A DNA stretch of 64,000 bases from contig JAMPXK010000001.1 in the NCBI GenBank assembly GCA_023701245.1, positions 64,023 through 128,022 of the forward strand, given 5' to 3'. The notes beneath the pieces were generated by a model. That model was not told where the DNA came from and made no database searches. It saw only the letters and a program-made list of their open reading frames with translations. This document shows positions 1 to 64,000 of the stretch, one piece after another (the stretch's first letter is position 1; each line of letters starts with the position of its first letter). The translations under genes were made by a program, and so were the position numbers. This DNA comes from Elusimicrobiales bacterium. Its GTDB lineage: Bacteria > Elusimicrobiota > Elusimicrobia > Elusimicrobiales > UBA9959.

Positions 1-947
1 TAGATCTGGTTGGCTATGCCCAGTTCGGTCAGGTGCTTCTGCGCGTTGTCGCGCTTGGCCTTGCTGTCGAAGCGGATGGTGTAGTAGTTGAACGAGTGGC
101 GCGCGTTGGCGGGCACCACGGGGGTCACGCAGACGCCCTTGAGGGCGGCGGCGTACTTCTCGGCCACCTTGTTGCGCATCTCGGTCCACTTCTCCACGTG
201 CTTGAGGCGGATGGAGAGGATGGCGGCCTGCACGGTGTCGAGGCGGCTGTTGAAGCCCTCCATCTCGTGGTGGTAGCGCACCTTGCTGCCGTGGTTGCGC
301 AGCTGGATGAGCGTGTCGTAGATCTTCTGGTCGCTGGTGACTATCGCGCCGCCGTCGCCGAAGGCGCCGAGGTTCTTGGCGGGGAAGAAGCTGTAGGTGC
401 CGCACTGGCCTATGGAGCCCAGCATCTTCCAGTCCGTACCCCCCAGCTTGTACTTGCCGGTGAAGGCCTGCGCGGTGTCCTCGATGACCAGGAGGTTGTG
501 TTTCTTGGCCAGCGCCATCAGGGCGTCCATGTCGCAGGGGTGGCCGTAGAGGTGCACTGGGGCGATGGCGCGGGTCTTCTTGGTGATCTTCTTCTCCACC
601 GACTTGGGGTCGAGGCAGAAAGTGACGGGGTCGATGTCGGCGAATACCGGCACGGCGCCCACCTGGGTGATGGTCTCGGTGGTGGCGATGAAGGTGAAGG
701 GGGAGGTGATGACCTCGTCGCCGGCCTTGATGCCGCTGGCGAGGTAGGCCATGCGCAGGGCGTCGGTGCCGTTGGCCACACCCACGCAGAACTTGGCGCC
801 GTTATGGGCGGCGAACTCGGCTTCGAACTTCTTTACTTCCTCGCCGAGTATGAAATTGGCTTTATTGAAAACGTTCTTTACCGCGGCTTCTATCTCGTCC
901 TTTATGGGGGGATAGCCGGCCAGCATGTCTACCATGGGTACTTTCAT
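1..947 (-). CDS. DegT/DnrJ/EryC1/StrS-family PLP aminotransferase (C-terminus truncated by window edge)
   Basis: Reverse translation from ATG at 947: MKVPMVDMLAGYPPIKDEIEAAVKNVFNKANFILGEEVKKFE...GVANGTDALRMA...PVHLYGHPCDMDAL...FFPAKNLGAFGDGGAIVT. Not in the ORF track because it runs off the edge; the + ORF 33..986 is its shadow. Confidence 0.9.
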   Translation of the reverse strand, partial: MKVPMVDMLAGYPPIKDEIEAAVKNVFNKANFILGEEVKKFEAEFAAHNGAKFCVGVANGTDALRMAYLASGIKAGDEVITSPFTFIATTETITQVGAVPVFADIDPVTFCLDPKSVEKKITKKTRAIAPVHLYGHPCDMDALMALAKKHNLLVIEDTAQAFTGKYKLGGTDWKMLGSIGQCGTYSFFPAKNLGAFGDGGAIVTSDQKIYDTLIQLRNHGSKVRYHHEMEGFNSRLDTVQAAILSIRLKHVEKWTEMRNKVAEKYAAALKGVCVTPVVPANARHSFNYYTIRFDSKAKRDNAQKHLTELGIANQI

Positions 948-1046
948 AGTTACCTCCGTATGTTTGGCTACCGGACTATTGTATAAAAATAGGCCCCCGC
1001 CCTCAAACACCCTTAAATATAATATTTGTTATAATTCAATAATCGC

Positions 1047-1763
1047 ATGAAGACCACTATCGTTATCCCTTCCTACAACGAGATGCGCACCCTGCCGGCC
1101 GTGCTGAAGGTCCTGGCCGGGGTGCGGTTGGACAAGGAAGTTATCGTGGTGGACGACGGTTCCAGGGACGGTACCCGCGAGTGGCTGGATAAGGCCGTGG
1201 CGGACAAGGCCTTCCCTTATGAGCTCAGGGTCATCAAGCACGAGGCCAATAAAGGCAAGGGCGGCGCCCTGATAACCGGTTTCAGCGCGGCTTCCGGCGA
1301 CATAGCCATAGTGCAGGACGCGGACCTGGAGTACGACCCCAGCCAGATCCCCGCTATAGTACGCCCCATAGAGGAGGGCCGCGCCGACGCGGTTTTCGGT
1401 TCGCGCATGCTGTCGGGCAAGGCCGAAACCTACAGCCAGCTGTACCTGGCGGGCAATAAGTTCCTTTCCTTCCTGGTCTCCCTGTTCTTCGGGGTGAAAA
1501 TGACGGATTCCTACACCTGCTACAAGGCTTTCCGCACGCCGCTGCTGCGCAAGATGGCGCTGGTTTCCAACGGCTTCGAGATAGAAGCGGAGCTTTCCTG
1601 CAAAACGGCCTTCCTGGGCCTGCGCTTCGAGGAGTTGCCGATCGTCTACACCTCGCGCTCCCGGCAGGAGGGCAAGAAGATAAATTATCGCGACGCCGTA
1701 AAGGGCGTGCTGAAGATACTCTGGCTGCGGCTGACGCTGCGCCGCGGGGATTTCAACGAATGA
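1047..1763 (+). CDS. Glycosyltransferase family 2 (dolichyl-phosphate-sugar synthase-like)
   Basis: TTIVIPSYNEMRTLPAVL...EVIVVDDGSRDGT...VQDADLEYDP. Confidence 0.9.
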   Translation: MKTTIVIPSYNEMRTLPAVLKVLAGVRLDKEVIVVDDGSRDGTREWLDKAVADKAFPYELRVIKHEANKGKGGALITGFSAASGDIAIVQDADLEYDPSQIPAIVRPIEEGRADAVFGSRMLSGKAETYSQLYLAGNKFLSFLVSLFFGVKMTDSYTCYKAFRTPLLRKMALVSNGFEIEAELSCKTAFLGLRFEELPIVYTSRSRQEGKKINYRDAVKGVLKILWLRLTLRRGDFNE

Positions 1764-2629
1764 GAGTTCTGATAATAGGCGCCGACGGGCAGGTAGGCGG
1801 GGTGCTGTCCTCCCTGTGCGTGCGACGGCGCATAGAGGTTTACGGGACCGGCCTGGCCGGGCAGGGGTACCTGCACCTGAACCTGACCTCGCCGGAAACC
1901 ATAGCGCCCGCTTTTGAAAAGGCCCGCCCGGACCTGGTGCTGCTCTGTTCCGCTATGACCGCCGTGGACGCCTGCGAGAAGAACCCGGAGCTGGCCCGCC
2001 GCATCAACGCGGAAGGCCCCGCCCTGGTGGCGGAGCAATGCCGCAAGGCCGGCTCCAAACTGGTCTATTTTTCCACCGAGTACGTTTTCGACGGGAAGGC
2101 CGGGCCTTACGGCGAGGAAGACCCCGTAAACCCCATAAGCGTCTACGGCCGCACCAAGCTGGAAGGCGAGCGGGCCTGCCTGGCGCTGGGCGGCGCGCTT
2201 TCGGTGCGCACCACGGTGGTCTATTGCCACGCGCCCGAGTCCAAGAATTTCATAATGCAGCTCATCAGCAATTACCGGGCCGGCGCCAAAATGCGGGTGC
2301 CGGCGGACCAGTATTCCAACCCCACCTACGCGCCGGAGCTGGCGGCGGCGGTGCTGGACCTGGCCGCCAGGGACGCCTCCGGCGTGTACAACGTGGTGGG
2401 GCCGGACTGGCTCAACCGCTACGAGTTCGCGCAGAAGGCCTGCGCGGCCTTCGGCTTCGATCCGGCTTTCCTGGAGCCCAGGCTTACTTCCGAGCTGGGG
2501 CAAACCGCGGCGCGGCCGCTCACCGCCGGGCTTAAGACCGACAAACTGGCCGCAACTCTTGGCCGCCGCCTGCCGCCTGTTGACGCGAGCCTGGGCAAGA
2601 TCGCCGCCATACTGAAGCAGTATGAATGA
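1760..2629 (+). CDS. NAD(P)-dependent sugar reductase, dTDP-4-dehydrorhamnose reductase (RmlD)-like
   Basis: MRVLIIGADGQVGG...STEYVFDGKAGPYGEEDPVNPISVYGRTKLEGE. Confidence 0.87.
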   Translation: MRVLIIGADGQVGGVLSSLCVRRRIEVYGTGLAGQGYLHLNLTSPETIAPAFEKARPDLVLLCSAMTAVDACEKNPELARRINAEGPALVAEQCRKAGSKLVYFSTEYVFDGKAGPYGEEDPVNPISVYGRTKLEGERACLALGGALSVRTTVVYCHAPESKNFIMQLISNYRAGAKMRVPADQYSNPTYAPELAAAVLDLAARDASGVYNVVGPDWLNRYEFAQKACAAFGFDPAFLEPRLTSELGQTAARPLTAGLKTDKLAATLGRRLPPVDASLGKIAAILKQYE

Positions 2630-3659
2630 TTTCCTGAAGACGACGTGGCTTTACGGGCTGGCTTTCCTGCTGCCGCTGGGCCTTTCGCTGGTGCTGACGC
2701 CCGTCCTGCGGGCGCTGGCCCTGCGTTTCGGGCACCTGGACAAGCCTACCGACATCAAGACGCACAAGGTGCCCACGCCGCTCTTGGGCGGCACGGCCAT
2801 CTTCATAGCTTTCACCCTGTCCCTGCTGGCAATGCGTTTCTATACGTCGTTCCCCACCGGCACGCTGCGCGACCTGCGCGTTATCCTGCTGGGCGGCGGG
2901 GTGATGTTCCTGCTGGGTTTTATCGACGACATGTACAAGCCGCACGGCCTGGGCGTTAAGACCAAGTTCGCGGTACAGTTCGCGGTGGCCGCCTTCACGG
3001 CGCTTTACGGCATCCGCATAAATTTCATCCAGCCTGACTACCTGGGGTTCGGCCTGAGCGTCTTGTGGATAGTGGGGGTGTCCAACGCCTTCAATATCAT
3101 AGACATCATGGACGGGCTGTCCGCGGGGCAGGCTGCGCTGGCGGCTTTCGGCTTCCTGCTTATCGCGTTCCCGTCGGAATCCATCTACGTTAATTTCGCC
3201 TCGGCTTCGCTGGCGGGCGCGGCGGCGGGCTTCCTGCCCTATAACTTCTCGAAGAAGTTCAAGATCTTCATGGGGGATTCTGGCAGCCTGCTGTGCGGTT
3301 TCGTGCTGGCGGTGGTGGCGCTGGGCACGCGCTATTCCGACGTGAACCCGCTGGGGGTCTATGCGCCGCTGTTCATCCTGGCGGTGCCTATCTACGATAC
3401 TATTTTCGTTTCGGTGCTGCGGCTGCGGCGGGGCCACTCGCCGTTCATCGGCAGCAAGGACCATTTCGCGCTGCGGCTGGAGAAGATAGGCTTTTCCCGG
3501 CGGCAGGTGGTGCGGCTGGCTTCGCTGGCTACGCTGGCCCTGGCGCTGTTCGCCTGGCTTATGACGCAGGTGCCGCTGGCCTGGGGCATCCTCATAGCCG
3601 GCGTGCTCGGCGTAGAATTCATCCTCATCGGCATCGCCATCGCCAAAATAAAAATATAA
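2622..3659 (+). CDS. MraY/WecA-family undecaprenyl-phosphate glycosyl-1-phosphate transferase
   Basis: Multi-TM; DKPTDIKTHKVPTPLLGG, NAFNIIDIMDGLSAG, FMGDSGSLLCGF; overlaps the preceding ORF by 8 nt. Confidence 0.9.
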   Translation: MNDFLKTTWLYGLAFLLPLGLSLVLTPVLRALALRFGHLDKPTDIKTHKVPTPLLGGTAIFIAFTLSLLAMRFYTSFPTGTLRDLRVILLGGGVMFLLGFIDDMYKPHGLGVKTKFAVQFAVAAFTALYGIRINFIQPDYLGFGLSVLWIVGVSNAFNIIDIMDGLSAGQAALAAFGFLLIAFPSESIYVNFASASLAGAAAGFLPYNFSKKFKIFMGDSGSLLCGFVLAVVALGTRYSDVNPLGVYAPLFILAVPIYDTIFVSVLRLRRGHSPFIGSKDHFALRLEKIGFSRRQVVRLASLATLALALFAWLMTQVPLAWGILIAGVLGVEFILIGIAIAKIKI

Positions 3660-3680
3660 CCTCGGCAGGCCTGCAAGTGC

Positions 3681-3813
3681 GCGTGCGGCGAGGGTATGCC
3701 TTCCTCGGGCACGCGGTCGCGCACACCGTGCGCGCCGCTCCTCACTCGCCCCTCGCGCTACGCAAGCTCGGGGCTGCGCGAAGGCCCGCGGAAGGCATAC
3801 CCTCGCCACCCGC
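3681..3813. repeat. 133-bp MITE/REP-like intergenic element with 24-bp terminal inverted repeats
   Basis: Left GCGTGCGGCGAGGGTATGCCTTCC vs reverse complement of right end GCGGGTGGCGAGGGTATGCCTTCC (22/24). A 53-bp internal stretch recurs at 63937-63989 with one mismatch. Confidence 0.75.
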
Positions 3814-3864
3814 TCCTGTTATTGAGCCTGCCATCTGTCTGTTGCTTCTGAGGGACGACCGGGC

Positions 3865-4569
3865 TTAGGTGGTGTAGTCGGAGCGGAGGAGGAGTTTGAG
3901 GCAGTTGGCGGTTTCGCGGGGGGCGGAGAGCTTGGAGCGGCCGGCGCCGCGGGCGCGCATGACCACGGGGATCTCGGCCACTTTCCAGCCGCGCCGCAGG
4001 AACTTTATGAGCAGTTCGGCGTCCAGGGCGAAGCCCTCCGTTTCGAAACGGAGGGCTTTGAGCTTTTCGGCCCGGTATAGCTTGAAGATCTGGGTATAGG
4101 ACGTGACCTGGCGGCCGAAGCGCAGCCGCAGCAGGGCGTTGGCGCCCCAGGTCAGGGCGCGGCGCGGCAGCGGCAGGCCGCTGAAGCCGCCCAGGAAAGG
4201 GGAGCCGCACACGCAGTCGGCGCCGGTGCGCTTGATCTCCGCCAGCAGGCGGCCGGCGTCGGCCGGGTCGAAGGAGAGGTCCGCCTCCATAAAGAGCACG
4301 TAGCGGCCCCGGGCCGCCGCGACGGCCCGCTCCAGCGAAGCCCTGAAGGTGTAGCGCCCGCCCGCCAGCGCGGCCACGCCCGGCCAGCTGCCGGCCAGGC
4401 GCCAGAGGTGGTCCAGCGTGCCGTCGCAGCTGCCGCCGTCGGAAAAGATGACCTCGTGCGAAGGCAGCGCCTGCCCCAGGCGGGGCAGGAGCGTGTCGCC
4501 GTAGGAGGCGGCGCAGGCCGCCTCGTCCAGGCAGGGGATTATGACGGAAACTTCGGGGGCGTTGTCCAC
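3865..4569 (-). CDS. Glycosyltransferase family 2
   Basis: MDNAPEVSVIIPCLDEAACAAS...EVIFSDGGSCDGTLDHL...LFMEADLSFDP. Confidence 0.87.
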   Translation of the reverse strand: MDNAPEVSVIIPCLDEAACAASYGDTLLPRLGQALPSHEVIFSDGGSCDGTLDHLWRLAGSWPGVAALAGGRYTFRASLERAVAAARGRYVLFMEADLSFDPADAGRLLAEIKRTGADCVCGSPFLGGFSGLPLPRRALTWGANALLRLRFGRQVTSYTQIFKLYRAEKLKALRFETEGFALDAELLIKFLRRGWKVAEIPVVMRARGAGRSKLSAPRETANCLKLLLRSDYTT

Positions 4570-4594
4570 CCCGATATTCTAGTAAATAACCAGG

Positions 4595-4987
4595 TTACCC
4601 CGCGGTTATCTCGAACTTGGGCGGGTTGTCCATGGTCCGCTTGACCAGGCACTGCTCGGCGGCCTTTATCACCGCCGCCTTGTACTTTTCCGGGAAGCCG
4701 GCGGGCAGGCTGATCTTCATGGACGTTTTACTGAGCAGGTGCGTCTCCGGGCTGACCTCGAAAGACACGGAGATCCCAAGGCCCTCCGTGCTCAGGCCGC
4801 GGCTCTGGATGAAGCCCAGGGCGAAGATGCCCGCGCAGGTGCCCAACGAGGCCAGGAACAGATCGAACGGGGTGGGGGCCGAGCCCTCGCCGCCGCCGCC
4901 CGCGGGCTGGTCGGTAGCTATCTCGAAGCCGTGCCAGTTGGCGCTCACCTTTTTACCGCCGGGGAAAGTAATTTTCATTTCGCTCAT
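4595..4987 (-). CDS. OsmC-family protein
   Basis: MKITFPGGKKVSANWHGFEIATDQP...TPFDLFLASLGTCAGIFAL. Confidence 0.88.
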   Translation of the reverse strand: MSEMKITFPGGKKVSANWHGFEIATDQPAGGGGEGSAPTPFDLFLASLGTCAGIFALGFIQSRGLSTEGLGISVSFEVSPETHLLSKTSMKISLPAGFPEKYKAAVIKAAEQCLVKRTMDNPPKFEITAG

Positions 4988-5030
4988 AGCCGCCTCCTGT
5001 AAAGTGCCTTCTGTAAGTTAGATGTGAAAA

Positions 5031-5056
5031 GAGCCTGAAAGTTTCAGGCTCTTCTC
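5031..5056. terminator. Rho-independent terminator-like hairpin
   Basis: GAGCCTGAAAGTTTCAGGCTC perfect hairpin between two minus-strand genes. Confidence 0.6.
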
Positions 5057-5077
5057 TCCCGCCCTGGCCGCTCCCGC

Positions 5078-6238
5078 TCAGAAGTTGTGGCGGTTGAGTT
5101 CCTTGGTGATGCCGGGGATGATGGTGGTCTTGCCGTCGCCGATGGCGTGCATCTTCAGGATCTCGCCGTACATCCTGTCGAAAGCCTCCACCACGGCCGG
5201 GTCGAAGGCCTTGCCTTTTTCCTCGAGGATATATTCGCGGGCTTTGTCCGTGTCCCATTTGGGTTTGTAGACGCGCGGCATGCACAGCGCGTCGAACACG
5301 TCCGCCACGGAGACGATGCGGGCGAAAAGGGGGATCTGCTCGCCCTTGAGGCGGGCGGGGTAGCCGGTGCCGTCGAACTTTTCGTGGTGCGACCCCGCCA
5401 CTTTGCAGGCTATCTGCAGCAGGGAGCTTTCTGCGTTGCAGAGGATCTTTGCGCCGTAGAGGGTGTGCTTCTTCATCTCCTCGAATTCCTCGGCGGTGAG
5501 GCGGCCGGGCTTGAGCAGGATGGCGTCGGCTATGCCCACCTTGCCGATGTCGTGGAGGGGGCTGGCGTAGCGGATGTTCTCCACTTCGCGCTCCGGCATG
5601 CCCAGGCCCTGCGCTATGAGCGAGGAGTACTCGCTGATGTGGCGCAGGTGGATGGCCGTGTCGTGCTGGTCGCGGTATTCGGCCGTGACGGCCAGGCGGT
5701 AGATGGTCTCGAGCTGGGACTTGGAGAGGCTTTCGTAAAGCTGGGCGTTCTCTATGCCCGACGCCGCCAGCGAACTGACCAGCTGCAGGATGCCTTCGTC
5801 GTCTATGTCGAAAGGGTTGCCGCTCTTGTTCATGGCCTCGAAGACGCCGATGATGTGCCCGCTGACGTTCTTCATGGGCACGGCAAGGATGCTGCGGGTG
5901 CGGTAGCCGGTCAGGCGGTCTATGTCGTGCGTGAAACGGGTGTCCTGGTAGGCGTCCTTGATGTTGATGATCTGGCCGGAAGAGGCCACGTGCCCGACGA
6001 TGCCTTTGCCGAAAGGCACCCTGATCTCGGTGTGCTGCATGCCCAGCGCCACCTTGCTCCAGAGCTCGTTGGTGTGGCGGTCCAGGATGAAGACGCTGCA
6101 GCGGTCGCAGACCAGGATGGTCTTGACCTGCTCCGCTATCAGTTCCAGCAGGCGGTTCAGATTGGTTTCTTTGGAAACGACCCCGCCGAAGTTGACGAGC
6201 AGGCGCAGGCGGTTTTCCAATTCTTCGGTCCTGGTCAT
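5078..6238 (-). CDS. GAF domain plus HD-GYP domain phosphohydrolase
   Basis: N-terminal GAF-like region; HDIGKVGIADAIL and GSHHEKFDGTGYPARLKGEQIPLFARIVSVADVFDAL. Confidence 0.9.
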   Translation of the reverse strand: MTRTEELENRLRLLVNFGGVVSKETNLNRLLELIAEQVKTILVCDRCSVFILDRHTNELWSKVALGMQHTEIRVPFGKGIVGHVASSGQIINIKDAYQDTRFTHDIDRLTGYRTRSILAVPMKNVSGHIIGVFEAMNKSGNPFDIDDEGILQLVSSLAASGIENAQLYESLSKSQLETIYRLAVTAEYRDQHDTAIHLRHISEYSSLIAQGLGMPEREVENIRYASPLHDIGKVGIADAILLKPGRLTAEEFEEMKKHTLYGAKILCNAESSLLQIACKVAGSHHEKFDGTGYPARLKGEQIPLFARIVSVADVFDALCMPRVYKPKWDTDKAREYILEEKGKAFDPAVVEAFDRMYGEILKMHAIGDGKTTIIPGITKELNRHNF

Positions 6239-6286
6239 AGTGTTATTTTAGCATTATCCCGCGGAATATCGGCAACGCGCCCCCGC

Positions 6287-7747
6287 CTACTTCCCGACGG
6301 GCTTATCCCCGGAGAGGCCGTCGAGGAAGGCGCTGTAATGCACCGCCCTGGCCGACGGGAATGCCGTTTTGAGCCCCGCGTTGATCTGGATAAGGCAGGA
6401 GGTGGCGCCTACTACCACGGTGTCTGCCTGCACGGAGGCGATATTGCGCAGCTTGCGGTCCAATACCTTGGCGGAGAGTTCCGGCTGGGTAAAGGCGAAG
6501 GCTCCGGCCCCGCCGCAGCACCAGTCGCTTTCAGGCAGTTCGGCGTAGCGCTTGCCCGCCAGTTTGCGCAGCGCGGCCCGGGGTTCCTGCCTGATGCCCT
6601 GCCCGTGGCAGGCCCGGCAGGAATCGTGATAGGTCACCTTGCCGGCCTTCTCCAGGGCTTCCGGCGGAGGGTGCGGCAGCTTGTCCGCCGGCACGAACTC
6701 CAGGATGTCCCTGACGGCGGCGGCGAAAGCCGCGGCGCGCGGGCGCCACTCTGTGTCGGAGGTGAACAGCTGCTCGTAGGACTTCATGAACGCCGCGCAG
6801 GATGAACAGTCTGCTATGACCGGGAACTCCCCCGCCGCGGCCTTAAGCTCCTCGTAGCGCAGGATATTGCGCCGGGCGAACTCGCGCGCGTCCTCCAGGC
6901 GGCCGTAGTTGTGGGCCAGCAGGCCGCAGCACTGGTTCTCTATGAAGACGCCCTCGCCCGCGTGGCGGCGCAGTACGCGCACCGTGGCCAGCGCCACGTC
7001 GGTAAAGATGTAATTGGGGCCGCAGGCCGCGAAGTAGGCCCAGTTCACGCTCGTCCTGCCCTGCGGTTTCAGGGCGGGGTCCTTGCGCAGGAGCTCGGCC
7101 GCGAAGCGCAGCGGCACCCGGTCCAGCGCGCCTTCCGCGTCGGCCAGGCCCGGCATGCCCAGGAAGTCGTAAAGGCCCAGCCGGGCGGCCAGCCGGGGCA
7201 GGCCGGTCAGTTTTACCAGGTAGGCCAGCTTCAGCCAGAAAGCGAAAAGGCCCGGCGCGTCCAGCAGGGTCTTGACGGCCGCCCGCGCGAAAAAATTGTC
7301 GCCGTAGCCGTCCAGCGCGCGGCGGCCTTCCAGGACAATATCGGGCGTGGGCACCTTGGCGTAGCAGGCGCTGGAGCAGGCCCCGCAGAGCAGGCACGTG
7401 GAGAGGGCTTCTGCCGCTTCGGCCGGGTCTTTGGCGCGGCCTTCCACCAGCATGCGCACGAACTGGTTGCGGCCGCGGGCGGAGATGGTCTCGCGCCCCG
7501 TCAGCATATAGGTGGGGCAGGCGGTCTCGCAGTAGCCGCAGCGGTTGCACTGGGCGGAGGCGTCGTAAAGGGTGCGTTCCCCCAGGTCGGTCAGCAGCGA
7601 GCCCAGATGCCGGTCGGAGCGTTCGTGGCGGTAAAGTTCGTTGACTTCGCTGGGGAACTGGGAGGAAACGGAAGTGACCACGGTGGAATCCATCTCCCGG
7701 CGGTCCTTGTCCTGGAACTCCTCGGCGTAGCGCGTGTGTTTTATCAT
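6287..7747 (-). CDS. glcF: (Fe-S)-binding glycolate/lactate oxidase subunit (GlcF-like)
   Basis: CNRCGYCETACPTY and CLLCGACSSACYAKV 4Fe-4S motifs; CCG-type domains (DWCCGGAGAFAFTQPELS). Likely start MIKHTRY at 7747. Confidence 0.87.
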   Translation of the reverse strand: MIKHTRYAEEFQDKDRREMDSTVVTSVSSQFPSEVNELYRHERSDRHLGSLLTDLGERTLYDASAQCNRCGYCETACPTYMLTGRETISARGRNQFVRMLVEGRAKDPAEAAEALSTCLLCGACSSACYAKVPTPDIVLEGRRALDGYGDNFFARAAVKTLLDAPGLFAFWLKLAYLVKLTGLPRLAARLGLYDFLGMPGLADAEGALDRVPLRFAAELLRKDPALKPQGRTSVNWAYFAACGPNYIFTDVALATVRVLRRHAGEGVFIENQCCGLLAHNYGRLEDAREFARRNILRYEELKAAAGEFPVIADCSSCAAFMKSYEQLFTSDTEWRPRAAAFAAAVRDILEFVPADKLPHPPPEALEKAGKVTYHDSCRACHGQGIRQEPRAALRKLAGKRYAELPESDWCCGGAGAFAFTQPELSAKVLDRKLRNIASVQADTVVVGATSCLIQINAGLKTAFPSARAVHYSAFLDGLSGDKPVGK

Positions 7748-9816
7748 CTGGTCTCCGCGGCCGGGGCGGCCGGCAGCCTGTAGATCCACGGGTTGAGCAG
7801 GTTGCCCGGGTCCAGCGCCAGCTTGAGGCGCGTGTGGAAAGCGTCCGGCTGGAAAGCGTCCCAGCCGGCCGGCTCTTCGAAAGCCGCGTGGGCGCGCCTG
7901 GCGCCGGCCGACAGGGCGAAGGTGGCCGCCAGGATGACGCCGTAGGCGCCCATGGAGCCGCAGAACAGTTTTACGGCGTCGTAGCCGGCCACGTTCTTGA
8001 CCGTGCGCCCGCCCAGCTCCAGGATCTCTCCGTCGGCGGTGACGATCTCCAGGCCCAGCAGCACGTCGCGCAGGTCGGGGAAGACTTTGGAGGCGATGAG
8101 GCCGCCCACGCTGCCTTTCAGGTCCGGCAGCTCCAGGTTAAGGCCTTCGGCCTTGAGCTGCGAGCGGAATTCTTCCAGCGGCACCCCGGCTTCCACTCGG
8201 GCGGTGAGGTTCTCGCGGTCTATGGCGGCGCGGCCGCGCAGCGAGCGCAGGTCCAGGGGCTTGGCGCCGTCCATTATCTTGGCGGCCTTCAGGCGCGTGC
8301 CCAGCCCGGTCACGGCGCTGCGGGCGCCGCTGCGGGCGCGCAGGCGCAGTTCGTCCACCAGCGTCCTGGCCTCCGGGCTCAGGGAGGCCCTTTCGGCCAG
8401 GCCCTCGGGCGGGGCTTCGGCCCGGGCGTCGGAGGCCACCGGCAGGATCTTGTCGGGGTTGGCCAGGCCGGCCGGGTCGAAGGCGTCCTTTAGTTTGCGG
8501 AAAAAATCCAGTTCGGCGCGGCCGTAAAGCCAGTTCATGGCCACGCGCTTTTCCACGCCTATGCCGTGCTCGCCGGAAATGGTGCCGCCCAGGGCTATGC
8601 AGGACTTGAGGATCTCGTAACCGGCCTTCTTGACCCGCTTTACTTCCTGGATGTCGCGCCGGTCGAAGACTATGTTGGGGTGCAGGTTGCCGTCGCCGGC
8701 GTGGAACAGCAGCCCGGCGGTTAGTTTGTACTTGGAAAGGATCTCGCGCGTCTGGCGCAGGGCTTCTGGCAGGCGCGGGCGCGGCACCACGCCGTCCTCC
8801 ACCAGCACGTCGGGGGCCAGGCGGGCCATGGCCGGGTAGGCGCCTTTGCGGGCGGCCCAGAGCAGTTCGCGCTCGGCCTCGTCGGCGGCCACCGTGAAAG
8901 AGGCGCAGCCGGCCGTTTCGCAGATCTTCTGGACCGCTTCCAGTTCGCGGTTCACCTTGCCCGCGTCGGGGCCGTCCAGTTCTATGATAAGCACGGCCTC
9001 GGTGCCTGCGGGAAAAGGGTTGGCTTTGCCGTTCAGGGCGGCGTCCAGCGAGACGCTGTCCATGGCCTCCAGCGCGCGCGGCACTATGCCGTCGCTGATC
9101 ACGCGGGTGACCGCGCGCATGGCCTCGTCCAGGGATTTGAAGGCGGCCGAGACGGTCTTGATGTGGCGGGGGAGAGGGAGGATCTTAAGCCAGGCGTGGG
9201 TGACTATGCCCAGCGTCCCTTCGGACCCCACCATCAGGCTCATCAGGTCCGGCCCCGGGTCCCGGTAGGACCAGGTCTTTACTTCGCCCTCCGGGGTCAC
9301 CAGTTCCAGCTTCTCCACGTTGTCGGAGGTCACGCCGTATTTCAGGCAGAGCGGCCCGCCGGCGTTCTCGCCTATGTTGCCGCCGATGGTGCAGACCTTC
9401 TGGCTGGCGGGGTCCGGAGCGTAGAAATACCCGTAAGGTTCCAGCGCCCGCTGCAGTTCCAGGTTCACCACGCCGGGCTCCACCAGCGCCAGGCGGGCGG
9501 CGGTGTCTACCTGGCGGATCTTCTTGAGGCGCGACAGGTTGAGGATGGCCCCGCCCTTGAGCGGGATGGTGCCGCCGGAAAGATTGGTGCCGGCCAGGCG
9601 CGGCAGGAAGGGGATGCCCTCCCGGTGCAGTACCCGTACCACGGGGGCCACCTGTTCGGGGGCGGTAAAAGAGATCACCACCTCAGGCCTGGCCCTCGCC
9701 ATGCCGGCGTCGTAGGAGTACATCAGTATCTCCGCCTCCTGCGTGCGGACATTGTCTTCCCCTACGATGGCCTCCAGCTCGGGCCTTAATTTGGAGATCC
9801 TTTCGGTTTTGAACAT
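7744..9816 (-). CDS. FAD-linked oxidase, GlcD fused to a C-terminal GlcE-like FAD-binding half
   Basis: N-terminal GlcD signatures (GGTIPLKGGAILNLSRL, GTISGEHGIGVEKR), then a second partial FAD-binding module (LKGSVGGLIASK...GRTVKNVAGYDAVKLFCGSMGAYGVI). Confidence 0.87.
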   Translation of the reverse strand: MFKTERISKLRPELEAIVGEDNVRTQEAEILMYSYDAGMARARPEVVISFTAPEQVAPVVRVLHREGIPFLPRLAGTNLSGGTIPLKGGAILNLSRLKKIRQVDTAARLALVEPGVVNLELQRALEPYGYFYAPDPASQKVCTIGGNIGENAGGPLCLKYGVTSDNVEKLELVTPEGEVKTWSYRDPGPDLMSLMVGSEGTLGIVTHAWLKILPLPRHIKTVSAAFKSLDEAMRAVTRVISDGIVPRALEAMDSVSLDAALNGKANPFPAGTEAVLIIELDGPDAGKVNRELEAVQKICETAGCASFTVAADEAERELLWAARKGAYPAMARLAPDVLVEDGVVPRPRLPEALRQTREILSKYKLTAGLLFHAGDGNLHPNIVFDRRDIQEVKRVKKAGYEILKSCIALGGTISGEHGIGVEKRVAMNWLYGRAELDFFRKLKDAFDPAGLANPDKILPVASDARAEAPPEGLAERASLSPEARTLVDELRLRARSGARSAVTGLGTRLKAAKIMDGAKPLDLRSLRGRAAIDRENLTARVEAGVPLEEFRSQLKAEGLNLELPDLKGSVGGLIASKVFPDLRDVLLGLEIVTADGEILELGGRTVKNVAGYDAVKLFCGSMGAYGVILAATFALSAGARRAHAAFEEPAGWDAFQPDAFHTRLKLALDPGNLLNPWIYRLPAAPAAETR

Positions 9817-9852
9817 AATTTAAGCTGCGCGCCCCGCCGGCGCCGGAAGTGC

Positions 9853-11238
9853 CTACCTGGCCGGCTTGAGCTTGGCGGAGAAATGCGGCAGTATCGCTGG
9901 CGCTTCCACCACTTCCAGGCCCTTTATCTGCTTCTTGTGTTTGGCCAGCCAGCCGCAGACCTCTATCACGTAATCTATGTGGCTCTGGGTGTAGACGCGG
10001 CGCGGCATGGCCAGGCGCACCAGCTCCATGGGGGCGGCCAGGTATTTGCCGTCCTTGTCCCGTTTGCCGAACATCAGCGTGCCTATCTCCACGCCGCGGA
10101 TGCCGCCTTCCAGGTACAGGGCGCAGGCCAGGGCCTGGGCGGGGAAGTTCTGCGGCTTTATGTGCGGCAGGAATTCCTTGGCGTTGATGTAGACGCCGTG
10201 GCCGCCGGGCGGGTTGATGATCGGCACGCCGTGCTTCAGGAGCCCCTCGCCCAGGTAGGCGGAAGAGCGGATGCGGTACTGCAGGTAATTCTCGTCGAGC
10301 ACTTCGCGCAGGCCGATGGCGATGGCCTCCAGGTCGCGGCCGGCCAGGCCGCCGTAGGTGCTGAAGCCCTCGGTGAGGATGAGCATCTGGCGGGCCTTGG
10401 CGCTCCAGTCGCGGTTGTTCATGGCCAGGAAGCCGCCGATGTTGACCAGCGCGTCTTTCTTGCTGCTCATCCAGGCGCCGTCGGCCAGTTCGAACATCTC
10501 CTCGGCTATCTCCTTCACGGGGCACTGCGCGTAGCCTTTCTCGCGCAGTTTTATGAAGTAGGCGTTCTCGGCGAAGCGCGCGCAGTCCAGGAACATGGGG
10601 ATGCCGTACTTGCGGCACAGGTTCTGCACGGCCTTGAGGTTCTCCATGGACACCGGCTGGCCGCCCAGGGAGTTGTTGGTGACGGTCATGACGCAGAGGG
10701 GGATATTTTTGGCGCCTTTGGCCTTTATGAACTTCTCCATGGCCGGCACGTCGGCGTTGCCCTTGAACGGCGCGGCCTTGCCGAAGTCCAGGGCGCCCTT
10801 GGCGGGGAAGTCCATGGCCTGCGCCCCGGAGAATTCCACGTTGGCGCGGGTAGTGTCGAAATGCGAGTTGGAGATGATGTACTTGCCTTTGCCGCCGATC
10901 ACGCCGAACAGGATCTTTTCCGCGGCGCGGCCCTGGTGCACCGGGATGACCTCGTCGAACCCGGTCAGGCTCTTTATCTCGGCCTCGAAATTGTAGTAGC
11001 TGCGGGCGCCGGCGTAGGATTCGTCGCCGGTCATGATGCCGCCCCACTGGGCCGCGCTCATGGCGCCGGTACCGGAATCGGTGAGCATGTCTATCAGCAC
11101 CTTCTCGGCCCGGATGTTGAAGAGGTTGTAATGCGCGGTCTCAAGCGCCGCTTTGCGCTCCTCGCGGGTGGTTATTCCCAGCGGCTCCACGCTCTTTATC
11201 TTGAAGGGTTCTATTATGGTCTTCCAGTTCCATTCCAT
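9853..11238 (-). CDS. tnaA: Tryptophanase / beta-eliminating lyase family
   Basis: TDSGTGAMSAAQWGGIMTGDESYAG, PVHQGRAAEKIL, SKKDALVNIGGFLAMN; VEIG as in tryptophanases rather than MERG of tyrosine phenol-lyase. Confidence 0.85.
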   Translation of the reverse strand: MEWNWKTIIEPFKIKSVEPLGITTREERKAALETAHYNLFNIRAEKVLIDMLTDSGTGAMSAAQWGGIMTGDESYAGARSYYNFEAEIKSLTGFDEVIPVHQGRAAEKILFGVIGGKGKYIISNSHFDTTRANVEFSGAQAMDFPAKGALDFGKAAPFKGNADVPAMEKFIKAKGAKNIPLCVMTVTNNSLGGQPVSMENLKAVQNLCRKYGIPMFLDCARFAENAYFIKLREKGYAQCPVKEIAEEMFELADGAWMSSKKDALVNIGGFLAMNNRDWSAKARQMLILTEGFSTYGGLAGRDLEAIAIGLREVLDENYLQYRIRSSAYLGEGLLKHGVPIINPPGGHGVYINAKEFLPHIKPQNFPAQALACALYLEGGIRGVEIGTLMFGKRDKDGKYLAAPMELVRLAMPRRVYTQSHIDYVIEVCGWLAKHKKQIKGLEVVEAPAILPHFSAKLKPAR

Positions 11239-11250
11239 GGCAATTCTCCT

Positions 11251-12300
11251 TTACTTTACCAGCAGGGTCATCAAAACGAAGTACGCCAGCATCAGCAGGG
11301 CGCCGGGCAGCAGGGCGACCCTGGCCCATTCGCGCGACTTGATGCCCAGCTTGGCGGAGCTGATGATGTTGGGGATATTTCCCGGGATCAGCATGCCCCC
11401 GGAGACCAAAAGCCCCATAAGTATGAAAGTTATCTGCCGGTCGGTCATGGCCGGGGTGATCTCGGCCGCGGCCAGGGTGGCGTTGTCGAGCACGGCGGAA
11501 ATGGAATTGGCCCAGTACAGCGCCCAGGTGGGCATCTTCAGCATGAAGCGCTCGGCCAGCGGCGTGAGGCCCGCCCCCAGGAAGACCAGCGCCATCACGA
11601 ACAGGTAAACCTTGCCGGCCCGCTTGAAGATGTCCGTGTTGCTGTCCGGGGCGTCCTCTTCCAGGCCGGCGGCCTGCGTTACGGCCGCTTTGGCCCCGCG
11701 GGCCGCCAGGGAGGCGCAGAGCAGCACGCCGGGGATCACCCAGGTGCCTATCTGCCTGAGCAGGTAGAAGAAATCCGCGTGATGCGGCGGGCCCTTTAAC
11801 TTGGCCACCACTATGGTGGAGAGCGGCTCGCCCAGCGGCGTCAGCGCGGCGCCCAGGCCTATGGCGTAACAAGCGTAGACGGTAAGCCGGATCTCGAAGG
11901 CGCGGTCGAATTTGAGCAGCGTGACCACTTCCGCCAGGATGATGGCGGAAACTATGGCCGTGAGGACGCTCGAGCCCAGGCCCAGCAGCGCTACTACGGT
12001 GAAGACGGCGCCGGGCAGGCCTGCGCGGCGGATCAGGGCGTCCAGCCAGCCTTTCAGGCGGGAGCGCACGCCGCGGAAGAGAAAGCCGACCACGGCCACG
12101 GCGGCCGTTATCGGCAGGGGCTCCTTCAGGGCCTCGTGCACCAGGTGCAGGCTCCAGAGCCCGGAGATGCTGACCGCGGCCATGCCCATCACGAAAAGAA
12201 AGGCTTCCAGTTCCTCTTCCACGCGCTTGACGGAGAAGGGCAGGACCAGCGTCATGGCCATCACCGCGGCCAGGCCGGCTACTATCAGGTAATCGGACAT
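11251..12300 (-). CDS. Multi-pass membrane protein, DUF1646-like predicted permease/cation transporter
   Basis: About 10 predicted TM segments; sits 12 bp downstream-to-upstream of tnaA on the same strand. Confidence 0.65.
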   Translation of the reverse strand: MSDYLIVAGLAAVMAMTLVLPFSVKRVEEELEAFLFVMGMAAVSISGLWSLHLVHEALKEPLPITAAVAVVGFLFRGVRSRLKGWLDALIRRAGLPGAVFTVVALLGLGSSVLTAIVSAIILAEVVTLLKFDRAFEIRLTVYACYAIGLGAALTPLGEPLSTIVVAKLKGPPHHADFFYLLRQIGTWVIPGVLLCASLAARGAKAAVTQAAGLEEDAPDSNTDIFKRAGKVYLFVMALVFLGAGLTPLAERFMLKMPTWALYWANSISAVLDNATLAAAEITPAMTDRQITFILMGLLVSGGMLIPGNIPNIISSAKLGIKSREWARVALLPGALLMLAYFVLMTLLVK

Positions 12301-12363
12301 ATGTTCCTTGCCATTGCGTTGTCACTAATATTTTAATATTTTAATAGACAGTACAAAAGCGCT

Positions 12364-13296
12364 ATGTTCAAATTCAGACGGCCCGTGGGCCTTTTTCTTT
12401 GCGGCGGCGGCGCGCTGGGCTCCTGGCAGTCCGGGGTGCTGGCGGAGCTGGTGCGCCAGGGCCTGCATTTCGACGCCGTGGCCGGCTTCAGTATCGGCTC
12501 GCTCAACGGGGCCGCCTACTGCTACGACAAGACCCATGAGTTGCGCCAGATCTGGCGCGGCCTGCAGCCGTCCCGGATCCTGCGTTTCCGCCCCCGCTAC
12601 TACCGCATCCCCCTCGAACTTTACCAGCAGGCCGGCGGCAGCCCGGTCACCCGGATGAACTTCTTCGTGCAGAACCAGCTGTCCAAGCTTACCCTGTTCT
12701 CCAGCCAGCCGGTGCGCGAACTGCTTAATAACTGGCTGGCTCGCAGCGGGCCCAAGTTCAGCCGCAACATCAAGTTCTACGTGATCAGCCACGCCGTGGA
12801 GATGAAGCTGCCGTATATCTCGGCTTTCGACGGGTCCACCCGAGGGCCCAACCTCTCCTTTATAGACGCGCTGATGGCCAGCTGCTCCATTCCCATGATC
12901 TTCCCGCCCGTGCCGGTTAGCGAGCACGGCCGCCAGTACCACCTGGTGGACGGCGGCGTGATAGGCATCGCCAACATCAACCTCAGCATCTTCGAAGGCT
13001 GCCGTACAGTCATCATGATAGGCAATTCCCGCGAAGAGGACATGAACTTCCCGGCGCAGGGCCCTTTCGGGCAGTTCGAGCGCAAGGCCCGGCGCATGCT
13101 GGCCATCCACACGCAGAAGATCTACGAATCCCGCGTTTTCATCAAGTCCGAACCGGACGTGTACCTTATAAAGCCCCCTATGGACCTGGGCGTGGGCCTG
13201 CTGGAGTTCGACGGGCTCAAATGCGACAGGGCCTTCGGCATAGGGGAGGCGGAGGCCAACAATTTCCTGCGCGGCGTGGAAGAGGGCGCCCGCTGA
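12364..13296 (+). CDS. Patatin-like phospholipase
   Basis: LCGGGALGSWQSGVLAELVRQG, GFSIGSLNG (GxSxG), late DGG (LVDGGVIG). Confidence 0.9.
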   Translation: MFKFRRPVGLFLCGGGALGSWQSGVLAELVRQGLHFDAVAGFSIGSLNGAAYCYDKTHELRQIWRGLQPSRILRFRPRYYRIPLELYQQAGGSPVTRMNFFVQNQLSKLTLFSSQPVRELLNNWLARSGPKFSRNIKFYVISHAVEMKLPYISAFDGSTRGPNLSFIDALMASCSIPMIFPPVPVSEHGRQYHLVDGGVIGIANINLSIFEGCRTVIMIGNSREEDMNFPAQGPFGQFERKARRMLAIHTQKIYESRVFIKSEPDVYLIKPPMDLGVGLLEFDGLKCDRAFGIGEAEANNFLRGVEEGAR

Positions 13297-13297
13297 C

Positions 13298-14131
13298 ATG
13301 GCCGAACTTACAGCACCTCTTTTCGCCGGCCTGGTGGCCTTCGGCGTGCTGATAGGCTTGCTGGGGTCCGCCCTGGGCGTGGGCGGCGGCATTTTCATGG
13401 TCCCGTTCCTGGTGCTGGCGCTGGGCCTGCCCATGCACCAGGCCGTGGCGGCTTCGCTGGTGGCCATAGTGGCCACTTCCAGCGCCGTGGCCGCGGTCAA
13501 CGTGGAGCGCGGCCTGGCCAATATCCGCCTGGGCATAACACTGGAACTTACCACCGCCGTCGGCTCCATCGCCGGGGCGCTGGTGGCCGGCCGCCTGCCG
13601 GCCCAGGCCATGCAGCTGCTGTTCGCGCTTATGCTTTTCCCGGTTTCCGTGCTGATGTTCCTCAAAGGCCGCCGGCCCGCCGCCGCGCCGGCCGCCGCGT
13701 CAGGGCCTGCCACGCCTTTCGACGGCGCTTTCTTCGACCCGGCGCGCGCTGCCAGTACCCAGTATAAAGTGCGCAATCTGGCGCCCGCCTCCGCCGCCTC
13801 TTTCTTCGCCGGGTCGCTGTCGGGCCTGCTGGGCATAGGCGGCGGCATAGTGCAGGTGCCGGTGATGAACCTGCTCTGCGGCGTCCCCATGAAGGCGGCG
13901 GCCGCCACCAGCAATTTCATCATAGGCGTTTCCGCCGCGGCCAGCGCCTTTGTCTACTTCAGGCGCGGGCTGGTGCCGCTGGAAGTGACGGCCGTGATAG
14001 TGGCCGGCGTGCTGGCCGGCTCTTTCCTGGGCATGTATGCCCTCTACAAGGTCCGTTCCGAAAAACTGCAGGTGGTTTTTTCCCTGCTGGTGCTGCTGAC
14101 CGGCGTGAAGATGCTGATAGAGGCGCTGTGA
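13298..14131 (+). CDS. TauE/SafE-family membrane transporter
   Basis: Multi-TM; LGSALGVGGGIFMVPFL and LLGIGGGIVQVPVMNLL repeats. Confidence 0.88.
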   Translation: MAELTAPLFAGLVAFGVLIGLLGSALGVGGGIFMVPFLVLALGLPMHQAVAASLVAIVATSSAVAAVNVERGLANIRLGITLELTTAVGSIAGALVAGRLPAQAMQLLFALMLFPVSVLMFLKGRRPAAAPAAASGPATPFDGAFFDPARAASTQYKVRNLAPASAASFFAGSLSGLLGIGGGIVQVPVMNLLCGVPMKAAAATSNFIIGVSAAASAFVYFRRGLVPLEVTAVIVAGVLAGSFLGMYALYKVRSEKLQVVFSLLVLLTGVKMLIEAL

Positions 14132-14406
14132 TGTTCACGGAAAAAGATTTCTCCAGGCTCATACAGCGCACCCTGCTGGCCGGGGTGTTCCTGAGCGCCC
14201 TGCTGCTGTTCTGCGGTTTCGCGTTCGCGGCGGCGGGCTCGCCGGCGGGCGGCGCCTGCCTGAAGGCCGGCGTGCTGGCCCTGCTGCTGACCCCGGTCGC
14301 CAGGGTGGCCATGCTGGTCTACGGCTACCTGCGCGGCGGCGAGGCGTACTTCGCCCTGGCTTCCTTTATAGTACTGGCGCTGCTCGGAATTTCCGCCCTG
14401 GTGTAG
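14128..14406 (+). CDS. DUF1634-family membrane protein
   Basis: Small 3-TM protein overlapping the TauE/SafE gene, the usual partner context. Confidence 0.75.
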   Translation: MMFTEKDFSRLIQRTLLAGVFLSALLLFCGFAFAAAGSPAGGACLKAGVLALLLTPVARVAMLVYGYLRGGEAYFALASFIVLALLGISALV

Positions 14407-14415
14407 GATACAACT

Positions 14416-15669
14416 ATGAAAAACCTGCTTCTGACGCTCCTCCTCTGCGCGGTTCCCGCCGCGGCCCAGCTGCCCGCCGGGCCGGACCCGGCCGAGGCCG
14501 CCGCCGAGGCCGACGACCTGGGCCCCGCGCTGGTGGACCTCAACGCTTCCACCCGCCCTTTCACGCTCAGCCCCGGCGCCGACGAGCGCTACGACCGCGG
14601 CATCGCCCGCATGTACCGCCTGGAATTCGACCAGGCGGAGCAGGAATTCCGCGAGATCGTGCGCCTGTCCCCCGAAAGCCCGGCGGGCTACTTCGCCCTG
14701 GCGGCCCTGAGCTGGTGGCGCTACTCCCAGAATTTCGACATGCAGGGCGGCTTCAGGCAGGTGGAGAAGGAATTCATCTCCAATTCGGACAAGGTCATAG
14801 AGCTCTGCCGGCGCATGGTGAAAGACGGGCGCGACCTGGACCAGGCGTATTTCTTCATGGGCAGCGCCTACGGCCTGCAGGGCCGCTGGTACGCCGTTCA
14901 GCGCAGCTGGTGGAGCGCTTACACGCGCGGCAAGAAGGGCCGCAAGTTCCTCAAGAAGTGCGTGGAAGTTAACCCCGCCGTCTACGACGCCTTCCTGGGG
15001 CTGGGTATTTTCGACTATTACGCCGCCACGCTGCCCGGCGCGCTGGGGCTGGGGGCCAAGTTGTTCGTGGGCGGGGACAGGGCGCGCGGCATGGAGTACG
15101 TTAAGCTGGCCAAGGAGAAGGGGCGCTTCTTCAAGGTAGAGGCCCGCTTCTTCCTTATAGAGATCTATTCCATGCACGAGAAGGATTTCAAGGCGGCCTA
15201 CGCCGAGACCGAGGCCCTGCGCCTGCTGGACCCCACCAACATGCTCTTCCGCGTGGGCGAGATCATGACCCATATCCAGGCCGAGGATTGGCCCGCCGTG
15301 CTGGCCGAGAGCGAAGCTTTCCTGGGCGCCTGGCAGCTCAAGCAGCAGAAAGGGCTGGAAAGCCAGCTGGCCATGATCTACCTGTCCGCCGGCGACGCGC
15401 TGCTGGCCATGAAGCGCTACGAGGAAGCCGTGAACTGGCTGACCACCGGCATAGAGGGCACCGGCTTCCCGGAAAAGGGCTGGGTAACCTACTGCTACCT
15501 GCGCCGCGCGCAGGCGCTGGACCTGCTGGGCCGCCGGGCCGACGCCCTGAAGGACTACCGCGCCGCCGCCGAACGGCCCAACTTCTGGGACTCCCGCAAG
15601 TACGCCAGGGCCGGCCTTAAAAAAGCGCCGGACTACAAGGAAGTCTACCGCCAGATGACGGTGGACTGA
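14416..15669 (+). CDS. Exported TPR-containing protein
   Basis: Signal peptide MKNLLLTLLLCAVPAAAQ; TPR-like helical repeats. Confidence 0.75.
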   Translation: MKNLLLTLLLCAVPAAAQLPAGPDPAEAAAEADDLGPALVDLNASTRPFTLSPGADERYDRGIARMYRLEFDQAEQEFREIVRLSPESPAGYFALAALSWWRYSQNFDMQGGFRQVEKEFISNSDKVIELCRRMVKDGRDLDQAYFFMGSAYGLQGRWYAVQRSWWSAYTRGKKGRKFLKKCVEVNPAVYDAFLGLGIFDYYAATLPGALGLGAKLFVGGDRARGMEYVKLAKEKGRFFKVEARFFLIEIYSMHEKDFKAAYAETEALRLLDPTNMLFRVGEIMTHIQAEDWPAVLAESEAFLGAWQLKQQKGLESQLAMIYLSAGDALLAMKRYEEAVNWLTTGIEGTGFPEKGWVTYCYLRRAQALDLLGRRADALKDYRAAAERPNFWDSRKYARAGLKKAPDYKEVYRQMTVD

Positions 15670-15703
15670 AAGCTTTTTCTATAATATCGTTAACGGAGAC
15701 TTT

Positions 15704-16711
15704 ATGGCTAAAACTGAATTCACGGCGGTAGTGCCGGTGGCGGGAACGGGGACGCGGCTGCGGCCGCACACGCATACTTATCCCAAGGTGCTGCTGACCG
15801 TGGGCGACAAGCCCATTATCGGGCATATCCTCGACGACCTGAAAGCCGCCGGCATAAAGAAGGTCTGCCTGGTGGTGGGGTATCTGGGCGACAAGATAAA
15901 GGATTACGTATCCGAGAATTATAAAAGCCTGGACGTCTCCTACGTGGAGCAGACCGAACAGAAGGGCCTGGGCCACGCCATCTGGCTGACCCGCCGCGAC
16001 GTCACCGGCCCTGTGCTGGTAATGCTGGGCGACACTATCCTTGACGCGGACCTGGCCAAGTTCATGACTTCCAAGGACGACTGCATAGCCGTGAAAGAAG
16101 TGGCCGACCCGCGCCGCTTCGGCGTGGTGGAAACGAAGGGCGGCTATATTTCCGCGATGGTGGAGAAACCGGAGCACCCGAAGACCAACCTGGCCATCGT
16201 GGGCATTTATTCCTTCCACAACTCCTCGGCGCTCTATAACAGCCTGGAGAAACTGGTGGATTCAGGCCGTACCACCAAGGGAGAGATCCAGTTCACCGAC
16301 GCCATGGCCGCCATGGTGAAGGCCGGCCACAAGATAAAGCCGGTGGCGATAGAAGGCTGGTACGACTGCGGCAAGCCAGAGACCCTGCTGGAGACCAACC
16401 GGCACATCCTCGACAAGAAGAAGTTCTCGCCCAGGGCGAAGAACTCGCTCATTATCCCGCCGGTGTACATTTCCCCCACGGCCGTGGTGGAGAATTCCAT
16501 AGTGGGGCCCTACGTCTCCCTGGGCGACGGCGTTAAACTGGAGTCCTCCATAATTTCGGATTCCATCGTGAACGAGAACGCCTCCATCCGGGATATGAAC
16601 CTGAGCGGGTCGCTGATAGGGCCCAGCGCCGCCGTGGTAGGCCGCAAGGACCAGCTTAACGTGGGGGAGAATTCGGAGATGCGCTTCGACAAGAAGGCCT
16701 GCGAGGTTTAA
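15704..16711 (+). CDS. Sugar-phosphate nucleotidyltransferase (RmlA/GlmU-like)
   Basis: FTAVVPVAGTGTRLRPHTHTYPKVLLTVGDKPIIGHIL; C-terminal left-handed beta-helix-like region. Confidence 0.9.
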   Translation: MAKTEFTAVVPVAGTGTRLRPHTHTYPKVLLTVGDKPIIGHILDDLKAAGIKKVCLVVGYLGDKIKDYVSENYKSLDVSYVEQTEQKGLGHAIWLTRRDVTGPVLVMLGDTILDADLAKFMTSKDDCIAVKEVADPRRFGVVETKGGYISAMVEKPEHPKTNLAIVGIYSFHNSSALYNSLEKLVDSGRTTKGEIQFTDAMAAMVKAGHKIKPVAIEGWYDCGKPETLLETNRHILDKKKFSPRAKNSLIIPPVYISPTAVVENSIVGPYVSLGDGVKLESSIISDSIVNENASIRDMNLSGSLIGPSAAVVGRKDQLNVGENSEMRFDKKACEV

Positions 16712-16736
16712 GCGCGCCCAGCAAAAAAAAGAAAAG

Positions 16737-16758
16737 GCCCGGGAGACCGGGCTTTTTT
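16737..16758. terminator. Bidirectional Rho-independent terminator between convergent genes
   Basis: GCCCGG-gaga-CCGGGC followed by TTTTTT, preceded by an A-rich tract. Confidence 0.8.
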
Positions 16759-16766
16759 CTTTGGGC

Positions 16767-17942
16767 TTATTCCAGCAGGCCCCAGTCCAGGGCCCGCAGC
16801 CTGCGCGCCGCTTCCTTAAGCCTGGCGTCGGGCTCGGTAAGCGAGAACCGCACGTAGCCTTCGCCGCAGAGGCCGAAGCCGGAGCCGGGGGCGGTCAGGA
16901 TGGCGGCTTTGTCGAGCATGAACATGACGGCGTCCAGCGAGGAGGCCTTTACCGGGGGGCGGGCCCAGACGAAGCAGCTGCCGCCGGGGTGCCTGAACTT
17001 CCAGCCGCTCGCGTCCAGCGCGGCGCAGAAAGCGTCGGCCCTGGCCTTGAAACGCGCGCGGATGGGCGGCACTATGGCCTCGTGGTGTTTGAGGCCGTAA
17101 GCCACGGCGTTCTGGATGGCGTTGAACGGGCCGGAGTCTATGTTCTCCTTGAGCTGGTTGAGCGCGCAGACCAGTTTCGAATTGCCTACCACCCAGCCCA
17201 CGCGCCAGCCGGCCATGCAGTAGGTCTTGGAGGCGGAGTAGAATTCCACGGCCACGTCGCGCGCGCCGGGCACCTGCAGGATGCTGGGCGCCGGCCGGCC
17301 GAAATACATCTCGCAGTAGGCCGCGTCCTGGGCTATGATGACGTTGTGCTTCCTGGCCCACTTCACCAGGTCGCGGTAGAAGTCCAGGCCGGCCCCGGCG
17401 CCGGTGGGGTTGTTGGGGTAGTTAAGGAAGAAGAGTTTGGTCCTGGCCAGCACCTTCTGCGGTATTTTGCCCAGGTCAGGCAGGAAATCGTTCTTCTCCT
17501 CCAGCGGCACGTCGTGGATGCGGCCGCCGGAGAGGACCACCCCGGTGCGGTAGGTGGGGTAGGTGGGGTCCGGGATAAGGCAGCAGTCGCCGGGGTTCAT
17601 CACCACGAAAGGCAGGTGGGCTATGCCTTCCTTGGACCCTATCAGGATGGAGACCTCGTCGCTGGGGTGGAAGCTGAGCCCGTGGCGGCGCTTATGCCAG
17701 GCGGAGATCTCCCGGCGCAGGGTCTCGTTGCCCTTGGTGTTGGGATAGCGGTGGTTGCGCCCGTCGCGCAGTTCGCCCGCGGCGCTGGCCACTATGCGCC
17801 GGTCGGTGGGAAGGTCCGGGTCGCCCACGGCCAGGCTGATGATGTCGCGGCCCTTGGCGCGTTCGGCGCGTTCCTTGCGGTAAAGTTCCTCGAAGAGAAA
17901 AGGTTTGAAGGACTTCAGCTTGCGGCTCAGTTCTATTTTCAT
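16767..17942 (-). CDS. Class I/II PLP aminotransferase (LL-diaminopimelate aminotransferase-like)
   Basis: GRDIISLAVGDPDLPTDRRIV...NYPNNPTGAGA...SASKTYCMAGWRVGW. Confidence 0.87.
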   Translation of the reverse strand: MKIELSRKLKSFKPFLFEELYRKERAERAKGRDIISLAVGDPDLPTDRRIVASAAGELRDGRNHRYPNTKGNETLRREISAWHKRRHGLSFHPSDEVSILIGSKEGIAHLPFVVMNPGDCCLIPDPTYPTYRTGVVLSGGRIHDVPLEEKNDFLPDLGKIPQKVLARTKLFFLNYPNNPTGAGAGLDFYRDLVKWARKHNVIIAQDAAYCEMYFGRPAPSILQVPGARDVAVEFYSASKTYCMAGWRVGWVVGNSKLVCALNQLKENIDSGPFNAIQNAVAYGLKHHEAIVPPIRARFKARADAFCAALDASGWKFRHPGGSCFVWARPPVKASSLDAVMFMLDKAAILTAPGSGFGLCGEGYVRFSLTEPDARLKEAARRLRALDWGLLE

Positions 17943-17958
17943 AAAGCGGGGCGCGGGG

Positions 17959-19221
17959 TCAACCGGGCAGCGTGATCAGGCTGAGGCCCGGCAGGTAGGT
18001 GACCAGCGCCAGCATGGCCAGCAGGATGAGCAGGAAAGGCCACACGGCGCGGTACAGCGTCGGCAGCTTGCGGTGGAAGCGGGAGCTGGCGAGGAAGAGG
18101 TTGAGCCCCAGCGGCGGCAGCATGTAGCCGATCTCCAGGTTAAGCAGGAAGATGATGCCCAGGTGCACCGGGTCTATGCCGTACTGGGCGGCCACCGGCA
18201 CTATGATAGGCACGACGATGATGATCGCCGAGAAGATCTCTATCATGTTGATGACCAGCAGGAAGGCGTTGAGCAGCAGCAGGAACAGGACCTTGCTGGA
18301 AACGTAGGTGTGCAGCCAGGCGAAGATGCGGTCCGGGATCTGCGCGTCGATGAGGTAGTTGGTGAAGCCCAGCGCCGTGCCCAGCACCATGAAGATGGCG
18401 CCGACGAGCAGCATGCTCTTCACGGCCACGCGCGGCAGGTCCTTGAAAAGGTCCAGGTCCCGGTAAATGAAGACCTCCGTCACTATAACGTAGAAGGCCA
18501 TTACCGAGGCCGCCTCGCTGGCGGTGAACAGGCCCAGGTAAATGCCGCCGATGATGACGAACGGCAGCGGCAGTTCCCAGGCCACGGCGCGGGCCGACCG
18601 CCTCAGCTCCGCGAAACGGAACGGGATGTTCTTGACGCCGGCCGCGCGCGCGGTGAAGAAGGCGTAGACGGAAAGCGCCAGGAGCAGGAGGGCGCCGGGC
18701 AGCAGGCCGGCCTTGAAAAGTTTATCTATGTCTATTTTCGCCACCAGTCCGTAGAGGATGATGGGCAGGCTGGGGGGGAACAGCAGGCCCAGGCTGCCGG
18801 TGGTGGTAAGCAGGCCCAGGTTGAACTTTTCCGGGTAGCCCTGCTTGGTGAGCATGGGGTAGAGCAGGCCGCCCAGGGCGATGATGGTGACGCCGGAGGC
18901 GCCGGTGAAAGCCGTGAACAGGGCGGTGGTGAACAGCGCCACTATGGCCAGGCCCCCGGGCATGGCGCCGAACAGGGCCTCGGCCAGGGCCAGCATGCGC
19001 TGGGGGGCCTTGCTTTCGGCCAGGACATAGCCCGAGAAGGTGAACAGCGGGATGGCGATGAGGGCCGGCAGCGAGGCCAGGCGCAGCATCTCCACGATGA
19101 CCGCGGAGGAATCTATGCCCGCGTCCGCGAACAGGAAGATGGAGCCGCCGCCGATAAGGGTGAAGACCGGCGAGCCCAGGAAGGCCAGGAGCAGGATGAG
19201 CAGCCCTATGACGAAGCCCAT
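17959..19221 (-). CDS. dctM: TRAP transporter large permease (DctM-like)
   Basis: About 12 TM; GASGVTIIALGGLLYPML, LLFPPSLPIILYG, PPLGLNLFLAS. Confidence 0.9.
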   Translation of the reverse strand: MGFVIGLLILLLAFLGSPVFTLIGGGSIFLFADAGIDSSAVIVEMLRLASLPALIAIPLFTFSGYVLAESKAPQRMLALAEALFGAMPGGLAIVALFTTALFTAFTGASGVTIIALGGLLYPMLTKQGYPEKFNLGLLTTTGSLGLLFPPSLPIILYGLVAKIDIDKLFKAGLLPGALLLLALSVYAFFTARAAGVKNIPFRFAELRRSARAVAWELPLPFVIIGGIYLGLFTASEAASVMAFYVIVTEVFIYRDLDLFKDLPRVAVKSMLLVGAIFMVLGTALGFTNYLIDAQIPDRIFAWLHTYVSSKVLFLLLLNAFLLVINMIEIFSAIIIVVPIIVPVAAQYGIDPVHLGIIFLLNLEIGYMLPPLGLNLFLASSRFHRKLPTLYRAVWPFLLILLAMLALVTYLPGLSLITLPG

Positions 19222-19724
19222 CAGAACGGCCCCTCGAAGTGGTCTTTAGGCCGGAAGATGCCGATGACGGTGTGCAGGCCGATAAGCGCGAAAGCTATCG
19301 GGATGATGAGTTCGGCCCAGCCGCCTTTCACGCCGAAGTGGTTGATGTAGAAAGCTATGGAGCCGGCGGCGAATTCGTCCCGGATGAACTTCCAGGCGGC
19401 GTAGAACAGCAGGCCGGAGGCGGCCGCGGTGAAAAGGGCGGCGAACACGTCCAGCGGGCGGTGCAGCGCCTTGGGGGCCAGTTTTACGAAGGTCTCCAGG
19501 GCGAAATGGTGGGAATAGCGCGCGGCCAGCGCCGACCCGGTGAGCCCCGCCCACAGCACCATGTGGCGCAGCAGCGGGTCCAGCCAGACTATGCCGGAGT
19601 GGAACAGGATGCGCAGCAGCACCTGCAGGAAGGACAGGACCACCATGGCGAAGATCAGGCCGACCACAACGGCCTTCTCGGCTTTCACTAACTGGTCTTC
19701 GGCTTTGAACAACAGGCGCATCAC
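19221..19724 (-). CDS. dctQ: TRAP transporter small permease (DctQ-like)
   Basis: 4-TM protein adjacent to DctM; WLDPLLRHMVLWAGLTGSALAAR. Confidence 0.87.
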   Translation of the reverse strand: MMRLLFKAEDQLVKAEKAVVVGLIFAMVVLSFLQVLLRILFHSGIVWLDPLLRHMVLWAGLTGSALAARYSHHFALETFVKLAPKALHRPLDVFAALFTAAASGLLFYAAWKFIRDEFAAGSIAFYINHFGVKGGWAELIIPIAFALIGLHTVIGIFRPKDHFEGPF

Positions 19725-19831
19725 TAGATTATTCTAAATGTCCGCCCCGCATCGCAATACCCGCCATTTTTTGTATCATAGTCGCAGGGCAGCTCTCTCT
19801 GTCGCGGCCGTCAGTTAACGGAGGAAGAAAC

Positions 19832-20362
19832 ATGAAAATTAACAAGAAAGTGGAAGACGCCATCAACAAGCAGGTCAACGCCGAGATCTATTCGGCCTAC
19901 CTGTACCTGGGAATGTCCTCGCGCTGCGCTGAAACCAACCTGAAAGGCATGGCCAACTGGTTCTACGTGCAGGCGCAGGAGGAAATGACCCACGCCATGA
20001 AGTTCTACAAGTTCGTGCTGGAGCGCGGCGGCCATCCCGTGCTGCCCTCCGTGGAAGGCGTGCGCACCGACTGGAAAACGCCCCTGGAAATGTTCGCGGC
20101 CGCCTACGAGCACGAGCAGAAGGTGAGCGCCCTCATCAACAATATCGTGGACATCGCCCTGGCCGAGCGCGACCACGCCACCGCCAGCATGCTCAACTGG
20201 TTCGTGGACGAGCAGGTGGAAGAGGAGGCCAACGCCTCCGAGATCGCCGACAAGCTCAAGCTGATAGGCGAGTCCAAAGAAGGTCTGTTCATGCTGGACA
20301 AGGAACTGTCCACCCGCGTGTTCGTGGACAGCACGCAGCCGGCCGGCGGGGCCCAGGCCTGA
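19832..20362 (+). CDS. Ferritin
   Basis: INKQVNAEIYSAYLYLGMSSRCAETNLKGMANWFYVQAQEEMTHAMKFY. Confidence 0.95.
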   Translation: MKINKKVEDAINKQVNAEIYSAYLYLGMSSRCAETNLKGMANWFYVQAQEEMTHAMKFYKFVLERGGHPVLPSVEGVRTDWKTPLEMFAAAYEHEQKVSALINNIVDIALAERDHATASMLNWFVDEQVEEEANASEIADKLKLIGESKEGLFMLDKELSTRVFVDSTQPAGGAQA

Positions 20363-20408
20363 ACTCCGGACCCGGGGCCGACCCAGCCTGGGCGGCCCCG
20401 GACCCTTT

Positions 20409-21107
20409 ATGAACCTGAACTGCCCGCACTGCCGCCGCTCCATACCGGCCGGGGACATAAACATCCAGTCGGCGCTGGCCAAATGCGCCTCCTGCAGCGC
20501 CGTGTTCGGTTTCGCCGACAAGGTGCCCGGCGCGGCCGCCGCCCTCGCCAAGCGGGTGGTGGAGATGCCCAAGGGCTATACCATGACCGCGGAAGGCGCG
20601 GACCTGGTGCTGATCCGCCGCTGGTTCTCCGCCAAGTTCGTCTTCCTGCTCTTCTTCTGCGCTTTCTGGGACGGCTTCCTGATCTTCTGGTACGGCATCG
20701 CCCTTTCCAAGGGCGCGCCGCTGCTGGCCATGGTATTCCCGCTTATCCACGTGGCCGTAGGCGTGGGCCTTACCTATTTCACCCTGGCCGGGTTCCTCAA
20801 CAGGACCCGCATAAAGATGAGCACCGGCGAGGTGAGCATAAAACATTATCCCCTGCCCTGGGCCGGCAACAGGACCCTGCGGCGCCAGGAAATAGACCAG
20901 CTGTTCTGCGAGGAAAAGCTCAGCCGCAACCGCAACAGTTCGGCCACCTACAGCTACAACCTCAGCGCCGTCCTGGCCGACGGCAGGCGGATAAAGCTGA
21001 TCTCAGGGCTGGACCAGCCGGAAGACGCCCTTTTTTTGGAACAGAAGATAGAAGGCTATATCGGCATCGCTGACCGGCCGGTGGCCGGGGAGATGCGCCC
21101 GGTTTAG
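20409..21107 (+). CDS. Zinc-ribbon plus membrane-domain protein, function unknown (paralogue A)
   Basis: N-terminal CPHCRRS...CASCSAVFGF; two TM segments; paralogous to the next ORF. Confidence 0.7.
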   Translation: MNLNCPHCRRSIPAGDINIQSALAKCASCSAVFGFADKVPGAAAALAKRVVEMPKGYTMTAEGADLVLIRRWFSAKFVFLLFFCAFWDGFLIFWYGIALSKGAPLLAMVFPLIHVAVGVGLTYFTLAGFLNRTRIKMSTGEVSIKHYPLPWAGNRTLRRQEIDQLFCEEKLSRNRNSSATYSYNLSAVLADGRRIKLISGLDQPEDALFLEQKIEGYIGIADRPVAGEMRPV

Positions 21108-21118
21108 CCATTCCAAAT

Positions 21119-21814
21119 ATGTCTTCAAAGTGTAAACTCTGCGGCAATACAAGGATCTCGGAACCTCACGGCGCCTGGCCCGGGGTGGCCCGTTGCGGCG
21201 GCTGCGGCGCCGTCTTCGGCTCCGGCCTGGAACCGCAGCCCGGCGCCGCCGGCCTTTCCAAGCGCGACGTGCGGCTGCCGGTCGGCTACACCTTATCTCA
21301 CGACGGGGCGAACCTGGTGATACTGCGCCGGTGGATGGGCTGGAAGTATATCGCGCTGGCCGCTTTCTGCGTTTTCTGGGACGGTTTTTTCCTCTATTGG
21401 TGCCTGGACATGGCCGCTAACGGCCTGCCGGCGGCCGGCATCTTCCTGCCCGTGCTCTACGCCGCCTTCGGCCTGGCCGTCACTTATTACTGCATCGCCG
21501 GCTTCCTTAATTTTACCCGCATAAAGATCACGCCGGGCGAGCTGAGCCTGCGGCATTACCCGCTGCCCTGGCCCGGCAACCGTGTGCTGCAGCGCCAGGA
21601 GATAGCCCAGTTCTTCTGCCTGGAGGATATAGTCCAGACCAAGGTGGGCCCGGTGGCCACTTACCGGCTCTACGTCCTCACTCCCGGCGGGGACCGCATC
21701 AAACTGGTCTCCGGCCTGGACCACCCGGCGGAGGCGCTGTTCCTGGAGCAGCAGCTGGAAAGCTACCTGGGCATAGGCGACCGCCCGGTGGACGGGGAAC
21801 TGAAAACGGTTTAA
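21119..21814 (+). CDS. Zinc-ribbon plus membrane-domain protein, function unknown (paralogue B)
   Basis: CKLCGNT...CGGCGAVFGS; shares FCVFWDGFF, GFLNFTRIKI, LRHYPLPWPGNR with paralogue A. Confidence 0.7.
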   Translation: MSSKCKLCGNTRISEPHGAWPGVARCGGCGAVFGSGLEPQPGAAGLSKRDVRLPVGYTLSHDGANLVILRRWMGWKYIALAAFCVFWDGFFLYWCLDMAANGLPAAGIFLPVLYAAFGLAVTYYCIAGFLNFTRIKITPGELSLRHYPLPWPGNRVLQRQEIAQFFCLEDIVQTKVGPVATYRLYVLTPGGDRIKLVSGLDHPAEALFLEQQLESYLGIGDRPVDGELKTV

Positions 21815-21824
21815 CGGGGGGAAC

Positions 21825-23498
21825 ATGCCTGGCGACATAGAGATAGCGCATACCATCAAGCTCAAGCCTGTAAAAGAGATCGCGGCCGCCCTGGGCGTGC
21901 CCGAGGACGACCTGCACCTTTTCGGCAAGTACAAGGCCAAGCTGCCGCTGAAATTGATCGACCCCGCGCGCGCCGCCCGCAGCCGGCTGGTGCTGGTGTC
22001 CGCCATTTCGCCCACCCCGGCGGGAGAAGGCAAGACCACGGTTTCCATCGGCCTGGCGCTGGGCCTCAACAGGATCGGGAAAAAGACCACGGTGGTGCTG
22101 CGCGAACCTTCGCTCGGCCCCGTGTTCGGCATCAAGGGCGGCGCCACCGGCGGCGGCTGGTCGCAGGTGCTGCCCATGGAGGACATCAACCTGCACTTTA
22201 CGGGGGATTTCGCGGCCATAGAAAAGGCGCACAACCTGCTGGCCGCCCTCATAGACAACAACGTGCAGAACAAGAAGAGCAACCTGGGCATAGACCCGCG
22301 CACGGTGGCCTGGCGGCGCGTGATGGACATGAACGACCGCTCCCTGCGCAAGATCATAGTGGGGCTGGGCGGCACCATGAGCGGCGTGCCGCGCGAGACC
22401 GGCTTCGACATCGTGGCGGCCTCCGAAGTGATGGCCATCCTCTGCCTCTCCAACGACCTGGCGCACCTCAAGGAAAAACTGGGCAACATCTTTGTGGGCT
22501 ATACCTACGACCGCAAGCCTGTTTACGCCAGGGACCTCAAGGCCAACGGGGCCATGGCCGCCCTGCTTAAAGACGCTATCATGCCCAACCTGGTGCAGAC
22601 CACCGAGGGCACCCCCGCCATTATCCACGGCGGACCTTTCGCCAATATCGCGCACGGCTGCAATTCCATCATAGCCACCCGCATGGGCCTCTCCCTGTCC
22701 GACTACGTGGTGACGGAAGCCGGCTTCGCTTTCGAACTGGGCGCCGAAAAATTCCTGGACATCAAATGCCGCTACGCCGGGCTCTGCCCCGGCGCCGCGG
22801 TGCTGGTTGCCACGGTAAGGGCGCTCAAGTACCACGGCGGCGTGGACCTGAAGGCGCTGGCCAAGCCGGACCCCGCCGCGGTGAAGCGCGGCCTGGAGAA
22901 CCTGGAAAAGCACGTGGAGAACATGAAGCAGTTCGAGCTGTCGCCCGTGATAGCTCTCAATAAGTTCACCTCGGACACCGACGAGGAGATCGCGGTGGTG
23001 AAGGCGCGCTGCGCCGAGCTGGGCGTGCCGGTGGCCGTGGCCGACGTGTGGGGCCAGGGCGGCGCCGGCGCCGTGGAACTGGCGGAACTGGTGGCCCGCA
23101 CCGTGGACGCCAAGGCGACCTGCGGCTTCAAGCCGGTCTACGAATGGGAATGGCCGGTGGAGAAGAAGATAGAGGCCATAGCCGGCAAGATGTACGGCGC
23201 CAGGCATATAGATTACACCGCCAAGGCCAGGAAGGACCTGGAGAAGATCTCCGGCCTTGGCCTGGATAAGCTGCCGGTCTGCATAGCCAAGACGCAGAAA
23301 TCCCTGTCGGACAACCCGGACCTGATAGGCCGCCCCAAGGATTTCGTGGTGACCGTGCGCGAAATAGAGATAGCGTCGGGCGCGGGCTTTATCATCCCCA
23401 TCACCGGCGATATCATGCGCATGCCCGGCCTGCCCGAGCACCCGGCGTCCGAGAACATCGACATAGACGCGGCCGGCAACATCACCGGCCTGTTCTGA
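21825..23498 (+). CDS. fhs: Formate--tetrahydrofolate ligase
   Basis: SAISPTPAGEGKTTVSIGLALGLNRIGKKTTVVLREPSLGPVFGIKGGATGGG. Confidence 0.97.
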   Translation: MPGDIEIAHTIKLKPVKEIAAALGVPEDDLHLFGKYKAKLPLKLIDPARAARSRLVLVSAISPTPAGEGKTTVSIGLALGLNRIGKKTTVVLREPSLGPVFGIKGGATGGGWSQVLPMEDINLHFTGDFAAIEKAHNLLAALIDNNVQNKKSNLGIDPRTVAWRRVMDMNDRSLRKIIVGLGGTMSGVPRETGFDIVAASEVMAILCLSNDLAHLKEKLGNIFVGYTYDRKPVYARDLKANGAMAALLKDAIMPNLVQTTEGTPAIIHGGPFANIAHGCNSIIATRMGLSLSDYVVTEAGFAFELGAEKFLDIKCRYAGLCPGAAVLVATVRALKYHGGVDLKALAKPDPAAVKRGLENLEKHVENMKQFELSPVIALNKFTSDTDEEIAVVKARCAELGVPVAVADVWGQGGAGAVELAELVARTVDAKATCGFKPVYEWEWPVEKKIEAIAGKMYGARHIDYTAKARKDLEKISGLGLDKLPVCIAKTQKSLSDNPDLIGRPKDFVVTVREIEIASGAGFIIPITGDIMRMPGLPEHPASENIDIDAAGNITGLF

Positions 23499-23559
23499 AC
23501 CCGCGCCCCCCGGCGGGCTAATTGAGGAGACAACATGAGTACATCAGCGAGGTTTCCGG

Positions 23560-24633
23560 ATGGCTTCTAATCATCGCCAGGGGGCGGCCCGCTGCCCGCA
23601 TTGCGGCAAACCTGCCGGCCAGCCGGGCGGCCTGCCCGGCCACGTTATCCTCTCCGGTTTAATGCTGGCGGCGGCGGCCTTCTTCTACTTCTCGCCGGAG
23701 CGCGGGGCCGGACAGCCAGCCGCGACGGACCTGCCCGGCGGCGGGCGGCTTACGGAGCAAAGAGTTTCCTACATGCTTTCCGCGGACGGCGCCAAAGAAT
23801 GCTCGCCCTGCCTGGCGGCGGCGGATAAGTTCGCGCGCGACCGGCGCCAGGCCGCGCTCGCGGCCCGGACCCGGGGGATGGCGCTTATCCCGGCCGGCGA
23901 ATACAGGATCGGTTCCCCCGACGGGGTAGGAGACCCGGATGAGCGCCCGCGCCACAAGGTGCACCTGGACGCTTTCTACCTGGACGCCCGCGAGGTCACC
24001 ATCTCCGACTACATGAAGTTCGCCAACAAGGTGAAGGCCAATTACCCGGAGTGGGCCGAGCCCGGCGGGGATTTTAACGTGGAGACCGGGCCTTACCCGC
24101 ATTACAAACGGGTGCTGGGCCTTATCAACAGCTGCCAGACCTGCCCGGTGATAGGGGTGGAACACCGCGACGCCGCGGCTTACTGCGCCTGGGCCGGCAA
24201 ACGCCTGCCTACGGAGGCGGAGTGGGAAGCCGCCGCCCGCGGCGGCACGGAGACCGTATTCAGTTTCGGGGATTCCGCCAAAGGCATAGGCGCCCACGCC
24301 TGGTACGAGGGAAATTCCATGGGGCTGCCGCGCCCGGTGGGAGGGAAAGCTCCCAACGCCTACGGCCTGTACGACATGCACGGCAACGTGTGGGAGTGGA
24401 CGGCGGATTTCTACGAGAAGCGGTATTATGACAGGAGCCCCGGCGCGTCTCCGACCGGGCCCGAGAACGGCGGCGAGAAAGTGCTGCGCGGCGGGTCCTG
24501 GGCCTTCGACCCGGGCGCGCTGCGCGCCGGCAACAGGGCCAGCAGCGCCTACGGCAACGACGATATCGGTTTTCGGTGCGCGGCAGGCAAGGCCGACATC
24601 GACCTGCTGGTGGACGGGGACCTGGGGCTTTAG
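23560..24633 (+). CDS. SUMF1/FGE-fold protein with N-terminal zinc ribbon and TM anchor
   Basis: RCPHCGKPAG; TM; MALIPAGEYRIGSPDGVGDPDERPRHKVHLDAFYLDAREVT...RLPTEAEWEAAARGG...NVWEWTADFY. Confidence 0.87.
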   Translation: MASNHRQGAARCPHCGKPAGQPGGLPGHVILSGLMLAAAAFFYFSPERGAGQPAATDLPGGGRLTEQRVSYMLSADGAKECSPCLAAADKFARDRRQAALAARTRGMALIPAGEYRIGSPDGVGDPDERPRHKVHLDAFYLDAREVTISDYMKFANKVKANYPEWAEPGGDFNVETGPYPHYKRVLGLINSCQTCPVIGVEHRDAAAYCAWAGKRLPTEAEWEAAARGGTETVFSFGDSAKGIGAHAWYEGNSMGLPRPVGGKAPNAYGLYDMHGNVWEWTADFYEKRYYDRSPGASPTGPENGGEKVLRGGSWAFDPGALRAGNRASSAYGNDDIGFRCAAGKADIDLLVDGDLGL

Positions 24634-25757
24634 GCCAGGTCCTCTTCTTCGGCGGACATGAACCAGCGCTGCGCCGCGAAGGTCGGGATGACGGCGCTGG
24701 CTATCAGCACCCCGGTCAGCACCGAGTACTGCCCGGCTTCCAGGACCCCCTCTTTTAACCCGAACAGCGCCGCCATCAGGCCGAAGGTCAGGCCGGTGGA
24801 CATCAGCAGCGTGAAATAGTTCCTCCCCGACGGAAAATACCTGGCGGCGAGGAAATATACCCCCGCGAACTTGGACAGCTGCTTTACCAGGAACAGCGCC
24901 GCGAATAGCCCGGCCCCGCCCAGGAGCGCCGCGGCGGAGACCTGCATGCCGGCCACCAGGAAGAAGAACGGCGTGATAAAGGCGTAGGCCACGGTGCGCA
25001 GGCGGCTTTTTACTGCGGTGTGCGCACCGCCCAGCTGCGGCGCCAGCGCCAGGCCGAACAGGAACGCGGGCAGCAGGGCCTGGGTGGCGCCGCGTTCTGC
25101 CAGGTAGACCAGCGCCAGCAGCGCCGCGAAAATATACTTGATCTCGGGTTCCACCACCTTGCCCGCCAGGGCGGGGCGGCTCAGCAGCCAGGCGGAGACG
25201 CGGCCGGCGCCCAGCAGGAAGAAGGCGGCCGCGGCCAGGAAGGCCAGGGCGCGCAAGTCCGGCTTGAGGAAGAGCAGGCTGAGGGCCAGGGCGGTGAGGG
25301 TGTTGGTGAGAAAGGTGCAGGCCATCAGCAGTTTGGCGGTGCGGCTTTTGCCACGGCCGGTCTCGGTAAGGACGGAATAGACCACCGCCAGCGAAGTTTC
25401 TGACAAGGCTATGCCGGCGATAAGGGAGGCCTGCAGGCTCCAGCCGGCGGCGTAGCGGCAGAAGAGGGTGCCGGCGGCGAAGGGAGCCAGGAACGAGAGC
25501 AGCCCTACGGCGGCGGCCTGGCGGAAATTCTCCCTGAGAAGTTCGTGGTCCACCTCGGCGCCTGCCAGGAAGGTGAGGGTTATGCCGCCGAAACCCGCCA
25601 GGTAGATCATCCAGGCGGCCGGCTGCAGGCCCAGGGCGCCGGCGCCCAGGCCCAGGAGCAGTTCGAAGATGGCGACCGAGAGGCCCAGCTTGAGGCTGAG
25701 CAGGCTGGCCGCGAAGATCAGCAGTCCCGCTACCAAAGGTGTTTTATCCGGTTCCAT
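24630..25757 (-). CDS. Cation:proton antiporter (CPA2/KefB-like membrane domain)
   Basis: About 12 TM. Probable start MEPDKTP at 25757; the longer track ORF reads through a palindrome-rich intergenic region. Confidence 0.8.
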   Translation of the reverse strand: MEPDKTPLVAGLLIFAASLLSLKLGLSVAIFELLLGLGAGALGLQPAAWMIYLAGFGGITLTFLAGAEVDHELLRENFRQAAAVGLLSFLAPFAAGTLFCRYAAGWSLQASLIAGIALSETSLAVVYSVLTETGRGKSRTAKLLMACTFLTNTLTALALSLLFLKPDLRALAFLAAAAFFLLGAGRVSAWLLSRPALAGKVVEPEIKYIFAALLALVYLAERGATQALLPAFLFGLALAPQLGGAHTAVKSRLRTVAYAFITPFFFLVAGMQVSAAALLGGAGLFAALFLVKQLSKFAGVYFLAARYFPSGRNYFTLLMSTGLTFGLMAALFGLKEGVLEAGQYSVLTGVLIASAVIPTFAAQRWFMSAEEEDLA

Positions 25758-25804
25758 AAAAAAGTTCTCCCGCGTATGCTGTCTGGCGACTGATGCTTTG
25801 TGCC

Positions 25805-25973
25805 GGAAAGTTGCGATGCAACTTTCCCCGAGCATAGCTCGGGCGCCGGAGGGCGCGGCATACTCCCTCGCGGACCTGTCGCGCATAGCGCTTGGTCCGC
25901 GACCCGCGGCGCGGGGGATCCGGTAAATGCCGGATCCGGGATAAAAAAGACCTCTACCTTTAGGGTAGAGGTC
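25805..25973. repeat. Array of seven consecutive hairpins (intergenic palindrome cluster)
   Basis: GGAAAGTTGC-gat-GCAACTTTCC; CCCGAGC-ata-GCTCGGG; GCGCC/GGCGC; CGCGGACC...GGTCCGCG; CCCGC-ggc-GCGGG; GGATCCGG-taaatg-CCGGATCC; GACCTCTACC/GGTAGAGGTC. Confidence 0.75.
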
Positions 25974-26041
25974 ATTAGTCCCGGAGGACGGTTCCCCCGG
26001 AGGGCCGGGGCGGCGGACATCATCGCCTTGATCTGATTATA

Positions 26042-27049
26042 TTAACTTTTCTTCCCGGTGCGGAAGGCTTTCAGCGCGGCGTCCACTTTCTCCAGCAGTT
26101 CGCGGGAGTAGAGTTTGCCCACCAGGGCCAGGCGGGCGGTCTGGCCCGCGGCTTCCAGGTCCTTTACCACGGCGGGGCTGGCCGGCTCCGTGAACTGCAG
26201 GCCCTTCTTCTTGAGGATCCCCACGGATTCATCGTTCTCCTTGCGGCTCTGCAGCGTAAGGGCGCGGAAATGCTTTTCCCCAAGGGCCAGCATGGTCTTC
26301 TGGTCATCCTTGGAGAGGGTGTCGAAAGTTTTCTTGGAGATAAGCACGGCCCCTGAGGCGTTGGTGAGCGGCAGGGAGAACACGTACTTCATGCGCGCGA
26401 ACCACTGGAGGGCGATGACGGAGAGGGGCGAGCCGTAGACGCCGTTGATCATGCCTGTCTGCAGGGAGGTCATCACGTCGGTGATGGACAGCGGGATGGG
26501 TTTGATGTGCAGGGCCGCGAAAGTTGCCTCGGCTATGGGGTCGCCCTCCCAGATCCACATTTTCACGTTCCTGAGGTCCTCGGGCTTGGTGACGGGCAGG
26601 TTGGAGAAAACGTTGACGTTGCCGACCTCGGCCCAGCCCAGCAGCACGTAGCCGCGGCTTTCGAAGATCTTCCTGAAGTCGCCGTCCAGCGCCTTGTAGA
26701 CGTGGTCTATCTCTTTGGCGCTCTTGAAGAGGAACGGCGTGTCCAGCAGGCGCGCCTCGGGGGCCACCTCGCCTATGCCGACGCCGGTGAAGCCGCCGGC
26801 GTGCAGCTGGCCCAGGCGGATCTTGCGCACCACGTCCTTCTCGTCGCCTGAAACGCCTCCGGCGTAGATCTTGAACTTCACGCGGCCGGCGGTCCTGGCG
26901 GTGGTCTCTTCGGTGAACTGGCGCATGGCCTTCATCCAGGTGGAGCCGTCGGGCGCCAGCGTGGCGAACTTCACCATGGTCTGGGCTTTCAGCGGCAGGG
27001 CCAGGCCCAGCAGCAGGGCGAACGCGGGCAGGGTCTTAGAAAAGTTCAT
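26042..27049 (-). CDS. dctP: TRAP transporter substrate-binding protein (DctP-like)
   Basis: Signal peptide; MVKFATLAPDGSTWMKAMRQF...AGGVSGDEKDVVRKIRLGQLHAGGFTGVG. Confidence 0.9.
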   Translation of the reverse strand: MNFSKTLPAFALLLGLALPLKAQTMVKFATLAPDGSTWMKAMRQFTEETTARTAGRVKFKIYAGGVSGDEKDVVRKIRLGQLHAGGFTGVGIGEVAPEARLLDTPFLFKSAKEIDHVYKALDGDFRKIFESRGYVLLGWAEVGNVNVFSNLPVTKPEDLRNVKMWIWEGDPIAEATFAALHIKPIPLSITDVMTSLQTGMINGVYGSPLSVIALQWFARMKYVFSLPLTNASGAVLISKKTFDTLSKDDQKTMLALGEKHFRALTLQSRKENDESVGILKKKGLQFTEPASPAVVKDLEAAGQTARLALVGKLYSRELLEKVDAALKAFRTGKKS

Positions 27050-27839
27050 CTTTTTTCTCCAGCAGTCTCTTGGCTTTCTGTTTGGCCACTTCGTTGGCCA
27101 GGCGGGTGTCGCCGTCTTTGAGTTCGGCGGAAATTATCTCGCTGAGGAGCCGGTCGAACAGCTCCGCGTCCTGCGCGGCCACGGCGGCCAGCTTGGCGTA
27201 AAGATAGCGGCTCAGGTGGAAGTCCGCCCCGGGCCCTTTCAGGGCGAGTTCGAAATGTTCGGCCGCCTTCTCCGGGTTGCCGCCCAGCATGCGCGGGCGG
27301 ATGGCGTAGTAGGCTCCCATGATGTCGTGGGCCGCGTTGTAGTAATAGCCGGGTTCCAGCTCCAGCAGCTTCAGCGCGGCCGGCTCCAGGGTGGGGATCT
27401 CGGCTATGGCCTCGGGCTTGTCGCGGTTGATGTTCATGTACAGCGCTTTGCAGAAAGTCTGCCAGAACAGCGGGTGCGCGTCTTTCGCCTTCGCGGTCTG
27501 GGCGGTGGCGCCTTTCAGCGCGCGCTCGGCGTAGGCCTGGCCTTTGAGGTAGAAGAAAGAGGCGCGTTCGGGCTGGTCTTCCTCCAGGAACATGAAGGCG
27601 TAGCCGCAGAACCCCTGGGCGGCGTTCACGAGCATGGCCTTGTTGTCCGGGTCGCTCCGGAGCAGGATCTCCATGAGTTGGAGGTTGGCGGGCAGCGCTT
27701 CTTTGACGTACTGGGGGTCCGCCTGGCTGAACACGGCCGGCAGGCCTTTGTCTATCACGCCGGAGGTCACCTTTGCGGCGGTGCGGTTGAGGGAGCAGGC
27801 GCCCAGCAGGAGCGGCAGGAGCAGCAGGAGTTTCTTCAT
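27036..27839 (-). CDS. TRAP-associated lipoprotein, T-component (TatT-like)
   Basis: Lipobox LLLGACS; all-helical TPR-like; overlaps dctP. Confidence 0.75.
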   Translation of the reverse strand: MKKLLLLLPLLLGACSLNRTAAKVTSGVIDKGLPAVFSQADPQYVKEALPANLQLMEILLRSDPDNKAMLVNAAQGFCGYAFMFLEEDQPERASFFYLKGQAYAERALKGATAQTAKAKDAHPLFWQTFCKALYMNINRDKPEAIAEIPTLEPAALKLLELEPGYYYNAAHDIMGAYYAIRPRMLGGNPEKAAEHFELALKGPGADFHLSRYLYAKLAAVAAQDAELFDRLLSEIISAELKDGDTRLANEVAKQKAKRLLEKKDELF

Positions 27840-29395
27840 TTTCTTTTTTCCTTTACCAGCGCGGAGAAAGACTCCGCGGCGCCCGCGTGCTTTTTGAGGA
27901 AATCTTCAGCCGTCGTGGGGAAGCGGTAGGTCCAGTTGTGGTCGCCCAGGGTGCCGGGGGTGTTCACCCTTTCCCTGGAACCGAAGATGTCCTGGATGGG
28001 CAGTATTACTATGCGCGAGCCCGAGGCCAGCAGCGCGCCCAGCGCCTTTTCCCTGGCTTTAGCGAAAGGCGGCGGTTTGGTGGCCTCGCCGGAGACCAGT
28101 TTCCAGAAAAGTTTTTTCTCGGCGTGGTCCACCGTGTCCCACCAGTCGGCCAGCGGCTCATTGTCGTGCGTGGAGGAGGTGGCCAGCGAGACCGGGTGGT
28201 AGGTGACCGGGTCCGTGTAGTCGCCGGCGGTGTTCTTCTCCCAGCGCATCACCTTATAGCCGGGGATCTCCAGTTCGCGCAGGACCTCCCCGACGTAAGG
28301 CGGGATGAGGCCCAGATCCTCGGCCACGGGCAGCATGGGGCTCGCCCCGGCCACGGCCTGCAGGAAACGCCTGCCGCGTTCGCGCTGCCCCTGCGGGTCC
28401 TTTATGTCGAAATCCGGCTTCTGCGCCGCGTCTCGCGGGATGACCCAGGTGCGGAAAAAGCCCACCATGTGGTCTATGCGGAACAGGTCGTAAAATTCGG
28501 CGGCCTTTTTCACCTTCGAACGCCACCAGTCGAAATTGCCGGCCTCTACCGCCGTCCAGTTGTAGGCGGGCAGGCCCCAGCGCTGGCCGGTATCGCTGAA
28601 AGCGTCGGGCGGGGCGCCTATCTCGCTGTCCAGGTCGAATTCCCCCTGGCGGGCCCAGACGTCGGAACTCTCCTGGTTGACCATGAAGGGCAGGTCGCCC
28701 AGCAGTTTTATCCCCAGCTGCGCGGCGCGGGCCTTGGCCGCGGTCCACTGGCGGTGGATGGTCCACTGGAGGTATTTGAAGAAGAGGATCTGCAGTTCCT
28801 CGCGGCCGTGCAGTTCCCTTAGGGCCTGCGGGTCGCGGGTTTTGAGCGGGGCTTCCCAGTGGGTCCAGGAGGTCCAGTTATGGGTGTCCTTGAGCCGGCG
28901 GAAGGCCGCGTAGTCGTCGAGCCAGCCGGCGTTGGCGCGGCAGAAGGCGCGGAACTCGCCTGCCAGGGCGGAATCCTTGAGGATGTGGCGCTGGTGGAAG
29001 GCGGTGTAGATCTTCCAGAGGGTGCTGAATTTCAGGTGGCGCACTTCGTTGTACAGGACGGCCTTGGAGACGCGCAGCTGCCGCAGCCCCGCCTGGAAAC
29101 GGCGGGAGTTTATCTCCTCCAGGAGTTCCGGGAATTCCCCGAGCTCCGGGATGTCGTCCACTGCTATGTAGATGGGGTCCAGGGCGAAGGCGGAAAGGGC
29201 GGTGTAGGGACAGGAAACTCCCGGGGGCATCTCGTTGATGGGCAGGACCTGAAGGAGGTCCAGGTTCAAAGCCTTCATGGCGTCGAACCAGAGGGTCATG
29301 GCGCCGGTGTCGCCTATGCCCCAATCCTTCTTGGAGCGCATGGAGAACAGCGGGAACAGCGTTCCGGTATGTTTCTTTTCCAATAACGGGTGCAT
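27836..29395 (-). CDS. malQ: 4-alpha-glucanotransferase
   Basis: GDTGAMTLWFDAMKALNLDLLQVLPINEMPPG...SCPYTALSAFALDPIYI...IDHMVGFFRTW. Confidence 0.93.
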   Translation of the reverse strand: MHPLLEKKHTGTLFPLFSMRSKKDWGIGDTGAMTLWFDAMKALNLDLLQVLPINEMPPGVSCPYTALSAFALDPIYIAVDDIPELGEFPELLEEINSRRFQAGLRQLRVSKAVLYNEVRHLKFSTLWKIYTAFHQRHILKDSALAGEFRAFCRANAGWLDDYAAFRRLKDTHNWTSWTHWEAPLKTRDPQALRELHGREELQILFFKYLQWTIHRQWTAAKARAAQLGIKLLGDLPFMVNQESSDVWARQGEFDLDSEIGAPPDAFSDTGQRWGLPAYNWTAVEAGNFDWWRSKVKKAAEFYDLFRIDHMVGFFRTWVIPRDAAQKPDFDIKDPQGQRERGRRFLQAVAGASPMLPVAEDLGLIPPYVGEVLRELEIPGYKVMRWEKNTAGDYTDPVTYHPVSLATSSTHDNEPLADWWDTVDHAEKKLFWKLVSGEATKPPPFAKAREKALGALLASGSRIVILPIQDIFGSRERVNTPGTLGDHNWTYRFPTTAEDFLKKHAGAAESFSALVKEKRK

Positions 29396-29419
29396 AAATT
29401 TGCGGCCCGGGCTGACTGC

Positions 29420-29797
29420 TCAGCGGGCGGCGACGGCCTCTATCTCCACCATGGCCATCCTGGGGAGGGCCCGCACCCCTATAGTGGCGCGCGCGGGGGG
29501 ATTGGCCGCGAAAAAGGCGCCGTAAACCTCGTTCATCTGCGCGAACTGCTTGAGGTCGGTCATGTAGACGGTGGTCTTGAGGACGTTCTGCATGGTCAGG
29601 CCTTCGGCCACCAGGATGGCCTGCAGGTTCTTGAGCACCGTTTCCGTCTGGGCCCGGATATCGGGCGCGGCCATGTTGCCGGAGGCCGGGTCTATGGGCA
29701 GCTGGCCGGAGATGAAGATGAACCCGTTGGCTTCCACGGCCTGGGAGTACGGGCCGATGGCGGAGGGGGCGTTGGGGGTAGCTATAAGTTTTTTCAT
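29420..29797 (-). CDS. ridA: RidA-family enamine/imine deaminase
   Basis: IATPNAPSAIGPYSQAVEANGFIFISGQLPIDP. Confidence 0.95.
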   Translation of the reverse strand: MKKLIATPNAPSAIGPYSQAVEANGFIFISGQLPIDPASGNMAAPDIRAQTETVLKNLQAILVAEGLTMQNVLKTTVYMTDLKQFAQMNEVYGAFFAANPPARATIGVRALPRMAMVEIEAVAAR

Positions 29798-29799
29798 AT

Positions 29800-29997
29800 T
29801 CAGGTCCTTTTCGAAGTCCGCATGAAGTTCTCTATGGAACGGTCGTAGGTGCGCTCGGCCTCCGGGGTGAAGTAGCAGCCGGGCAGTTCGCCGCTGGCGC
29901 GGTGGTAGGCCACGCAGTCGCAGCAGACGCCCTTGCGCGGGCAGGGCTCGTAGGTGCAGGAGCAGCCCTTCTTATTGGCGTCTTTTTTGCAGTCCAT
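29800..29997 (-). CDS. Small Cys-rich protein, DUF6485-like
   Basis: [58 protein letters not shown]. Confidence 0.8.
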
Positions 29998-30163
29998 TTA
30001 TCTTCCCTCGCATATTTTACAATAATTATACCGGCGAGGCTTGGTTTGGGGCGTGTTGCTTGCCTTAGCCAATAATGCGGGGTAGCCCCGTAAGATGTAT
30101 CGGTTTTGGCGACATGGCATGACTTAAGCCGTTAGGCCCTGCGTGATCTAAGCCGTTCGCCTC

Positions 30164-30192
30164 TTGTTGATGAAGCGGCGTACGATTAAACT
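30164..30192 (+). promoter_or_regulatory. Sigma-70-like promoter upstream of ORF 30242
   Basis: TTGTTG (30164-30169), 17-bp spacer, TAAACT (30187-30192); upstream similarity to the 30887 promoter. Confidence 0.5.
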
Positions 30193-30241
30193 ATATCTGT
30201 AAGGAAGACCGCGTTACGGACTTCCGATCACAGGAGGAAGA

Positions 30242-30775
30242 ATGTCTAAGAAGTACTTCATATACGCTCTGGCGGCACTGGTTTGCGCGCCGTCCGCGGC
30301 TTTCGCGGGGCCTGAATCCGCGGTAGTTTCCGCTGCCGCCGGGTTCGGCGGCCTTTCGCCGCTGCGCGCGGTCTCGTTCGAGGCGCCGGCGGTTCCTGCT
30401 CCGGTTCCCGCGGTAAAGGGGTACGAGTTGGTCTGCGCCGGCGGGAAACTGCAAGTGTCCGCTAAGGATGCCCGCCGTTTCAACGTGATGGTCAACGACG
30501 TCTCCATGGTCGCGGCCCTCAGGCAGGCGGCCGCCAAGTTCTTTCAGGGCGAGCAGTACCTTATGAACACGCGGATACTTTCCTCGTCCTCCTTCATGGT
30601 GGCGGATCTTATGAAGGCCGGCAACGCCTATGACGGCGGCCAGTTCGCGCCCAAGCTTTACCTGCTGGGAGGCGGCCGCGCCCGGCTGACCCTGACCTAC
30701 TTCCGCATGGCCAACAGCCAGTCTTATGACTTCCGTGAAGTTGTTTCCTTTGAATTTGCCGGCTGTACTAAGTAA
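30242..30775 (+). CDS. Exported protein of unknown function
   Basis: Signal peptide MSKKYFIYALAALVCAPSAAFAG; SD AGGAGG. Confidence 0.7.
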   Translation: MSKKYFIYALAALVCAPSAAFAGPESAVVSAAAGFGGLSPLRAVSFEAPAVPAPVPAVKGYELVCAGGKLQVSAKDARRFNVMVNDVSMVAALRQAAAKFFQGEQYLMNTRILSSSSFMVADLMKAGNAYDGGQFAPKLYLLGGGRARLTLTYFRMANSQSYDFREVVSFEFAGCTK

Positions 30776-30886
30776 CAGGCTGCGATAAGTGGGAGAGGAC
30801 GGTTCTTAGTAAAAGGACCAAGGCGAAATCGCGGCCGGATAAGTCCCGGCATTCGGTGACATGACGTGACGTGAGCCTTTCGCCCC

Positions 30887-30915
30887 TTGACATGCCAGTC
30901 GCCAGGCCATAGACT
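30887..30915 (+). promoter_or_regulatory. Sigma-70-like promoter upstream of ORF 30925
   Basis: TTGACA (30887-30892), 17-bp spacer, TAGACT (30910-30915). Confidence 0.6.
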
Positions 30916-30924
30916 ATGATCGTT

Positions 30925-32691
30925 ATGAAAGCGACAGCACATTTATCCGCCGCGATTTTCTTCGCGCTCGCCTATGGGGCTTACGGCCAGTACAGTTCCG
31001 GAGAGGCCGCCGTTATACAGGCCTGCCGGGCAAATCTGGCGGAAAAGGTCTATTCCCCGGCCGCCGCGGAGGACTGCCTTAAAAAACTCAACGAGGGTGA
31101 GCCGGCCCTTATGGACAAGATGCGAGATGCCGGGGAGGAAGACCTGCCCGCGCTGCTGCGCGATCAGAACGCGCTGGCCGACCTTAAATCTTTCCTCTCT
31201 GCGGCGGAGCACGAGAACGTTCTGCGCGAGGGGCTCCGCTCCCGGCTGGAGAAAGGCAAAGTACTGCCGCCTATGGGCCTGGGGAGCCTGGCGCGGTTGT
31301 ATGAATGGACGGAAAAGCACCTCCCAGGTAAGTCTGCCCAGGTCCGCACCGCCACCTACGCTTGGGACAGCATAGGGCCGCTGGCCAGGGCCTCGCTGCT
31401 TTCGGAGGGGGCAACGCAGGCGTCCTGGGACGCCCAAAACATTTCCCGGAGACAACTCCTGCTGGGACGCTGGGCGCGAAAGCACTGCGACGCCATACTT
31501 AAGATGCCGCGCACAGGGCTGGACCTTAAGGTCATTAAGCCGGCGATAGACGAAGTGCGGGAATACCTGGACCATGACTATGCCAGGAAGCTGAAGCTTG
31601 ACGAACTTGAGGATGAATTGGGCCTAAAGGCCTCCGCTCCCAAAACAGCGGGGCAGTTGGAGACCAAAGGAAAAAAACTGGACGCGGCGGGCGCGGCGCT
31701 GTCCTCCGGCGGAACGGAGGACAGGAAAAAAGTTCTGGACAGGGATTTCGACAACAATACCGCCGCCGGGTCCGTTCCTGACGCGGCGCCCGGCCAAAGC
31801 CGGCCAAAAGCGGGGCGCAAACTGGATCCGGACCAGTTCCAGATAACCGCGGAGGATTCGCGGGGGATAGTGGAAAAACTCAAGCCGGCCCTCTTCGGGC
31901 CTAAGGGCGAATTTTCCGATACTCCCGTAGGCAGGTCCGTAAGCGAGTATTACACGAAGACCCGTAAGATAGACATGGACATAGGCGACGCCGGCCCGGA
32001 TAAGGGCCAGTACGACAGCAGCGCGGGGCGCATAACCATTTCCCAGAAAGCGGCGACCGCCTGGCTCATGGATAACGGGGTAACTGCGGCCGAACTGCAG
32101 CGGGACCCGGCCAAGATGGCCGCTTTTGCCAGGTATTTCGCGCCGCTGGTGGTGCATGAAGGCGGCGGGCATGAACGGGACCAGGCCTGGATAAAGAGCA
32201 ACAAACTGCAGAACGTTTACCACGAGGGCAATGAGAAAAGGGCTTTCTCTCTGCAGGCGCTGTTCGTAATGCAGAAAGCCGCCGCGGAGAAAGAGAAAGG
32301 CAATCCTTATTATCTCTCGCAGATAGGCGGCGACGACGTTAAGGTGGCCGATATCCTGCGCGAAAAGGGAATAGACGGAATAACGCAGTTCGTAACGCCT
32401 TATTATTTCAGCAAAGCCCCGTCGCTGGCGGGCAGGGCCGCGGAACAGTTCGCACGCTGCGAGCAGGTAAAAAAAGAGCTGGCGCTGCGCGCCTTGCGCG
32501 CCAAGCAGGACGCCGCGCGCGAGGCCCTCTCCGATGAACAGCGCCCCGACACTTCAAAAACGGCCGCCCTGCAGGCGGAGTATCTGCGGCTTTATAACTG
32601 GTACAAACTTTCCTACGCCAAAGAAGCGGCTGACGCCAATGAGGTCATAAACGGGGCGGCCGCCCTTTCTTCCTCTACGCGCAAACTATGA
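30925..32691 (+). CDS. Exported protein of unknown function, possible zincin-like domain (HEGGGH)
   Basis: Signal peptide MKATAHLSAAIFFALAYGAYGQ from ATG 30925 (track start 30916 abuts the -10); YFAPLVVHEGGGHERDQAW. Confidence 0.7.
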   Translation: MKATAHLSAAIFFALAYGAYGQYSSGEAAVIQACRANLAEKVYSPAAAEDCLKKLNEGEPALMDKMRDAGEEDLPALLRDQNALADLKSFLSAAEHENVLREGLRSRLEKGKVLPPMGLGSLARLYEWTEKHLPGKSAQVRTATYAWDSIGPLARASLLSEGATQASWDAQNISRRQLLLGRWARKHCDAILKMPRTGLDLKVIKPAIDEVREYLDHDYARKLKLDELEDELGLKASAPKTAGQLETKGKKLDAAGAALSSGGTEDRKKVLDRDFDNNTAAGSVPDAAPGQSRPKAGRKLDPDQFQITAEDSRGIVEKLKPALFGPKGEFSDTPVGRSVSEYYTKTRKIDMDIGDAGPDKGQYDSSAGRITISQKAATAWLMDNGVTAAELQRDPAKMAAFARYFAPLVVHEGGGHERDQAWIKSNKLQNVYHEGNEKRAFSLQALFVMQKAAAEKEKGNPYYLSQIGGDDVKVADILREKGIDGITQFVTPYYFSKAPSLAGRAAEQFARCEQVKKELALRALRAKQDAAREALSDEQRPDTSKTAALQAEYLRLYNWYKLSYAKEAADANEVINGAAALSSSTRKL

Positions 32692-33257
32692 CGGCCCTCT
32701 GCTTTTCCGCGCTGCTGCTGTTCTGCTCTGCCGCGGCCGCCGAGGCGCCGCCTCTGGCCGCTTATGTTTCCGACGGGGACCTTTTCCGGGTCTCCCTGCC
32801 GGCCGCCTGGAACCGGAACGAGGCCATAACCGCCCGCCGCCAGCTGCTGCAGTACGGCGTGGACGCCATGGGGCCGGGGGCCGCGCAGAACGGCTACCCG
32901 CGCATCTCCGTGATGTATTATTCCAAAGGCCACAAGCAGTTCCGGACCATGGAAAAATACGTGGCCGCTAATTCCCGCCCTGCCGGCTTCTCTCCGCTGA
33001 AGGGGGAGAAATTCTCCCCGGTCTCCTCCGCGCGCGTCGCCGGACGGCAGGCTGCACTTCTGGAGGCCGTCCGGGTGGAATACCTGCCCCCGCACGCGGC
33101 CCGGCCGCGTAAAATAAGCTTCTACCAGAGACAACTGGTGTTCTCCGGGAAAACCGGCGGTTTTTTTGTGCTGGAATACTATGCCCCGCTGGACGCGGCG
33201 AAAGAGTTCCTGCCTGTTTTTGAGGCGGTAGCGGCTTCGCTCAAAATAAATATTTAA
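32688..33257 (+). CDS. Exported protein of unknown function
   Basis: Signal peptide MTALCFSALLLFCSAAAAEA; 4-nt overlap with the preceding ORF. Confidence 0.65.
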   Translation: MTALCFSALLLFCSAAAAEAPPLAAYVSDGDLFRVSLPAAWNRNEAITARRQLLQYGVDAMGPGAAQNGYPRISVMYYSKGHKQFRTMEKYVAANSRPAGFSPLKGEKFSPVSSARVAGRQAALLEAVRVEYLPPHAARPRKISFYQRQLVFSGKTGGFFVLEYYAPLDAAKEFLPVFEAVAASLKINI

Positions 33258-33260
33258 GTC

Positions 33261-34628
33261 TTAATCGAAACAGCCGCGCTTGAACAGGACGTTCGTCTGC
33301 GCGCCGCTGACCTTCCTGACTACCCCGTCCGGCCCGGTCTTGTTCATGTCGTAGTAGCTTATATGATGCTTGGACGTGGTTTTCTGCCCTATCGGACCTT
33401 CGTAAAAATCCTGCTCCAAAGGCACCGGGAACCTGCATAACTGCTGGTCGACCGGCCCGCTTTCGGTCTTTTTCCCCCAGGCGTCGTAGTACCAGACATC
33501 CGTTTTGGGATCGTTTATGTCGGCCCCTTTCTTGTGGAATACTGTTACGCAGTGCTGGCTGAGGTACGGGACTTTCGCGCCGCAGATAACGCCGGCCTCA
33601 TATTTCTTTTTCAGGGCCGGGTCCGTGTTTATTGCCTTCGCTATGGCTTCACCCCAGTCACGGCAGCCGGAGCCGGCGCCGTCCACCCTTTCGTCGGCCT
33701 TGGGCGCGAGTTTGAACATCTGGCGGATATTCCCGAGGCTCCCGAGAGTGTAGTTGGCTTTAAGACGTTCGTCCTTTTTTGCCTGTACCGCCCTGTCCAG
33801 GGCTCTTACGTCCTCTTCGGGGAAAGGCGACTTGAAATCCCGCTTTACCGGAGGGAATTTACCTTTCGTCCCAACGGGGTCAGGCGGCGGTGCATGAGCT
33901 ACGGACTGGGCCGTGCTGCCGCGCGGCCCGCCCGGGGTTATGGCGGACATATTCTTGCTCATCGCCACCGCTCCGAAGGAATTGCCCTTGTCATGCGACA
34001 CGGCGGCCTTATCGAACATCGTGTTCAGGCCGGCGTCGCCTTTTTTCGCCAGAGCCGAAACCCGCTCCTGCTTTTTTGCGGCTTTAGTAAGGTTCGCCTT
34101 GCTTTCTTCCGCCCGGGCTTTGGCGCCGAGGGCGGCGGCTTTGCCTTCCTCGCTTTCCAGATGTATCCCGTTGGCCTGCAGCCACGCGATGTCGGCCTGG
34201 GAAAGTTTCCCGGTCCTGGACGCGGCTTCTATCCTGGCCAAAGCGGCCCGCCGCGCCTCCGCCGCCTCCGCGTCAGCGGACTTCTCCGGGCTGCAGACGG
34301 CCGCCGCCGCAAGCGACTTGCGCTGTACCCCCAGGATGGCCAACGCGTCCGTGCTTTTGAGGGCGGTACGTACCGACTCTTCCGCCTTCCGGCACTGGGC
34401 CTCCGCCTGTTTCAGCGCCGCCTGCCGTTTAGCCTCCGGCAGCGAAGCCCAGCCCGCCTCTTCTGCCAGTCCGGTTTCCTGCATTGTGTCCCAGAGTTCG
34501 TAACCTGAGCCGGTATCCAGCCCCCACTCCGCCGGGGCGGTCAGAGCGTATGCCGCCTGTGCCCGGGCAAGAAGGATGATCGCTAACAAAATGTATTTCA
34601 TAATATCCCCGATCCTGAATGTTCTCAA
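33261..34628 (-). CDS. Exported protein with possible C-terminal Cys/His/Asp (papain-like) domain
   Basis: Signal peptide ILLAIILLARAQAAYA; GSGCRDWGEAIAKAI...LSQHCVTVFH...VWYYDAWGK. Confidence 0.65.
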   Translation of the reverse strand: MRTFRIGDIMKYILLAIILLARAQAAYALTAPAEWGLDTGSGYELWDTMQETGLAEEAGWASLPEAKRQAALKQAEAQCRKAEESVRTALKSTDALAILGVQRKSLAAAAVCSPEKSADAEAAEARRAALARIEAASRTGKLSQADIAWLQANGIHLESEEGKAAALGAKARAEESKANLTKAAKKQERVSALAKKGDAGLNTMFDKAAVSHDKGNSFGAVAMSKNMSAITPGGPRGSTAQSVAHAPPPDPVGTKGKFPPVKRDFKSPFPEEDVRALDRAVQAKKDERLKANYTLGSLGNIRQMFKLAPKADERVDGAGSGCRDWGEAIAKAINTDPALKKKYEAGVICGAKVPYLSQHCVTVFHKKGADINDPKTDVWYYDAWGKKTESGPVDQQLCRFPVPLEQDFYEGPIGQKTTSKHHISYYDMNKTGPDGVVRKVSGAQTNVLFKRGCFD

Positions 34629-34634
34629 CTTCAG

Positions 34635-35498
34635 TTAAAAATTCCTGAGTTTCACTACTTGTCCGGTTACATAGTAAAGCGCTGAATTGGCCGTGTGTTC
34701 CCGGACTTTATGCGCGAGCATGGCGTCCAGGCTCAATTGCAGCGTAGGGAAAAGGTCCCTGAAGATCACATCATCGGCCCTGATTATGCCGCTGCGCCCG
34801 AATTCTTCGCGTCCCGCGGCAATTAGCTCTCTGGTATAGTCGCGGTGCTTCTTCAGCAAGTTCTCGTCGATGGCTTCGCGGGGAGGGAATTCCACCGTTT
34901 GATCGGACACTGCGGACCTGTAGCGGCCTTTCCCCGCCTTTTTCAGCAACTTCGCGGAAAACAGCGTAGAAAGGGAGCGCTCAGCGGCCGGCCGCGGGAT
35001 CCCAAGCTCTTTTATAAGCCGGTCAGCGGACCAGGTCCCGGTGTCGTAGTTCAGGGAAAGGAAGCAGAGGTAGGTGTCTTTGTCCGTAAGGGCTGCTCCG
35101 AGCTGGGCCGGAGTGAGGTAGCGCTTGCGGCCAGCCAGGGTGCTTTTTAGTTCCCGCTGCGTCGGCGGTATAGGCCTAGCGGAGGCGGGTATCCCGAGAA
35201 AGGAGAATACGTTGGCATAAACGTCCTCTCCTACAAAAGTCTTCAGCCAGGAAAGGGCCAGCTCGTTGGCGGGAGTGGTCCTGTTGCGCAGGCGCAGCCC
35301 GGAAACAAGGCGGGAGAGCCTTTCCGGTCCCGGCACGCTTTTGCCGAGCTCTATACGGAGATATTGCCGGTAACTGAAACCGAAGAATTTTTCTCCGCCG
35401 TTGCCGTGGAAAAAACGATATGCCGTGCGGAAGCCGGCTTCCTGCCTTTTCTTCCTCAATAATCCGGAGAACCCGTTTTGAATGGCGACCTGTGTCAT
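34635..35498 (-). CDS. HTH-type transcriptional regulator (TIGR02147/DUF4423-like)
   Basis: N-terminal XRE-like helix-turn-helix and C-terminal winged-helix-like region; probable start MTQVAIQNG at 35498. Confidence 0.55.
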   Translation of the reverse strand: MTQVAIQNGFSGLLRKKRQEAGFRTAYRFFHGNGGEKFFGFSYRQYLRIELGKSVPGPERLSRLVSGLRLRNRTTPANELALSWLKTFVGEDVYANVFSFLGIPASARPIPPTQRELKSTLAGRKRYLTPAQLGAALTDKDTYLCFLSLNYDTGTWSADRLIKELGIPRPAAERSLSTLFSAKLLKKAGKGRYRSAVSDQTVEFPPREAIDENLLKKHRDYTRELIAAGREEFGRSGIIRADDVIFRDLFPTLQLSLDAMLAHKVREHTANSALYYVTGQVVKLRNF

Positions 35499-35668
35499 CT
35501 TGTGCCCCTGTGGTGATTTAAGTTTACCCATTCTGCGCCAGGTGGCGCAATACCGACGTGCCATGTCCGTATTTTTAATTTTCGAGACATGTTCTGTCGT
35601 AAGCCGAAAGACCCTTGCCCGGAAGCGCCGTGTGAGACAAAATATGACAGAGTGCAAAAGGGAATGAT

Positions 35669-36046
35669 GTGAAAATACTTATCGCCGATGAGGATAACCT
35701 TTACCGCCTAGTCCTGAGTCAATTGCTTTATGACGACGGGTATGATGTTATCTCTACCCATACTTCGGGGCGGGCCTGGGAATATCTGCGCAGGGAGACA
35801 CCGGACATCTGTATCTTCGACGCGGGCTTGCCCGGAATACACGGAATGTCCATGGCCGAAAGGATCAGGGCGGACGGTGAGTTGCGCCGGCTGCCCGTGA
35901 TCCTGCTCTCCGCCGGGGCGGCCGCCGTTCCTGAAAATCTGCGGGCCGCCGCGGATTTTTTTGTTAAAAAGTCAGCGGAAGCGGACAAGGTGGTGCCGCT
36001 CATCGAAGAACTGCTGGGGAAAATTTCGGGAGAGCGGTCCGGATAG
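35669..36046 (+). CDS. Stand-alone response-regulator receiver domain
   Basis: MKILIADEDNLYRLVLSQLL...DICIFDAGLPGIHGMSMAERIR...FFVKKSAE. Confidence 0.9.
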   Translation: MKILIADEDNLYRLVLSQLLYDDGYDVISTHTSGRAWEYLRRETPDICIFDAGLPGIHGMSMAERIRADGELRRLPVILLSAGAAAVPENLRAAADFFVKKSAEADKVVPLIEELLGKISGERSG

Positions 36047-36088
36047 GTGCGCTTGCCCGCGCTCCCCCATTTAATCAATAATGTAAGC

Positions 36089-37441
36089 GTGAAAAACACC
36101 ATACACTTCTCGGGCATCGGCGGGGTAGGCATGAGCGCGCTGGCGCAGGTGGCGGCCATGGAGGGCCGGCCGGTCAGCGGCTCGGACAGGGATTTCGACC
36201 GGGGCCGCAACCTCGGCGTGAAAGCCGCCCTGGAAAAACTGGGCATCAGGATCTTCCCGCAGGACGGCTCGGGCGTGAACGCGGAAACCTCGGAACTGGC
36301 CCTTTCCACCGCCATTGAAGATACCAACCCGGAGGTAGTGCAGGCCAAAGCGCGCGGGGTGAAGATAAGCCACCGCTCCGAGATCCTGGCCGCCTACGTG
36401 AACAATTTCGACACCATCGCGGTGGCGGGCACCAGCGGCAAATCCACCGCGGCGGCCATGACCTTCGCCGTGCTGGAGGCCGGCGGCCTGGAGCCGTCAA
36501 TAATAACCGGCGGGGCGCTGGGCGCGCTGAAAGAGCGCGGCCTGATAGGCAACGCGTACCGCGGCAAGGGCCGGGTGCTGGTGGTGGAGGCCGACGAATC
36601 CGACGGCACCATAATCCGCTACAAGGCCCGGACGGGCGTGCTGCTCAATATCAGCAAGGACCACAAGGAAGTGACCGAGCTGAACAAGATATTCACGGAA
36701 TTCGCCGGCAACTGCGGGCGGGTGATAGTGAACGCCGATGATCAGCCAGCGGCCGGCCTGCTGCCCGCCGCCGAACGCTTCGGCCTGGACGCCGGCGGCT
36801 GGAAGGTGACCGACATAAAGGCCGGTCCTTTCACCTCTGAATTCAAGGTGAACGGCGTGCCGTTCCGCCTGCCCGCCCCGGGGCTCTACAACATAGAGAA
36901 CGCCCTGGCGGCCTGCGCCGCCGGCGCCGCCTACGGAGTGAAGCTTGAAGCCGCCGCCGCCGGCCTGGCCGGGTTCCGCGGGGTGGAGCGCCGCTTTGTG
37001 CTGGTGGGGGAAAAGAACGGGGTTACGGTGATAGACGACTACGCTCACAACCCCGCCAAGATAAGCGCGGTGCTTAAGGCGCTGCACCAGGCGCCCGGCC
37101 GCCGCGTGCTGGCGGTGTACCAGCCGCACGGTTTCGCGCCCACCCGGCTCTTGAAGGCCGAGCTGATAGAAAGTTTCGTTTCAGGCCTTGCGCCGGCCGA
37201 CCGCCTGCTGATGCCCGAGATCTACTACGCGGGCGGCACCGTTAACAAGAACATCTCTTCCAAAGATATCGCAGACGCCGTGGCCGCCGGCGGCCGGCAG
37301 GCGTCGTTCTTCCCCGACCGGGCCGCCATCCCCGCCGCGGTGGCGGGCCTGGCGAAGCCCGGGGACATAGTGGCCGTGCTGGGCGCGCGGGACGCCACCC
37401 TTGCCGACTTCGCCAGGCAGATCTTTTCCGCCCTGCCCTGA
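36089..37441 (+). CDS. murC: Mur ligase, UDP-N-acetylmuramate--L-alanine ligase-like
   Basis: IHFSGIGGVGMSALAQ; AGTSGKSTAAAM; VVEADESDGTI; YAHNPAKISAVL. Probable GTG start at 36089. Confidence 0.83.
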   Translation: MKNTIHFSGIGGVGMSALAQVAAMEGRPVSGSDRDFDRGRNLGVKAALEKLGIRIFPQDGSGVNAETSELALSTAIEDTNPEVVQAKARGVKISHRSEILAAYVNNFDTIAVAGTSGKSTAAAMTFAVLEAGGLEPSIITGGALGALKERGLIGNAYRGKGRVLVVEADESDGTIIRYKARTGVLLNISKDHKEVTELNKIFTEFAGNCGRVIVNADDQPAAGLLPAAERFGLDAGGWKVTDIKAGPFTSEFKVNGVPFRLPAPGLYNIENALAACAAGAAYGVKLEAAAAGLAGFRGVERRFVLVGEKNGVTVIDDYAHNPAKISAVLKALHQAPGRRVLAVYQPHGFAPTRLLKAELIESFVSGLAPADRLLMPEIYYAGGTVNKNISSKDIADAVAAGGRQASFFPDRAAIPAAVAGLAKPGDIVAVLGARDATLADFARQIFSALP

Positions 37442-37520
37442 CGGCGCCGTTTTGGTAAAATATAGCCGTGGACAGCCCGCGCTTTTCCGCCCGTGCGGGC
37501 GTTAGTTTCCAGGAGGCAGC

Positions 37521-38717
37521 ATGAAACCAGCCAAGATAACCGACGGCGTTTATTCCCTGCGCGTGAATCATTTCAACAGGCGCCTGTTCGACTCGCTAAT
37601 CCCCCTGCCGGAAGGCACCAGCTATAACGCCTACCTGGTAAAGGGCAGCGAGAAGACCGCCCTCATAGATTCCGCGGACCCGGAAAAGGCCGAGGTGCTT
37701 TTCGATTACCTCCGTGAGGAAAAGAAACTGGATTACGTGATCTCGCACCACGCCGAGCAGGACCATTCCGGATCTATCCCGCTGGTGCTGGCCAGGTACC
37801 CGCAGGCCAAGGTGGTCACCAACCCCAAGTGCAAAGAGTTCCTGATGACGCACCTGCACATCCCGGCCGACAAGTTCATAGAGGTCAAGGACGGCGAAAC
37901 GCTTTCCCTCGGCGACAAGACGCTGGAGTTCGTGTACATGCCCTGGGTGCACTGGCCCGAGACCATGGGCACCTACCTGCGCGAGCAGAAGGTGCTGTTC
38001 TCCTGCGATCTCTTCGGATCCCACCTCGCCACGGGGGAGCTGTTCAGCGAGGAGCACATCGTCTATGAACCGATGAAGCGCTACTACGCCGAGATCATGA
38101 TGCCTTTCCGCTCCAACATCAAGTCGCACCTGGAGAAACTGGCCAGGTACGCCATAGAGTTCATCGCTCCCAGCCACGGCCCCGTGCACGCCAATCCCAA
38201 GTTCGTCATGGACATCTACCGCGACTGGGCGGTGAGCGAGCCCAGGAACAAGGTGCTGGTGGCCTACGTTTCCATGCACGGCAGCACCTATATGCTGGTC
38301 AACCGGCTGGTCAGCCGCCTGCAGGAGCACGGCGTCTGCGCCGAGAAGATCAACCTGGACCAGTTCGACGAGGGCCGCGTGGCCATGGCCCTGGTGGACG
38401 CCGCCACCATAGTGATAGGCACGCCCACGGTGCTGGCGGGCGCGCATCCCAAGGTGGTCTACGCCGCGCACCTGGCCAACCTCCTGCGTCCCAAGGCCAG
38501 GTTCCTCGCCGTCATCGGGTCTTTCGGCTGGGGCGGCAAGGCGGTAGAGACCCTCTCCGCCCTTATTCCCAACCTCAAGGTGGAAGTGCTCAGGACGCTG
38601 CTGGTAAAGGGGATGCCCACCGAGGCCGACCTTAAACAGGTGGACGAACTGGCCGCCCTTATCGCCGAGAAACAGAAGGGGCTGCCGCCCTGCGGCGGGC
38701 GCGGCTGTATGGCCTGA
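37521..38717 (+). CDS. Flavodiiron protein (FprA-family A-type flavoprotein)
   Basis: Metallo-beta-lactamase region (HHAEQDHSGSIP) plus flavodoxin domain (VLVAYVSMHGSTYMLV). Confidence 0.93.
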   Translation: MKPAKITDGVYSLRVNHFNRRLFDSLIPLPEGTSYNAYLVKGSEKTALIDSADPEKAEVLFDYLREEKKLDYVISHHAEQDHSGSIPLVLARYPQAKVVTNPKCKEFLMTHLHIPADKFIEVKDGETLSLGDKTLEFVYMPWVHWPETMGTYLREQKVLFSCDLFGSHLATGELFSEEHIVYEPMKRYYAEIMMPFRSNIKSHLEKLARYAIEFIAPSHGPVHANPKFVMDIYRDWAVSEPRNKVLVAYVSMHGSTYMLVNRLVSRLQEHGVCAEKINLDQFDEGRVAMALVDAATIVIGTPTVLAGAHPKVVYAAHLANLLRPKARFLAVIGSFGWGGKAVETLSALIPNLKVEVLRTLLVKGMPTEADLKQVDELAALIAEKQKGLPPCGGRGCMA

Positions 38718-38755
38718 CAACGTTTTGGGAACAGCGAGGGTTCAGGGAGGATAAT

Positions 38756-39229
38756 GTGAAAAGAATAATGCTAAGTGTGTTTTTTTGCGCGGGTTTTGCC
38801 GGCTTGACGTCGGCCGAAGACGCGGTGCCGGCCCCTAAAGCAGAAGAGGCGCAGGTGCAGCCGGCCAACCCGCCTGCCGAAAAAGGCCAGGGCGGGATGA
38901 AGAAAAAAAAGCAGGCCAAGCGCCGCAAGGAGATGCGGGAAGAACGCGGCGAGCGGCAGGAGAACCGCGGCGAACGGCGCGAAGCGCGCGGCGAGGCGCT
39001 GGAACAGAAAGGCGAGAAGCTTCAGGAGCAGGCGGATAAACTGGAAAAGAAGGCCGAAGAGGCCCGTGCCGCCGGCCATGAGAAAGCCGCCGAAAAGCTG
39101 GAGAACAGCGCGGAGCGCAAAGAGCAGCGCGGCGAAGCGCTGGAGAACAAAGGCGAGCGCATGCAGAAGCAGGGGGAGCGCATGCAGGAGCGCGGCGAGC
39201 GTAAGCAGCGCAAGACAAAGGGCAAGTAG
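38756..39229 (+). CDS. Exported highly charged repeat protein
   Basis: GTG start, signal peptide, then degenerate RGExxE/KGEx repeats. Confidence 0.65.
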   Translation: MKRIMLSVFFCAGFAGLTSAEDAVPAPKAEEAQVQPANPPAEKGQGGMKKKKQAKRRKEMREERGERQENRGERREARGEALEQKGEKLQEQADKLEKKAEEARAAGHEKAAEKLENSAERKEQRGEALENKGERMQKQGERMQERGERKQRKTKGK

Positions 39230-39246
39230 TCCTTGTGCGGGTTTCG

Positions 39247-39279
39247 GGGCCCCGGCGTGCCGCGCCGGGGCCTTTTTTT
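39247..39279 (+). terminator. Rho-independent terminator
   Basis: GGCCCCGGCG-tgc-CGCGCCGGGGCC followed by TTTTTTT. Confidence 0.8.
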
Positions 39280-39284
39280 GCCCC

Positions 39285-39313
39285 TTGAAAATACCGGTTC
39301 TGTCTGCTACACT
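39285..39313 (+). promoter_or_regulatory. Promoter of P1 (39402)
   Basis: CCCC-TTGAAA (39285-39290), 17-bp spacer, TACACT (39308-39313). Confidence 0.55.
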
Positions 39314-39327
39314 CTATTAACGGAAGG

Positions 39328-39370
39328 CCTGTTTTTTCAGTTTCCCCGCTGGGGAAAGGTGGAAAACAGG
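39328..39370 (+). promoter_or_regulatory. Structured 5' leader of P1
   Basis: CCTGTTTT (39328-39335)/AAAACAGG (39363-39370) enclosing TTTCCCC-gct-GGGGAAA (39341-39357). Confidence 0.55.
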
Positions 39371-39401
39371 ATTGATTTTTTGCGGGTGACAGGGGGCTGC
39401 T

Positions 39402-40646
39402 ATGGCCGACAATGCTAACAACAGGAAAAAAACGCTTATCATCGGCGTCCTCGCGTTCCTATTCATCGGCGGGGGCATTTTCCTGTTCTTCGTCATACAG
39501 GGCTCCAACGACCTGACGGGGGCCGGCAAGAAAAACGCTTTCACCTACGGCAACGTGGCGCGCGAAGCGGCCACCTCTTTCTTCAAATTCGTCGGGTTCG
39601 ACGACGTGGAATCGATAGCCAAGGAAGGGGACAAGGACAGGCTGCGTTTGAAAGAATACGCCGCGGCCGGCCTATTGGATTCCGCTGACGCGCCGCAGGC
39701 TCCGCAGGAAGATGTGCCGTGGGCGCCCCCGGCGGCTTCGGGCAAACCTTCCGCTCCGGCTAATATCCCCAAAATGAGCGGGGGCGGCACTTCGGGTGTG
39801 GGCGGCATGGGCGGGGGCGGCACCAGGTCTTCCGGCGGCGCTTCGCGTTTCGCTGACGGTTCGGGGGCGGGCAACACCAAGATCTCCGCCAAAGTCCAGG
39901 AGGGGGCGGACGGCGTCAAGGGGACGGGCTCGCTGGCTTCCCTGGCTAAAACTCGGGTAATGCTGGGTGACGGTCTGCGCAGCGGTTCCGCGGCCACGGC
40001 CAAGGGCAAGTGGGATTCCAGTTTCGGTGTGGGGCGCTCCGGCGGCGGCGCCGGCAGCGACCTGGCCTACGCCAAGAGCGGTCTTGTGAACCTGGACAAG
40101 ATCAAGAAAGGCGAGGTGGACAACCTTAAGACCACCGACCCCAAATCCCTTAAGACTCCCGAGGTCGGCGCTCCCAAAAAAGACGAAAAGGCCGATGAGG
40201 CCGACCCTGTGCTGAAAAAGGCCAAGGAAGCCGCCGAGGACGCTATTACCAAGAGCATGGCTTCGTCTATGGCTGGCGCCCTGGGGCAGGGGCTGACCAA
40301 TTCCACCAGCCGCGGCGGGTCCGGGGATAATCCGTCCGCTGGGGGGGTAACCGCGCCCGAGACCGGTTCCTGCCCTGTCGGCGGCGGCGGGGGCGGCGGG
40401 GTGTGCTCTGTTACCTCCGGGCACCAGATCCCTTCTGATTCCAAGGTCAATTACACTCAGGTGGGTAGCACGGCCGAGGGGAAGATTTTCGAGGTTTCTT
40501 ATGCTGGGTCCGGGCCGGGGGTTACCCCCGGTATGAAAGGCACTTCTGTCAACTACACGGACACCTGCATAGTATTGGTGAAGCCGGACGGGACCAGTAA
40601 GATAACAGGCTGGGGCGTTATCAATGAGAGCCCAGTTACCCCATAG
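39402..40646 (+). CDS. P1: Gly-rich single-TM protein of unknown function
   Basis: TM KTLIIGVLAFLFIGGGIFLFFVIQG then long low-complexity region. Confidence 0.75.
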   Translation: MADNANNRKKTLIIGVLAFLFIGGGIFLFFVIQGSNDLTGAGKKNAFTYGNVAREAATSFFKFVGFDDVESIAKEGDKDRLRLKEYAAAGLLDSADAPQAPQEDVPWAPPAASGKPSAPANIPKMSGGGTSGVGGMGGGGTRSSGGASRFADGSGAGNTKISAKVQEGADGVKGTGSLASLAKTRVMLGDGLRSGSAATAKGKWDSSFGVGRSGGGAGSDLAYAKSGLVNLDKIKKGEVDNLKTTDPKSLKTPEVGAPKKDEKADEADPVLKKAKEAAEDAITKSMASSMAGALGQGLTNSTSRGGSGDNPSAGGVTAPETGSCPVGGGGGGGVCSVTSGHQIPSDSKVNYTQVGSTAEGKIFEVSYAGSGPGVTPGMKGTSVNYTDTCIVLVKPDGTSKITGWGVINESPVTP

Positions 40647-40654
40647 CAAGGCCC

Positions 40655-40683
40655 TTGACAAGTCAAGGTTCGTCTGCTATAAC
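40655..40683 (+). promoter_or_regulatory. Promoter of P2 (40784)
   Basis: TTGACA (40655-40660), 17-bp spacer, TATAAC (40678-40683); palindrome CCTTGACaaGTCAAGG over the -35. Confidence 0.65.
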
Positions 40684-40704
40684 ATTGTTGTAAAAATAAC
40701 TTTG

Positions 40705-40740
40705 CCTTGAACGCCCCGGGTGGCTGTGTCAAGGAAAGTT
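40705..40740 (+). promoter_or_regulatory. Structured 5' leader of P2
   Basis: CCTTGA (40705-40710)/TCAAGG (40729-40734), followed by AAAGTT shared with the P5 leader. Confidence 0.55.
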
Positions 40741-40783
40741 CAGGTTCTATTTTGCGGCGTAACCAGGGAAAACAGGCGGGCAT

Positions 40784-41728
40784 ATGATAAAATTCCAGAC
40801 CAAAAAGAGCAAGACCACCCAGTACGTCATAGGCGCTGTGGTGGCCATCATCATACTCGGCCTGTGGGTTTCCCTGCCCCTGATGAACGGTTCTTCCCTG
40901 GACTCTTCCGTTTCGGCCGGTAATCCCTTCCGCTCCAAAGTCGCGGACATTTCTTCGCTCGGCAGCGATATCCCCTCCGAGGGCGGCGCCCCCGGTTCTC
41001 CCCTTAGCGGCGAAATGATAAACAATCCCGCCACCTCCGGCGAGGACATTGCCTCTTCGCTTTTCCAGTCCGGTTTGGTGGGAGAGGAACCCCTGACGGA
41101 GACCGCGGCTGCGGACTCCGCTATCGCCCCGGCCCCGCCGCCCCCGTCCTCTTCGGCCGGCGCCCCCATGCCCGCCGCCCCCGGCGGCAAACTGAGCGCG
41201 GTGGCCTCTATTACCGCAGGCAACTCCAATTCCATGACGGCTGGCGGCATACATAATAAATTCTTTGGCGCCGGCGGCCAGAAAGCCGAATTCGCGCCGT
41301 CCACCGGTCCCGATCTCAAGAAGCTCGCGGCCGCGGATACCAAGAAAACCGCCCTGATGGCCATGCTCAACAGCACCGCAGAAAAAAGCCAGCTGGCGGC
41401 CAAGACCGGCAGCATGGACGCGGCCAAGGGCGGGGCTTCGGCCGCTTTCACCAATTCCGCCAAGGCGGGGGCCTCGGACCTTAATGATAGGCTGGAGAGC
41501 CAGGCTTCTTCCTCCGGGTTGCAGCTCGGGCAGACCGCGCAGGACCTGAAGAAGAGCGATCCCAATATCAACAAGCATAAAGTTAATATTCCGGAACCCA
41601 AGCCCGTAAAGGACGATAAGAGCGATGAGGAATTCAAGAAGATGCTTGTACAGATGATATTCCAGAGCGTCATAGGCCCTATGTTCGGCGCTATGGCCAA
41701 CAGCATGTTCACTACCCCCGGCAAATAA
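40784..41728 (+). CDS. P2: low-complexity single-TM protein of unknown function
   Basis: TM TTQYVIGAVVAIIILGLWVSLPLM; C-terminal amphipathic block SDEEFKKMLVQMIFQSVIGPMFGAMANSMF. Confidence 0.75.
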   Translation: MIKFQTKKSKTTQYVIGAVVAIIILGLWVSLPLMNGSSLDSSVSAGNPFRSKVADISSLGSDIPSEGGAPGSPLSGEMINNPATSGEDIASSLFQSGLVGEEPLTETAAADSAIAPAPPPPSSSAGAPMPAAPGGKLSAVASITAGNSNSMTAGGIHNKFFGAGGQKAEFAPSTGPDLKKLAAADTKKTALMAMLNSTAEKSQLAAKTGSMDAAKGGASAAFTNSAKAGASDLNDRLESQASSSGLQLGQTAQDLKKSDPNINKHKVNIPEPKPVKDDKSDEEFKKMLVQMIFQSVIGPMFGAMANSMFTTPGK

Positions 41729-41748
41729 GGATAATTTCGGAGGATTTT

Positions 41749-43428
41749 ATGAACGACTATAACGAGAAGAAAGAGAAAAAAGGCGGTTTCTGGTCGGCCT
41801 TGTCCGGCCTGTTCCGTGGCGGTTCCGGGGCGGGCGGCGCGTCCGGTTTCGGCGGAGCTGGCGCCGGGGCGGGCGGCATAGGCGGCGCGGCGCGGGGCCT
41901 TAGCGGCCTTGCCGGGCTTTTCTCCACCAAGGCCGGTATGGTGGGCATGGTGCTGGGCGGCGCTACCATAGCGGCAGGGGTCGGCGTCATCTATAACTTC
42001 ATAGGCCCCTCCTCCAATTCGGCTTATTCTCCGGATCTTTTTCAGAATAGTTACTACGAGGAAGAGGCCTCCAAGGCCGGCAGGGAGCGCGCCATGGCCC
42101 GCGAAGGCGCTTCCGCTTCCACCCTGGACATGTTCCGCGAGCAGGCGAAAAAGGACGGCATAGGGCTTGAGGGCGATGCCTCCACTGGCCAGGCCCCTGA
42201 TCCTAACGCCGAAGTTCCCGGCGCCTCCGCCGACGCGGCCGCCCCAGAAGCTCCCGCCGGCGTTCCAGGGGATAACATGCCCAGGCTGCAGTCCGCGGCC
42301 GGGTTCGGCTCCAAAGGCGGCGGTGGCGGCGGCAACAGCTTTATCCCGCGCATGCAGGGCGGCGGCGGCATGTCCGGAGGCATAGGCAGCCAGTTCTCTT
42401 CGGTTTACCGCCCGCCGGCCAAAGCGCTGGGCAAGACTTCCGGTATGTCCGCGGCGGCGGCCCGTGTAAAGGGCTCTCCGAAGTATGCGGTGCCTAATTT
42501 CAACAAGAAGGGCGCTTTCGGTCAGGCTAAATTCGCCAAGAACATGGGCAACCAGGCCAGGTACGGCAGCGACGTCGGCGCTAAAGGCCAGGCCGGGGTT
42601 CCTTTTGATACCGCCCAGCAGGCGGGCACCGGCGATGTGGGCACCCCCGCTACCGGTTCCGGCCTGGGCGGCGCAGGCGTTTCCAACGGCGCCAACCTGC
42701 GCGGCAACGATCCCAGCCTCAATAACAACGAAGTCACGCCTCCCAAGGTGCCGGATCCTGTGGACGTTTCTCCCTGGAAGGCCTGGACCGACAGGGCCAT
42801 GTACGCCATGCTGGCGGCAACCGTCCTGATCCTTCTGACCAAGGTGCTGGCCAACTTCGCCAAGGGCGTGCCCTGGATGTATATGGCAGCCATGGTTACC
42901 GCGTATGCCGCTATGGCCGCCGCGGCCCTGGTAATAGTGTCCGGCATGATGCTGATGAGCAAGTACGGCCAGAAATGGCAGGGCGCCATGTACCTGGTGG
43001 CTGGCGCCATGCTGATGTGGCAGGCCTATCAGGCTTTGGCCGGGGTTGGTGAGGCCGCGACAAAAGCCGGGGCTAACCTGGGTTCTATGGGCAAGGCCTG
43101 TCCCGGGTATAATGCCTCCACTGCCTTCGGCAACAGTATGTCGGCTCCTGGAGCTTCAATGGAAACCATGGGGAACAGCGGCTGGACCACCGGCAGCGGG
43201 GCCGAAGCCACGATAACCCCTCCGGAAGGGGTCAATACTATCGCGGGCAGCAACGGGGCTACCGGCTATGCCGTCCCCAATGCCACCGCCGGCGGAGGGA
43301 CTATCTATTCTGGCGGACCCGGCAGCACGGCTACTACCGTGACTCCACAGGGCAATGTGCTGGCGCCTGGTGGGCAGCCTAGCGGTTTGAATTATAATTT
43401 CGGCAACAACACAATGACCAATCCGTAG
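41749..43428 (+). CDS. P3: Gly-rich protein with N-terminal TM and C-terminal multi-TM block
   Basis: SSNSAYS...TLDMFREQ; KKGAFGQAKFAK; DVSPWKAWTDRAMYAMLAATVLILL; paralogous to P4. Confidence 0.75.
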   Translation: MNDYNEKKEKKGGFWSALSGLFRGGSGAGGASGFGGAGAGAGGIGGAARGLSGLAGLFSTKAGMVGMVLGGATIAAGVGVIYNFIGPSSNSAYSPDLFQNSYYEEEASKAGRERAMAREGASASTLDMFREQAKKDGIGLEGDASTGQAPDPNAEVPGASADAAAPEAPAGVPGDNMPRLQSAAGFGSKGGGGGGNSFIPRMQGGGGMSGGIGSQFSSVYRPPAKALGKTSGMSAAAARVKGSPKYAVPNFNKKGAFGQAKFAKNMGNQARYGSDVGAKGQAGVPFDTAQQAGTGDVGTPATGSGLGGAGVSNGANLRGNDPSLNNNEVTPPKVPDPVDVSPWKAWTDRAMYAMLAATVLILLTKVLANFAKGVPWMYMAAMVTAYAAMAAAALVIVSGMMLMSKYGQKWQGAMYLVAGAMLMWQAYQALAGVGEAATKAGANLGSMGKACPGYNASTAFGNSMSAPGASMETMGNSGWTTGSGAEATITPPEGVNTIAGSNGATGYAVPNATAGGGTIYSGGPGSTATTVTPQGNVLAPGGQPSGLNYNFGNNTMTNP

Positions 43429-43544
43429 GGGACTGTCTACAATGCTTCCACGGGTTCGGTTGTGCGTACTGCGGGTGCCGGGTCGATATGATCCTGTGCG
43501 TGTGTTGTGAGTAATGTTTTAGCGAGGGTTTTGCTGGAGGCGTT

Positions 43545-45023
43545 ATGAACGACAATCTGCCTGATATAAACTTTAAGGAAAAGAAAGAGAAGAAGAAGGG
43601 CATAATAGGCTGGCTGCGCGGCAAGTTCGGCGCGGGCTCGCGCGGCGGCGCCATGGGCGAAGCCGGGCTTATGAACCCTTCCGCCATGAACGTGGGCCGG
43701 GCCATCGGGGCGGGCAAGTTCGGCGCCTCCGGCGGACTGGCCGGCCTGCTGGCCGGTAAGGCCGGGATACTGGCCACCATAGCCGCGGTGGCGGTGGCCA
43801 GCGGCGTTTACCTGGCCAACCAGGCGCCTGCGCCCTCCGGCAGCAACAGCGCTTTCAGCGGCGGCAAGGTGCAGGACAATTATGTGCCTGCCATCCTGCG
43901 CAGCCAGGCCGCCAACCAGGGGTCCTCGCTGGACATGTTCAAAGATACCAACAAGAACGCCGGCCTGGCCATGGAAGAGGACCCTTCCAAGAAGAACCAG
44001 GGCAAGCCCGGGGAAGGGGATCCCGCGGCGGCCGGTGAGGGGGAGGCGCAGCCGGAGCAGCCCGCGGCGCCCGACCAGAACAACATGGCCCAGGACATGA
44101 TGGGTAAGCTGCAGGGCGGCGATATAGGGTCCCTCTCCAGTTCCCTTGGCGGCGGTTCCAATAAGTTCTCCGCCATGGGCGGCTTCGGCAACAAGTTCAA
44201 CCAGGGCCAGGTGGGCGCCAAGACCGGCCTCAGTTCCAATATAGGCTCCGGTTTCCAGGGCCTGCCCAAGTTCGACGCCCGCAAGGGTAAGATGACGGCG
44301 ATGAAGGCCTCCTCCAAGCCCATCTTCTCCAAGAGCGGCGCCGGCAAGAAGGGGAAATTCGGCACCGGGGCTTTCGGCCAGGCCAAAGGCCTGCGCAGCA
44401 CGCAGAAATCTTATACCGGCAACCAGATAGACCCTATGGCCGGCACGCAGAACGCTGCCTGGACCGGCAGTACGCCCGAAGGCAGCACCAGCGGCGGCAC
44501 CGGTCTTAACGACGGCGGCGCCGGCATCATGTCTTCGCCTTCGCTCGACAACTCCGGCAGCGGCGGAGGCGGCGGCGGCGCAGGCGTCCCGGAAGAGCCC
44601 GCGGTGCCTGAGGCTCCGGCTCCCACCGACGTGAGCCCCTGGGCCAGCGCGGTGTCGATGGCGATGATGATGATAATGATCTCCTGCGTGCTGTCCGCCA
44701 TCGGTTCCTACCTCATATCCATAGGTTCCAAGACCGCAGCGGCCGTCTCGTTGGGTCTGTTCCTCTACTGGGCGGGCATGGCGTTGTGTATTGTCGCCGC
44801 CATGCTGGCCGCTTTCGCCATCTATCAGGCCATCACGATCATGACACAGCATGGGCAGGCCATGCTGGGTACCGTTTATCTGTTGGGCGGCGCCGCAGCC
44901 ATGGCGGCGGCCTATTTCGCCATGACAGGTACCACGCCTGGCAATCCCAGCGGTACCGCGATGGTCCTTGCCGCTGCCGGCGGCGTGCTCTCCATGATAG
45001 GGAGCATGCTTGGCGGCAAGTAG
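43545..45023 (+). CDS. P4: Gly-rich protein with N-terminal TM and C-terminal multi-TM block
   Basis: GSNSAFS...SSLDMFKDT; GTGAFGQAKGL; DVSPWASAVSMAMMMIMISCVL. Confidence 0.75.
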   Translation: MNDNLPDINFKEKKEKKKGIIGWLRGKFGAGSRGGAMGEAGLMNPSAMNVGRAIGAGKFGASGGLAGLLAGKAGILATIAAVAVASGVYLANQAPAPSGSNSAFSGGKVQDNYVPAILRSQAANQGSSLDMFKDTNKNAGLAMEEDPSKKNQGKPGEGDPAAAGEGEAQPEQPAAPDQNNMAQDMMGKLQGGDIGSLSSSLGGGSNKFSAMGGFGNKFNQGQVGAKTGLSSNIGSGFQGLPKFDARKGKMTAMKASSKPIFSKSGAGKKGKFGTGAFGQAKGLRSTQKSYTGNQIDPMAGTQNAAWTGSTPEGSTSGGTGLNDGGAGIMSSPSLDNSGSGGGGGGAGVPEEPAVPEAPAPTDVSPWASAVSMAMMMIMISCVLSAIGSYLISIGSKTAAAVSLGLFLYWAGMALCIVAAMLAAFAIYQAITIMTQHGQAMLGTVYLLGGAAAMAAAYFAMTGTTPGNPSGTAMVLAAAGGVLSMIGSMLGGK

Positions 45024-45040
45024 GCGTTTTTCCGCCTGTG

Positions 45041-45083
45041 CCCTGCCTCCCCGCGGTGTGTCTGCGGGGGGGCAGGGTTTTCT
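45041..45083 (+). terminator. Rho-independent terminator after P4
   Basis: CCCTGCCTCCCCGCGG-tgtgt-CTGCGGGGGGGCAGGG then TTTTCTTTT. Confidence 0.8.
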
Positions 45084-45110
45084 TTTGATGCTTTTTGTCC
45101 GCCACGCGAT

Positions 45111-46487
45111 ATGAAAGTAGCTTTCATACGGCCGCCTTTCCCTCCGCCGCACTGGCTTATAGGGCTGATCCGGGACCACGATTTCCCTCTCGGGATAGGG
45201 TACCTGGCTGCCGTGCTGTCGCGCGCGGGCAACGAGGTCAGGGTCTTCGACCCGGAGGCCGTCTCCCAGCCGTTGGAAAAAATGTGGGCCGAGCTCGAGA
45301 AGTTCAAACCGGACCTCGTCGGGATAACTACCGTTACGCCCAGGTTCGAGGTGGCGGTCAAGCTGGCCAGGGAAGCCAAAAGACGTCTTAAATGTCTCGT
45401 GATAATGGGGGGGCCTCATGCCACCGCCCTGCCCCGCTCCACCCTGTTGGCCGCGAGATGTCTCGACGCGGTGATCATGGGAGAGGCCGAGTCTTCGATG
45501 CTGGCCGTCGCCGCGGGATTCAACGCCGGGGGCAAGGTGGATTTTAACCGGATACCGGGTGCGGCGTTCTTCGAGAACTGGAATTACAGGGAGATCCCCC
45601 GGCCCGAGTTCATACAGGACCTGGATGCCATCCCCTATCCGCAGCGCGACTTCGTTCACCTCAGGGCCTACAACAGGAACCGCGTCATGTTCGGGGGGGT
45701 AAGGTGCGCCACTGTAATGTCCAGCCGGGGTTGCCCTGGGCGCTGCACCTTCTGCGCCAACATCTGCACCGGCAGGAAGCTGCGCCTGCGCGGGCCCGAG
45801 AATTTCGTCGGGGAGATGGAATTCCTCTCGAAGGACCACGGGGTAAAATATTTCCAGATCTACGACGACTGCTTTACCGCGGACCCGAAGCACGTGGAGG
45901 CCGTCTGCGACCTGATACTTTCCAGGGGCCTCAGGATCCGGTGGGGGGCCTTCGGCCGCGTTAACACGGTGCAGGACGAGCGGCTGCTGCGCAAGATGAA
46001 ACGTGCCGGCTGCATGCATATGCTCCTGGGGATAGAATCGGGCAACCAGCGTATCTTGAATCTGATGCGCAAGGGAACGACCCTGGAGGCGGCCGAGAAG
46101 AGCTGCACCCTGCTTCGCAAATGCGGGATATCCTATTCCAACTCCTTCATGCTTGGATGCGAAGGGGAAACGCTGGAAACGGCCAGGGACACGATAGTTT
46201 TCGCGGAAAAATTAGGCTCCGAAATGTTCAATTTCGTCATACTTATCCCGTTTCCCGGCACCGAGCTGTTCGAGAAGTACTACAAGGATTTTGACAGCCC
46301 TGACACGGACTGGGAGAATTGGTGCTCCCAGGAGGACAATAGGCCGTATCCCATGCGTCATACCTCACTGACGATGGAGCAGCTGATCTCCCTTCAGATG
46401 GAGGCGGGGCTTAGGTATACGCGCAGCCCGGTAAGGTTCATGCGGGCCATGCGTTTCGGGCTGCGGGAACTGGGACTGGCACTATGA
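45111..46487 (+). CDS. B12-binding-domain radical SAM protein
   Basis: N-terminal B12-binding-like domain; CPGRCTFC (CxxxCxxC); MHMLLGIESGNQRILNLMRKGTT. Confidence 0.9.
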   Translation: MKVAFIRPPFPPPHWLIGLIRDHDFPLGIGYLAAVLSRAGNEVRVFDPEAVSQPLEKMWAELEKFKPDLVGITTVTPRFEVAVKLAREAKRRLKCLVIMGGPHATALPRSTLLAARCLDAVIMGEAESSMLAVAAGFNAGGKVDFNRIPGAAFFENWNYREIPRPEFIQDLDAIPYPQRDFVHLRAYNRNRVMFGGVRCATVMSSRGCPGRCTFCANICTGRKLRLRGPENFVGEMEFLSKDHGVKYFQIYDDCFTADPKHVEAVCDLILSRGLRIRWGAFGRVNTVQDERLLRKMKRAGCMHMLLGIESGNQRILNLMRKGTTLEAAEKSCTLLRKCGISYSNSFMLGCEGETLETARDTIVFAEKLGSEMFNFVILIPFPGTELFEKYYKDFDSPDTDWENWCSQEDNRPYPMRHTSLTMEQLISLQMEAGLRYTRSPVRFMRAMRFGLRELGLAL

Positions 46488-46499
46488 CGCGTGTGCCCC

Positions 46500-46528
46500 T
46501 TGACATGTCAATGTTCTTATGATATAAT
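46500..46528 (+). promoter_or_regulatory. Promoter of P5 (46659)
   Basis: TTGACA (46500-46505), 17-bp spacer, TATAAT (46523-46528); palindrome TTGACATGTCAA over the -35. Confidence 0.7.
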
Positions 46529-46548
46529 ATAGATAATAATAGGCTTCG

Positions 46549-46583
46549 CCCTGAACCTTTTAAAAATCGTGTCAGGGAAAGTT
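46549..46583 (+). promoter_or_regulatory. Structured 5' leader of P5
   Basis: CCCTGA (46549-46554)/TCAGGG (46572-46577) followed by AAAGTT. Confidence 0.55.
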
Positions 46584-46658
46584 GTAGTTTTGTCTTTATA
46601 ATTTTTGGCGAAACTCGCGGTGTAGCGGTTCCTCGGCCCCGGCGGACGGGAGGAGAAT

Positions 46659-48278
46659 ATGGGCAACAAATTCATAGAGAAGCACAGGCGGAAGTCCCTG
46701 CTCGCCTCGCTATTGTTCATTTTCCGGGGCCGCGGGAAGTTCGTAGCCATCCTGCTGATGGTCACCATACTTTCCGTTCCTTTCGTGATTTCCGGGGAGA
46801 CGCTCGGCCGTATCATAGAGCTGCGCCCCGTGGCCGCGTTCCTGCGCTCCATAGGCATGAGCAGCGTGGTCTCCTCGCTCAATCCCAAGTACTCCAACGA
46901 CCTGCTCAAGGCGGCGCTGGACAAGGCGGCGGAAGACAGCGCCAATAACTCCTTCTGGAACAAGTTCCTAAAGAGCATCAACGCCACGCTGCCCCCGGCG
47001 GGCAGCGGTTCCTCCATGGCCATGATCCGCGGCGGCGGGGATATTTTCGGCCTGCCGGAGATCAAGGACCCCAAGGGCGCCAAGGCCGGTCCCGGCCAGG
47101 TTAAGGGCGTGGTCAACGAGGAGGAGCGGGCGCGCGGCGAGACGGGCGACGAGGTCAACCTGGAGTCGCTCCTGGCCGGCGGGCCCGGCGGCGCGGGCGC
47201 TGACGGCGGGCTTTACGGAGATTTGATGGGGGAGAACCTGGCCGGCCGGTTCGGCGGTTCCAGCAATTCCCCTTACATGGGCAGCAGCATGATGGGCGGC
47301 GGGCCCTCCGTGGGCGGGCGCACGTCCGGCATGTACAACAAGGTTTACAGCCAGGCAGGCAGCAAGGTGCCGCTGCCCGGCAAGCCGGCCAAGGTCAATA
47401 CCAAGACCATGGGCCGCGTGTCGGGGTTCACCTGGAAGAACGTGGGCTACAAGAACAAGAACGCCAAGATGGACGTGAAGATAGGCAACCAGCGGCCTAT
47501 GTTCCAGCTGGCGCAGACCTTCGCCATGACGGCCACGGCCTTCAAGTCCAAGAGTTCCGCCACCGAGTACCAGGCCGCCTATACCGGCGCCACTTACGAC
47601 GGCAACGACGTGAACCTGGACGTGATGGAGACCGACGCTGCTGGCACGGTGGTGCCCGACACCGCCATGACCGGGGACCTTATAGACGGGGCCGTGGGCA
47701 TGCAGGACGCCGCCAAGCTGTGTTCCGACGCGCAGGGCACCAACGGCGCCAAAATGTCGGAAGACGGCAAGATGATAGACGATATTTCCAAGACGCTGGG
47801 CAAGCCGCCCAAGTGCTGCGGCAACGTGGATTCCTGGAACGGCAAGATAGACAGGATCATTTCGTACTGTCACGACTTCAACATCAACGAGGCCCAGTTG
47901 GCGGCCGCCTGCCAGAACAAGAGCAATCCCATGGACTGCGGCGGCTACAACAGCATGAAGATCAAGAAATGCTCGAAGCTCAAATGCTTCCTGAGCATCA
48001 TCATCGCCATCCTGATGATCATGATAGGCGGCTTCTTCGCCATGCCTTTCCTGGTCGCGGCCGGCGTGGGCATGCTGGTGTCTCAGCTGGTGCCCGGTAT
48101 CTTCGGCCAGATCCTGGGCGCTCTTATAACGCTGGGAGCCGGCCTCTTCATGGCGGGAGGGTTGGCCAACTTCATTACGGCCTCCCTGAAAGTGTCCATG
48201 GAAAATGTCCTGACCACCATAATGACCATCTCCGGCAAGATAGCCGGGACGGACGGCGGCGGGGACGAGGAATCTTAA
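46659..48278 (+). CDS. P5: membrane protein with Cys-rich segment and C-terminal TM block
   Basis: N-terminal TM VAILLMVTILSVPFVIS; about 8 Cys before the C-terminal TMs. Confidence 0.75.
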   Translation: MGNKFIEKHRRKSLLASLLFIFRGRGKFVAILLMVTILSVPFVISGETLGRIIELRPVAAFLRSIGMSSVVSSLNPKYSNDLLKAALDKAAEDSANNSFWNKFLKSINATLPPAGSGSSMAMIRGGGDIFGLPEIKDPKGAKAGPGQVKGVVNEEERARGETGDEVNLESLLAGGPGGAGADGGLYGDLMGENLAGRFGGSSNSPYMGSSMMGGGPSVGGRTSGMYNKVYSQAGSKVPLPGKPAKVNTKTMGRVSGFTWKNVGYKNKNAKMDVKIGNQRPMFQLAQTFAMTATAFKSKSSATEYQAAYTGATYDGNDVNLDVMETDAAGTVVPDTAMTGDLIDGAVGMQDAAKLCSDAQGTNGAKMSEDGKMIDDISKTLGKPPKCCGNVDSWNGKIDRIISYCHDFNINEAQLAAACQNKSNPMDCGGYNSMKIKKCSKLKCFLSIIIAILMIMIGGFFAMPFLVAAGVGMLVSQLVPGIFGQILGALITLGAGLFMAGGLANFITASLKVSMENVLTTIMTISGKIAGTDGGGDEES

Positions 48279-48592
48279 GCCCGTGGTAAAGCCGTACAGG
48301 AGGAAGCAGGTGCCGGACAACATCAGTGAGGCGGCGGAGTGAAGGTTTTCAGACCTGCGGAGTTTTCCTCCGGGAGCGCCCGGTAGGCGTTCCGGCTTTG
48401 CCGGCGGGCTTTTCTATGGTCTTTTTACGTCGTGTGGCGCCGTGGGCCTAAGGGCCCAGAAGGACAAGGGTCCAATGACACTTGGCTGCGGCGCGGATAT
48501 TAGGTACATTATAATCGGAAAGGTGTAATGCCGCTTTTCAGGCTTGGTATATTAATAGGAACGTCAGTTAAATCGCGGACCCGGAGGCAGTT

Positions 48593-51500
48593 ATGAACTT
48601 CTACAACGAAGATGAGAAAAAGGACGGGGCGCCGGTATCTCCCGGGGCGTCTTTCAATAAAAAGTCCTCCTTTGGAAAAGCGCCGCTTTTCTCCAGGAAC
48701 GCAGGCGGCCTGATGGACCGCATCAAGAACCTGTCGCGCAAGGACATGGCTTTCGTGGGTATAGGGCTCAGCGTGCTGGTGATGGCGCCGGTGGCCGAGT
48801 ACATGATGTCCAAGCCTTCCAGCGACAACCTGCTGACCCCCGGTTTCGGTTCCAGGGAAGGCGGCTCCGTTTCCGGCCTTTACGAACCCGGCATAAACGC
48901 TCTCAGCCAGGGTTCCGCAGACGGTTCCGGAGAAGTGATAACCCCGCTCAGTTCCCGCGACCCCGCGTCGCTGATCCTGGGTTCGCAGCCGGCCGCGCCG
49001 GCCGCTCCTCCGCCCGCTCCGCCCGCCACGACTTTCCGCGATTCCATGAAGGACGTGGGCCGCGCGGCTTTCTCCGAGGCCTCCAAGGCTGCGCCCTCGC
49101 CTACGCCCATTCCCAAGATGCAGGCGGCGCTGCGCAACTTCGGCTCCTTCTTCAGCGGCGGCGACAGCACCCGCACTTCCGGCGGCCTGAGCGGCGGCAA
49201 GATCATAGACGACGCCAAGTCCGCCTCTTCCAAAGCGGCCAAGCGCTCCATGGTAGGTCCCGTGGCCATGCCCGGCTACAAGGGCGTGGCTTCCAATACC
49301 CCTAACAGTTCCTCCAAGGGCGCTTTCGAAAAGCTCCGCTCCGCGGCCGATAAGGCGGCCGGCAACTTCACCGGCGGGTCCGCCGTAAGCGCGCTGGACA
49401 AAGCCGCGGCCGATTCCCTTAACCTCGGTGCGGGCGGCGGCGGCATGGGCTACGGCAACGAGTCTGAAAAGACCGCCAAGACTTCCGGCAACACCAACAA
49501 GTACGACCGCAACCGCTCCGGCGAGTCGCTCGCCGAGATGATGGCCAAGCAGCGCGCGCAGAAAGCGCTGGAATGGGAGTTCTATAAGAAGTACGAGATC
49601 CCCAAGCAGCTTATCAATGCCATTCTCACCGGCATCACAGGTCCCCTTACGGAAATGGTGTCCGGCAGTATGAAGACCATTCTGGGCATGAATCCGGGGC
49701 CCGCGCCCAAGTGCTGGAACCCGGCCGAGTGTCCGGATGGTACCAGTTGCGGCCAGGCCGCGCGCGACGCCTGGGGCGCCAACTGGGCCGCCACGCATAA
49801 ATTGACCGAGCTCTGCTCCCGCGGCGGCGGGCCTGTCGTATACGGCAGCAAGGTCGGTAAAGATTCCGCTATAAGCATGGCAGAGGTCTGCGTCTGCGGT
49901 AAGGGCGGTTCTCCTACCGTCGGTGGCGGTTCCACGCCTCCCGGCGGTACTCCGCCCGCCCCGGGCCAACCTCCCGCTCCGGGCCAACCTCCCGCTCCGG
50001 GTCAGCCTCCCGCTCCCGGTCAGCCTCCCGCTCCCGGTCAGCCCCCGGCCGCCGGCAATACCACGGTCCCGGCTTCCGATTCCGCGGTCTTTTCCGCCTA
50101 TGACGACGCGTTGCGCGGCATAGTTGCCAAGACCCTGGAAATAGAAAGGGCCCTTGCCGGGGAAACCCGCAATCCCGCACAGATGACCGAGCATTTCAAG
50201 AACTTGGACAGCCGGTTCGACAGTCTTAATGCCGCCGGCAATGGCCAGTTGAGAGCCGCCTTTACCCGGCTGGGCTCCGAGGCCGCGGAGGCGGCCCAGG
50301 CTTACCACAACCTGGCCAACGCCAAGCAGGGTGAATTCCAGACCCTGGCCGGCGAGCACCGCGTCTATTCCCGGGCGGTTACCCGCATAGAGGCCGATAT
50401 CGCAGCTACCAGGCTTCAGACCAAGGTAGACGCTGCCACCGGCGCGCAGGCGGATCCGATCGCCGCCGGCAGCCGCGTTAGAGAGGTGGTTGCCGCTCAC
50501 AGAGAGTACATAGACCCTAAAGTGGCCGGCGCCCGCGGCCTGGTAGAGGCTCATGCCAAGATCGCTCCCGCGCTGGTGCAGCAGGCCGGCCAGTCCTCCG
50601 GGATCGCTAATTCCCTTCTGACCAACCACTCCGGTGTCGTAGCTTCCGCCAAGGGCATACTTTCCCAGGAAAGCCTGGCCCAGCCGGCCAAGCTCAGCCA
50701 GGCCACCGGCCGCCCCGCCGTGCAGGTGGCCGCCCCCGCGGCTCCCGCAGCTGCTCCCGCCGCCGGAGAAGCGCAGCCTGCCGCCTCCCAGCCGGACCGC
50801 CAGGCCGCCGAGCCCGCAGCCGCGGATAACGCCACTGCTCCGCTGAAAACGGTGGTGCTGACCTTGCGCGCCGCCAAGTGGGAGGGCCTGTGGCAGCCGC
50901 CTCACCCGCTTGACGCCACCGATGCCCATACGGCAGAGGCAGCCGCCTGGTCCGCCTTCGAGAACAGCCTCTCTGCGGAAACTCCCGCGACCCTCGCTCC
51001 CGCGGCTAATTTCGTGGCCGCGGCCGACCGCAACATGAAGATAAAGTCCGTGTCGGTGGATAAGGCCGGGGACCTTTCCGGCAACGTGACCAGCATGATG
51101 ACCACGGCCAGGGAACATATCTCCACAGCCAAGACTGCCATCATGCTGCGCGTCAGCGACTGCTATTTCAGCGAAGCCGGCTGCACAGGCACCACGCCCG
51201 CGCAGCCGCCGGCCCCGCCGCAACCGCCGGCCCAGCCTCCCGCCCCGGTGAGGCCGCCCGCCCCGCGTCCTACGAATCCTCCCGCCACTAACCCGGCGCC
51301 GCGTCCCACGGTGGACCAGCAGAAGCTGAACGGCTACCGCAGTGAGATCGTGGCCCGCAACCAGACCATCAGCGAGCGCAAGGCCGAACTGACCACGGCC
51401 GAGGCGCGGCTTGCCGCGGCCAACTCCAATTACGCCGACAGGAACAGCCAGTGCGGCCACATCCTCTCGGTGCACCAGACCGCTTGCATAAACAACCTGC

Positions 51501-51640
51501 GGGCCAAGGTTTCTGAGGCCACGCGCCTGCGCGACGCGGCCGTCACTAACCTGCGGACCACCAGCGGGGCCTGCGTGTCGTTCTATAATGGTCTGCCGCA
51601 GAATTACAAGCGCTACATCACTACCCGCTGCGAGCAATAA
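48593..51640 (+). CDS. P6: 1015-aa membrane-anchored protein with Pro-rich repeats and Cys-rich segment
   Basis: TM FVGIGLSVLVMAPVAEYMM; APGQPP x5; KCWNPAECPDGTSC...VCVCG; long Ala-rich helical regions. Confidence 0.75.
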   Translation: MNFYNEDEKKDGAPVSPGASFNKKSSFGKAPLFSRNAGGLMDRIKNLSRKDMAFVGIGLSVLVMAPVAEYMMSKPSSDNLLTPGFGSREGGSVSGLYEPGINALSQGSADGSGEVITPLSSRDPASLILGSQPAAPAAPPPAPPATTFRDSMKDVGRAAFSEASKAAPSPTPIPKMQAALRNFGSFFSGGDSTRTSGGLSGGKIIDDAKSASSKAAKRSMVGPVAMPGYKGVASNTPNSSSKGAFEKLRSAADKAAGNFTGGSAVSALDKAAADSLNLGAGGGGMGYGNESEKTAKTSGNTNKYDRNRSGESLAEMMAKQRAQKALEWEFYKKYEIPKQLINAILTGITGPLTEMVSGSMKTILGMNPGPAPKCWNPAECPDGTSCGQAARDAWGANWAATHKLTELCSRGGGPVVYGSKVGKDSAISMAEVCVCGKGGSPTVGGGSTPPGGTPPAPGQPPAPGQPPAPGQPPAPGQPPAPGQPPAAGNTTVPASDSAVFSAYDDALRGIVAKTLEIERALAGETRNPAQMTEHFKNLDSRFDSLNAAGNGQLRAAFTRLGSEAAEAAQAYHNLANAKQGEFQTLAGEHRVYSRAVTRIEADIAATRLQTKVDAATGAQADPIAAGSRVREVVAAHREYIDPKVAGARGLVEAHAKIAPALVQQAGQSSGIANSLLTNHSGVVASAKGILSQESLAQPAKLSQATGRPAVQVAAPAAPAAAPAAGEAQPAASQPDRQAAEPAAADNATAPLKTVVLTLRAAKWEGLWQPPHPLDATDAHTAEAAAWSAFENSLSAETPATLAPAANFVAAADRNMKIKSVSVDKAGDLSGNVTSMMTTAREHISTAKTAIMLRVSDCYFSEAGCTGTTPAQPPAPPQPPAQPPAPVRPPAPRPTNPPATNPAPRPTVDQQKLNGYRSEIVARNQTISERKAELTTAEARLAAANSNYADRNSQCGHILSVHQTACINNLRAKVSEATRLRDAAVTNLRTTSGACVSFYNGLPQNYKRYITTRCEQ
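49958..50047 (+). repeat. Five 18-bp tandem units encoding APGQPP
   Basis: gccccgggccaacctccc / gctccgggccaacctccc / gctccgggtcagcctccc / gctcccggtcagcctccc / gctcccggtcagcccccg. Confidence 0.9.
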
Positions 51641-51661
51641 TTCGCCGGCGGCACCGGAAGA

Positions 51662-51692
51662 CCCCGCGGCCCGCGCCGCGGGGTTTTTCTTT
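51662..51692 (+). terminator. Rho-independent terminator after P6
   Basis: CCCCGCGG...CCGCGGGG then TTTTTCTTTT. Confidence 0.85.
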
Positions 51693-51753
51693 TGTGGGGG
51701 GCGGCAAAATCGTATAATGTATATGGATTTAACGGCTTGGTCAGGAGGGCGCT

Positions 51754-52791
51754 ATGCCCAGGATGAAGAAGTCCGACTACCTTAAAGATACTGTAAAGCA
51801 CATAGAGATCTCCAAGTACGGCGTGGTGCCCCTGGTGGACGCCATGGGGGACATGGCTTTTACCGCCCGGGACCTGGCCCGCGCCGCCAGGATCTACGAC
51901 AAGATGCTTTCCGACCGGAACTGCTCGGTCATCCTGACGCTGGCCGGTTCGCTGTTCTCGGCCGGGCTCAAGAAAGTGGTGGTGGACCTGGTGCGCCGCA
52001 ACATGGTGGACGCCATAGTTTCCACCGGTGCCATCATGGTGGACCAGGACTTTTTCGAAGGCCTGGGCTTTCGGCATTACAAGGGCACGGCCCACAACAT
52101 AGACGACAACGAACTGCGCGAACTGAAAATAGACCGGATCTACGACACCTTTATAGACGAGGACGAACTGCGCGTCTGCGACCAGACCACCCGCAAGATA
52201 GCGGACTCGCTGGAGCCCCGCCCCTATTCTTCCCGGGAGTTCCTGGAAGAGATGGGCCGCTACCTCTCCAAACACGGCAAGACCAAGGATTCCGTGGTAC
52301 TGGCCGCCTACGAAAAGCGCGTCCCCATCTTCGTGCCTGCCTTCTCCGACTGCTCCGCCGGCTTCGGCATGGTGGAGCACCAGTGGAACAACCCGGCCAA
52401 GCACATGTCCATGGACTCCGCCAAGGATTTCCTCGAGCTCACCCGGCTCAAGATCGAGGCCCGCGACACCGGCCTGCTGATGATAGGCGGCGGCGTGCCC
52501 AAGAACTTCGTGCAGGACACCGTAGTGGCCGCGGATATCCTCGGCGAGGCCGCCCCTATGCACAAGTACGCCGTCCAGGTGACGGTGGCCGACGTGCGCG
52601 ACGGCGCCCTGTCCTCCTCCACGCTCAAAGAGGCCAGTTCCTGGGGCAAGGTGGAGACCGTCCACGAGCAGATGGTGTATTCGGAAGCCACCCTGGCCTT
52701 CCCGCTTATCGCCGGCTACGCATACCACAAGAAGTCCTGGAAGAACCGCAAGGCCCGCAACTATTCTGATTTCCTTAACAAGGCTGCCTGA
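51754..52791 (+). CDS. Deoxyhypusine synthase-family protein
   Basis: LTLAGSLFSAGLKKVVVDLVRRNMVDAIVSTGA; SSWGK retaining the DHS catalytic-lysine context. Confidence 0.9.
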   Translation: MPRMKKSDYLKDTVKHIEISKYGVVPLVDAMGDMAFTARDLARAARIYDKMLSDRNCSVILTLAGSLFSAGLKKVVVDLVRRNMVDAIVSTGAIMVDQDFFEGLGFRHYKGTAHNIDDNELRELKIDRIYDTFIDEDELRVCDQTTRKIADSLEPRPYSSREFLEEMGRYLSKHGKTKDSVVLAAYEKRVPIFVPAFSDCSAGFGMVEHQWNNPAKHMSMDSAKDFLELTRLKIEARDTGLLMIGGGVPKNFVQDTVVAADILGEAAPMHKYAVQVTVADVRDGALSSSTLKEASSWGKVETVHEQMVYSEATLAFPLIAGYAYHKKSWKNRKARNYSDFLNKAA

Positions 52792-52824
52792 ACGTTTTGG
52801 GAAAAATAACCAAAGGGGACTAAA

Positions 52825-53688
52825 ATGAAAAAACTGCTGGTTTCTCTTACTCTGATAGCGGGCCTGGGCGCCAACGCCTCGGCCCTGTACTTCGACGGCG
52901 GCCTGACCGGCACTACCGGCCCGGACTACAGCGGCTACAAGCTCAACCTCCGCGTCGGCGAGGGAGACTTCGCCCTGGAGCCTTCCATTACCTCCTACAA
53001 GTACGATACCGCGGCCTATGACAACAAGACCTTCCGTACCTACGGCCTGCGCGGCGCGTGGGAGCAGGAAGCTTATACCGTGGGCGCCGAAGCCGGCACC
53101 ACTCCCGAAGTGAACGGCTACAAGAACGTGTACGCCGGCGGCGACGTCACCTTCTCGCTGACCCCGACCTCCGGCGGCAAGTCCCGCCTGGCCGGCCCCG
53201 GTTCCCGCTCCGTCGCCGGCGGCGGCAAAGGCGTGACCCGCGTGGACGTGGGCGCCGCCCTCAAGCATACCGCCCATACCCAGAAGGTGCTGACCGTGGA
53301 GAACGAGACCAGCCAGACCGAGGCCACCCTCTTCGCGGGCGCCAAGGTGCTGATGCTCAACCTCTCCGCCTCCTACACCCGCTACGCCTACGGCGACGAG
53401 GACGCGACGCCCCAGGGCTTCGTGCCCGGCCTCAACTTCGCCCTGGCCGCCAAGCCCAGGTCCAGCGTGAGCGCCCGCGTGGACATCCCGGCCACCATCC
53501 CCATGGTGACGCCTTTCGCCGGCTACACCACCACCAAGTACAAGGGCGGCGTGAAGGACAGCTCGGCCGTCACGCTGGGCGGCTACGTGGACCTCAGCAT
53601 GCTGGTGGTCAACGTGGCTTACCAGATCTTCGACCAGGGTTCCGCCAACGACAGCTTCGTTTCCATCGGCGCCGGCCTGAAGTTCTAA
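52825..53688 (+). CDS. Exported outer-membrane beta-barrel-like protein
   Basis: Signal peptide MKKLLVSLTLIAGLGANASA; alternating strands; terminal aromatic (GAGLKF). Confidence 0.65.
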   Translation: MKKLLVSLTLIAGLGANASALYFDGGLTGTTGPDYSGYKLNLRVGEGDFALEPSITSYKYDTAAYDNKTFRTYGLRGAWEQEAYTVGAEAGTTPEVNGYKNVYAGGDVTFSLTPTSGGKSRLAGPGSRSVAGGGKGVTRVDVGAALKHTAHTQKVLTVENETSQTEATLFAGAKVLMLNLSASYTRYAYGDEDATPQGFVPGLNFALAAKPRSSVSARVDIPATIPMVTPFAGYTTTKYKGGVKDSSAVTLGGYVDLSMLVVNVAYQIFDQGSANDSFVSIGAGLKF

Positions 53689-53756
53689 GCCCCGCCTCCT
53701 GCCCGGCGTGGAGGCGCGGCCTCCACGCCTTTCGGTAAAGCGCTGCCGGTCCAATT

Positions 53757-55460
53757 ATGTCCTACGAAAACCTCGCTACCAAATACCGCCCCGGAGACCT
53801 CGGCGAGGTCATGGGGCAGGAAACCATCAAGACCACGCTCCAGAACGCCGTTAAACTGGGCCGCGTGGCCCACTCCTACGTCTTCTACGGCCCCCGCGGC
53901 TGCGGCAAGACCACCATAGCGAGGATCCTGGCCAAGACGCTCAACTGCCAGCACACCAAGGACGGGGCCCCCTGCGGCAAATGCCCTTCCTGCCTGGAGA
54001 TAGCCGAAAGCAAGTCCATAGACGTCATAGAGATAGACGCCGCCTCCAACACCGGGGTGGACAAGGTGCGCAGCGTCATCATAGACCAGGTGGGCTTCGC
54101 GCCTTCCCGCGATAAGTACAAGGTGTACATCCTCGACGAGGTCCACATGCTTTCCACCGGCGCGTTCAACGCGCTGCTCAAGACCGTGGAAGAGCCCCCT
54201 GCCCACGTGGTGTTCATCATGGCCACCACCGAGCAGCATAAGGTGCCGGCCACCATCCTTTCCCGCTCCCAGTGTTTCCGGTTCCGCCCCATCTCCGAGG
54301 CCGACATCGTGGCCCGCCTGGAGGAAGTCACCAAGGCGGAGAAGATCAAGGCCGATCCCGAGGCCCTGCGCCTCATAGCCCGCTCCGCCGGCGGCGCCAT
54401 GCGCGACGGCCTGACCATGCTCGACCGCGCCGCCTCTTTCGGTCACGGCGAGGTGCGCACCGCGGTGGTCAACGAACTGCTGGGGCATCCCGACCATGAG
54501 CTGGTCAACTCCCTGGCCGTGGCGCTGGCCGCCCGCGACGCCAAGGCGCTGCACGCCGCTTTCGACAAGCTCAACTCCGAGGGCTACGACGTGCTGACGG
54601 CCCTGCGCGAATTGCGCAACAACCTCGCCGCCGCCTTCCTGACCGCTCAGGGGTTTGGCGGGGGGGAAGCTGTAAAAGGCCTGCCCAAGGACACCGCCCC
54701 CGCCTCGCTCGCCAGGCTTTCGCGCAAGGTGAACGCGGTCATAGAGGAGATAAAGTTCTCCGACGCCCCGGCCCTGGCCGCCGAGGTGGCCCTCTTCACC
54801 CTTATCGAAGTGCCGCAGGACCTGGACGGCCTGGTGCGGCGTCTGGAGGGGATGGAGGCGCGCCTGGCCTCCGGCGCGGCACCCGAACAGCCGCCAGCCC
54901 CCGCTCAAAAAAAAACTGAAAATGTAGCGCGCCCGCCGGTTTCCGCCCCGGCGCCCGCCCCGCGCCAGGAGCCCGCGCCGGAGCCGGCCGCCGCCGCCCC
55001 GGCCGCGGTGCCCGCCGACGCCTGGAAAAAACTGCTCGGCCAGGTGGCCTCAAAAAGGCCGTCCCTCTACAATATCCTTCTCTCCGTAAAGATCGTATTC
55101 ACTACCGCCGCCAAGTGGCGCCTGGTAACCGCCAATAAGTTCGAGGCCGGCATGCTGGAAACCGCCCGCCCGGAACTGGAAGAGCTGCTGGCGCGCTACG
55201 CCGGCACGAAGATAACCCTGGTGCCGGAGCATTCGCAGGCGCCAGTAGCCGGCGCCCAGGCCATGCCGGAGCCGGCCGACGGGGACTACGGCGACGAGGC
55301 CGTGGTGAACGACGACCTGGAGGCCGAGGCGGCTCACGAAGCGCCGTCCGCCCATAAGGCCCCGGCGGCCAGGCAGGTGTCCGGCGAGAGCGAGCCGGAG
55401 CTCAAGCACCTGGCGAAGGTCTTCCACGGCAGGATAACCCGCATCGACAAGGTAAAGTGA
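53757..55460 (+). CDS. dnaX: DNA polymerase III subunits gamma/tau
   Basis: HSYVFYGPRGCGKTTIARILAKTLNC; CGKCPSC; DEVHMLSTGAFNALLKTVEEPP. Confidence 0.96.
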   Translation: MSYENLATKYRPGDLGEVMGQETIKTTLQNAVKLGRVAHSYVFYGPRGCGKTTIARILAKTLNCQHTKDGAPCGKCPSCLEIAESKSIDVIEIDAASNTGVDKVRSVIIDQVGFAPSRDKYKVYILDEVHMLSTGAFNALLKTVEEPPAHVVFIMATTEQHKVPATILSRSQCFRFRPISEADIVARLEEVTKAEKIKADPEALRLIARSAGGAMRDGLTMLDRAASFGHGEVRTAVVNELLGHPDHELVNSLAVALAARDAKALHAAFDKLNSEGYDVLTALRELRNNLAAAFLTAQGFGGGEAVKGLPKDTAPASLARLSRKVNAVIEEIKFSDAPALAAEVALFTLIEVPQDLDGLVRRLEGMEARLASGAAPEQPPAPAQKKTENVARPPVSAPAPAPRQEPAPEPAAAAPAAVPADAWKKLLGQVASKRPSLYNILLSVKIVFTTAAKWRLVTANKFEAGMLETARPELEELLARYAGTKITLVPEHSQAPVAGAQAMPEPADGDYGDEAVVNDDLEAEAAHEAPSAHKAPAARQVSGESEPELKHLAKVFHGRITRIDKVK

Positions 55461-55467
55461 CGCTTTA

Positions 55468-56061
55468 ATGAAAGCCCTGGAACGTATAATAGGAGTTTTC
55501 CGGAAATTCCCCGGCGTCGGCCCCAAGCAGGCCGAGCGCTTCGCCATGTACGTGGTGCGCGCCTCCGACCCCGAAGTGGAGGAACTGGTGGAGGCGCTGC
55601 GAGCCGTGAAGGCCTCCGTGAACTATTGCCGCGAATGTTTCAACTACGCCGAGGGGGACCTTTGTCCCATCTGCGCGGACGCCCACCGCGACCGCGCCTC
55701 CATCTGCGTGGTAGAGCGTCCGCAGGACCTGGCCGCCATTGAGAAGGCCAAAAGTTTTTCCGGCGTCTACCACGTCCTGCACGGGGCGGTTTCCCCGGCG
55801 GCCGGCGTGGCCCCGGACCACATCAAACTTAAAGAGCTGGTGGACCGCGTACGCGCCGGCGACGGCGCCGTGAAGGAAGTCATCATCGCCACCAACCCCG
55901 ACGCCGACGGCGAGGCCACCGCCATGTACCTCATCCGGCTGCTTAAGCCCTACGTGGCCAGGATAACGCGCATCGCTTACGGGGTCCCGCTGGGCGGAGA
56001 CATCGACTACATGGACGAGGTCACGCTGGGCTACGCGCTTAAAGGCCGCATCAATATCTGA
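55468..56061 (+). CDS. recR: Recombination protein RecR
   Basis: FRKFPGVGPKQAERFAMYV; C4 zinc finger; Toprim ATNPDADGEATAMYL. Confidence 0.95.
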   Translation: MKALERIIGVFRKFPGVGPKQAERFAMYVVRASDPEVEELVEALRAVKASVNYCRECFNYAEGDLCPICADAHRDRASICVVERPQDLAAIEKAKSFSGVYHVLHGAVSPAAGVAPDHIKLKELVDRVRAGDGAVKEVIIATNPDADGEATAMYLIRLLKPYVARITRIAYGVPLGGDIDYMDEVTLGYALKGRINI

Positions 56062-56133
56062 CGGTTTCTCTTAAAGGGGTTCGGGTCCGCTTCAAGTTCT
56101 GCTTCCCTGTGACGCTCCCGGCGGACGGGCGTT

Positions 56134-58071
56134 ATGCTGTTTTCCTATTACCGCAGGCCGCTGTTCCTCCTGCTGGCTTTTTACGCCGGCGGGATACTGC
56201 TTTTTCCGGACTTTTTCATCAGGAGGCCGGCGCCTCCGCCTTTCCCCCTGCCGCGCAGCGGGGCGCTGGTAGAGGGCAGGATCTCCGCGTACCCCGCGGC
56301 GGGGCCCGGCGGAACGCGCTTTGCGCTGGAGACTGAAAAGATCTACGGGCGCCCGCACAGGACCGGGCTTATGGTCTACGCCCGCGACGCCGGCGGCGCC
56401 TCTTACGGGGACAGGGTGGCCTTCCTGGCCGACCTGGAGGTGCCGCCCGGAGCGGCGGTGCCGGGCGCCCTGGACTGGGCGGATTACCTGGCGAGGCGCG
56501 GCATAACGGCCCAGGCCCGCGCTCGCCAGCTGGAGGTGACCGCCCGCGCCAACCGGTTCCTGCTGCTGGCCCGGGGGGTCAGGGCTCGGGCGCTGGAAGC
56601 CTTCGAGGCCGCCATGCCGCCCGAAGGCGCCGCCGTGCTGGCAGGGGTGGTGCTGGGGGAAAAACGCAGCGTGCCGCCGGACCTGAAGGCCGCTTTCCAG
56701 GATTCCGGGGCCATGCACCTGCTGGTGGCGTCGGGTTCCAACGTCGGGTTCGTGGTGGCGGTGGTGTATTTCCTGTGCTCGCGGTTCGGGATCAAGCGCC
56801 GCTATTCCGGGCTGGCGGCCCTTGCGCTGGCGGGTTTTTACGTCACGGCGGCGGGGCTGGACGCGCCGCTGGTGCGGGCTTACCTGATGTTCGGCGCCGG
56901 GCTGGGAGCCTGGCTGCTGCGCCGGGAGGCCGGCGCCTTTCACGCGCTTACCGCGGCCGGCCTGCTGATCCTGCTTGCCTCGCCGGCTTCGCTTTTCGAC
57001 GCCGGCTTCCAGATGTCCTTCCTGGCCGCGTACGGGCTGACGGTGGGCACGGCCCTTTGGGGGCGCTACCTTCCGGGCGGGGCGGCGGGGTGGGCTCCAG
57101 GCCTGCTGCTGGTCAGCTTCCTGGCCCAGCTGGGCCTTTACCCGCTGCTGGCGGCGTATTTCCACAAGGTCTCCCTGGTCTCGCTGCTTTCCAATATGGC
57201 GCTGGTGCCGGCGGCGGGCGTAGCCATGGCCCTCGGTTTCCTGCTGGCGGTCTTTGCGGGGACGGCGCTGGTCCCGGCCCTGCTGGCGCCGGCGGCTAAA
57301 GCTTTCATGGGGTTGTTCACCGGCACCGTGAAATTCTTCGCGGCCCTGCCTTTCGCGTCGGTGCGGGTGGCGGAGCCGGACGGGTGGTTCGTGGGAGGGT
57401 TCTTCCTGGCCGCCTTCGTCCTGCTGCACGCTCCGCTGCTGGGCTTCAGGAGCTATAAACTTTACGCGCCGCTGCTGGCGGGGGCGCTGGTCATGGCCGC
57501 GGGGCGGCTGCCGGCCTTTCCGGCGGCAGACAGCGCTCTTTACACCGGGGTGCTGTTCGGGGATTCCAATACCAGCAGCGCGCTCATTGCCTCCGGGGCG
57601 GGGGAACTTTACCTGCTCAATCCCGGGGTGAGCGGCAAAAAACTCGCCGACGCCGTCCTGGCCCGCGGCACCCTCCGCGTGGAGGCCGTGCTGCTCAGTT
57701 CCCTGGAGGAGAAGAATTACAGCGGGCTGGAGGAGCTTGCCGGGCTGGTCAGGGTCAGGCAGGTCCTGCTGCCGTACGGGCCGCTGCCGGCGGACCTGGC
57801 CGCCCTTCTTGGGCGCCTGGAGCAGGGCGGGGCTGGGGTGCGGCGGGTATGGGCCGGAGAGAACGCCGCGGAAAACGTCGCCTGCGGCTGGGACGGTTAC
57901 GCCCCGGGCTACGCAGGCGCGGGGGACAGGGTCTGGTGGGAAGTCGGCGGCATAAAACTGGTGCGCGGCGGCGCCGGCGCCCTGCGTTCCGGGGCGGGCG
58001 GCGCGGAGGTGCCGGCCGTCAGGGGCGCCGTCGTGCCGATCGGGGCGGGCCAAGCGGATAAATTGTTATAA
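56134..58071 (+). CDS. comEC: ComEC/Rec2-family DNA uptake protein
   Basis: [39 protein letters not shown]. Confidence 0.88.
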
Positions 58072-58078
58072 TTTACCA

Positions 58079-59770
58079 ATGGAAAACCCGCCCAAGAGCA
58101 ACTTCATCCGCGAGATCATAGATAAGGACATAGAGAGCGGCAAATTCGAAGGCCGCGTGCACACGCGCTTTCCACCTGAGCCCAACGGCTACCTCCACAT
58201 AGGCCACGCCACGTCCATCATCCTCAACTCCGGCATAGCGGCCGCCTACAAAGGCAAGTTCAACCTGCGCTTCGACGACACCAACCCGGCCAAAGAAGAG
58301 CAGGAGTACGTGGACTCCATTATAGAGGACGTGCGGTGGCTGGGCGGCAACTTCGAGGACAGGCTGTTCTTCGCCTCAGACTATTTCCAGCAGATGTACG
58401 ACTGGGCCATGCAGCTGGTAAAGGCCGGCAAGGCTTTCGTCTGCGACCTGAACGCGGACCAGATCCGCGAGCACCGCGGCGCGCCCGGCACGCCCGGCAA
58501 GGATTCCCCTTTCCGCAACCGCTCGATAGAGGAGAACGCGGACCTCTTCGAGAGGATGAGGAAGGGGGAGTTCCCCGACGGCAGCCGAACGCTGCGCGCC
58601 AAGATAGATATGGCGCATCCCAATATCAACATGCGCGACCCGGTGATGTACCGCATCCTGCACGCCGAGCACCACCGCCAGGGCAACAAGTGGTGCATCT
58701 ACCCGATGTACGACTGGGCCCACGGCCTGGAAGACTCCATAGAGCGCATCACCCATTCCATCTGTACGCTGGAGTTCGAGGACCATCGCCCGCTCTACGA
58801 CTGGTACCTGGACCAGCTGGGCGTCTATCACCCTCAGCAGATAGAGTTCGCCCGCCGCACGCTGGGCAACACCATCACCAGCAAGCGCAAGCTGCTGGAG
58901 CTGGTGAAGGAGAAACATGTCGAAGGCTGGGACGACCCCCGTATGCCCACGGTCTCCGGCTTCCGCCGCCGCGGCTATACCGCCAGCGCCCTGCGCGCTT
59001 TCTGCGACGAGATCGGCATCACCAAAGTGCCCGGCATCTCGGACATCTGGGTGCTGGAGAACGCCCTGCGCAACGAGCTTAACGCCGCCGCCCCGCGCGC
59101 CATGGCCGTGCTCAAGCCGCTCAAGGTGGTGCTCACGAATTACCCCGAGGGCCAGACCGAGGAGATGTGCGCGGTCAATCATCCCGATAACCCGGAAGCC
59201 GGCACCCGCAAAGTGCCGTTTTCGCGCGAACTTTACATCGAACAGGGCGATTTTATGGAAGTGCCGCCCAAGAAGTTCTTCCGCATGACGCCCGGCCAGG
59301 AAGTACGGCTGCGCGCGGCCTATATCGTGAAATGCGAAAGCGTGGTGAAGGACGCCGAAGGCCGCGTGACCGAGGTGCATTGCACCTACGATCCAGCCAC
59401 CAGGGGCGGCGACGCCCCCGACGGGCGCAAGATCAAGGGCACCATACACTGGGTCTCGGCCAAACACGCCCTGCCCGCCAAGGTGCGCCTCTACGACGCG
59501 TTGTTCACGGTGCGCAACCCCGAGGACGTGGAAGAGGGGCATGATTACAAGGAAAATATCAACCCGGCCTCGCTCGAGGTCATAGAGCGGGCCATGCTGG
59601 AGCCTTCGCTCGCCGCGGCGGCCCCCGGTTCCCGCTGGCAGTTCGAGCGGCTGGGCTATTTCTTCTCCGATCCCAAGGATTCGAAGCCCGGCGCCCCGGT
59701 GTTCAACCGCACGGTGACGCTCAAGGATACCTGGGCCAAGATAGAGCAGAAGGCCCCGGCCGGCAATTAG
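58079..59770 (+). CDS. glnS: Glutamine--tRNA ligase
   Basis: [68 protein letters not shown]. Confidence 0.97.
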
Positions 59771-59782
59771 GATACGTCACCC

Positions 59783-60625
59783 ATGAAGCGCATAAAAAGC
59801 GTCATCCTGTTCTACAATTCCAACAGGCGCAAGGCCATAGCCTACGCCGCCGCCATAGAGCGCCGGCTGCGGTCCGCGGGCGCGCGGGTGCACCGCGTCT
59901 GCGTCAACGACGCCGACTGCGAGATCAAGGCGGCCGACGCCGCGGTGGCGGTGGGCGGCGACGGCACGGTGCTGTACGCGGCGCGCCACGTCATCGGCCG
60001 CGGCATCCCGGTGCTCGGCATCAACGCCGGCGGGCTGGGGTTCCTCAGCGGCGTGGAACGCCGGTCTTTTCTCAAGAGCGTTGATTCCTTTTTGGCCGGC
60101 GAGTTCAGGAAATTCGAGCGCAGCCTGCTGTCGGTGAGCGTGAAGCGCGGTTCGCGCGTGGTCTTCGGCCCGCTGCCGGCCCTGAACGACTGCGTGATCC
60201 GCAGCCCGGAGGCCCGCGCGTTCACCCTGAAAGCCACTTTCGGCAAGGAATTCCTGTCCGAGTATTTCGGCGACGGCCTGATAATTTCCACGCCGAGCGG
60301 TTCCACTGCCTACAGCCTGGCCGCCTCCGGTCCGATAGTGATGCCGGACCTGGAAGTGATACTGCTTTCCCCTATCTGCCCGCATACGCTCACGCACCGG
60401 CCAATAGTGCTCTCCGCCGCTGAAGAACTAAAGGTGGCGGTGCAGGAAGGACGGTCCGGCCCGCAGGTGATGACGCTTTCCCTGGACGGGCAGGAGAATT
60501 TCAGGCTCGAGCGGGGCGATACGGTGGTGATAGGCAAGCACCGCCGGAATTTCCACATGCTGGCTCCGCGCGGCTTCTCCTATTTCGACATCCTGCGCCG
60601 CAAACTCAGTTGGGGCGAAAGATAG
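59783..60625 (+). CDS. nadK: NAD kinase
   Basis: VGGDGTVLYAARHV, INAGGLGFLSG, TPSGSTAYSLAASGPIV. Confidence 0.95.
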   Translation: MKRIKSVILFYNSNRRKAIAYAAAIERRLRSAGARVHRVCVNDADCEIKAADAAVAVGGDGTVLYAARHVIGRGIPVLGINAGGLGFLSGVERRSFLKSVDSFLAGEFRKFERSLLSVSVKRGSRVVFGPLPALNDCVIRSPEARAFTLKATFGKEFLSEYFGDGLIISTPSGSTAYSLAASGPIVMPDLEVILLSPICPHTLTHRPIVLSAAEELKVAVQEGRSGPQVMTLSLDGQENFRLERGDTVVIGKHRRNFHMLAPRGFSYFDILRRKLSWGER

Positions 60626-60630
60626 AAGCC

Positions 60631-60762
60631 CGGGCGTGACGGTGAGGCGTTCCCCGCACGCCCCAGTTGGGGAAGGAGGCTCCGGCCCGCAAGGGCTGGA
60701 GGGAACCGCGCAACGGTTCCCCGGGTCTGGGGCGCAGGGGAATGCCTCGGCGGCGCGCCCGA
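60631..60762. repeat. About 130-bp palindromic intergenic element with imperfect terminal inverted repeats
   Basis: GAGGCGTTCCCCGCACGCCCCAG (60644-60666) vs CTGGGGCGCAGGGGAATGCCTC (60727-60748), with inner hairpins. Confidence 0.65.
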
Positions 60763-60781
60763 GTTCCAAATTGTCCGGTAT

Positions 60782-62431
60782 ATGCTTAAAAAACTTTCAA
60801 TACGCAATTTCGCCGTCATCGATGCGCTGGACCTGGAGCCGGGCCCGGGCCTGAACATCTTCACCGGCGAGACCGGCGCCGGGAAGTCCATAATCATTTC
60901 AGCCCTCGGGTTCCTGCTGGGGGAACGGTCGGGTTCGGACATCCTGCGGCCCGGCGCGGCTTCGGCCGAGGTGGAGGGGGAGTTCGACGCCGCGGGCCTG
61001 CCGCCCGCTGCGGCGGAGCGTTGGGGGATAAAGGGCGGGACTTTCCGCGTCCGGCGCCAGGCGGACCCTAGGGGCCGCACGCGGGCCGCCATAAACGGGG
61101 CCGCGGCCACCCTGGCGCAGCTGTCCGAACTTGGCGGCCACCTGGTGGATTTCCACGGGCAGAACGAGCACCAGAGCCTGCTGAAGCCGGAGATCCAGCG
61201 CGACCTGCTGGACCGCTACGGCCGGCTGGAGAAGGACGCCGCCGCGGTGGCCGGGGCCTGGGGCGCCGCCCGCGCCCTGGAAGAGGCCCTTAACGCCGTT
61301 TCCATGTCCGAGGACGAGCGCGCGCGCCTGCTGGACCTCTACCGCTTCCAGTTGGGCGAGATAGAAGCCGCCGAGCTGAAGCCCGGCGAGGAGGAGGAGC
61401 TTGAGACCCTCTGGCCCCGCCTGAAGAATTCGGAAAAACTTTTTTCCCTGTCCGGGGACGGCCATGGCCTGCTGGACGACGCCGCGAGCGCGGCCGAAAA
61501 GGCGCTGGAGAAGCTCAAGGGACTGGCGGCCGTGGATCCGTCCGCGGAGCCGCTGGCGGGGCGGCTGGCTTCGGCGGCCATAGAATTGCGCGACCTGACC
61601 GGGGAGCTGCGCTCTTACGGCAAGTCCGTGCATTGCGACCCCGGGGAAGTGGACAGGGTCTTGTCGCGCCTGGAAAAATTCAAGAGCCTCAAAAAAAAGT
61701 ACGGAGCCGATATCCCGGCGGTGCTGGCCAGGGCCGAAGAGCTGCGCGCCAAAGCGGCCAGTCTCGAAGATATGACGCTGGACCGCTCCGAGATAGAGAA
61801 AAAGCTGGCCGCCGCCCGGGCCAAGCTGGAAAAACTGGCCGGCGCCCTGCACGAAAAACGCCTGGCCGCCGCCAAAAAACTTTCCGCCGAGATAATAAAA
61901 GAGGCCGAAGGCCTGGGGTTCAAGGAAGTGCGTTTCAGCGTGGACGCCGCCTACGACGAGGCCGCCATTTCCTCTACGGGAGGGGATTGCGTGGAATACC
62001 TTTTTACCGCCAATCCCGGCTACCCGCTGCGCCCGCTGCGCTATACGGCCTCCGGCGGCGAGATGGCCCGCATCATGCTGGCGCTCAAGACCGTACTGTC
62101 CCGCGCCGACCGCATAGGGTCCCAGGTTTTCGACGAGGTGGACGCCGGCGTGGGCGCGGTGACCGGCCGCCTGGTAGGCCAGAAACTGGCCAAGCTGGCC
62201 GGCGAGAAACAGCTTTTCTGCATCACGCACCTGCCCCAGGTGGCGGCTTTCGGTTCGGTCCACTTTTTTGTGGAAAAGGACGTTAAGGCGGGGGTGGCCG
62301 CCGCCGCCGTACGCCGCCTGGACGCGGTGTCGCGTGAACTGGAGATAGCCCGCATGCTGGGCGGGAAAAAACAGTCCACCGACCTGGGCCTCAAGCACGC
62401 CCGCGAACTGCTGGCCGAAGCCGGCAAATGA
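60782..62431 (+). CDS. recN: DNA repair protein RecN
   Basis: LKKLSIRNFAVIDALDLEPGPGLNIFTGETGAGKSIII; ASGGEMARIMLALK; DEVDAGVGA. Confidence 0.96.
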   Translation: MLKKLSIRNFAVIDALDLEPGPGLNIFTGETGAGKSIIISALGFLLGERSGSDILRPGAASAEVEGEFDAAGLPPAAAERWGIKGGTFRVRRQADPRGRTRAAINGAAATLAQLSELGGHLVDFHGQNEHQSLLKPEIQRDLLDRYGRLEKDAAAVAGAWGAARALEEALNAVSMSEDERARLLDLYRFQLGEIEAAELKPGEEEELETLWPRLKNSEKLFSLSGDGHGLLDDAASAAEKALEKLKGLAAVDPSAEPLAGRLASAAIELRDLTGELRSYGKSVHCDPGEVDRVLSRLEKFKSLKKKYGADIPAVLARAEELRAKAASLEDMTLDRSEIEKKLAAARAKLEKLAGALHEKRLAAAKKLSAEIIKEAEGLGFKEVRFSVDAAYDEAAISSTGGDCVEYLFTANPGYPLRPLRYTASGGEMARIMLALKTVLSRADRIGSQVFDEVDAGVGAVTGRLVGQKLAKLAGEKQLFCITHLPQVAAFGSVHFFVEKDVKAGVAAAAVRRLDAVSRELEIARMLGGKKQSTDLGLKHARELLAEAGK

Positions 62432-62454
62432 CAACGAGAGAGGAGCCCTCCCCC

Positions 62455-63894
62455 ATGACCGTGAGAACCAGATTCGCGCCCAGTCCGACCGGCTACATGC
62501 ATATCGGCAACCTGCGCACCGCCCTTTACGCCTACCTGCACGCCCGCAAGAACAAGGGCACGTTCATCCTGCGCATCGAGGATACCGACCAGGCCCGTCT
62601 GGTGGAGGACAGCGTGAAGGTGATCTACGAGAGCCTCGCGGTCACCGGCCTGGAGCACGACGAGGGTCCCGATAAGGGCGGGCCGGTCGGGCCTTATACG
62701 CAGAGCGAGCGCCGCGGCCTCTACAAGGAGTACGCCCTGAAGCTGCTGGCTGAGGGCCATGCCTACCGCTGCTTCTGCGATAAGACGGAGAAGGCCGAGG
62801 AGCCCGACGAGGAGCATGACGCCCCTATCCTGGGTTATGACGGGCGCTGCGGCAGGCTTTCCCCGGAAGAAATAGCGGCCAACCTGGCCAAAGGCCTGCC
62901 TTACGTCATCCGCCAGCGGATAGACAAGGAGGGTTCCACGTCCTTCAGGGACTTCATTTACGGCGACATCGTGGTGGAGAACAAGCAGCTCGACGACCAG
63001 ATCCTGCTGAAGCGCGACGGTTACCCGACGTACAATTTCGCCAACGTGGTGGACGACCACCTGATGGGGATCACCCACGTCATGCGCGGCTGCGAGTATA
63101 TCTCCTCCACGCCCAAGTATATCCTGCTCTACAAGGCTTTCGGCTGGGAGATCCCCGAGCACATCCACCTGCCGCATATCCTGGGCCCGAGCGGCAAAAA
63201 ACTTTCCAAGCGCGAGGGCAGCGTGGCGCTGGGCGACTTCCTGAAAAAGGGCTACCTGCCCGAGGCGATCCTCAACTACATCGCGCTGCTGGGCTGGAAC
63301 CCGGGCACCGAGCAGGAGTTCTTCACCAAGGCGGACCTGATAGAGAAATTCGACATCGCGCGCATCGGCAAGGCGCCGGCCATGTTCGACGAGGTGAAGC
63401 TGCTCTGGCTCAACGCGCAGCACATAAAGGCCCTGCCCCCGGGGCGGGCGCACGAGCTGTTCCTGGGGTTCTACCCCGCGGCCATCTCCGGCGCTTTCGA
63501 CGCGGCCAAGCTGACCGGGTATATCCAGGGCAAGGTGGAAAAGCTGGAGGATATCCCCCGGATGACGGCTTTCCTGGCCGGGCTCGACGAGAAATATTCT
63601 CCCGAACTTTTCGTGCACGCCAAGAACAAGACCACGCTGGAGAGCAGCCGCGCCGTGCTCGCGGACCTGCAGGCCGTGCTGGGGGCTCTGCCGGCCTGGG
63701 AGTATGCCGGGATCCTGGCTGCGGTCAAAGGCTATGCCGAGGCCAAGGGCGCCAAGCTGGGGCCGGTCATGTGGCCGCTGCGCATCGCCATCTCCGGCCT
63801 GGCCGTCACCCCGACCGGGGCCGCTGAAATAGCGGAGCTCCTGGGCAAGCCCGAAACCCTGCGCCGCATCTCCGTAGCGCTCGCAAAACTTTAG
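62455..63894 (+). CDS. gltX: Glutamate--tRNA ligase
   Basis: TRFAPSPTGYMHIGNLRTALY; RIEDTDQARLVEDS; KKLSKREGSVALG. Probable start MTVRTRF at 62455 behind GAGAGGAG. Confidence 0.96.
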   Translation: MTVRTRFAPSPTGYMHIGNLRTALYAYLHARKNKGTFILRIEDTDQARLVEDSVKVIYESLAVTGLEHDEGPDKGGPVGPYTQSERRGLYKEYALKLLAEGHAYRCFCDKTEKAEEPDEEHDAPILGYDGRCGRLSPEEIAANLAKGLPYVIRQRIDKEGSTSFRDFIYGDIVVENKQLDDQILLKRDGYPTYNFANVVDDHLMGITHVMRGCEYISSTPKYILLYKAFGWEIPEHIHLPHILGPSGKKLSKREGSVALGDFLKKGYLPEAILNYIALLGWNPGTEQEFFTKADLIEKFDIARIGKAPAMFDEVKLLWLNAQHIKALPPGRAHELFLGFYPAAISGAFDAAKLTGYIQGKVEKLEDIPRMTAFLAGLDEKYSPELFVHAKNKTTLESSRAVLADLQAVLGALPAWEYAGILAAVKGYAEAKGAKLGPVMWPLRIAISGLAVTPTGAAEIAELLGKPETLRRISVALAKL

Positions 63895-63914
63895 CCGCTC
63901 CCTTTCGGCTATGA

Positions 63915-64000
63915 GCGGGTGGCGTGGGGGGGCGGGGGTATGCCATCCTCGGGCACGCGGTCGCGCACACCGTGCGCGCCGCTCCTCACACTGCGGTGTC
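63915..64000. repeat. Second (window-truncated) copy of the element at 3681-3813
   Basis: 63937-63989 matches 3693-3745 at 52/53; GCGGGTGGCG at 63915-63924 resembles the TIR. Confidence 0.7.

Follow-up and report, generated by a model that had tools for sequence, protein, structure and literature searches.

A structured 5′ leader is a known kind of element, and several described systems come close to the one reported here. The ompA, papA and aprE messages start, at their very 5′ end, with a stabilising stem-loop, after which comes a single-stranded stretch with the RBS, and the position at the 5′ end is conserved. 5′ structures stabilise mRNA by blocking the access of RppH and RNase E (PMC3997798). 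The put RNA of HK022 (putL) is a structured RNA with conserved bulges that is made right after the promoter. In addition, the LoaP-dependent dfn and mln leaders have a small hairpin within the long 5′ leader of an operon. Furthermore, autoregulatory protein-binding leaders of the ribosomal protein type place a locus-restricted hairpin with a conserved bulge before their own operon.

The leaders described in this study, from Elusimicrobiota, differ from each of these systems. Compared with ompA, papA and aprE, they have a sequence-conserved bulged core over many genera, two types of hairpin on adjacent transcripts and a promoter that contains a dyad, and their stabilising role is putative. Compared with put, which consists of two hairpins and serves phage early genes, there is one shorter hairpin before cellular genes without an assigned function; contact with the polymerase is a feature of put, and none is known for the Elusimicrobiota hairpins. 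Unlike the dfn and mln leaders, they come without a UNCG tetraloop hairpin, a leader terminator or a second NusG-family protein. Finally, in contrast to the leaders of the ribosomal protein type, the products of the operon look exported or membrane-bound and have no known RNA-binding domain.

The two hairpin families, called type A and type B here, are new. Neither is in Rfam 15, and our literature search found no paper on RNA motifs of Elusimicrobiota or on the P1–P6 gene cluster. The comparison with Rfam gave no match to any leader at the gathering threshold, and permissive thresholds gave only snoRNA noise outside the leaders. The sole match in the window was a fluoride riboswitch (RF01734, 39.3 bits, positions 25959-26036, minus strand).

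Methods

The window is the whole stretch of DNA that was analysed (64,000 nucleotides), and it comes from an Elusimicrobiota genome obtained from environmental DNA. The relatives are Elusimicrobia MAGs, several of them from groundwater. Their P1–P6 region was gathered first from 19 genomes of the genus and then from the whole family. Two covariance models were used for searching, R1 for the P2 and P5 leaders and R2 for the P1 leaders. Pair changes were compared with shuffled alignments and with slid structures. Because shuffles ignore relatedness, a tree-based test was added, in which parsimony served to reconstruct the changes on a tree of the P2 protein from 44 genomes and the null was formed by 5000 random pairings of the same columns.

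Results

Genes and features of the locus

The features of the locus are listed in Table 1. The leaders of P1, P2 and P5 each lie behind a sigma-70-like promoter. No protein of the P1–P6 set matched a Pfam or NCBIfam family, the radical SAM gene being the exception. By inspection, a membrane segment at the N-terminus of the P1–P6 proteins is followed by sequence of low complexity, and the structure model of P5 is mostly disordered (pLDDT 47). From this we infer that the products are membrane or envelope proteins. When compared with its own genome, the radical SAM protein gives 27 matches: itself and 26 weaker ones.

Table 1. Positions of the promoters, hairpins, genes and terminator of the P1–P5 locus (window numbering) and of the extra type A cassettes in one relative, G116.
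Feature	Position	Strand	Details
P1 promoter	39285..39313	+	TTGAAA-17 nt-TACACT, GTCTG before -10; promoter scan 9/12
Type B hairpin, P1 leader	39328..39370	+	CCTGTTTTTTCA-G-TTTCCCC-loop-GGGGAAA-GG-TGGAAAACAGG; folding and R2 model
P1 CDS	39402..40646	+	414 aa; N-terminal membrane segment (by inspection); no Pfam/NCBIfam match
P2 promoter	40655..40683	+	TTGACA-17 nt-TATAAC; -35 inside dyad TTGACAAGTCAA
Type A hairpin, P2 leader	40698..40740	+	R1 match 40695-40746, 67 bits
P2 CDS	40784..41728	+	314 aa; N-terminal membrane segment (by inspection); no family match
P3 CDS	41749..43428	+	downstream gene in the P2 unit
P4 CDS	43545..45023	+	P3-related
Intrinsic terminator after P4	45040..45085	+	17-bp stem and T run; ends the P2–P4 unit in the window genome
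B12-binding radical SAM gene	45111..46487	+	between P4 and P5; in 5 genus genomes
P5 promoter	46500..46528	+	TTGACA-17 nt-TATAAT; perfect 12/12; -35 inside dyad TTGACATGTCAA
Type A hairpin, P5 leader	46542..46583	+	R1 match 46539-46589, 57 bits
P5 CDS	46659..48278	+	539 aa
Extra type A cassettes, G116	L179 3306-3356 and 4650-4700; L180 7007-7057	minus

P6 has neither a type A nor a type B hairpin in its leader. Its upstream region is strongly conserved (window 48440-48530 and 17 relatives, L021-L039), with the pattern GGGCCnAAAGGCCCA...GGnCCAATGACACTTGGCC...GTAAATTATAAT. The centre of a dyad in this region lies about 43 nt ahead of the inferred start, a position that would suit an activator site.

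Two hairpin types

The initial annotation had proposed one structured leader shared by P1, P2 and P5. This was right for P2 and P5, which have type A in common, and wrong for P1, which has the distinct type B. R1 matched no P1 leader and R2 matched no P2 or P5 leader, and with no cross-matches between the two models a single motif for the three leaders was ruled out. The P1 stem with a nested TTTCCCC/GGGGAAA hairpin, which had also been noticed, is indeed present. A further alignment of the P1 and P2 leaders downstream of the stems did not hold up, as in the relatives nothing is kept beyond the U-rich stretch. In the full set of 19 genus relatives, type A stands before P2 and the P1 element before P1.

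Type A is an 18-bp bulged helix with the motif GAAC/GUGU and a bulged G, near-constant across copies. The P2 and P5 hairpin sequences were originally placed at 40704-40740 and 46548-46583, and both are exact; the extent at P2 was too short, because pairing of AACTTT with AAAGTT lengthens the helix to AACUUU-G-CCUUGAAC ... GUGUCAAGG-AAAGUU. In P2 the near-invariant letters are GAAC at 40709-40712 and GTGT at 40726-40729, and U40725 and G40728 are unpaired in the 3′ arm. The apical loops of type A are variable, and the spacing between the arms is 8-16 nt. Furthermore, G-U pairs are frequent on the transcribed strand.

Type B has the RNA consensus CCUGnUUUUUCA-G-UUUCC...GGAA-GG-UGAAAAACAGG with the core CAG/GGUG, and it is nearly constant within the genus. 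In other genera the core is kept, the outer pairs are CCUU/AAGG or CCCG/CGGG, and one inner pair is seen both as U-A and as C-G. The apical part varies from 16 to 69 nt across genera and includes a 56-nt extension forming a long helix of its own.

Covariation and conservation of type A

Folding of single sequences gave unremarkable z values for P2 (-1.5) and P5 (-0.6) and a better one for P1 (-2.4). One folded sequence proves nothing; it is the comparative evidence that does. The compensated change from CCTTGA/TCAAGG in P2 to CCCTGA/TCAGGG in P5, on which the first reading relied, is genuine in the sequence, and the evidence for the P2/P5 hairpin is now much stronger than that single covarying pair. 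In 30 distinct type A sequences, 94.4% of the cells are paired and two-sided changes occur in 9 of the 18 pairs. The cells changed on both sides number 37, against a mean of 11.6 (SD 2.8) for shuffled alignments and at most 17 for slid structures. On the P2 protein tree, 14 branches carry a double change that keeps the pair; the 5000 random pairings gave 1.2 on average and never more than 11. Pair-preserving covariation thus goes beyond phylogeny, as for a conserved structured cis-acting RNA. Repeated changes were found at C12-G43, at C13-G42 and at two apical pairs.

The GAAC/GUGU core stays constant while neighbouring pairs swap. The extraction of rows for the tree-based test demanded most of the GAAC/GUGU letters, so the invariance is better judged from the R1 matches, which keep the motif except in a degenerate copy with GTGG (L109) and in one copy with GTAT (L196). 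The conserved type A structure is very probably a real and previously uncatalogued control element. The proposal that these leaders are cis-acting RNAs is strongly supported by the tree-aware covariation, the G-U pairs, the variable apical loops and the fixed distance to the promoter.

Promoters and position at the 5′ end

The P1 promoter is kept in 27 relatives (CCTTGAAA...GTCTGCTANACT). From the start of the -35 box to the type A helix there are 40-46 nt within the genus (mean 44.2, SD 1.3, n = 32) and 38-52 nt in other genera (mean 45.1, SD 2.6, n = 22). The distance from the helix to the start codon, with start codons chosen by a simple RBS rule, has a mean of 54 nt (SD 18, from 29 to 114 nt) in the genus and 65 nt (SD 38) in other genera. 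Because the distance to the promoter is fixed while that to the start codon varies, type A is anchored to the mRNA 5′ end. The conserved RNA structures move with the promoter at a fixed distance. The promoters are strong and conserved, and the helices start 5-11 nt after the TSS inferred from them; on that inferred TSS, the hairpin lies a few nucleotides from the 5′ end, as in 5′ stabilising stem-loops.

The -35 dyad TTGACAAGTCAA at P2 (40655-40666), with its counterpart TTGACATGTCAA at P5 (46500-46511), is perfect, and it is kept in 46 of the 55 type A copies with a recognisable -35 box. It is possibly a repressor or activator site, which would be a second control at the level of the DNA.

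A 22-nt core of the P2 promoter recurs 5′ of a non-coding region of about 400 nt (G000:C84:29589-29999, which is L197:1090-1500; L199-L230). This region, which starts with TGTAGTCCTGATCTTT, is conserved among relatives in the genus, and a genome often has several copies of it. Matches were found in 18 of the 31 genomes searched, some of them only to the promoter end, and the region has no Rfam, rRNA or tRNA match. A promoter shared with rRNA was ruled out, since the second copy of the P2 promoter precedes this non-coding region and not an rRNA, a tRNA or an Rfam family. The region looks like an undescribed multi-copy non-coding RNA family.

Distribution across genomes

The search of related genomes with R1 recovered type A family-wide: it is present in 45 of the 59 genomes of the family and in 8 of the 13 genera, nearly always immediately 5′ of the P2 orthologue. 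Among 199 sampled genomes of the phylum, R1 matched none that lies outside the family. Type B, searched with R2, is present in 33 of the 59 family genomes. In addition, G116 has three extra type A cassettes, two of them 5′ of tandem CHAP-domain genes and one 5′ of a gene for a calpain-like protease. Truncated extra copies of P2 (L107 4650-4701, L109 3454-3502, L192 1052-1103) keep the promoter, the hairpin and about the first 35 codons; two genomes of another genus have such copies. No P2 was found in viral contigs.

The P4–P5 split

In five genomes of the genus (the window, L024, L027, L035 and G042), the radical SAM gene splits P4 from P5, and all five have a type A promoter and leader before P5; in G042 the radical SAM gene and the P5 leader are on separate contigs. 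Where P4 and P5 are adjacent and the radical SAM gene is absent, none of 18 genomes has a promoter and hairpin before P5. This association would have a probability of about 3e-5 if the genomes were independent, which they are not. The leader is re-supplied at P5, and in the window a strong terminator closes the P2–P4 unit; the leader therefore appears to be required on every transcript of the gene set.

In genomes without the radical SAM gene (such as L023, L025 and L028), the P4–P5 intergenic region has a conserved hairpin, GCCGCCGGG-TTTTAT-CCCGGCGGC, with no T run. This hairpin is possibly a processing or stability element.

Discussion

The best explanation of these results is that type A (P2 and P5) and type B (P1) are cis-acting RNA hairpins with which the mRNAs of a jointly regulated group of proteins begin; these proteins are membrane-anchored and mostly of low complexity. 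We tentatively favour the reading that the 5′-terminal hairpin guards the message and at the same time exposes its bulged core for binding by a trans-acting factor. The hairpin would be the first structure to emerge and would shield the 5′ end from end-dependent decay. In addition, it would present its invariant motif with the bulged G, GAAC/GUGU for type A and CAG/GGUG for type B, to a putative factor acting in trans, which would set the stability or the expression of the transcript. Both the factor and the effect on the message are what we infer beyond the conserved structure itself. Two-sided compensation that exceeds the shuffled, slid and tree-based controls speaks for this reading, and so do the constant core amid swapping pairs, the steady distance to the promoter, the P5 copies in the split operons, the extra cassettes of G116, the known effect of 5′ structures on RppH and RNase E, and the lack of a terminator ahead of the start codon. 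Against end protection alone, the invariant letters of the internal loop are not needed for it, so a ligand has to be assumed. Furthermore, there are probably a few unpaired nucleotides ahead of the helix, which would weaken the protection, and the predicted equilibrium fold of full-length P2 leaders often differs from the hairpin.

Several other readings were weighed against this one. In a translational switch, the 5′ arm would have two alternative partners, either the 3′ arm, so that the RBS stays accessible, or the RBS together with the start codon, which would then be blocked; a factor or the temperature would choose. The predicted fold of many full leaders of the genus does place AUCAACUUUGNCCU, the 5′ arm, opposite AGGCGGGGUUAUGAU; the RBS is similar to the 3′ arm and in register with it; and in 10 of 20 genomes the 5′ arm of P2 prefers its own RBS over those of all other genes of the locus (mean -11.1 vs -7.9 kcal/mol). 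However, this preference does not hold for P2 of the window, where 5 of 8 other RBSs pair equally well or better, nor for P5 (0 of 4) or P1 (4 of 19). Moreover, the distance from the helix to the start codon is not conserved, and purine-rich RBSs pair with pyrimidine-rich arms anyway. We regard such a switch as unlikely. Rather less likely still is RNA-based processive antitermination or anti-pausing, in which the nascent hairpin would bind RNA polymerase, as put does, and let the long operon be read through. The place just after the promoter is like that of putL (PMC9378689), and the conserved bulges, the long operons and the leader re-supplied upon the operon split would suit it. However, there is one hairpin of about 45 nt here, and put RNAs have about 70 nt and two stem-loops (PMC9378689); in the window, P1 also seems to form a transcription unit of one gene. 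Factors of the RfaH or LoaP type would call for a second NusG paralogue, and a search found one NusG-family match in each of 31 genomes, never two, and none in the window's own assembly, which is incomplete; this speaks against such factors.

Conserved internal-loop letters within covarying helices would also be expected of a metabolite riboswitch with a small aptamer, which we consider improbable. The leaders matched none of 4227 Rfam families, even at permissive E-values, and for an aptamer one bulged hairpin would be a simple structure. A terminator scan found no intrinsic terminator between hairpin and start codon in the three window leaders. Since there is no leader terminator, no consistent sequestration of the RBS and no metabolic theme among the genes, the riboswitch is without support. 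As for the DNA level, the inverted repeats could be operators for a dimeric regulator and not RNA at all; the promoter does hold the dyad TTGACAAGTCAA, and operator arms can also covary. However, the spacing between the half-sites is not fixed in either type, the bulges are confined to one arm, and the transcribed strand has many G-U pairs. Because of the variable loop lengths and these G-U pairs, we conclude that the element acts as RNA; the DNA operator was rejected as highly improbable. Among the mechanisms in the initial annotation, a protein-binding leader fits best and the riboswitch finds no support, while translational control is suggestive for P2 in part of the genus and not for P2 of the window, P1 or P5.

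The protective, factor-binding hairpin may be taken one step further. Type A could be a portable cassette of promoter plus hairpin that is specific to one family of Elusimicrobiota, whose bulged-G hairpin would be read by a dedicated, undescribed RNA-binding or polymerase-modifying factor, so as to coordinate the separate transcripts of a surface or envelope assembly. This is a speculative extension, and we consider it somewhat doubtful.

The results add two structured-RNA families with strong comparative support to a phylum without described RNA motifs in the literature that we searched. They also mark a gene cluster that had no annotation as a set whose members are regulated together and coupled in function. 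Furthermore, the operon split with a leader re-supplied to P5 is a natural experiment that gives a direct handle on the role of the element. If the bulged G is indeed bound by a dedicated factor, the hairpins would represent a new system of post-transcriptional or early-elongation control.

What the first reader, a model, noticed from the sequence alone, without database searches (positions are those of the whole stretch)
39402..51640. Candidate undescribed envelope-associated system: six large low-complexity membrane proteins plus a B12-radical SAM enzyme
P1, P2, P3, P4, P5 and P6 share one architecture: a short charged N-terminus, one TM, then a long Gly/Ala/Ser/Pro-rich extracytoplasmic stretch. 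I recognise no known family in any of them. They fall into two groups. P3, P4 and P5 end in a C-terminal multi-TM block; P3 and P4 share SNSA[YF]S, LDMF[RK], FGQAK and DVSPW. P1, P2 and P6 carry a distal amphipathic block (P2 FKKMLVQMIFQSVIGPMFGAMANSM; P6 FYKKYEIPKQLINAILTGITGPLTEMVSGSM). Serial paralogy, collinearity and a shared leader/promoter suggest a co-assembling apparatus. Envelope location and joint assembly are inference.
Basis: partly seen in the sequence, partly recalled or inferred. Interest (0 to 1): 0.87.

Follow-up and report, generated by a model that had tools for sequence, protein, structure and literature searches.

The report
Tad-pilus partner module of Elusimicrobia
Six large, undescribed cell-envelope proteins encoded side by side belong to a gene module kept across a whole bacterial class (Elusimicrobia), where it often sits directly behind the genes for a Tad-type pilus, so it is most likely an unknown part of that pilus machine.

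Summary
The six genes are real, conserved and unmatched by any family searched (Pfam, NCBIfam, PHROGs). P1-P6 keep their order in almost every relative of the window's genus. Profile searches find the module across the class Elusimicrobia, including a genome with the length of Elusimicrobium minutum, and not convincingly outside it. In several other families the module stands directly downstream, on the same strand, of a Tad/Flp pilus locus: core, TadG-like, TadE-like, FtsH-like, P2, P3, P4, P5, P6. In the window's own family the module has moved away, but the Tad locus keeps a P1 paralogue. I read it as an undescribed accessory module of the Elusimicrobia Tad pilus; assembly and function remain inferred. 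The B12-radical SAM gene is not core (5 of 28 genomes).

The parts
39402..40646 (+). P1, 414 aa, one predicted TM at 13-31 then an extracytoplasmic arm; paralogue of P0, the protein kept in the Tad locus of this family
   Evidence: (P0-P1 E 5e-8, collinear)
40655..40683 (+). Promoter of P2: palindrome TTGACAAGTCAA covers the -35; -10 TATAAC
40698..40740 (+). Structured RNA leader hairpin (model R1) of P2
   Evidence: (covariation)
40784..41728 (+). P2, 314 aa, one predicted TM at 15-33 then an arm with invariant motifs (around NPATSG)
   Evidence: f15 homologue E 3e-13
41749..43428 (+). P3, 559 aa, TM at 63-81, arm, C-terminal TM block
   Evidence: P3-P4 E 6e-42; f15 homologue E 9e-25
43545..45023 (+). 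P4, 492 aa, TM at 66-84, arm, C-terminal TM block; paralogue of P3
45111..46487 (+). B12-binding radical SAM enzyme (BchE/HpnJ-like): optional cassette, not core
46500..46528 (+). Promoter of P5: TTGACA-17-TATAAT, the -35 inside palindrome TTGACATGTCAA; second copy of the element, only in rSAM genomes
46542..46583 (+). Second copy of the RNA leader hairpin, before P5
46659..48278 (+). P5, 539 aa, N-terminal TM, disordered arm, cysteine-rich helical region, C-terminal TMs
48593..51640 (+). P6, 1015 aa, TM at 54-72, conserved arm 76-340, variable distal helical bundle about 494-866
52825..53688 (+). Predicted outer-membrane beta-barrel-like protein (by eye); conserved neighbour of the block in this family, membership in the module not shown

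Best explanation
P1-P6 are the accessory envelope module of the Tad (type IVc, Flp) pilus of the class Elusimicrobia, moved away from the Tad locus in the window's family. Shown: the families, their order, their place directly behind TadG-like/TadE-like genes in several families of the class, a P1 paralogue left in the Tad locus of the window's genome, and a common leader that puts P2-P4 and, where the rSAM gene intervenes, P5 behind the same control element. Inferred: the proteins sit in the inner membrane by their N-terminal TM; their flexible, motif-bearing arms reach through the periplasm and bind one another and the Tad platform, alignment complex or minor pilins; P3-P5 add membrane anchors; the fast-changing helical rod of P6 faces outwards and gives contact or adhesion specificity; the FtsH-like protease linked to the module controls its quality.
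For: Synteny within the family: P1-P6 in one order between the MurC-like/FprA genes and OMP-DnaX-RecR in nearly all loci. Class-wide profile hits: P5 in 84 and P6 in 111 of 342 genomes of the phylum, all but one weak P6 hit inside the class; gut genomes 12/12 with a gut P6 profile, including G045. Position behind Tad: in L217, L218, L215, L216, L200+L169 and L190+L176 the order is TadG, TadE2, (FtsH), P2, P3, P4, (P5), P6, with single genes missing or undetected in some; TadG lies upstream of P6 on the same contig and strand, within about 10-27 kb, in 16 non-f1 genomes (coordinates); in gut G037, G038, G053, G044, G046 and G047 P2/P3/P5/P6-like genes follow TadG-TadE2 (homology). Tad core identified by Pfam in the window's own genome: Flp1_like, TadE, RcpC, secretin, ParA+T2SSE, T2SSF. 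P0 behind FtsH-like in the own Tad locus matches P1, E 5e-8. Of about 109 class genomes with P6 by profile A6, all but G144 show the TadG-like or CpaB marker.
Against: In the window's family, in G049 and in the E. minutum-size genome the module is away from the Tad locus, so proximity is not essential. Gut homology for single genes is weak (E 8e-3 to 3e-6) and rests on order as well. The RNA leader R1 is not shared with the Tad locus: upstream of P0 there is the same -10 but another hairpin. No interaction or expression data; the AF2 models are mostly disordered. Many Tad-bearing class genomes score no P6 with profile A6, in part for lack of sensitivity.
Confidence: 0.66

Rival explanations
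1. A stand-alone envelope scaffold or adhesion apparatus that merely happens to lie next to the Tad locus.
For: In f1, G049 and E. minutum the genes live apart from Tad, and each P family has its own conserved arm.
Against: Repeated contiguity with TadG/TadE2 across f2, f9/f12, f14 and f15, and a P1 paralogue left in the f1 Tad locus; P6 nearly never occurs without Tad markers.
Confidence: 0.17
2. The P proteins are extra minor pilins that form a Tad pilus tip, like KilL/M/N of Myxococcus.
For: They lie directly behind the minor-pilin-like genes TadG-like and TadE2; P6 has a variable distal domain, as a tip would. Kil tips are described in PMC12075869.
Against: No class III prepilin signal or TadE match in P1-P6 although Flp and TadE of the same genome match; the first TM begins 54-66 residues in for P3, P4 and P6; C-terminal TMs in P3-P5; no pilin fold in the P5 and P6 models.
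Confidence: 0.07
3. The P proteins are cargo or effectors exported by the Tad machine.
For: Large, fast-changing C-terminal ends of P6; in f14/f15 two very large proteins with apparent signal peptides (c2, c3) follow P6.
Against: Predicted N-terminal TM anchors and extra TMs; strongly conserved arms.
Confidence: 0.07

Closest known systems
Tad / Flp (type IVc) pilus
   Same: Full core in the same genome (Flp, TadE, RcpC, secretin, TadZ-TadA fusion, TadB/C); the P block is adjacent to it in other families. Tad systems in Elusimicrobia were already noted (PMC6668835).
   Different: No P protein matches a known Tad component; the accessory genes that paper adds to its Tad model (tadD, rcpB, rcpC) do not cover such a block.
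Kil system of Myxococcus xanthus (Tad-like, with minor-pilin tips and a needleless T3SS)
   Same: A Tad-type machine extended by additional genes; Flp-like and TadE/G-like minor-pilin genes close together (L232; L210, L211).
   Different: P proteins lack pilin signals; no T3SS genes were looked for or noticed near the block; predation is not indicated.
BchE/HpnJ-type B12-radical SAM enzymes (for the rSAM gene only)
   Same: B12-binding plus radical SAM domains.
   Different: Below every equivalog cut-off; optional in this locus.

Membership tests
Tad/Flp pilus system (for the locus) | TadA-type ATPase, TadB/C, RcpC, secretin, Flp pilin and TadE in the genome | tested here: met
   on L202 (own genome)
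Tad/Flp pilus system (for the locus) | P block encoded with the Tad locus | tested here: met
   met in f2 (some genera), f9/f12, f14 and f15; not met in the window's own family, where it is split
Tad/Flp pilus system (for the locus) | Prepilin peptidase TadV | not tested
   not searched
Known Tad component families (for P1-P6) | Match to a curated Tad family | tested here: not met
   no Tad family at E<=1
Type IV pilins / pseudopilins (for P1-P6) | Class III / TadE N-terminal signal | tested here: not met
   no PF04021/PF07811 hit; positive controls hit; N-termini
Type IV pilins / pseudopilins (for P1-P6) | Pilin fold | tested here: inconclusive
   only P5 and P6 modelled; confident parts all-helical, no PDB match at E<0.1
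Accessory Tad module (proposed) | Physical contact with Tad parts or need for pilus function | not testable with these tools
   no multimer prediction or experiment available
B12-radical SAM as part of the system | Co-conservation with P1-P6 | tested here: not met
   5 of 28 genomes

The most novel reading that the evidence does not exclude
The module is a previously unknown periplasm-spanning sub-machine, built of paralogous arm proteins, that converts the Elusimicrobia Tad pilus into a contact-dependent secretion or attachment device whose target is set by the fast-changing P6 rod (and c2/c3 in f14/f15), and it is governed by an RNA leader that senses a signal not yet known.
Probability: 0.15. 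Interest if true: 0.85.

Novelty: new variant of a known kind. Interest (0 to 1): 0.63.

Why it matters
Elusimicrobia are widespread, mostly uncultured bacteria about whose surfaces little is known. A class-wide module of six or more large envelope proteins tied to the Tad pilus would mean that the Tad machine of this class has a major part that, as far as I could find, no model of Tad pili contains. It is testable, since the complete gut genome examined here (matching E. minutum Pei191 in length) carries P5 and P6. The covarying RNA leader is a second, separate lead: a candidate cis-regulatory RNA not in Rfam.

Tried and rejected
Pfam, NCBIfam and PHROGs searches with P1-P6, and PDB sequence searches with the P4 and P6 profiles: nothing beyond generic coiled-coil matches for the P6 tail. 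Foldseek with the AF2 models of P5 and P6: no match below E 0.1. A known riboswitch identity for the leader: no Rfam hit. The leader as a regulon-wide signal: only two copies in the own genome and no true copy in the Tad locus; the weak R1 hits upstream of P0 (E 0.17, 0.53) lean on the shared -10, the hairpin there is another one. OmpA-like ending of gut P6: one hit below the curated cut-off, not used. rSAM as a maturase of the system: rejected as core by its scattered presence.

Full report
What is there. Simple hydropathy gives each a charged N-tail, a first TM and a long stretch rich in G/A/S/P/T/N/Q; P3, P4 and P5 carry further hydrophobic segments near the C-end. None matches Pfam, NCBIfam or PHROGs. 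In families of 20-24 homologues the 'low-complexity' stretch is well conserved (mean 0.51-0.77) and the C-terminal parts of P2-P6 are the variable ones (0.24-0.49). It carries near-invariant short motifs, such as NPATSG in P2, SS/ST-LDMF in P3/P4, and GSGEVITPLSSRDP in P6.

Paralogy. Profile-profile comparison with column-shuffled controls (scores about 11-25): P3-P4 E 6e-42; P2-P3 4e-6; P2-P4 2e-4; P4-P5 3e-4; P1-P6 3e-4; P1-P2 1e-3; P1-P3 and P1-P5 are borderline and the other pairs are not clearly above the controls.

Conservation in the family. Among 61 close genomes, P4 and P5 relatives are found in 31 and 33; loci fetched from about 30 of them show one gene order: MurC-like, FprA, P1, P2, P3, P4, [rSAM], P5, P6, [DHS], OMP, DnaX, RecR. 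The rSAM gene is present in 5 genomes and DHS in some; neither is core. Named relatives are 'Elusimicrobia' MAGs, several from groundwater.

Conservation in the class. With profiles, P5 is found in 84 and P6 in 111 of 342 genomes of the phylum, all but one weak P6 match inside the class. Most small gut genomes looked negative with these profiles, but a gut P6 profile finds P6 in 12 of 12 tested. G045, one contig of 1,643,562 bases, which I recall as the length of Elusimicrobium minutum Pei191 (from memory, not checked), has P5 at C1:772715-774064 and P6 at C1:646294-650355, apart from each other.

Link to the Tad pilus. In f14 and f15, and (without the FtsH-like gene) in f2 genus g18, the block is preceded on the same strand by a TadG-like gene, a TadE-like gene and an FtsH-like AAA/M41 protease; in f15 and g18 a Tad core lies further upstream on the same contig: TadE, CpaB/RcpC, secretin, a ParA-T2SSE (TadZ-TadA) fusion, and TadB/C. 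Pfam confirms these identities, with the Flp pilin, on the window's own genome. The TadG-like label rests on position and an N-terminal look only; Pfam gives it no family. TadG-like lies upstream of P6 on the same contig and strand, about 10-27 kb away, in G125, G184, G186, G189, G190, G192, G195, G200, G203, G204, G212, G214, G218, G219, G230 and G233 (coordinates). In many other draft genomes the two lie on different contigs, which cannot be judged. In gut genomes G037, G038, G053, G044, G046 and G047 a row of genes directly behind TadG-TadE2 matches P2, P3, P5 and P6 in that order, individually weakly to moderately (E 8e-3 to 3e-6), jointly convincing. In the window's family the Tad locus is elsewhere (own genome: contigs C14 and C21), yet behind TadG-like and FtsH-like genes it keeps a protein, here P0, that matches P1 collinearly with E 5e-8. 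The simplest history is one Tad locus with a P module, later split in f1, moved as a block in G049 and scattered in G045.

Regulation. Upstream of P2 lies TTGACAAGTCAA over the -35, a TATAAC -10, and a hairpin AACUUUG-CCYUGAAC-(variable stem)-UGUGUCARGGAAAGUU. On 28 sequences the drawn structure pairs in 94% of cells against at most 59% when slid; 31 cells changed on both sides against 9.2 in shuffles (0 of 500 as high), and A-U to G-U changes point to RNA. Two of the five measures (pairs with a change on both sides, further pair types) do not exceed the shuffles, and the structure was drawn from these same sequences. Rfam knows nothing like it. A covariance model finds it in 22 of 41 genomes, before P2 wherever inspected, and more weakly before P2 of another genus (L185). 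A second copy stands before P5 in all 5 genomes with the rSAM gene and in none of 23 without (Fisher 1e-5); the 5 are scattered on a P2/P4/P5 tree. A terminator-like stem lies between P4 and rSAM, so the second leader probably restores joint expression of P5-P6. The Fisher value ignores relatedness; the scatter on the tree is the better argument.

Structure. AF2 gives mostly disorder. P5 has a helical C-terminal part (335-500; mean pLDDT 51.8 overall); P6 has a confident long helical bundle at about 494-866 (mean 57.1 overall), a region poorly conserved in sequence (0.30-0.34). No solved structure resembles either at a useful E-value.

Function. Shown: conservation, order, Tad linkage, shared leader. 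Inferred: inner-membrane anchoring, arms across the periplasm, assembly with the Tad machine, an outward role for the P6 rod, quality control by the FtsH-like protease. I give 0.66 to the Tad-module reading, most of it for the association and less for the mechanism.

Known or new. Tad systems in Elusimicrobia are on record (PMC6668835). Extended Tad machines exist, such as Kil of Myxococcus (PMC12075869). I found no paper on this module in the library searched; most subscription papers are not held. Hence 'new variant of a known kind'.

Noticed in passing
window 40655-40740 and 46500-46583: Palindromic promoter plus covarying RNA hairpin leader, a candidate cis-regulatory RNA without an Rfam family; ligand or binding protein unknown.
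   Followed up: partly
window 45024-46658: Terminator-like stem, B12-radical SAM gene and second leader behave as one cassette, present in 5 scattered genomes of the genus and absent with its leader in 23 others.
   Followed up: partly
L232:10291-15469 (own genome, contig C21): Second Flp-like pilin gene, TadG-like, FtsH-like AAA/M41 protease and the P1 paralogue P0: remainder of the Tad locus in the window's genome.
   Followed up: partly
L210, L211, L232, L233 upstream of P0: Another conserved leader hairpin (AAGGTC...AGACCT) with the same extended -10 CTGCTATAACAT; not modelled.
   Followed up: no
L166:9720-13064 (G045): Orphan P5 of the E. minutum-size genome lies beside genes that look like a phage portal protein and a prohead protease, on the other strand.
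   Followed up: no
L171:13095-20000, L174:1-5983, L177:3-6144: In f14/f15 two very large proteins with apparent signal peptides (c2, about 870-1200 aa; c3, over 1100 aa) follow P6; no family.
   Followed up: partly
L174:17773-19065 (G195): Ankyrin-repeat plus caspase-domain protein inside the P block of one genome.
   Followed up: no
window 51754-52791: Deoxyhypusine synthase family protein in a bacterium, variably present between P6 and OMP in this family.
   Followed up: no
window 38756-39229: Small secreted-looking protein of E/K/R/Q-rich repeats directly before P1, present in some relatives only.
   Followed up: no
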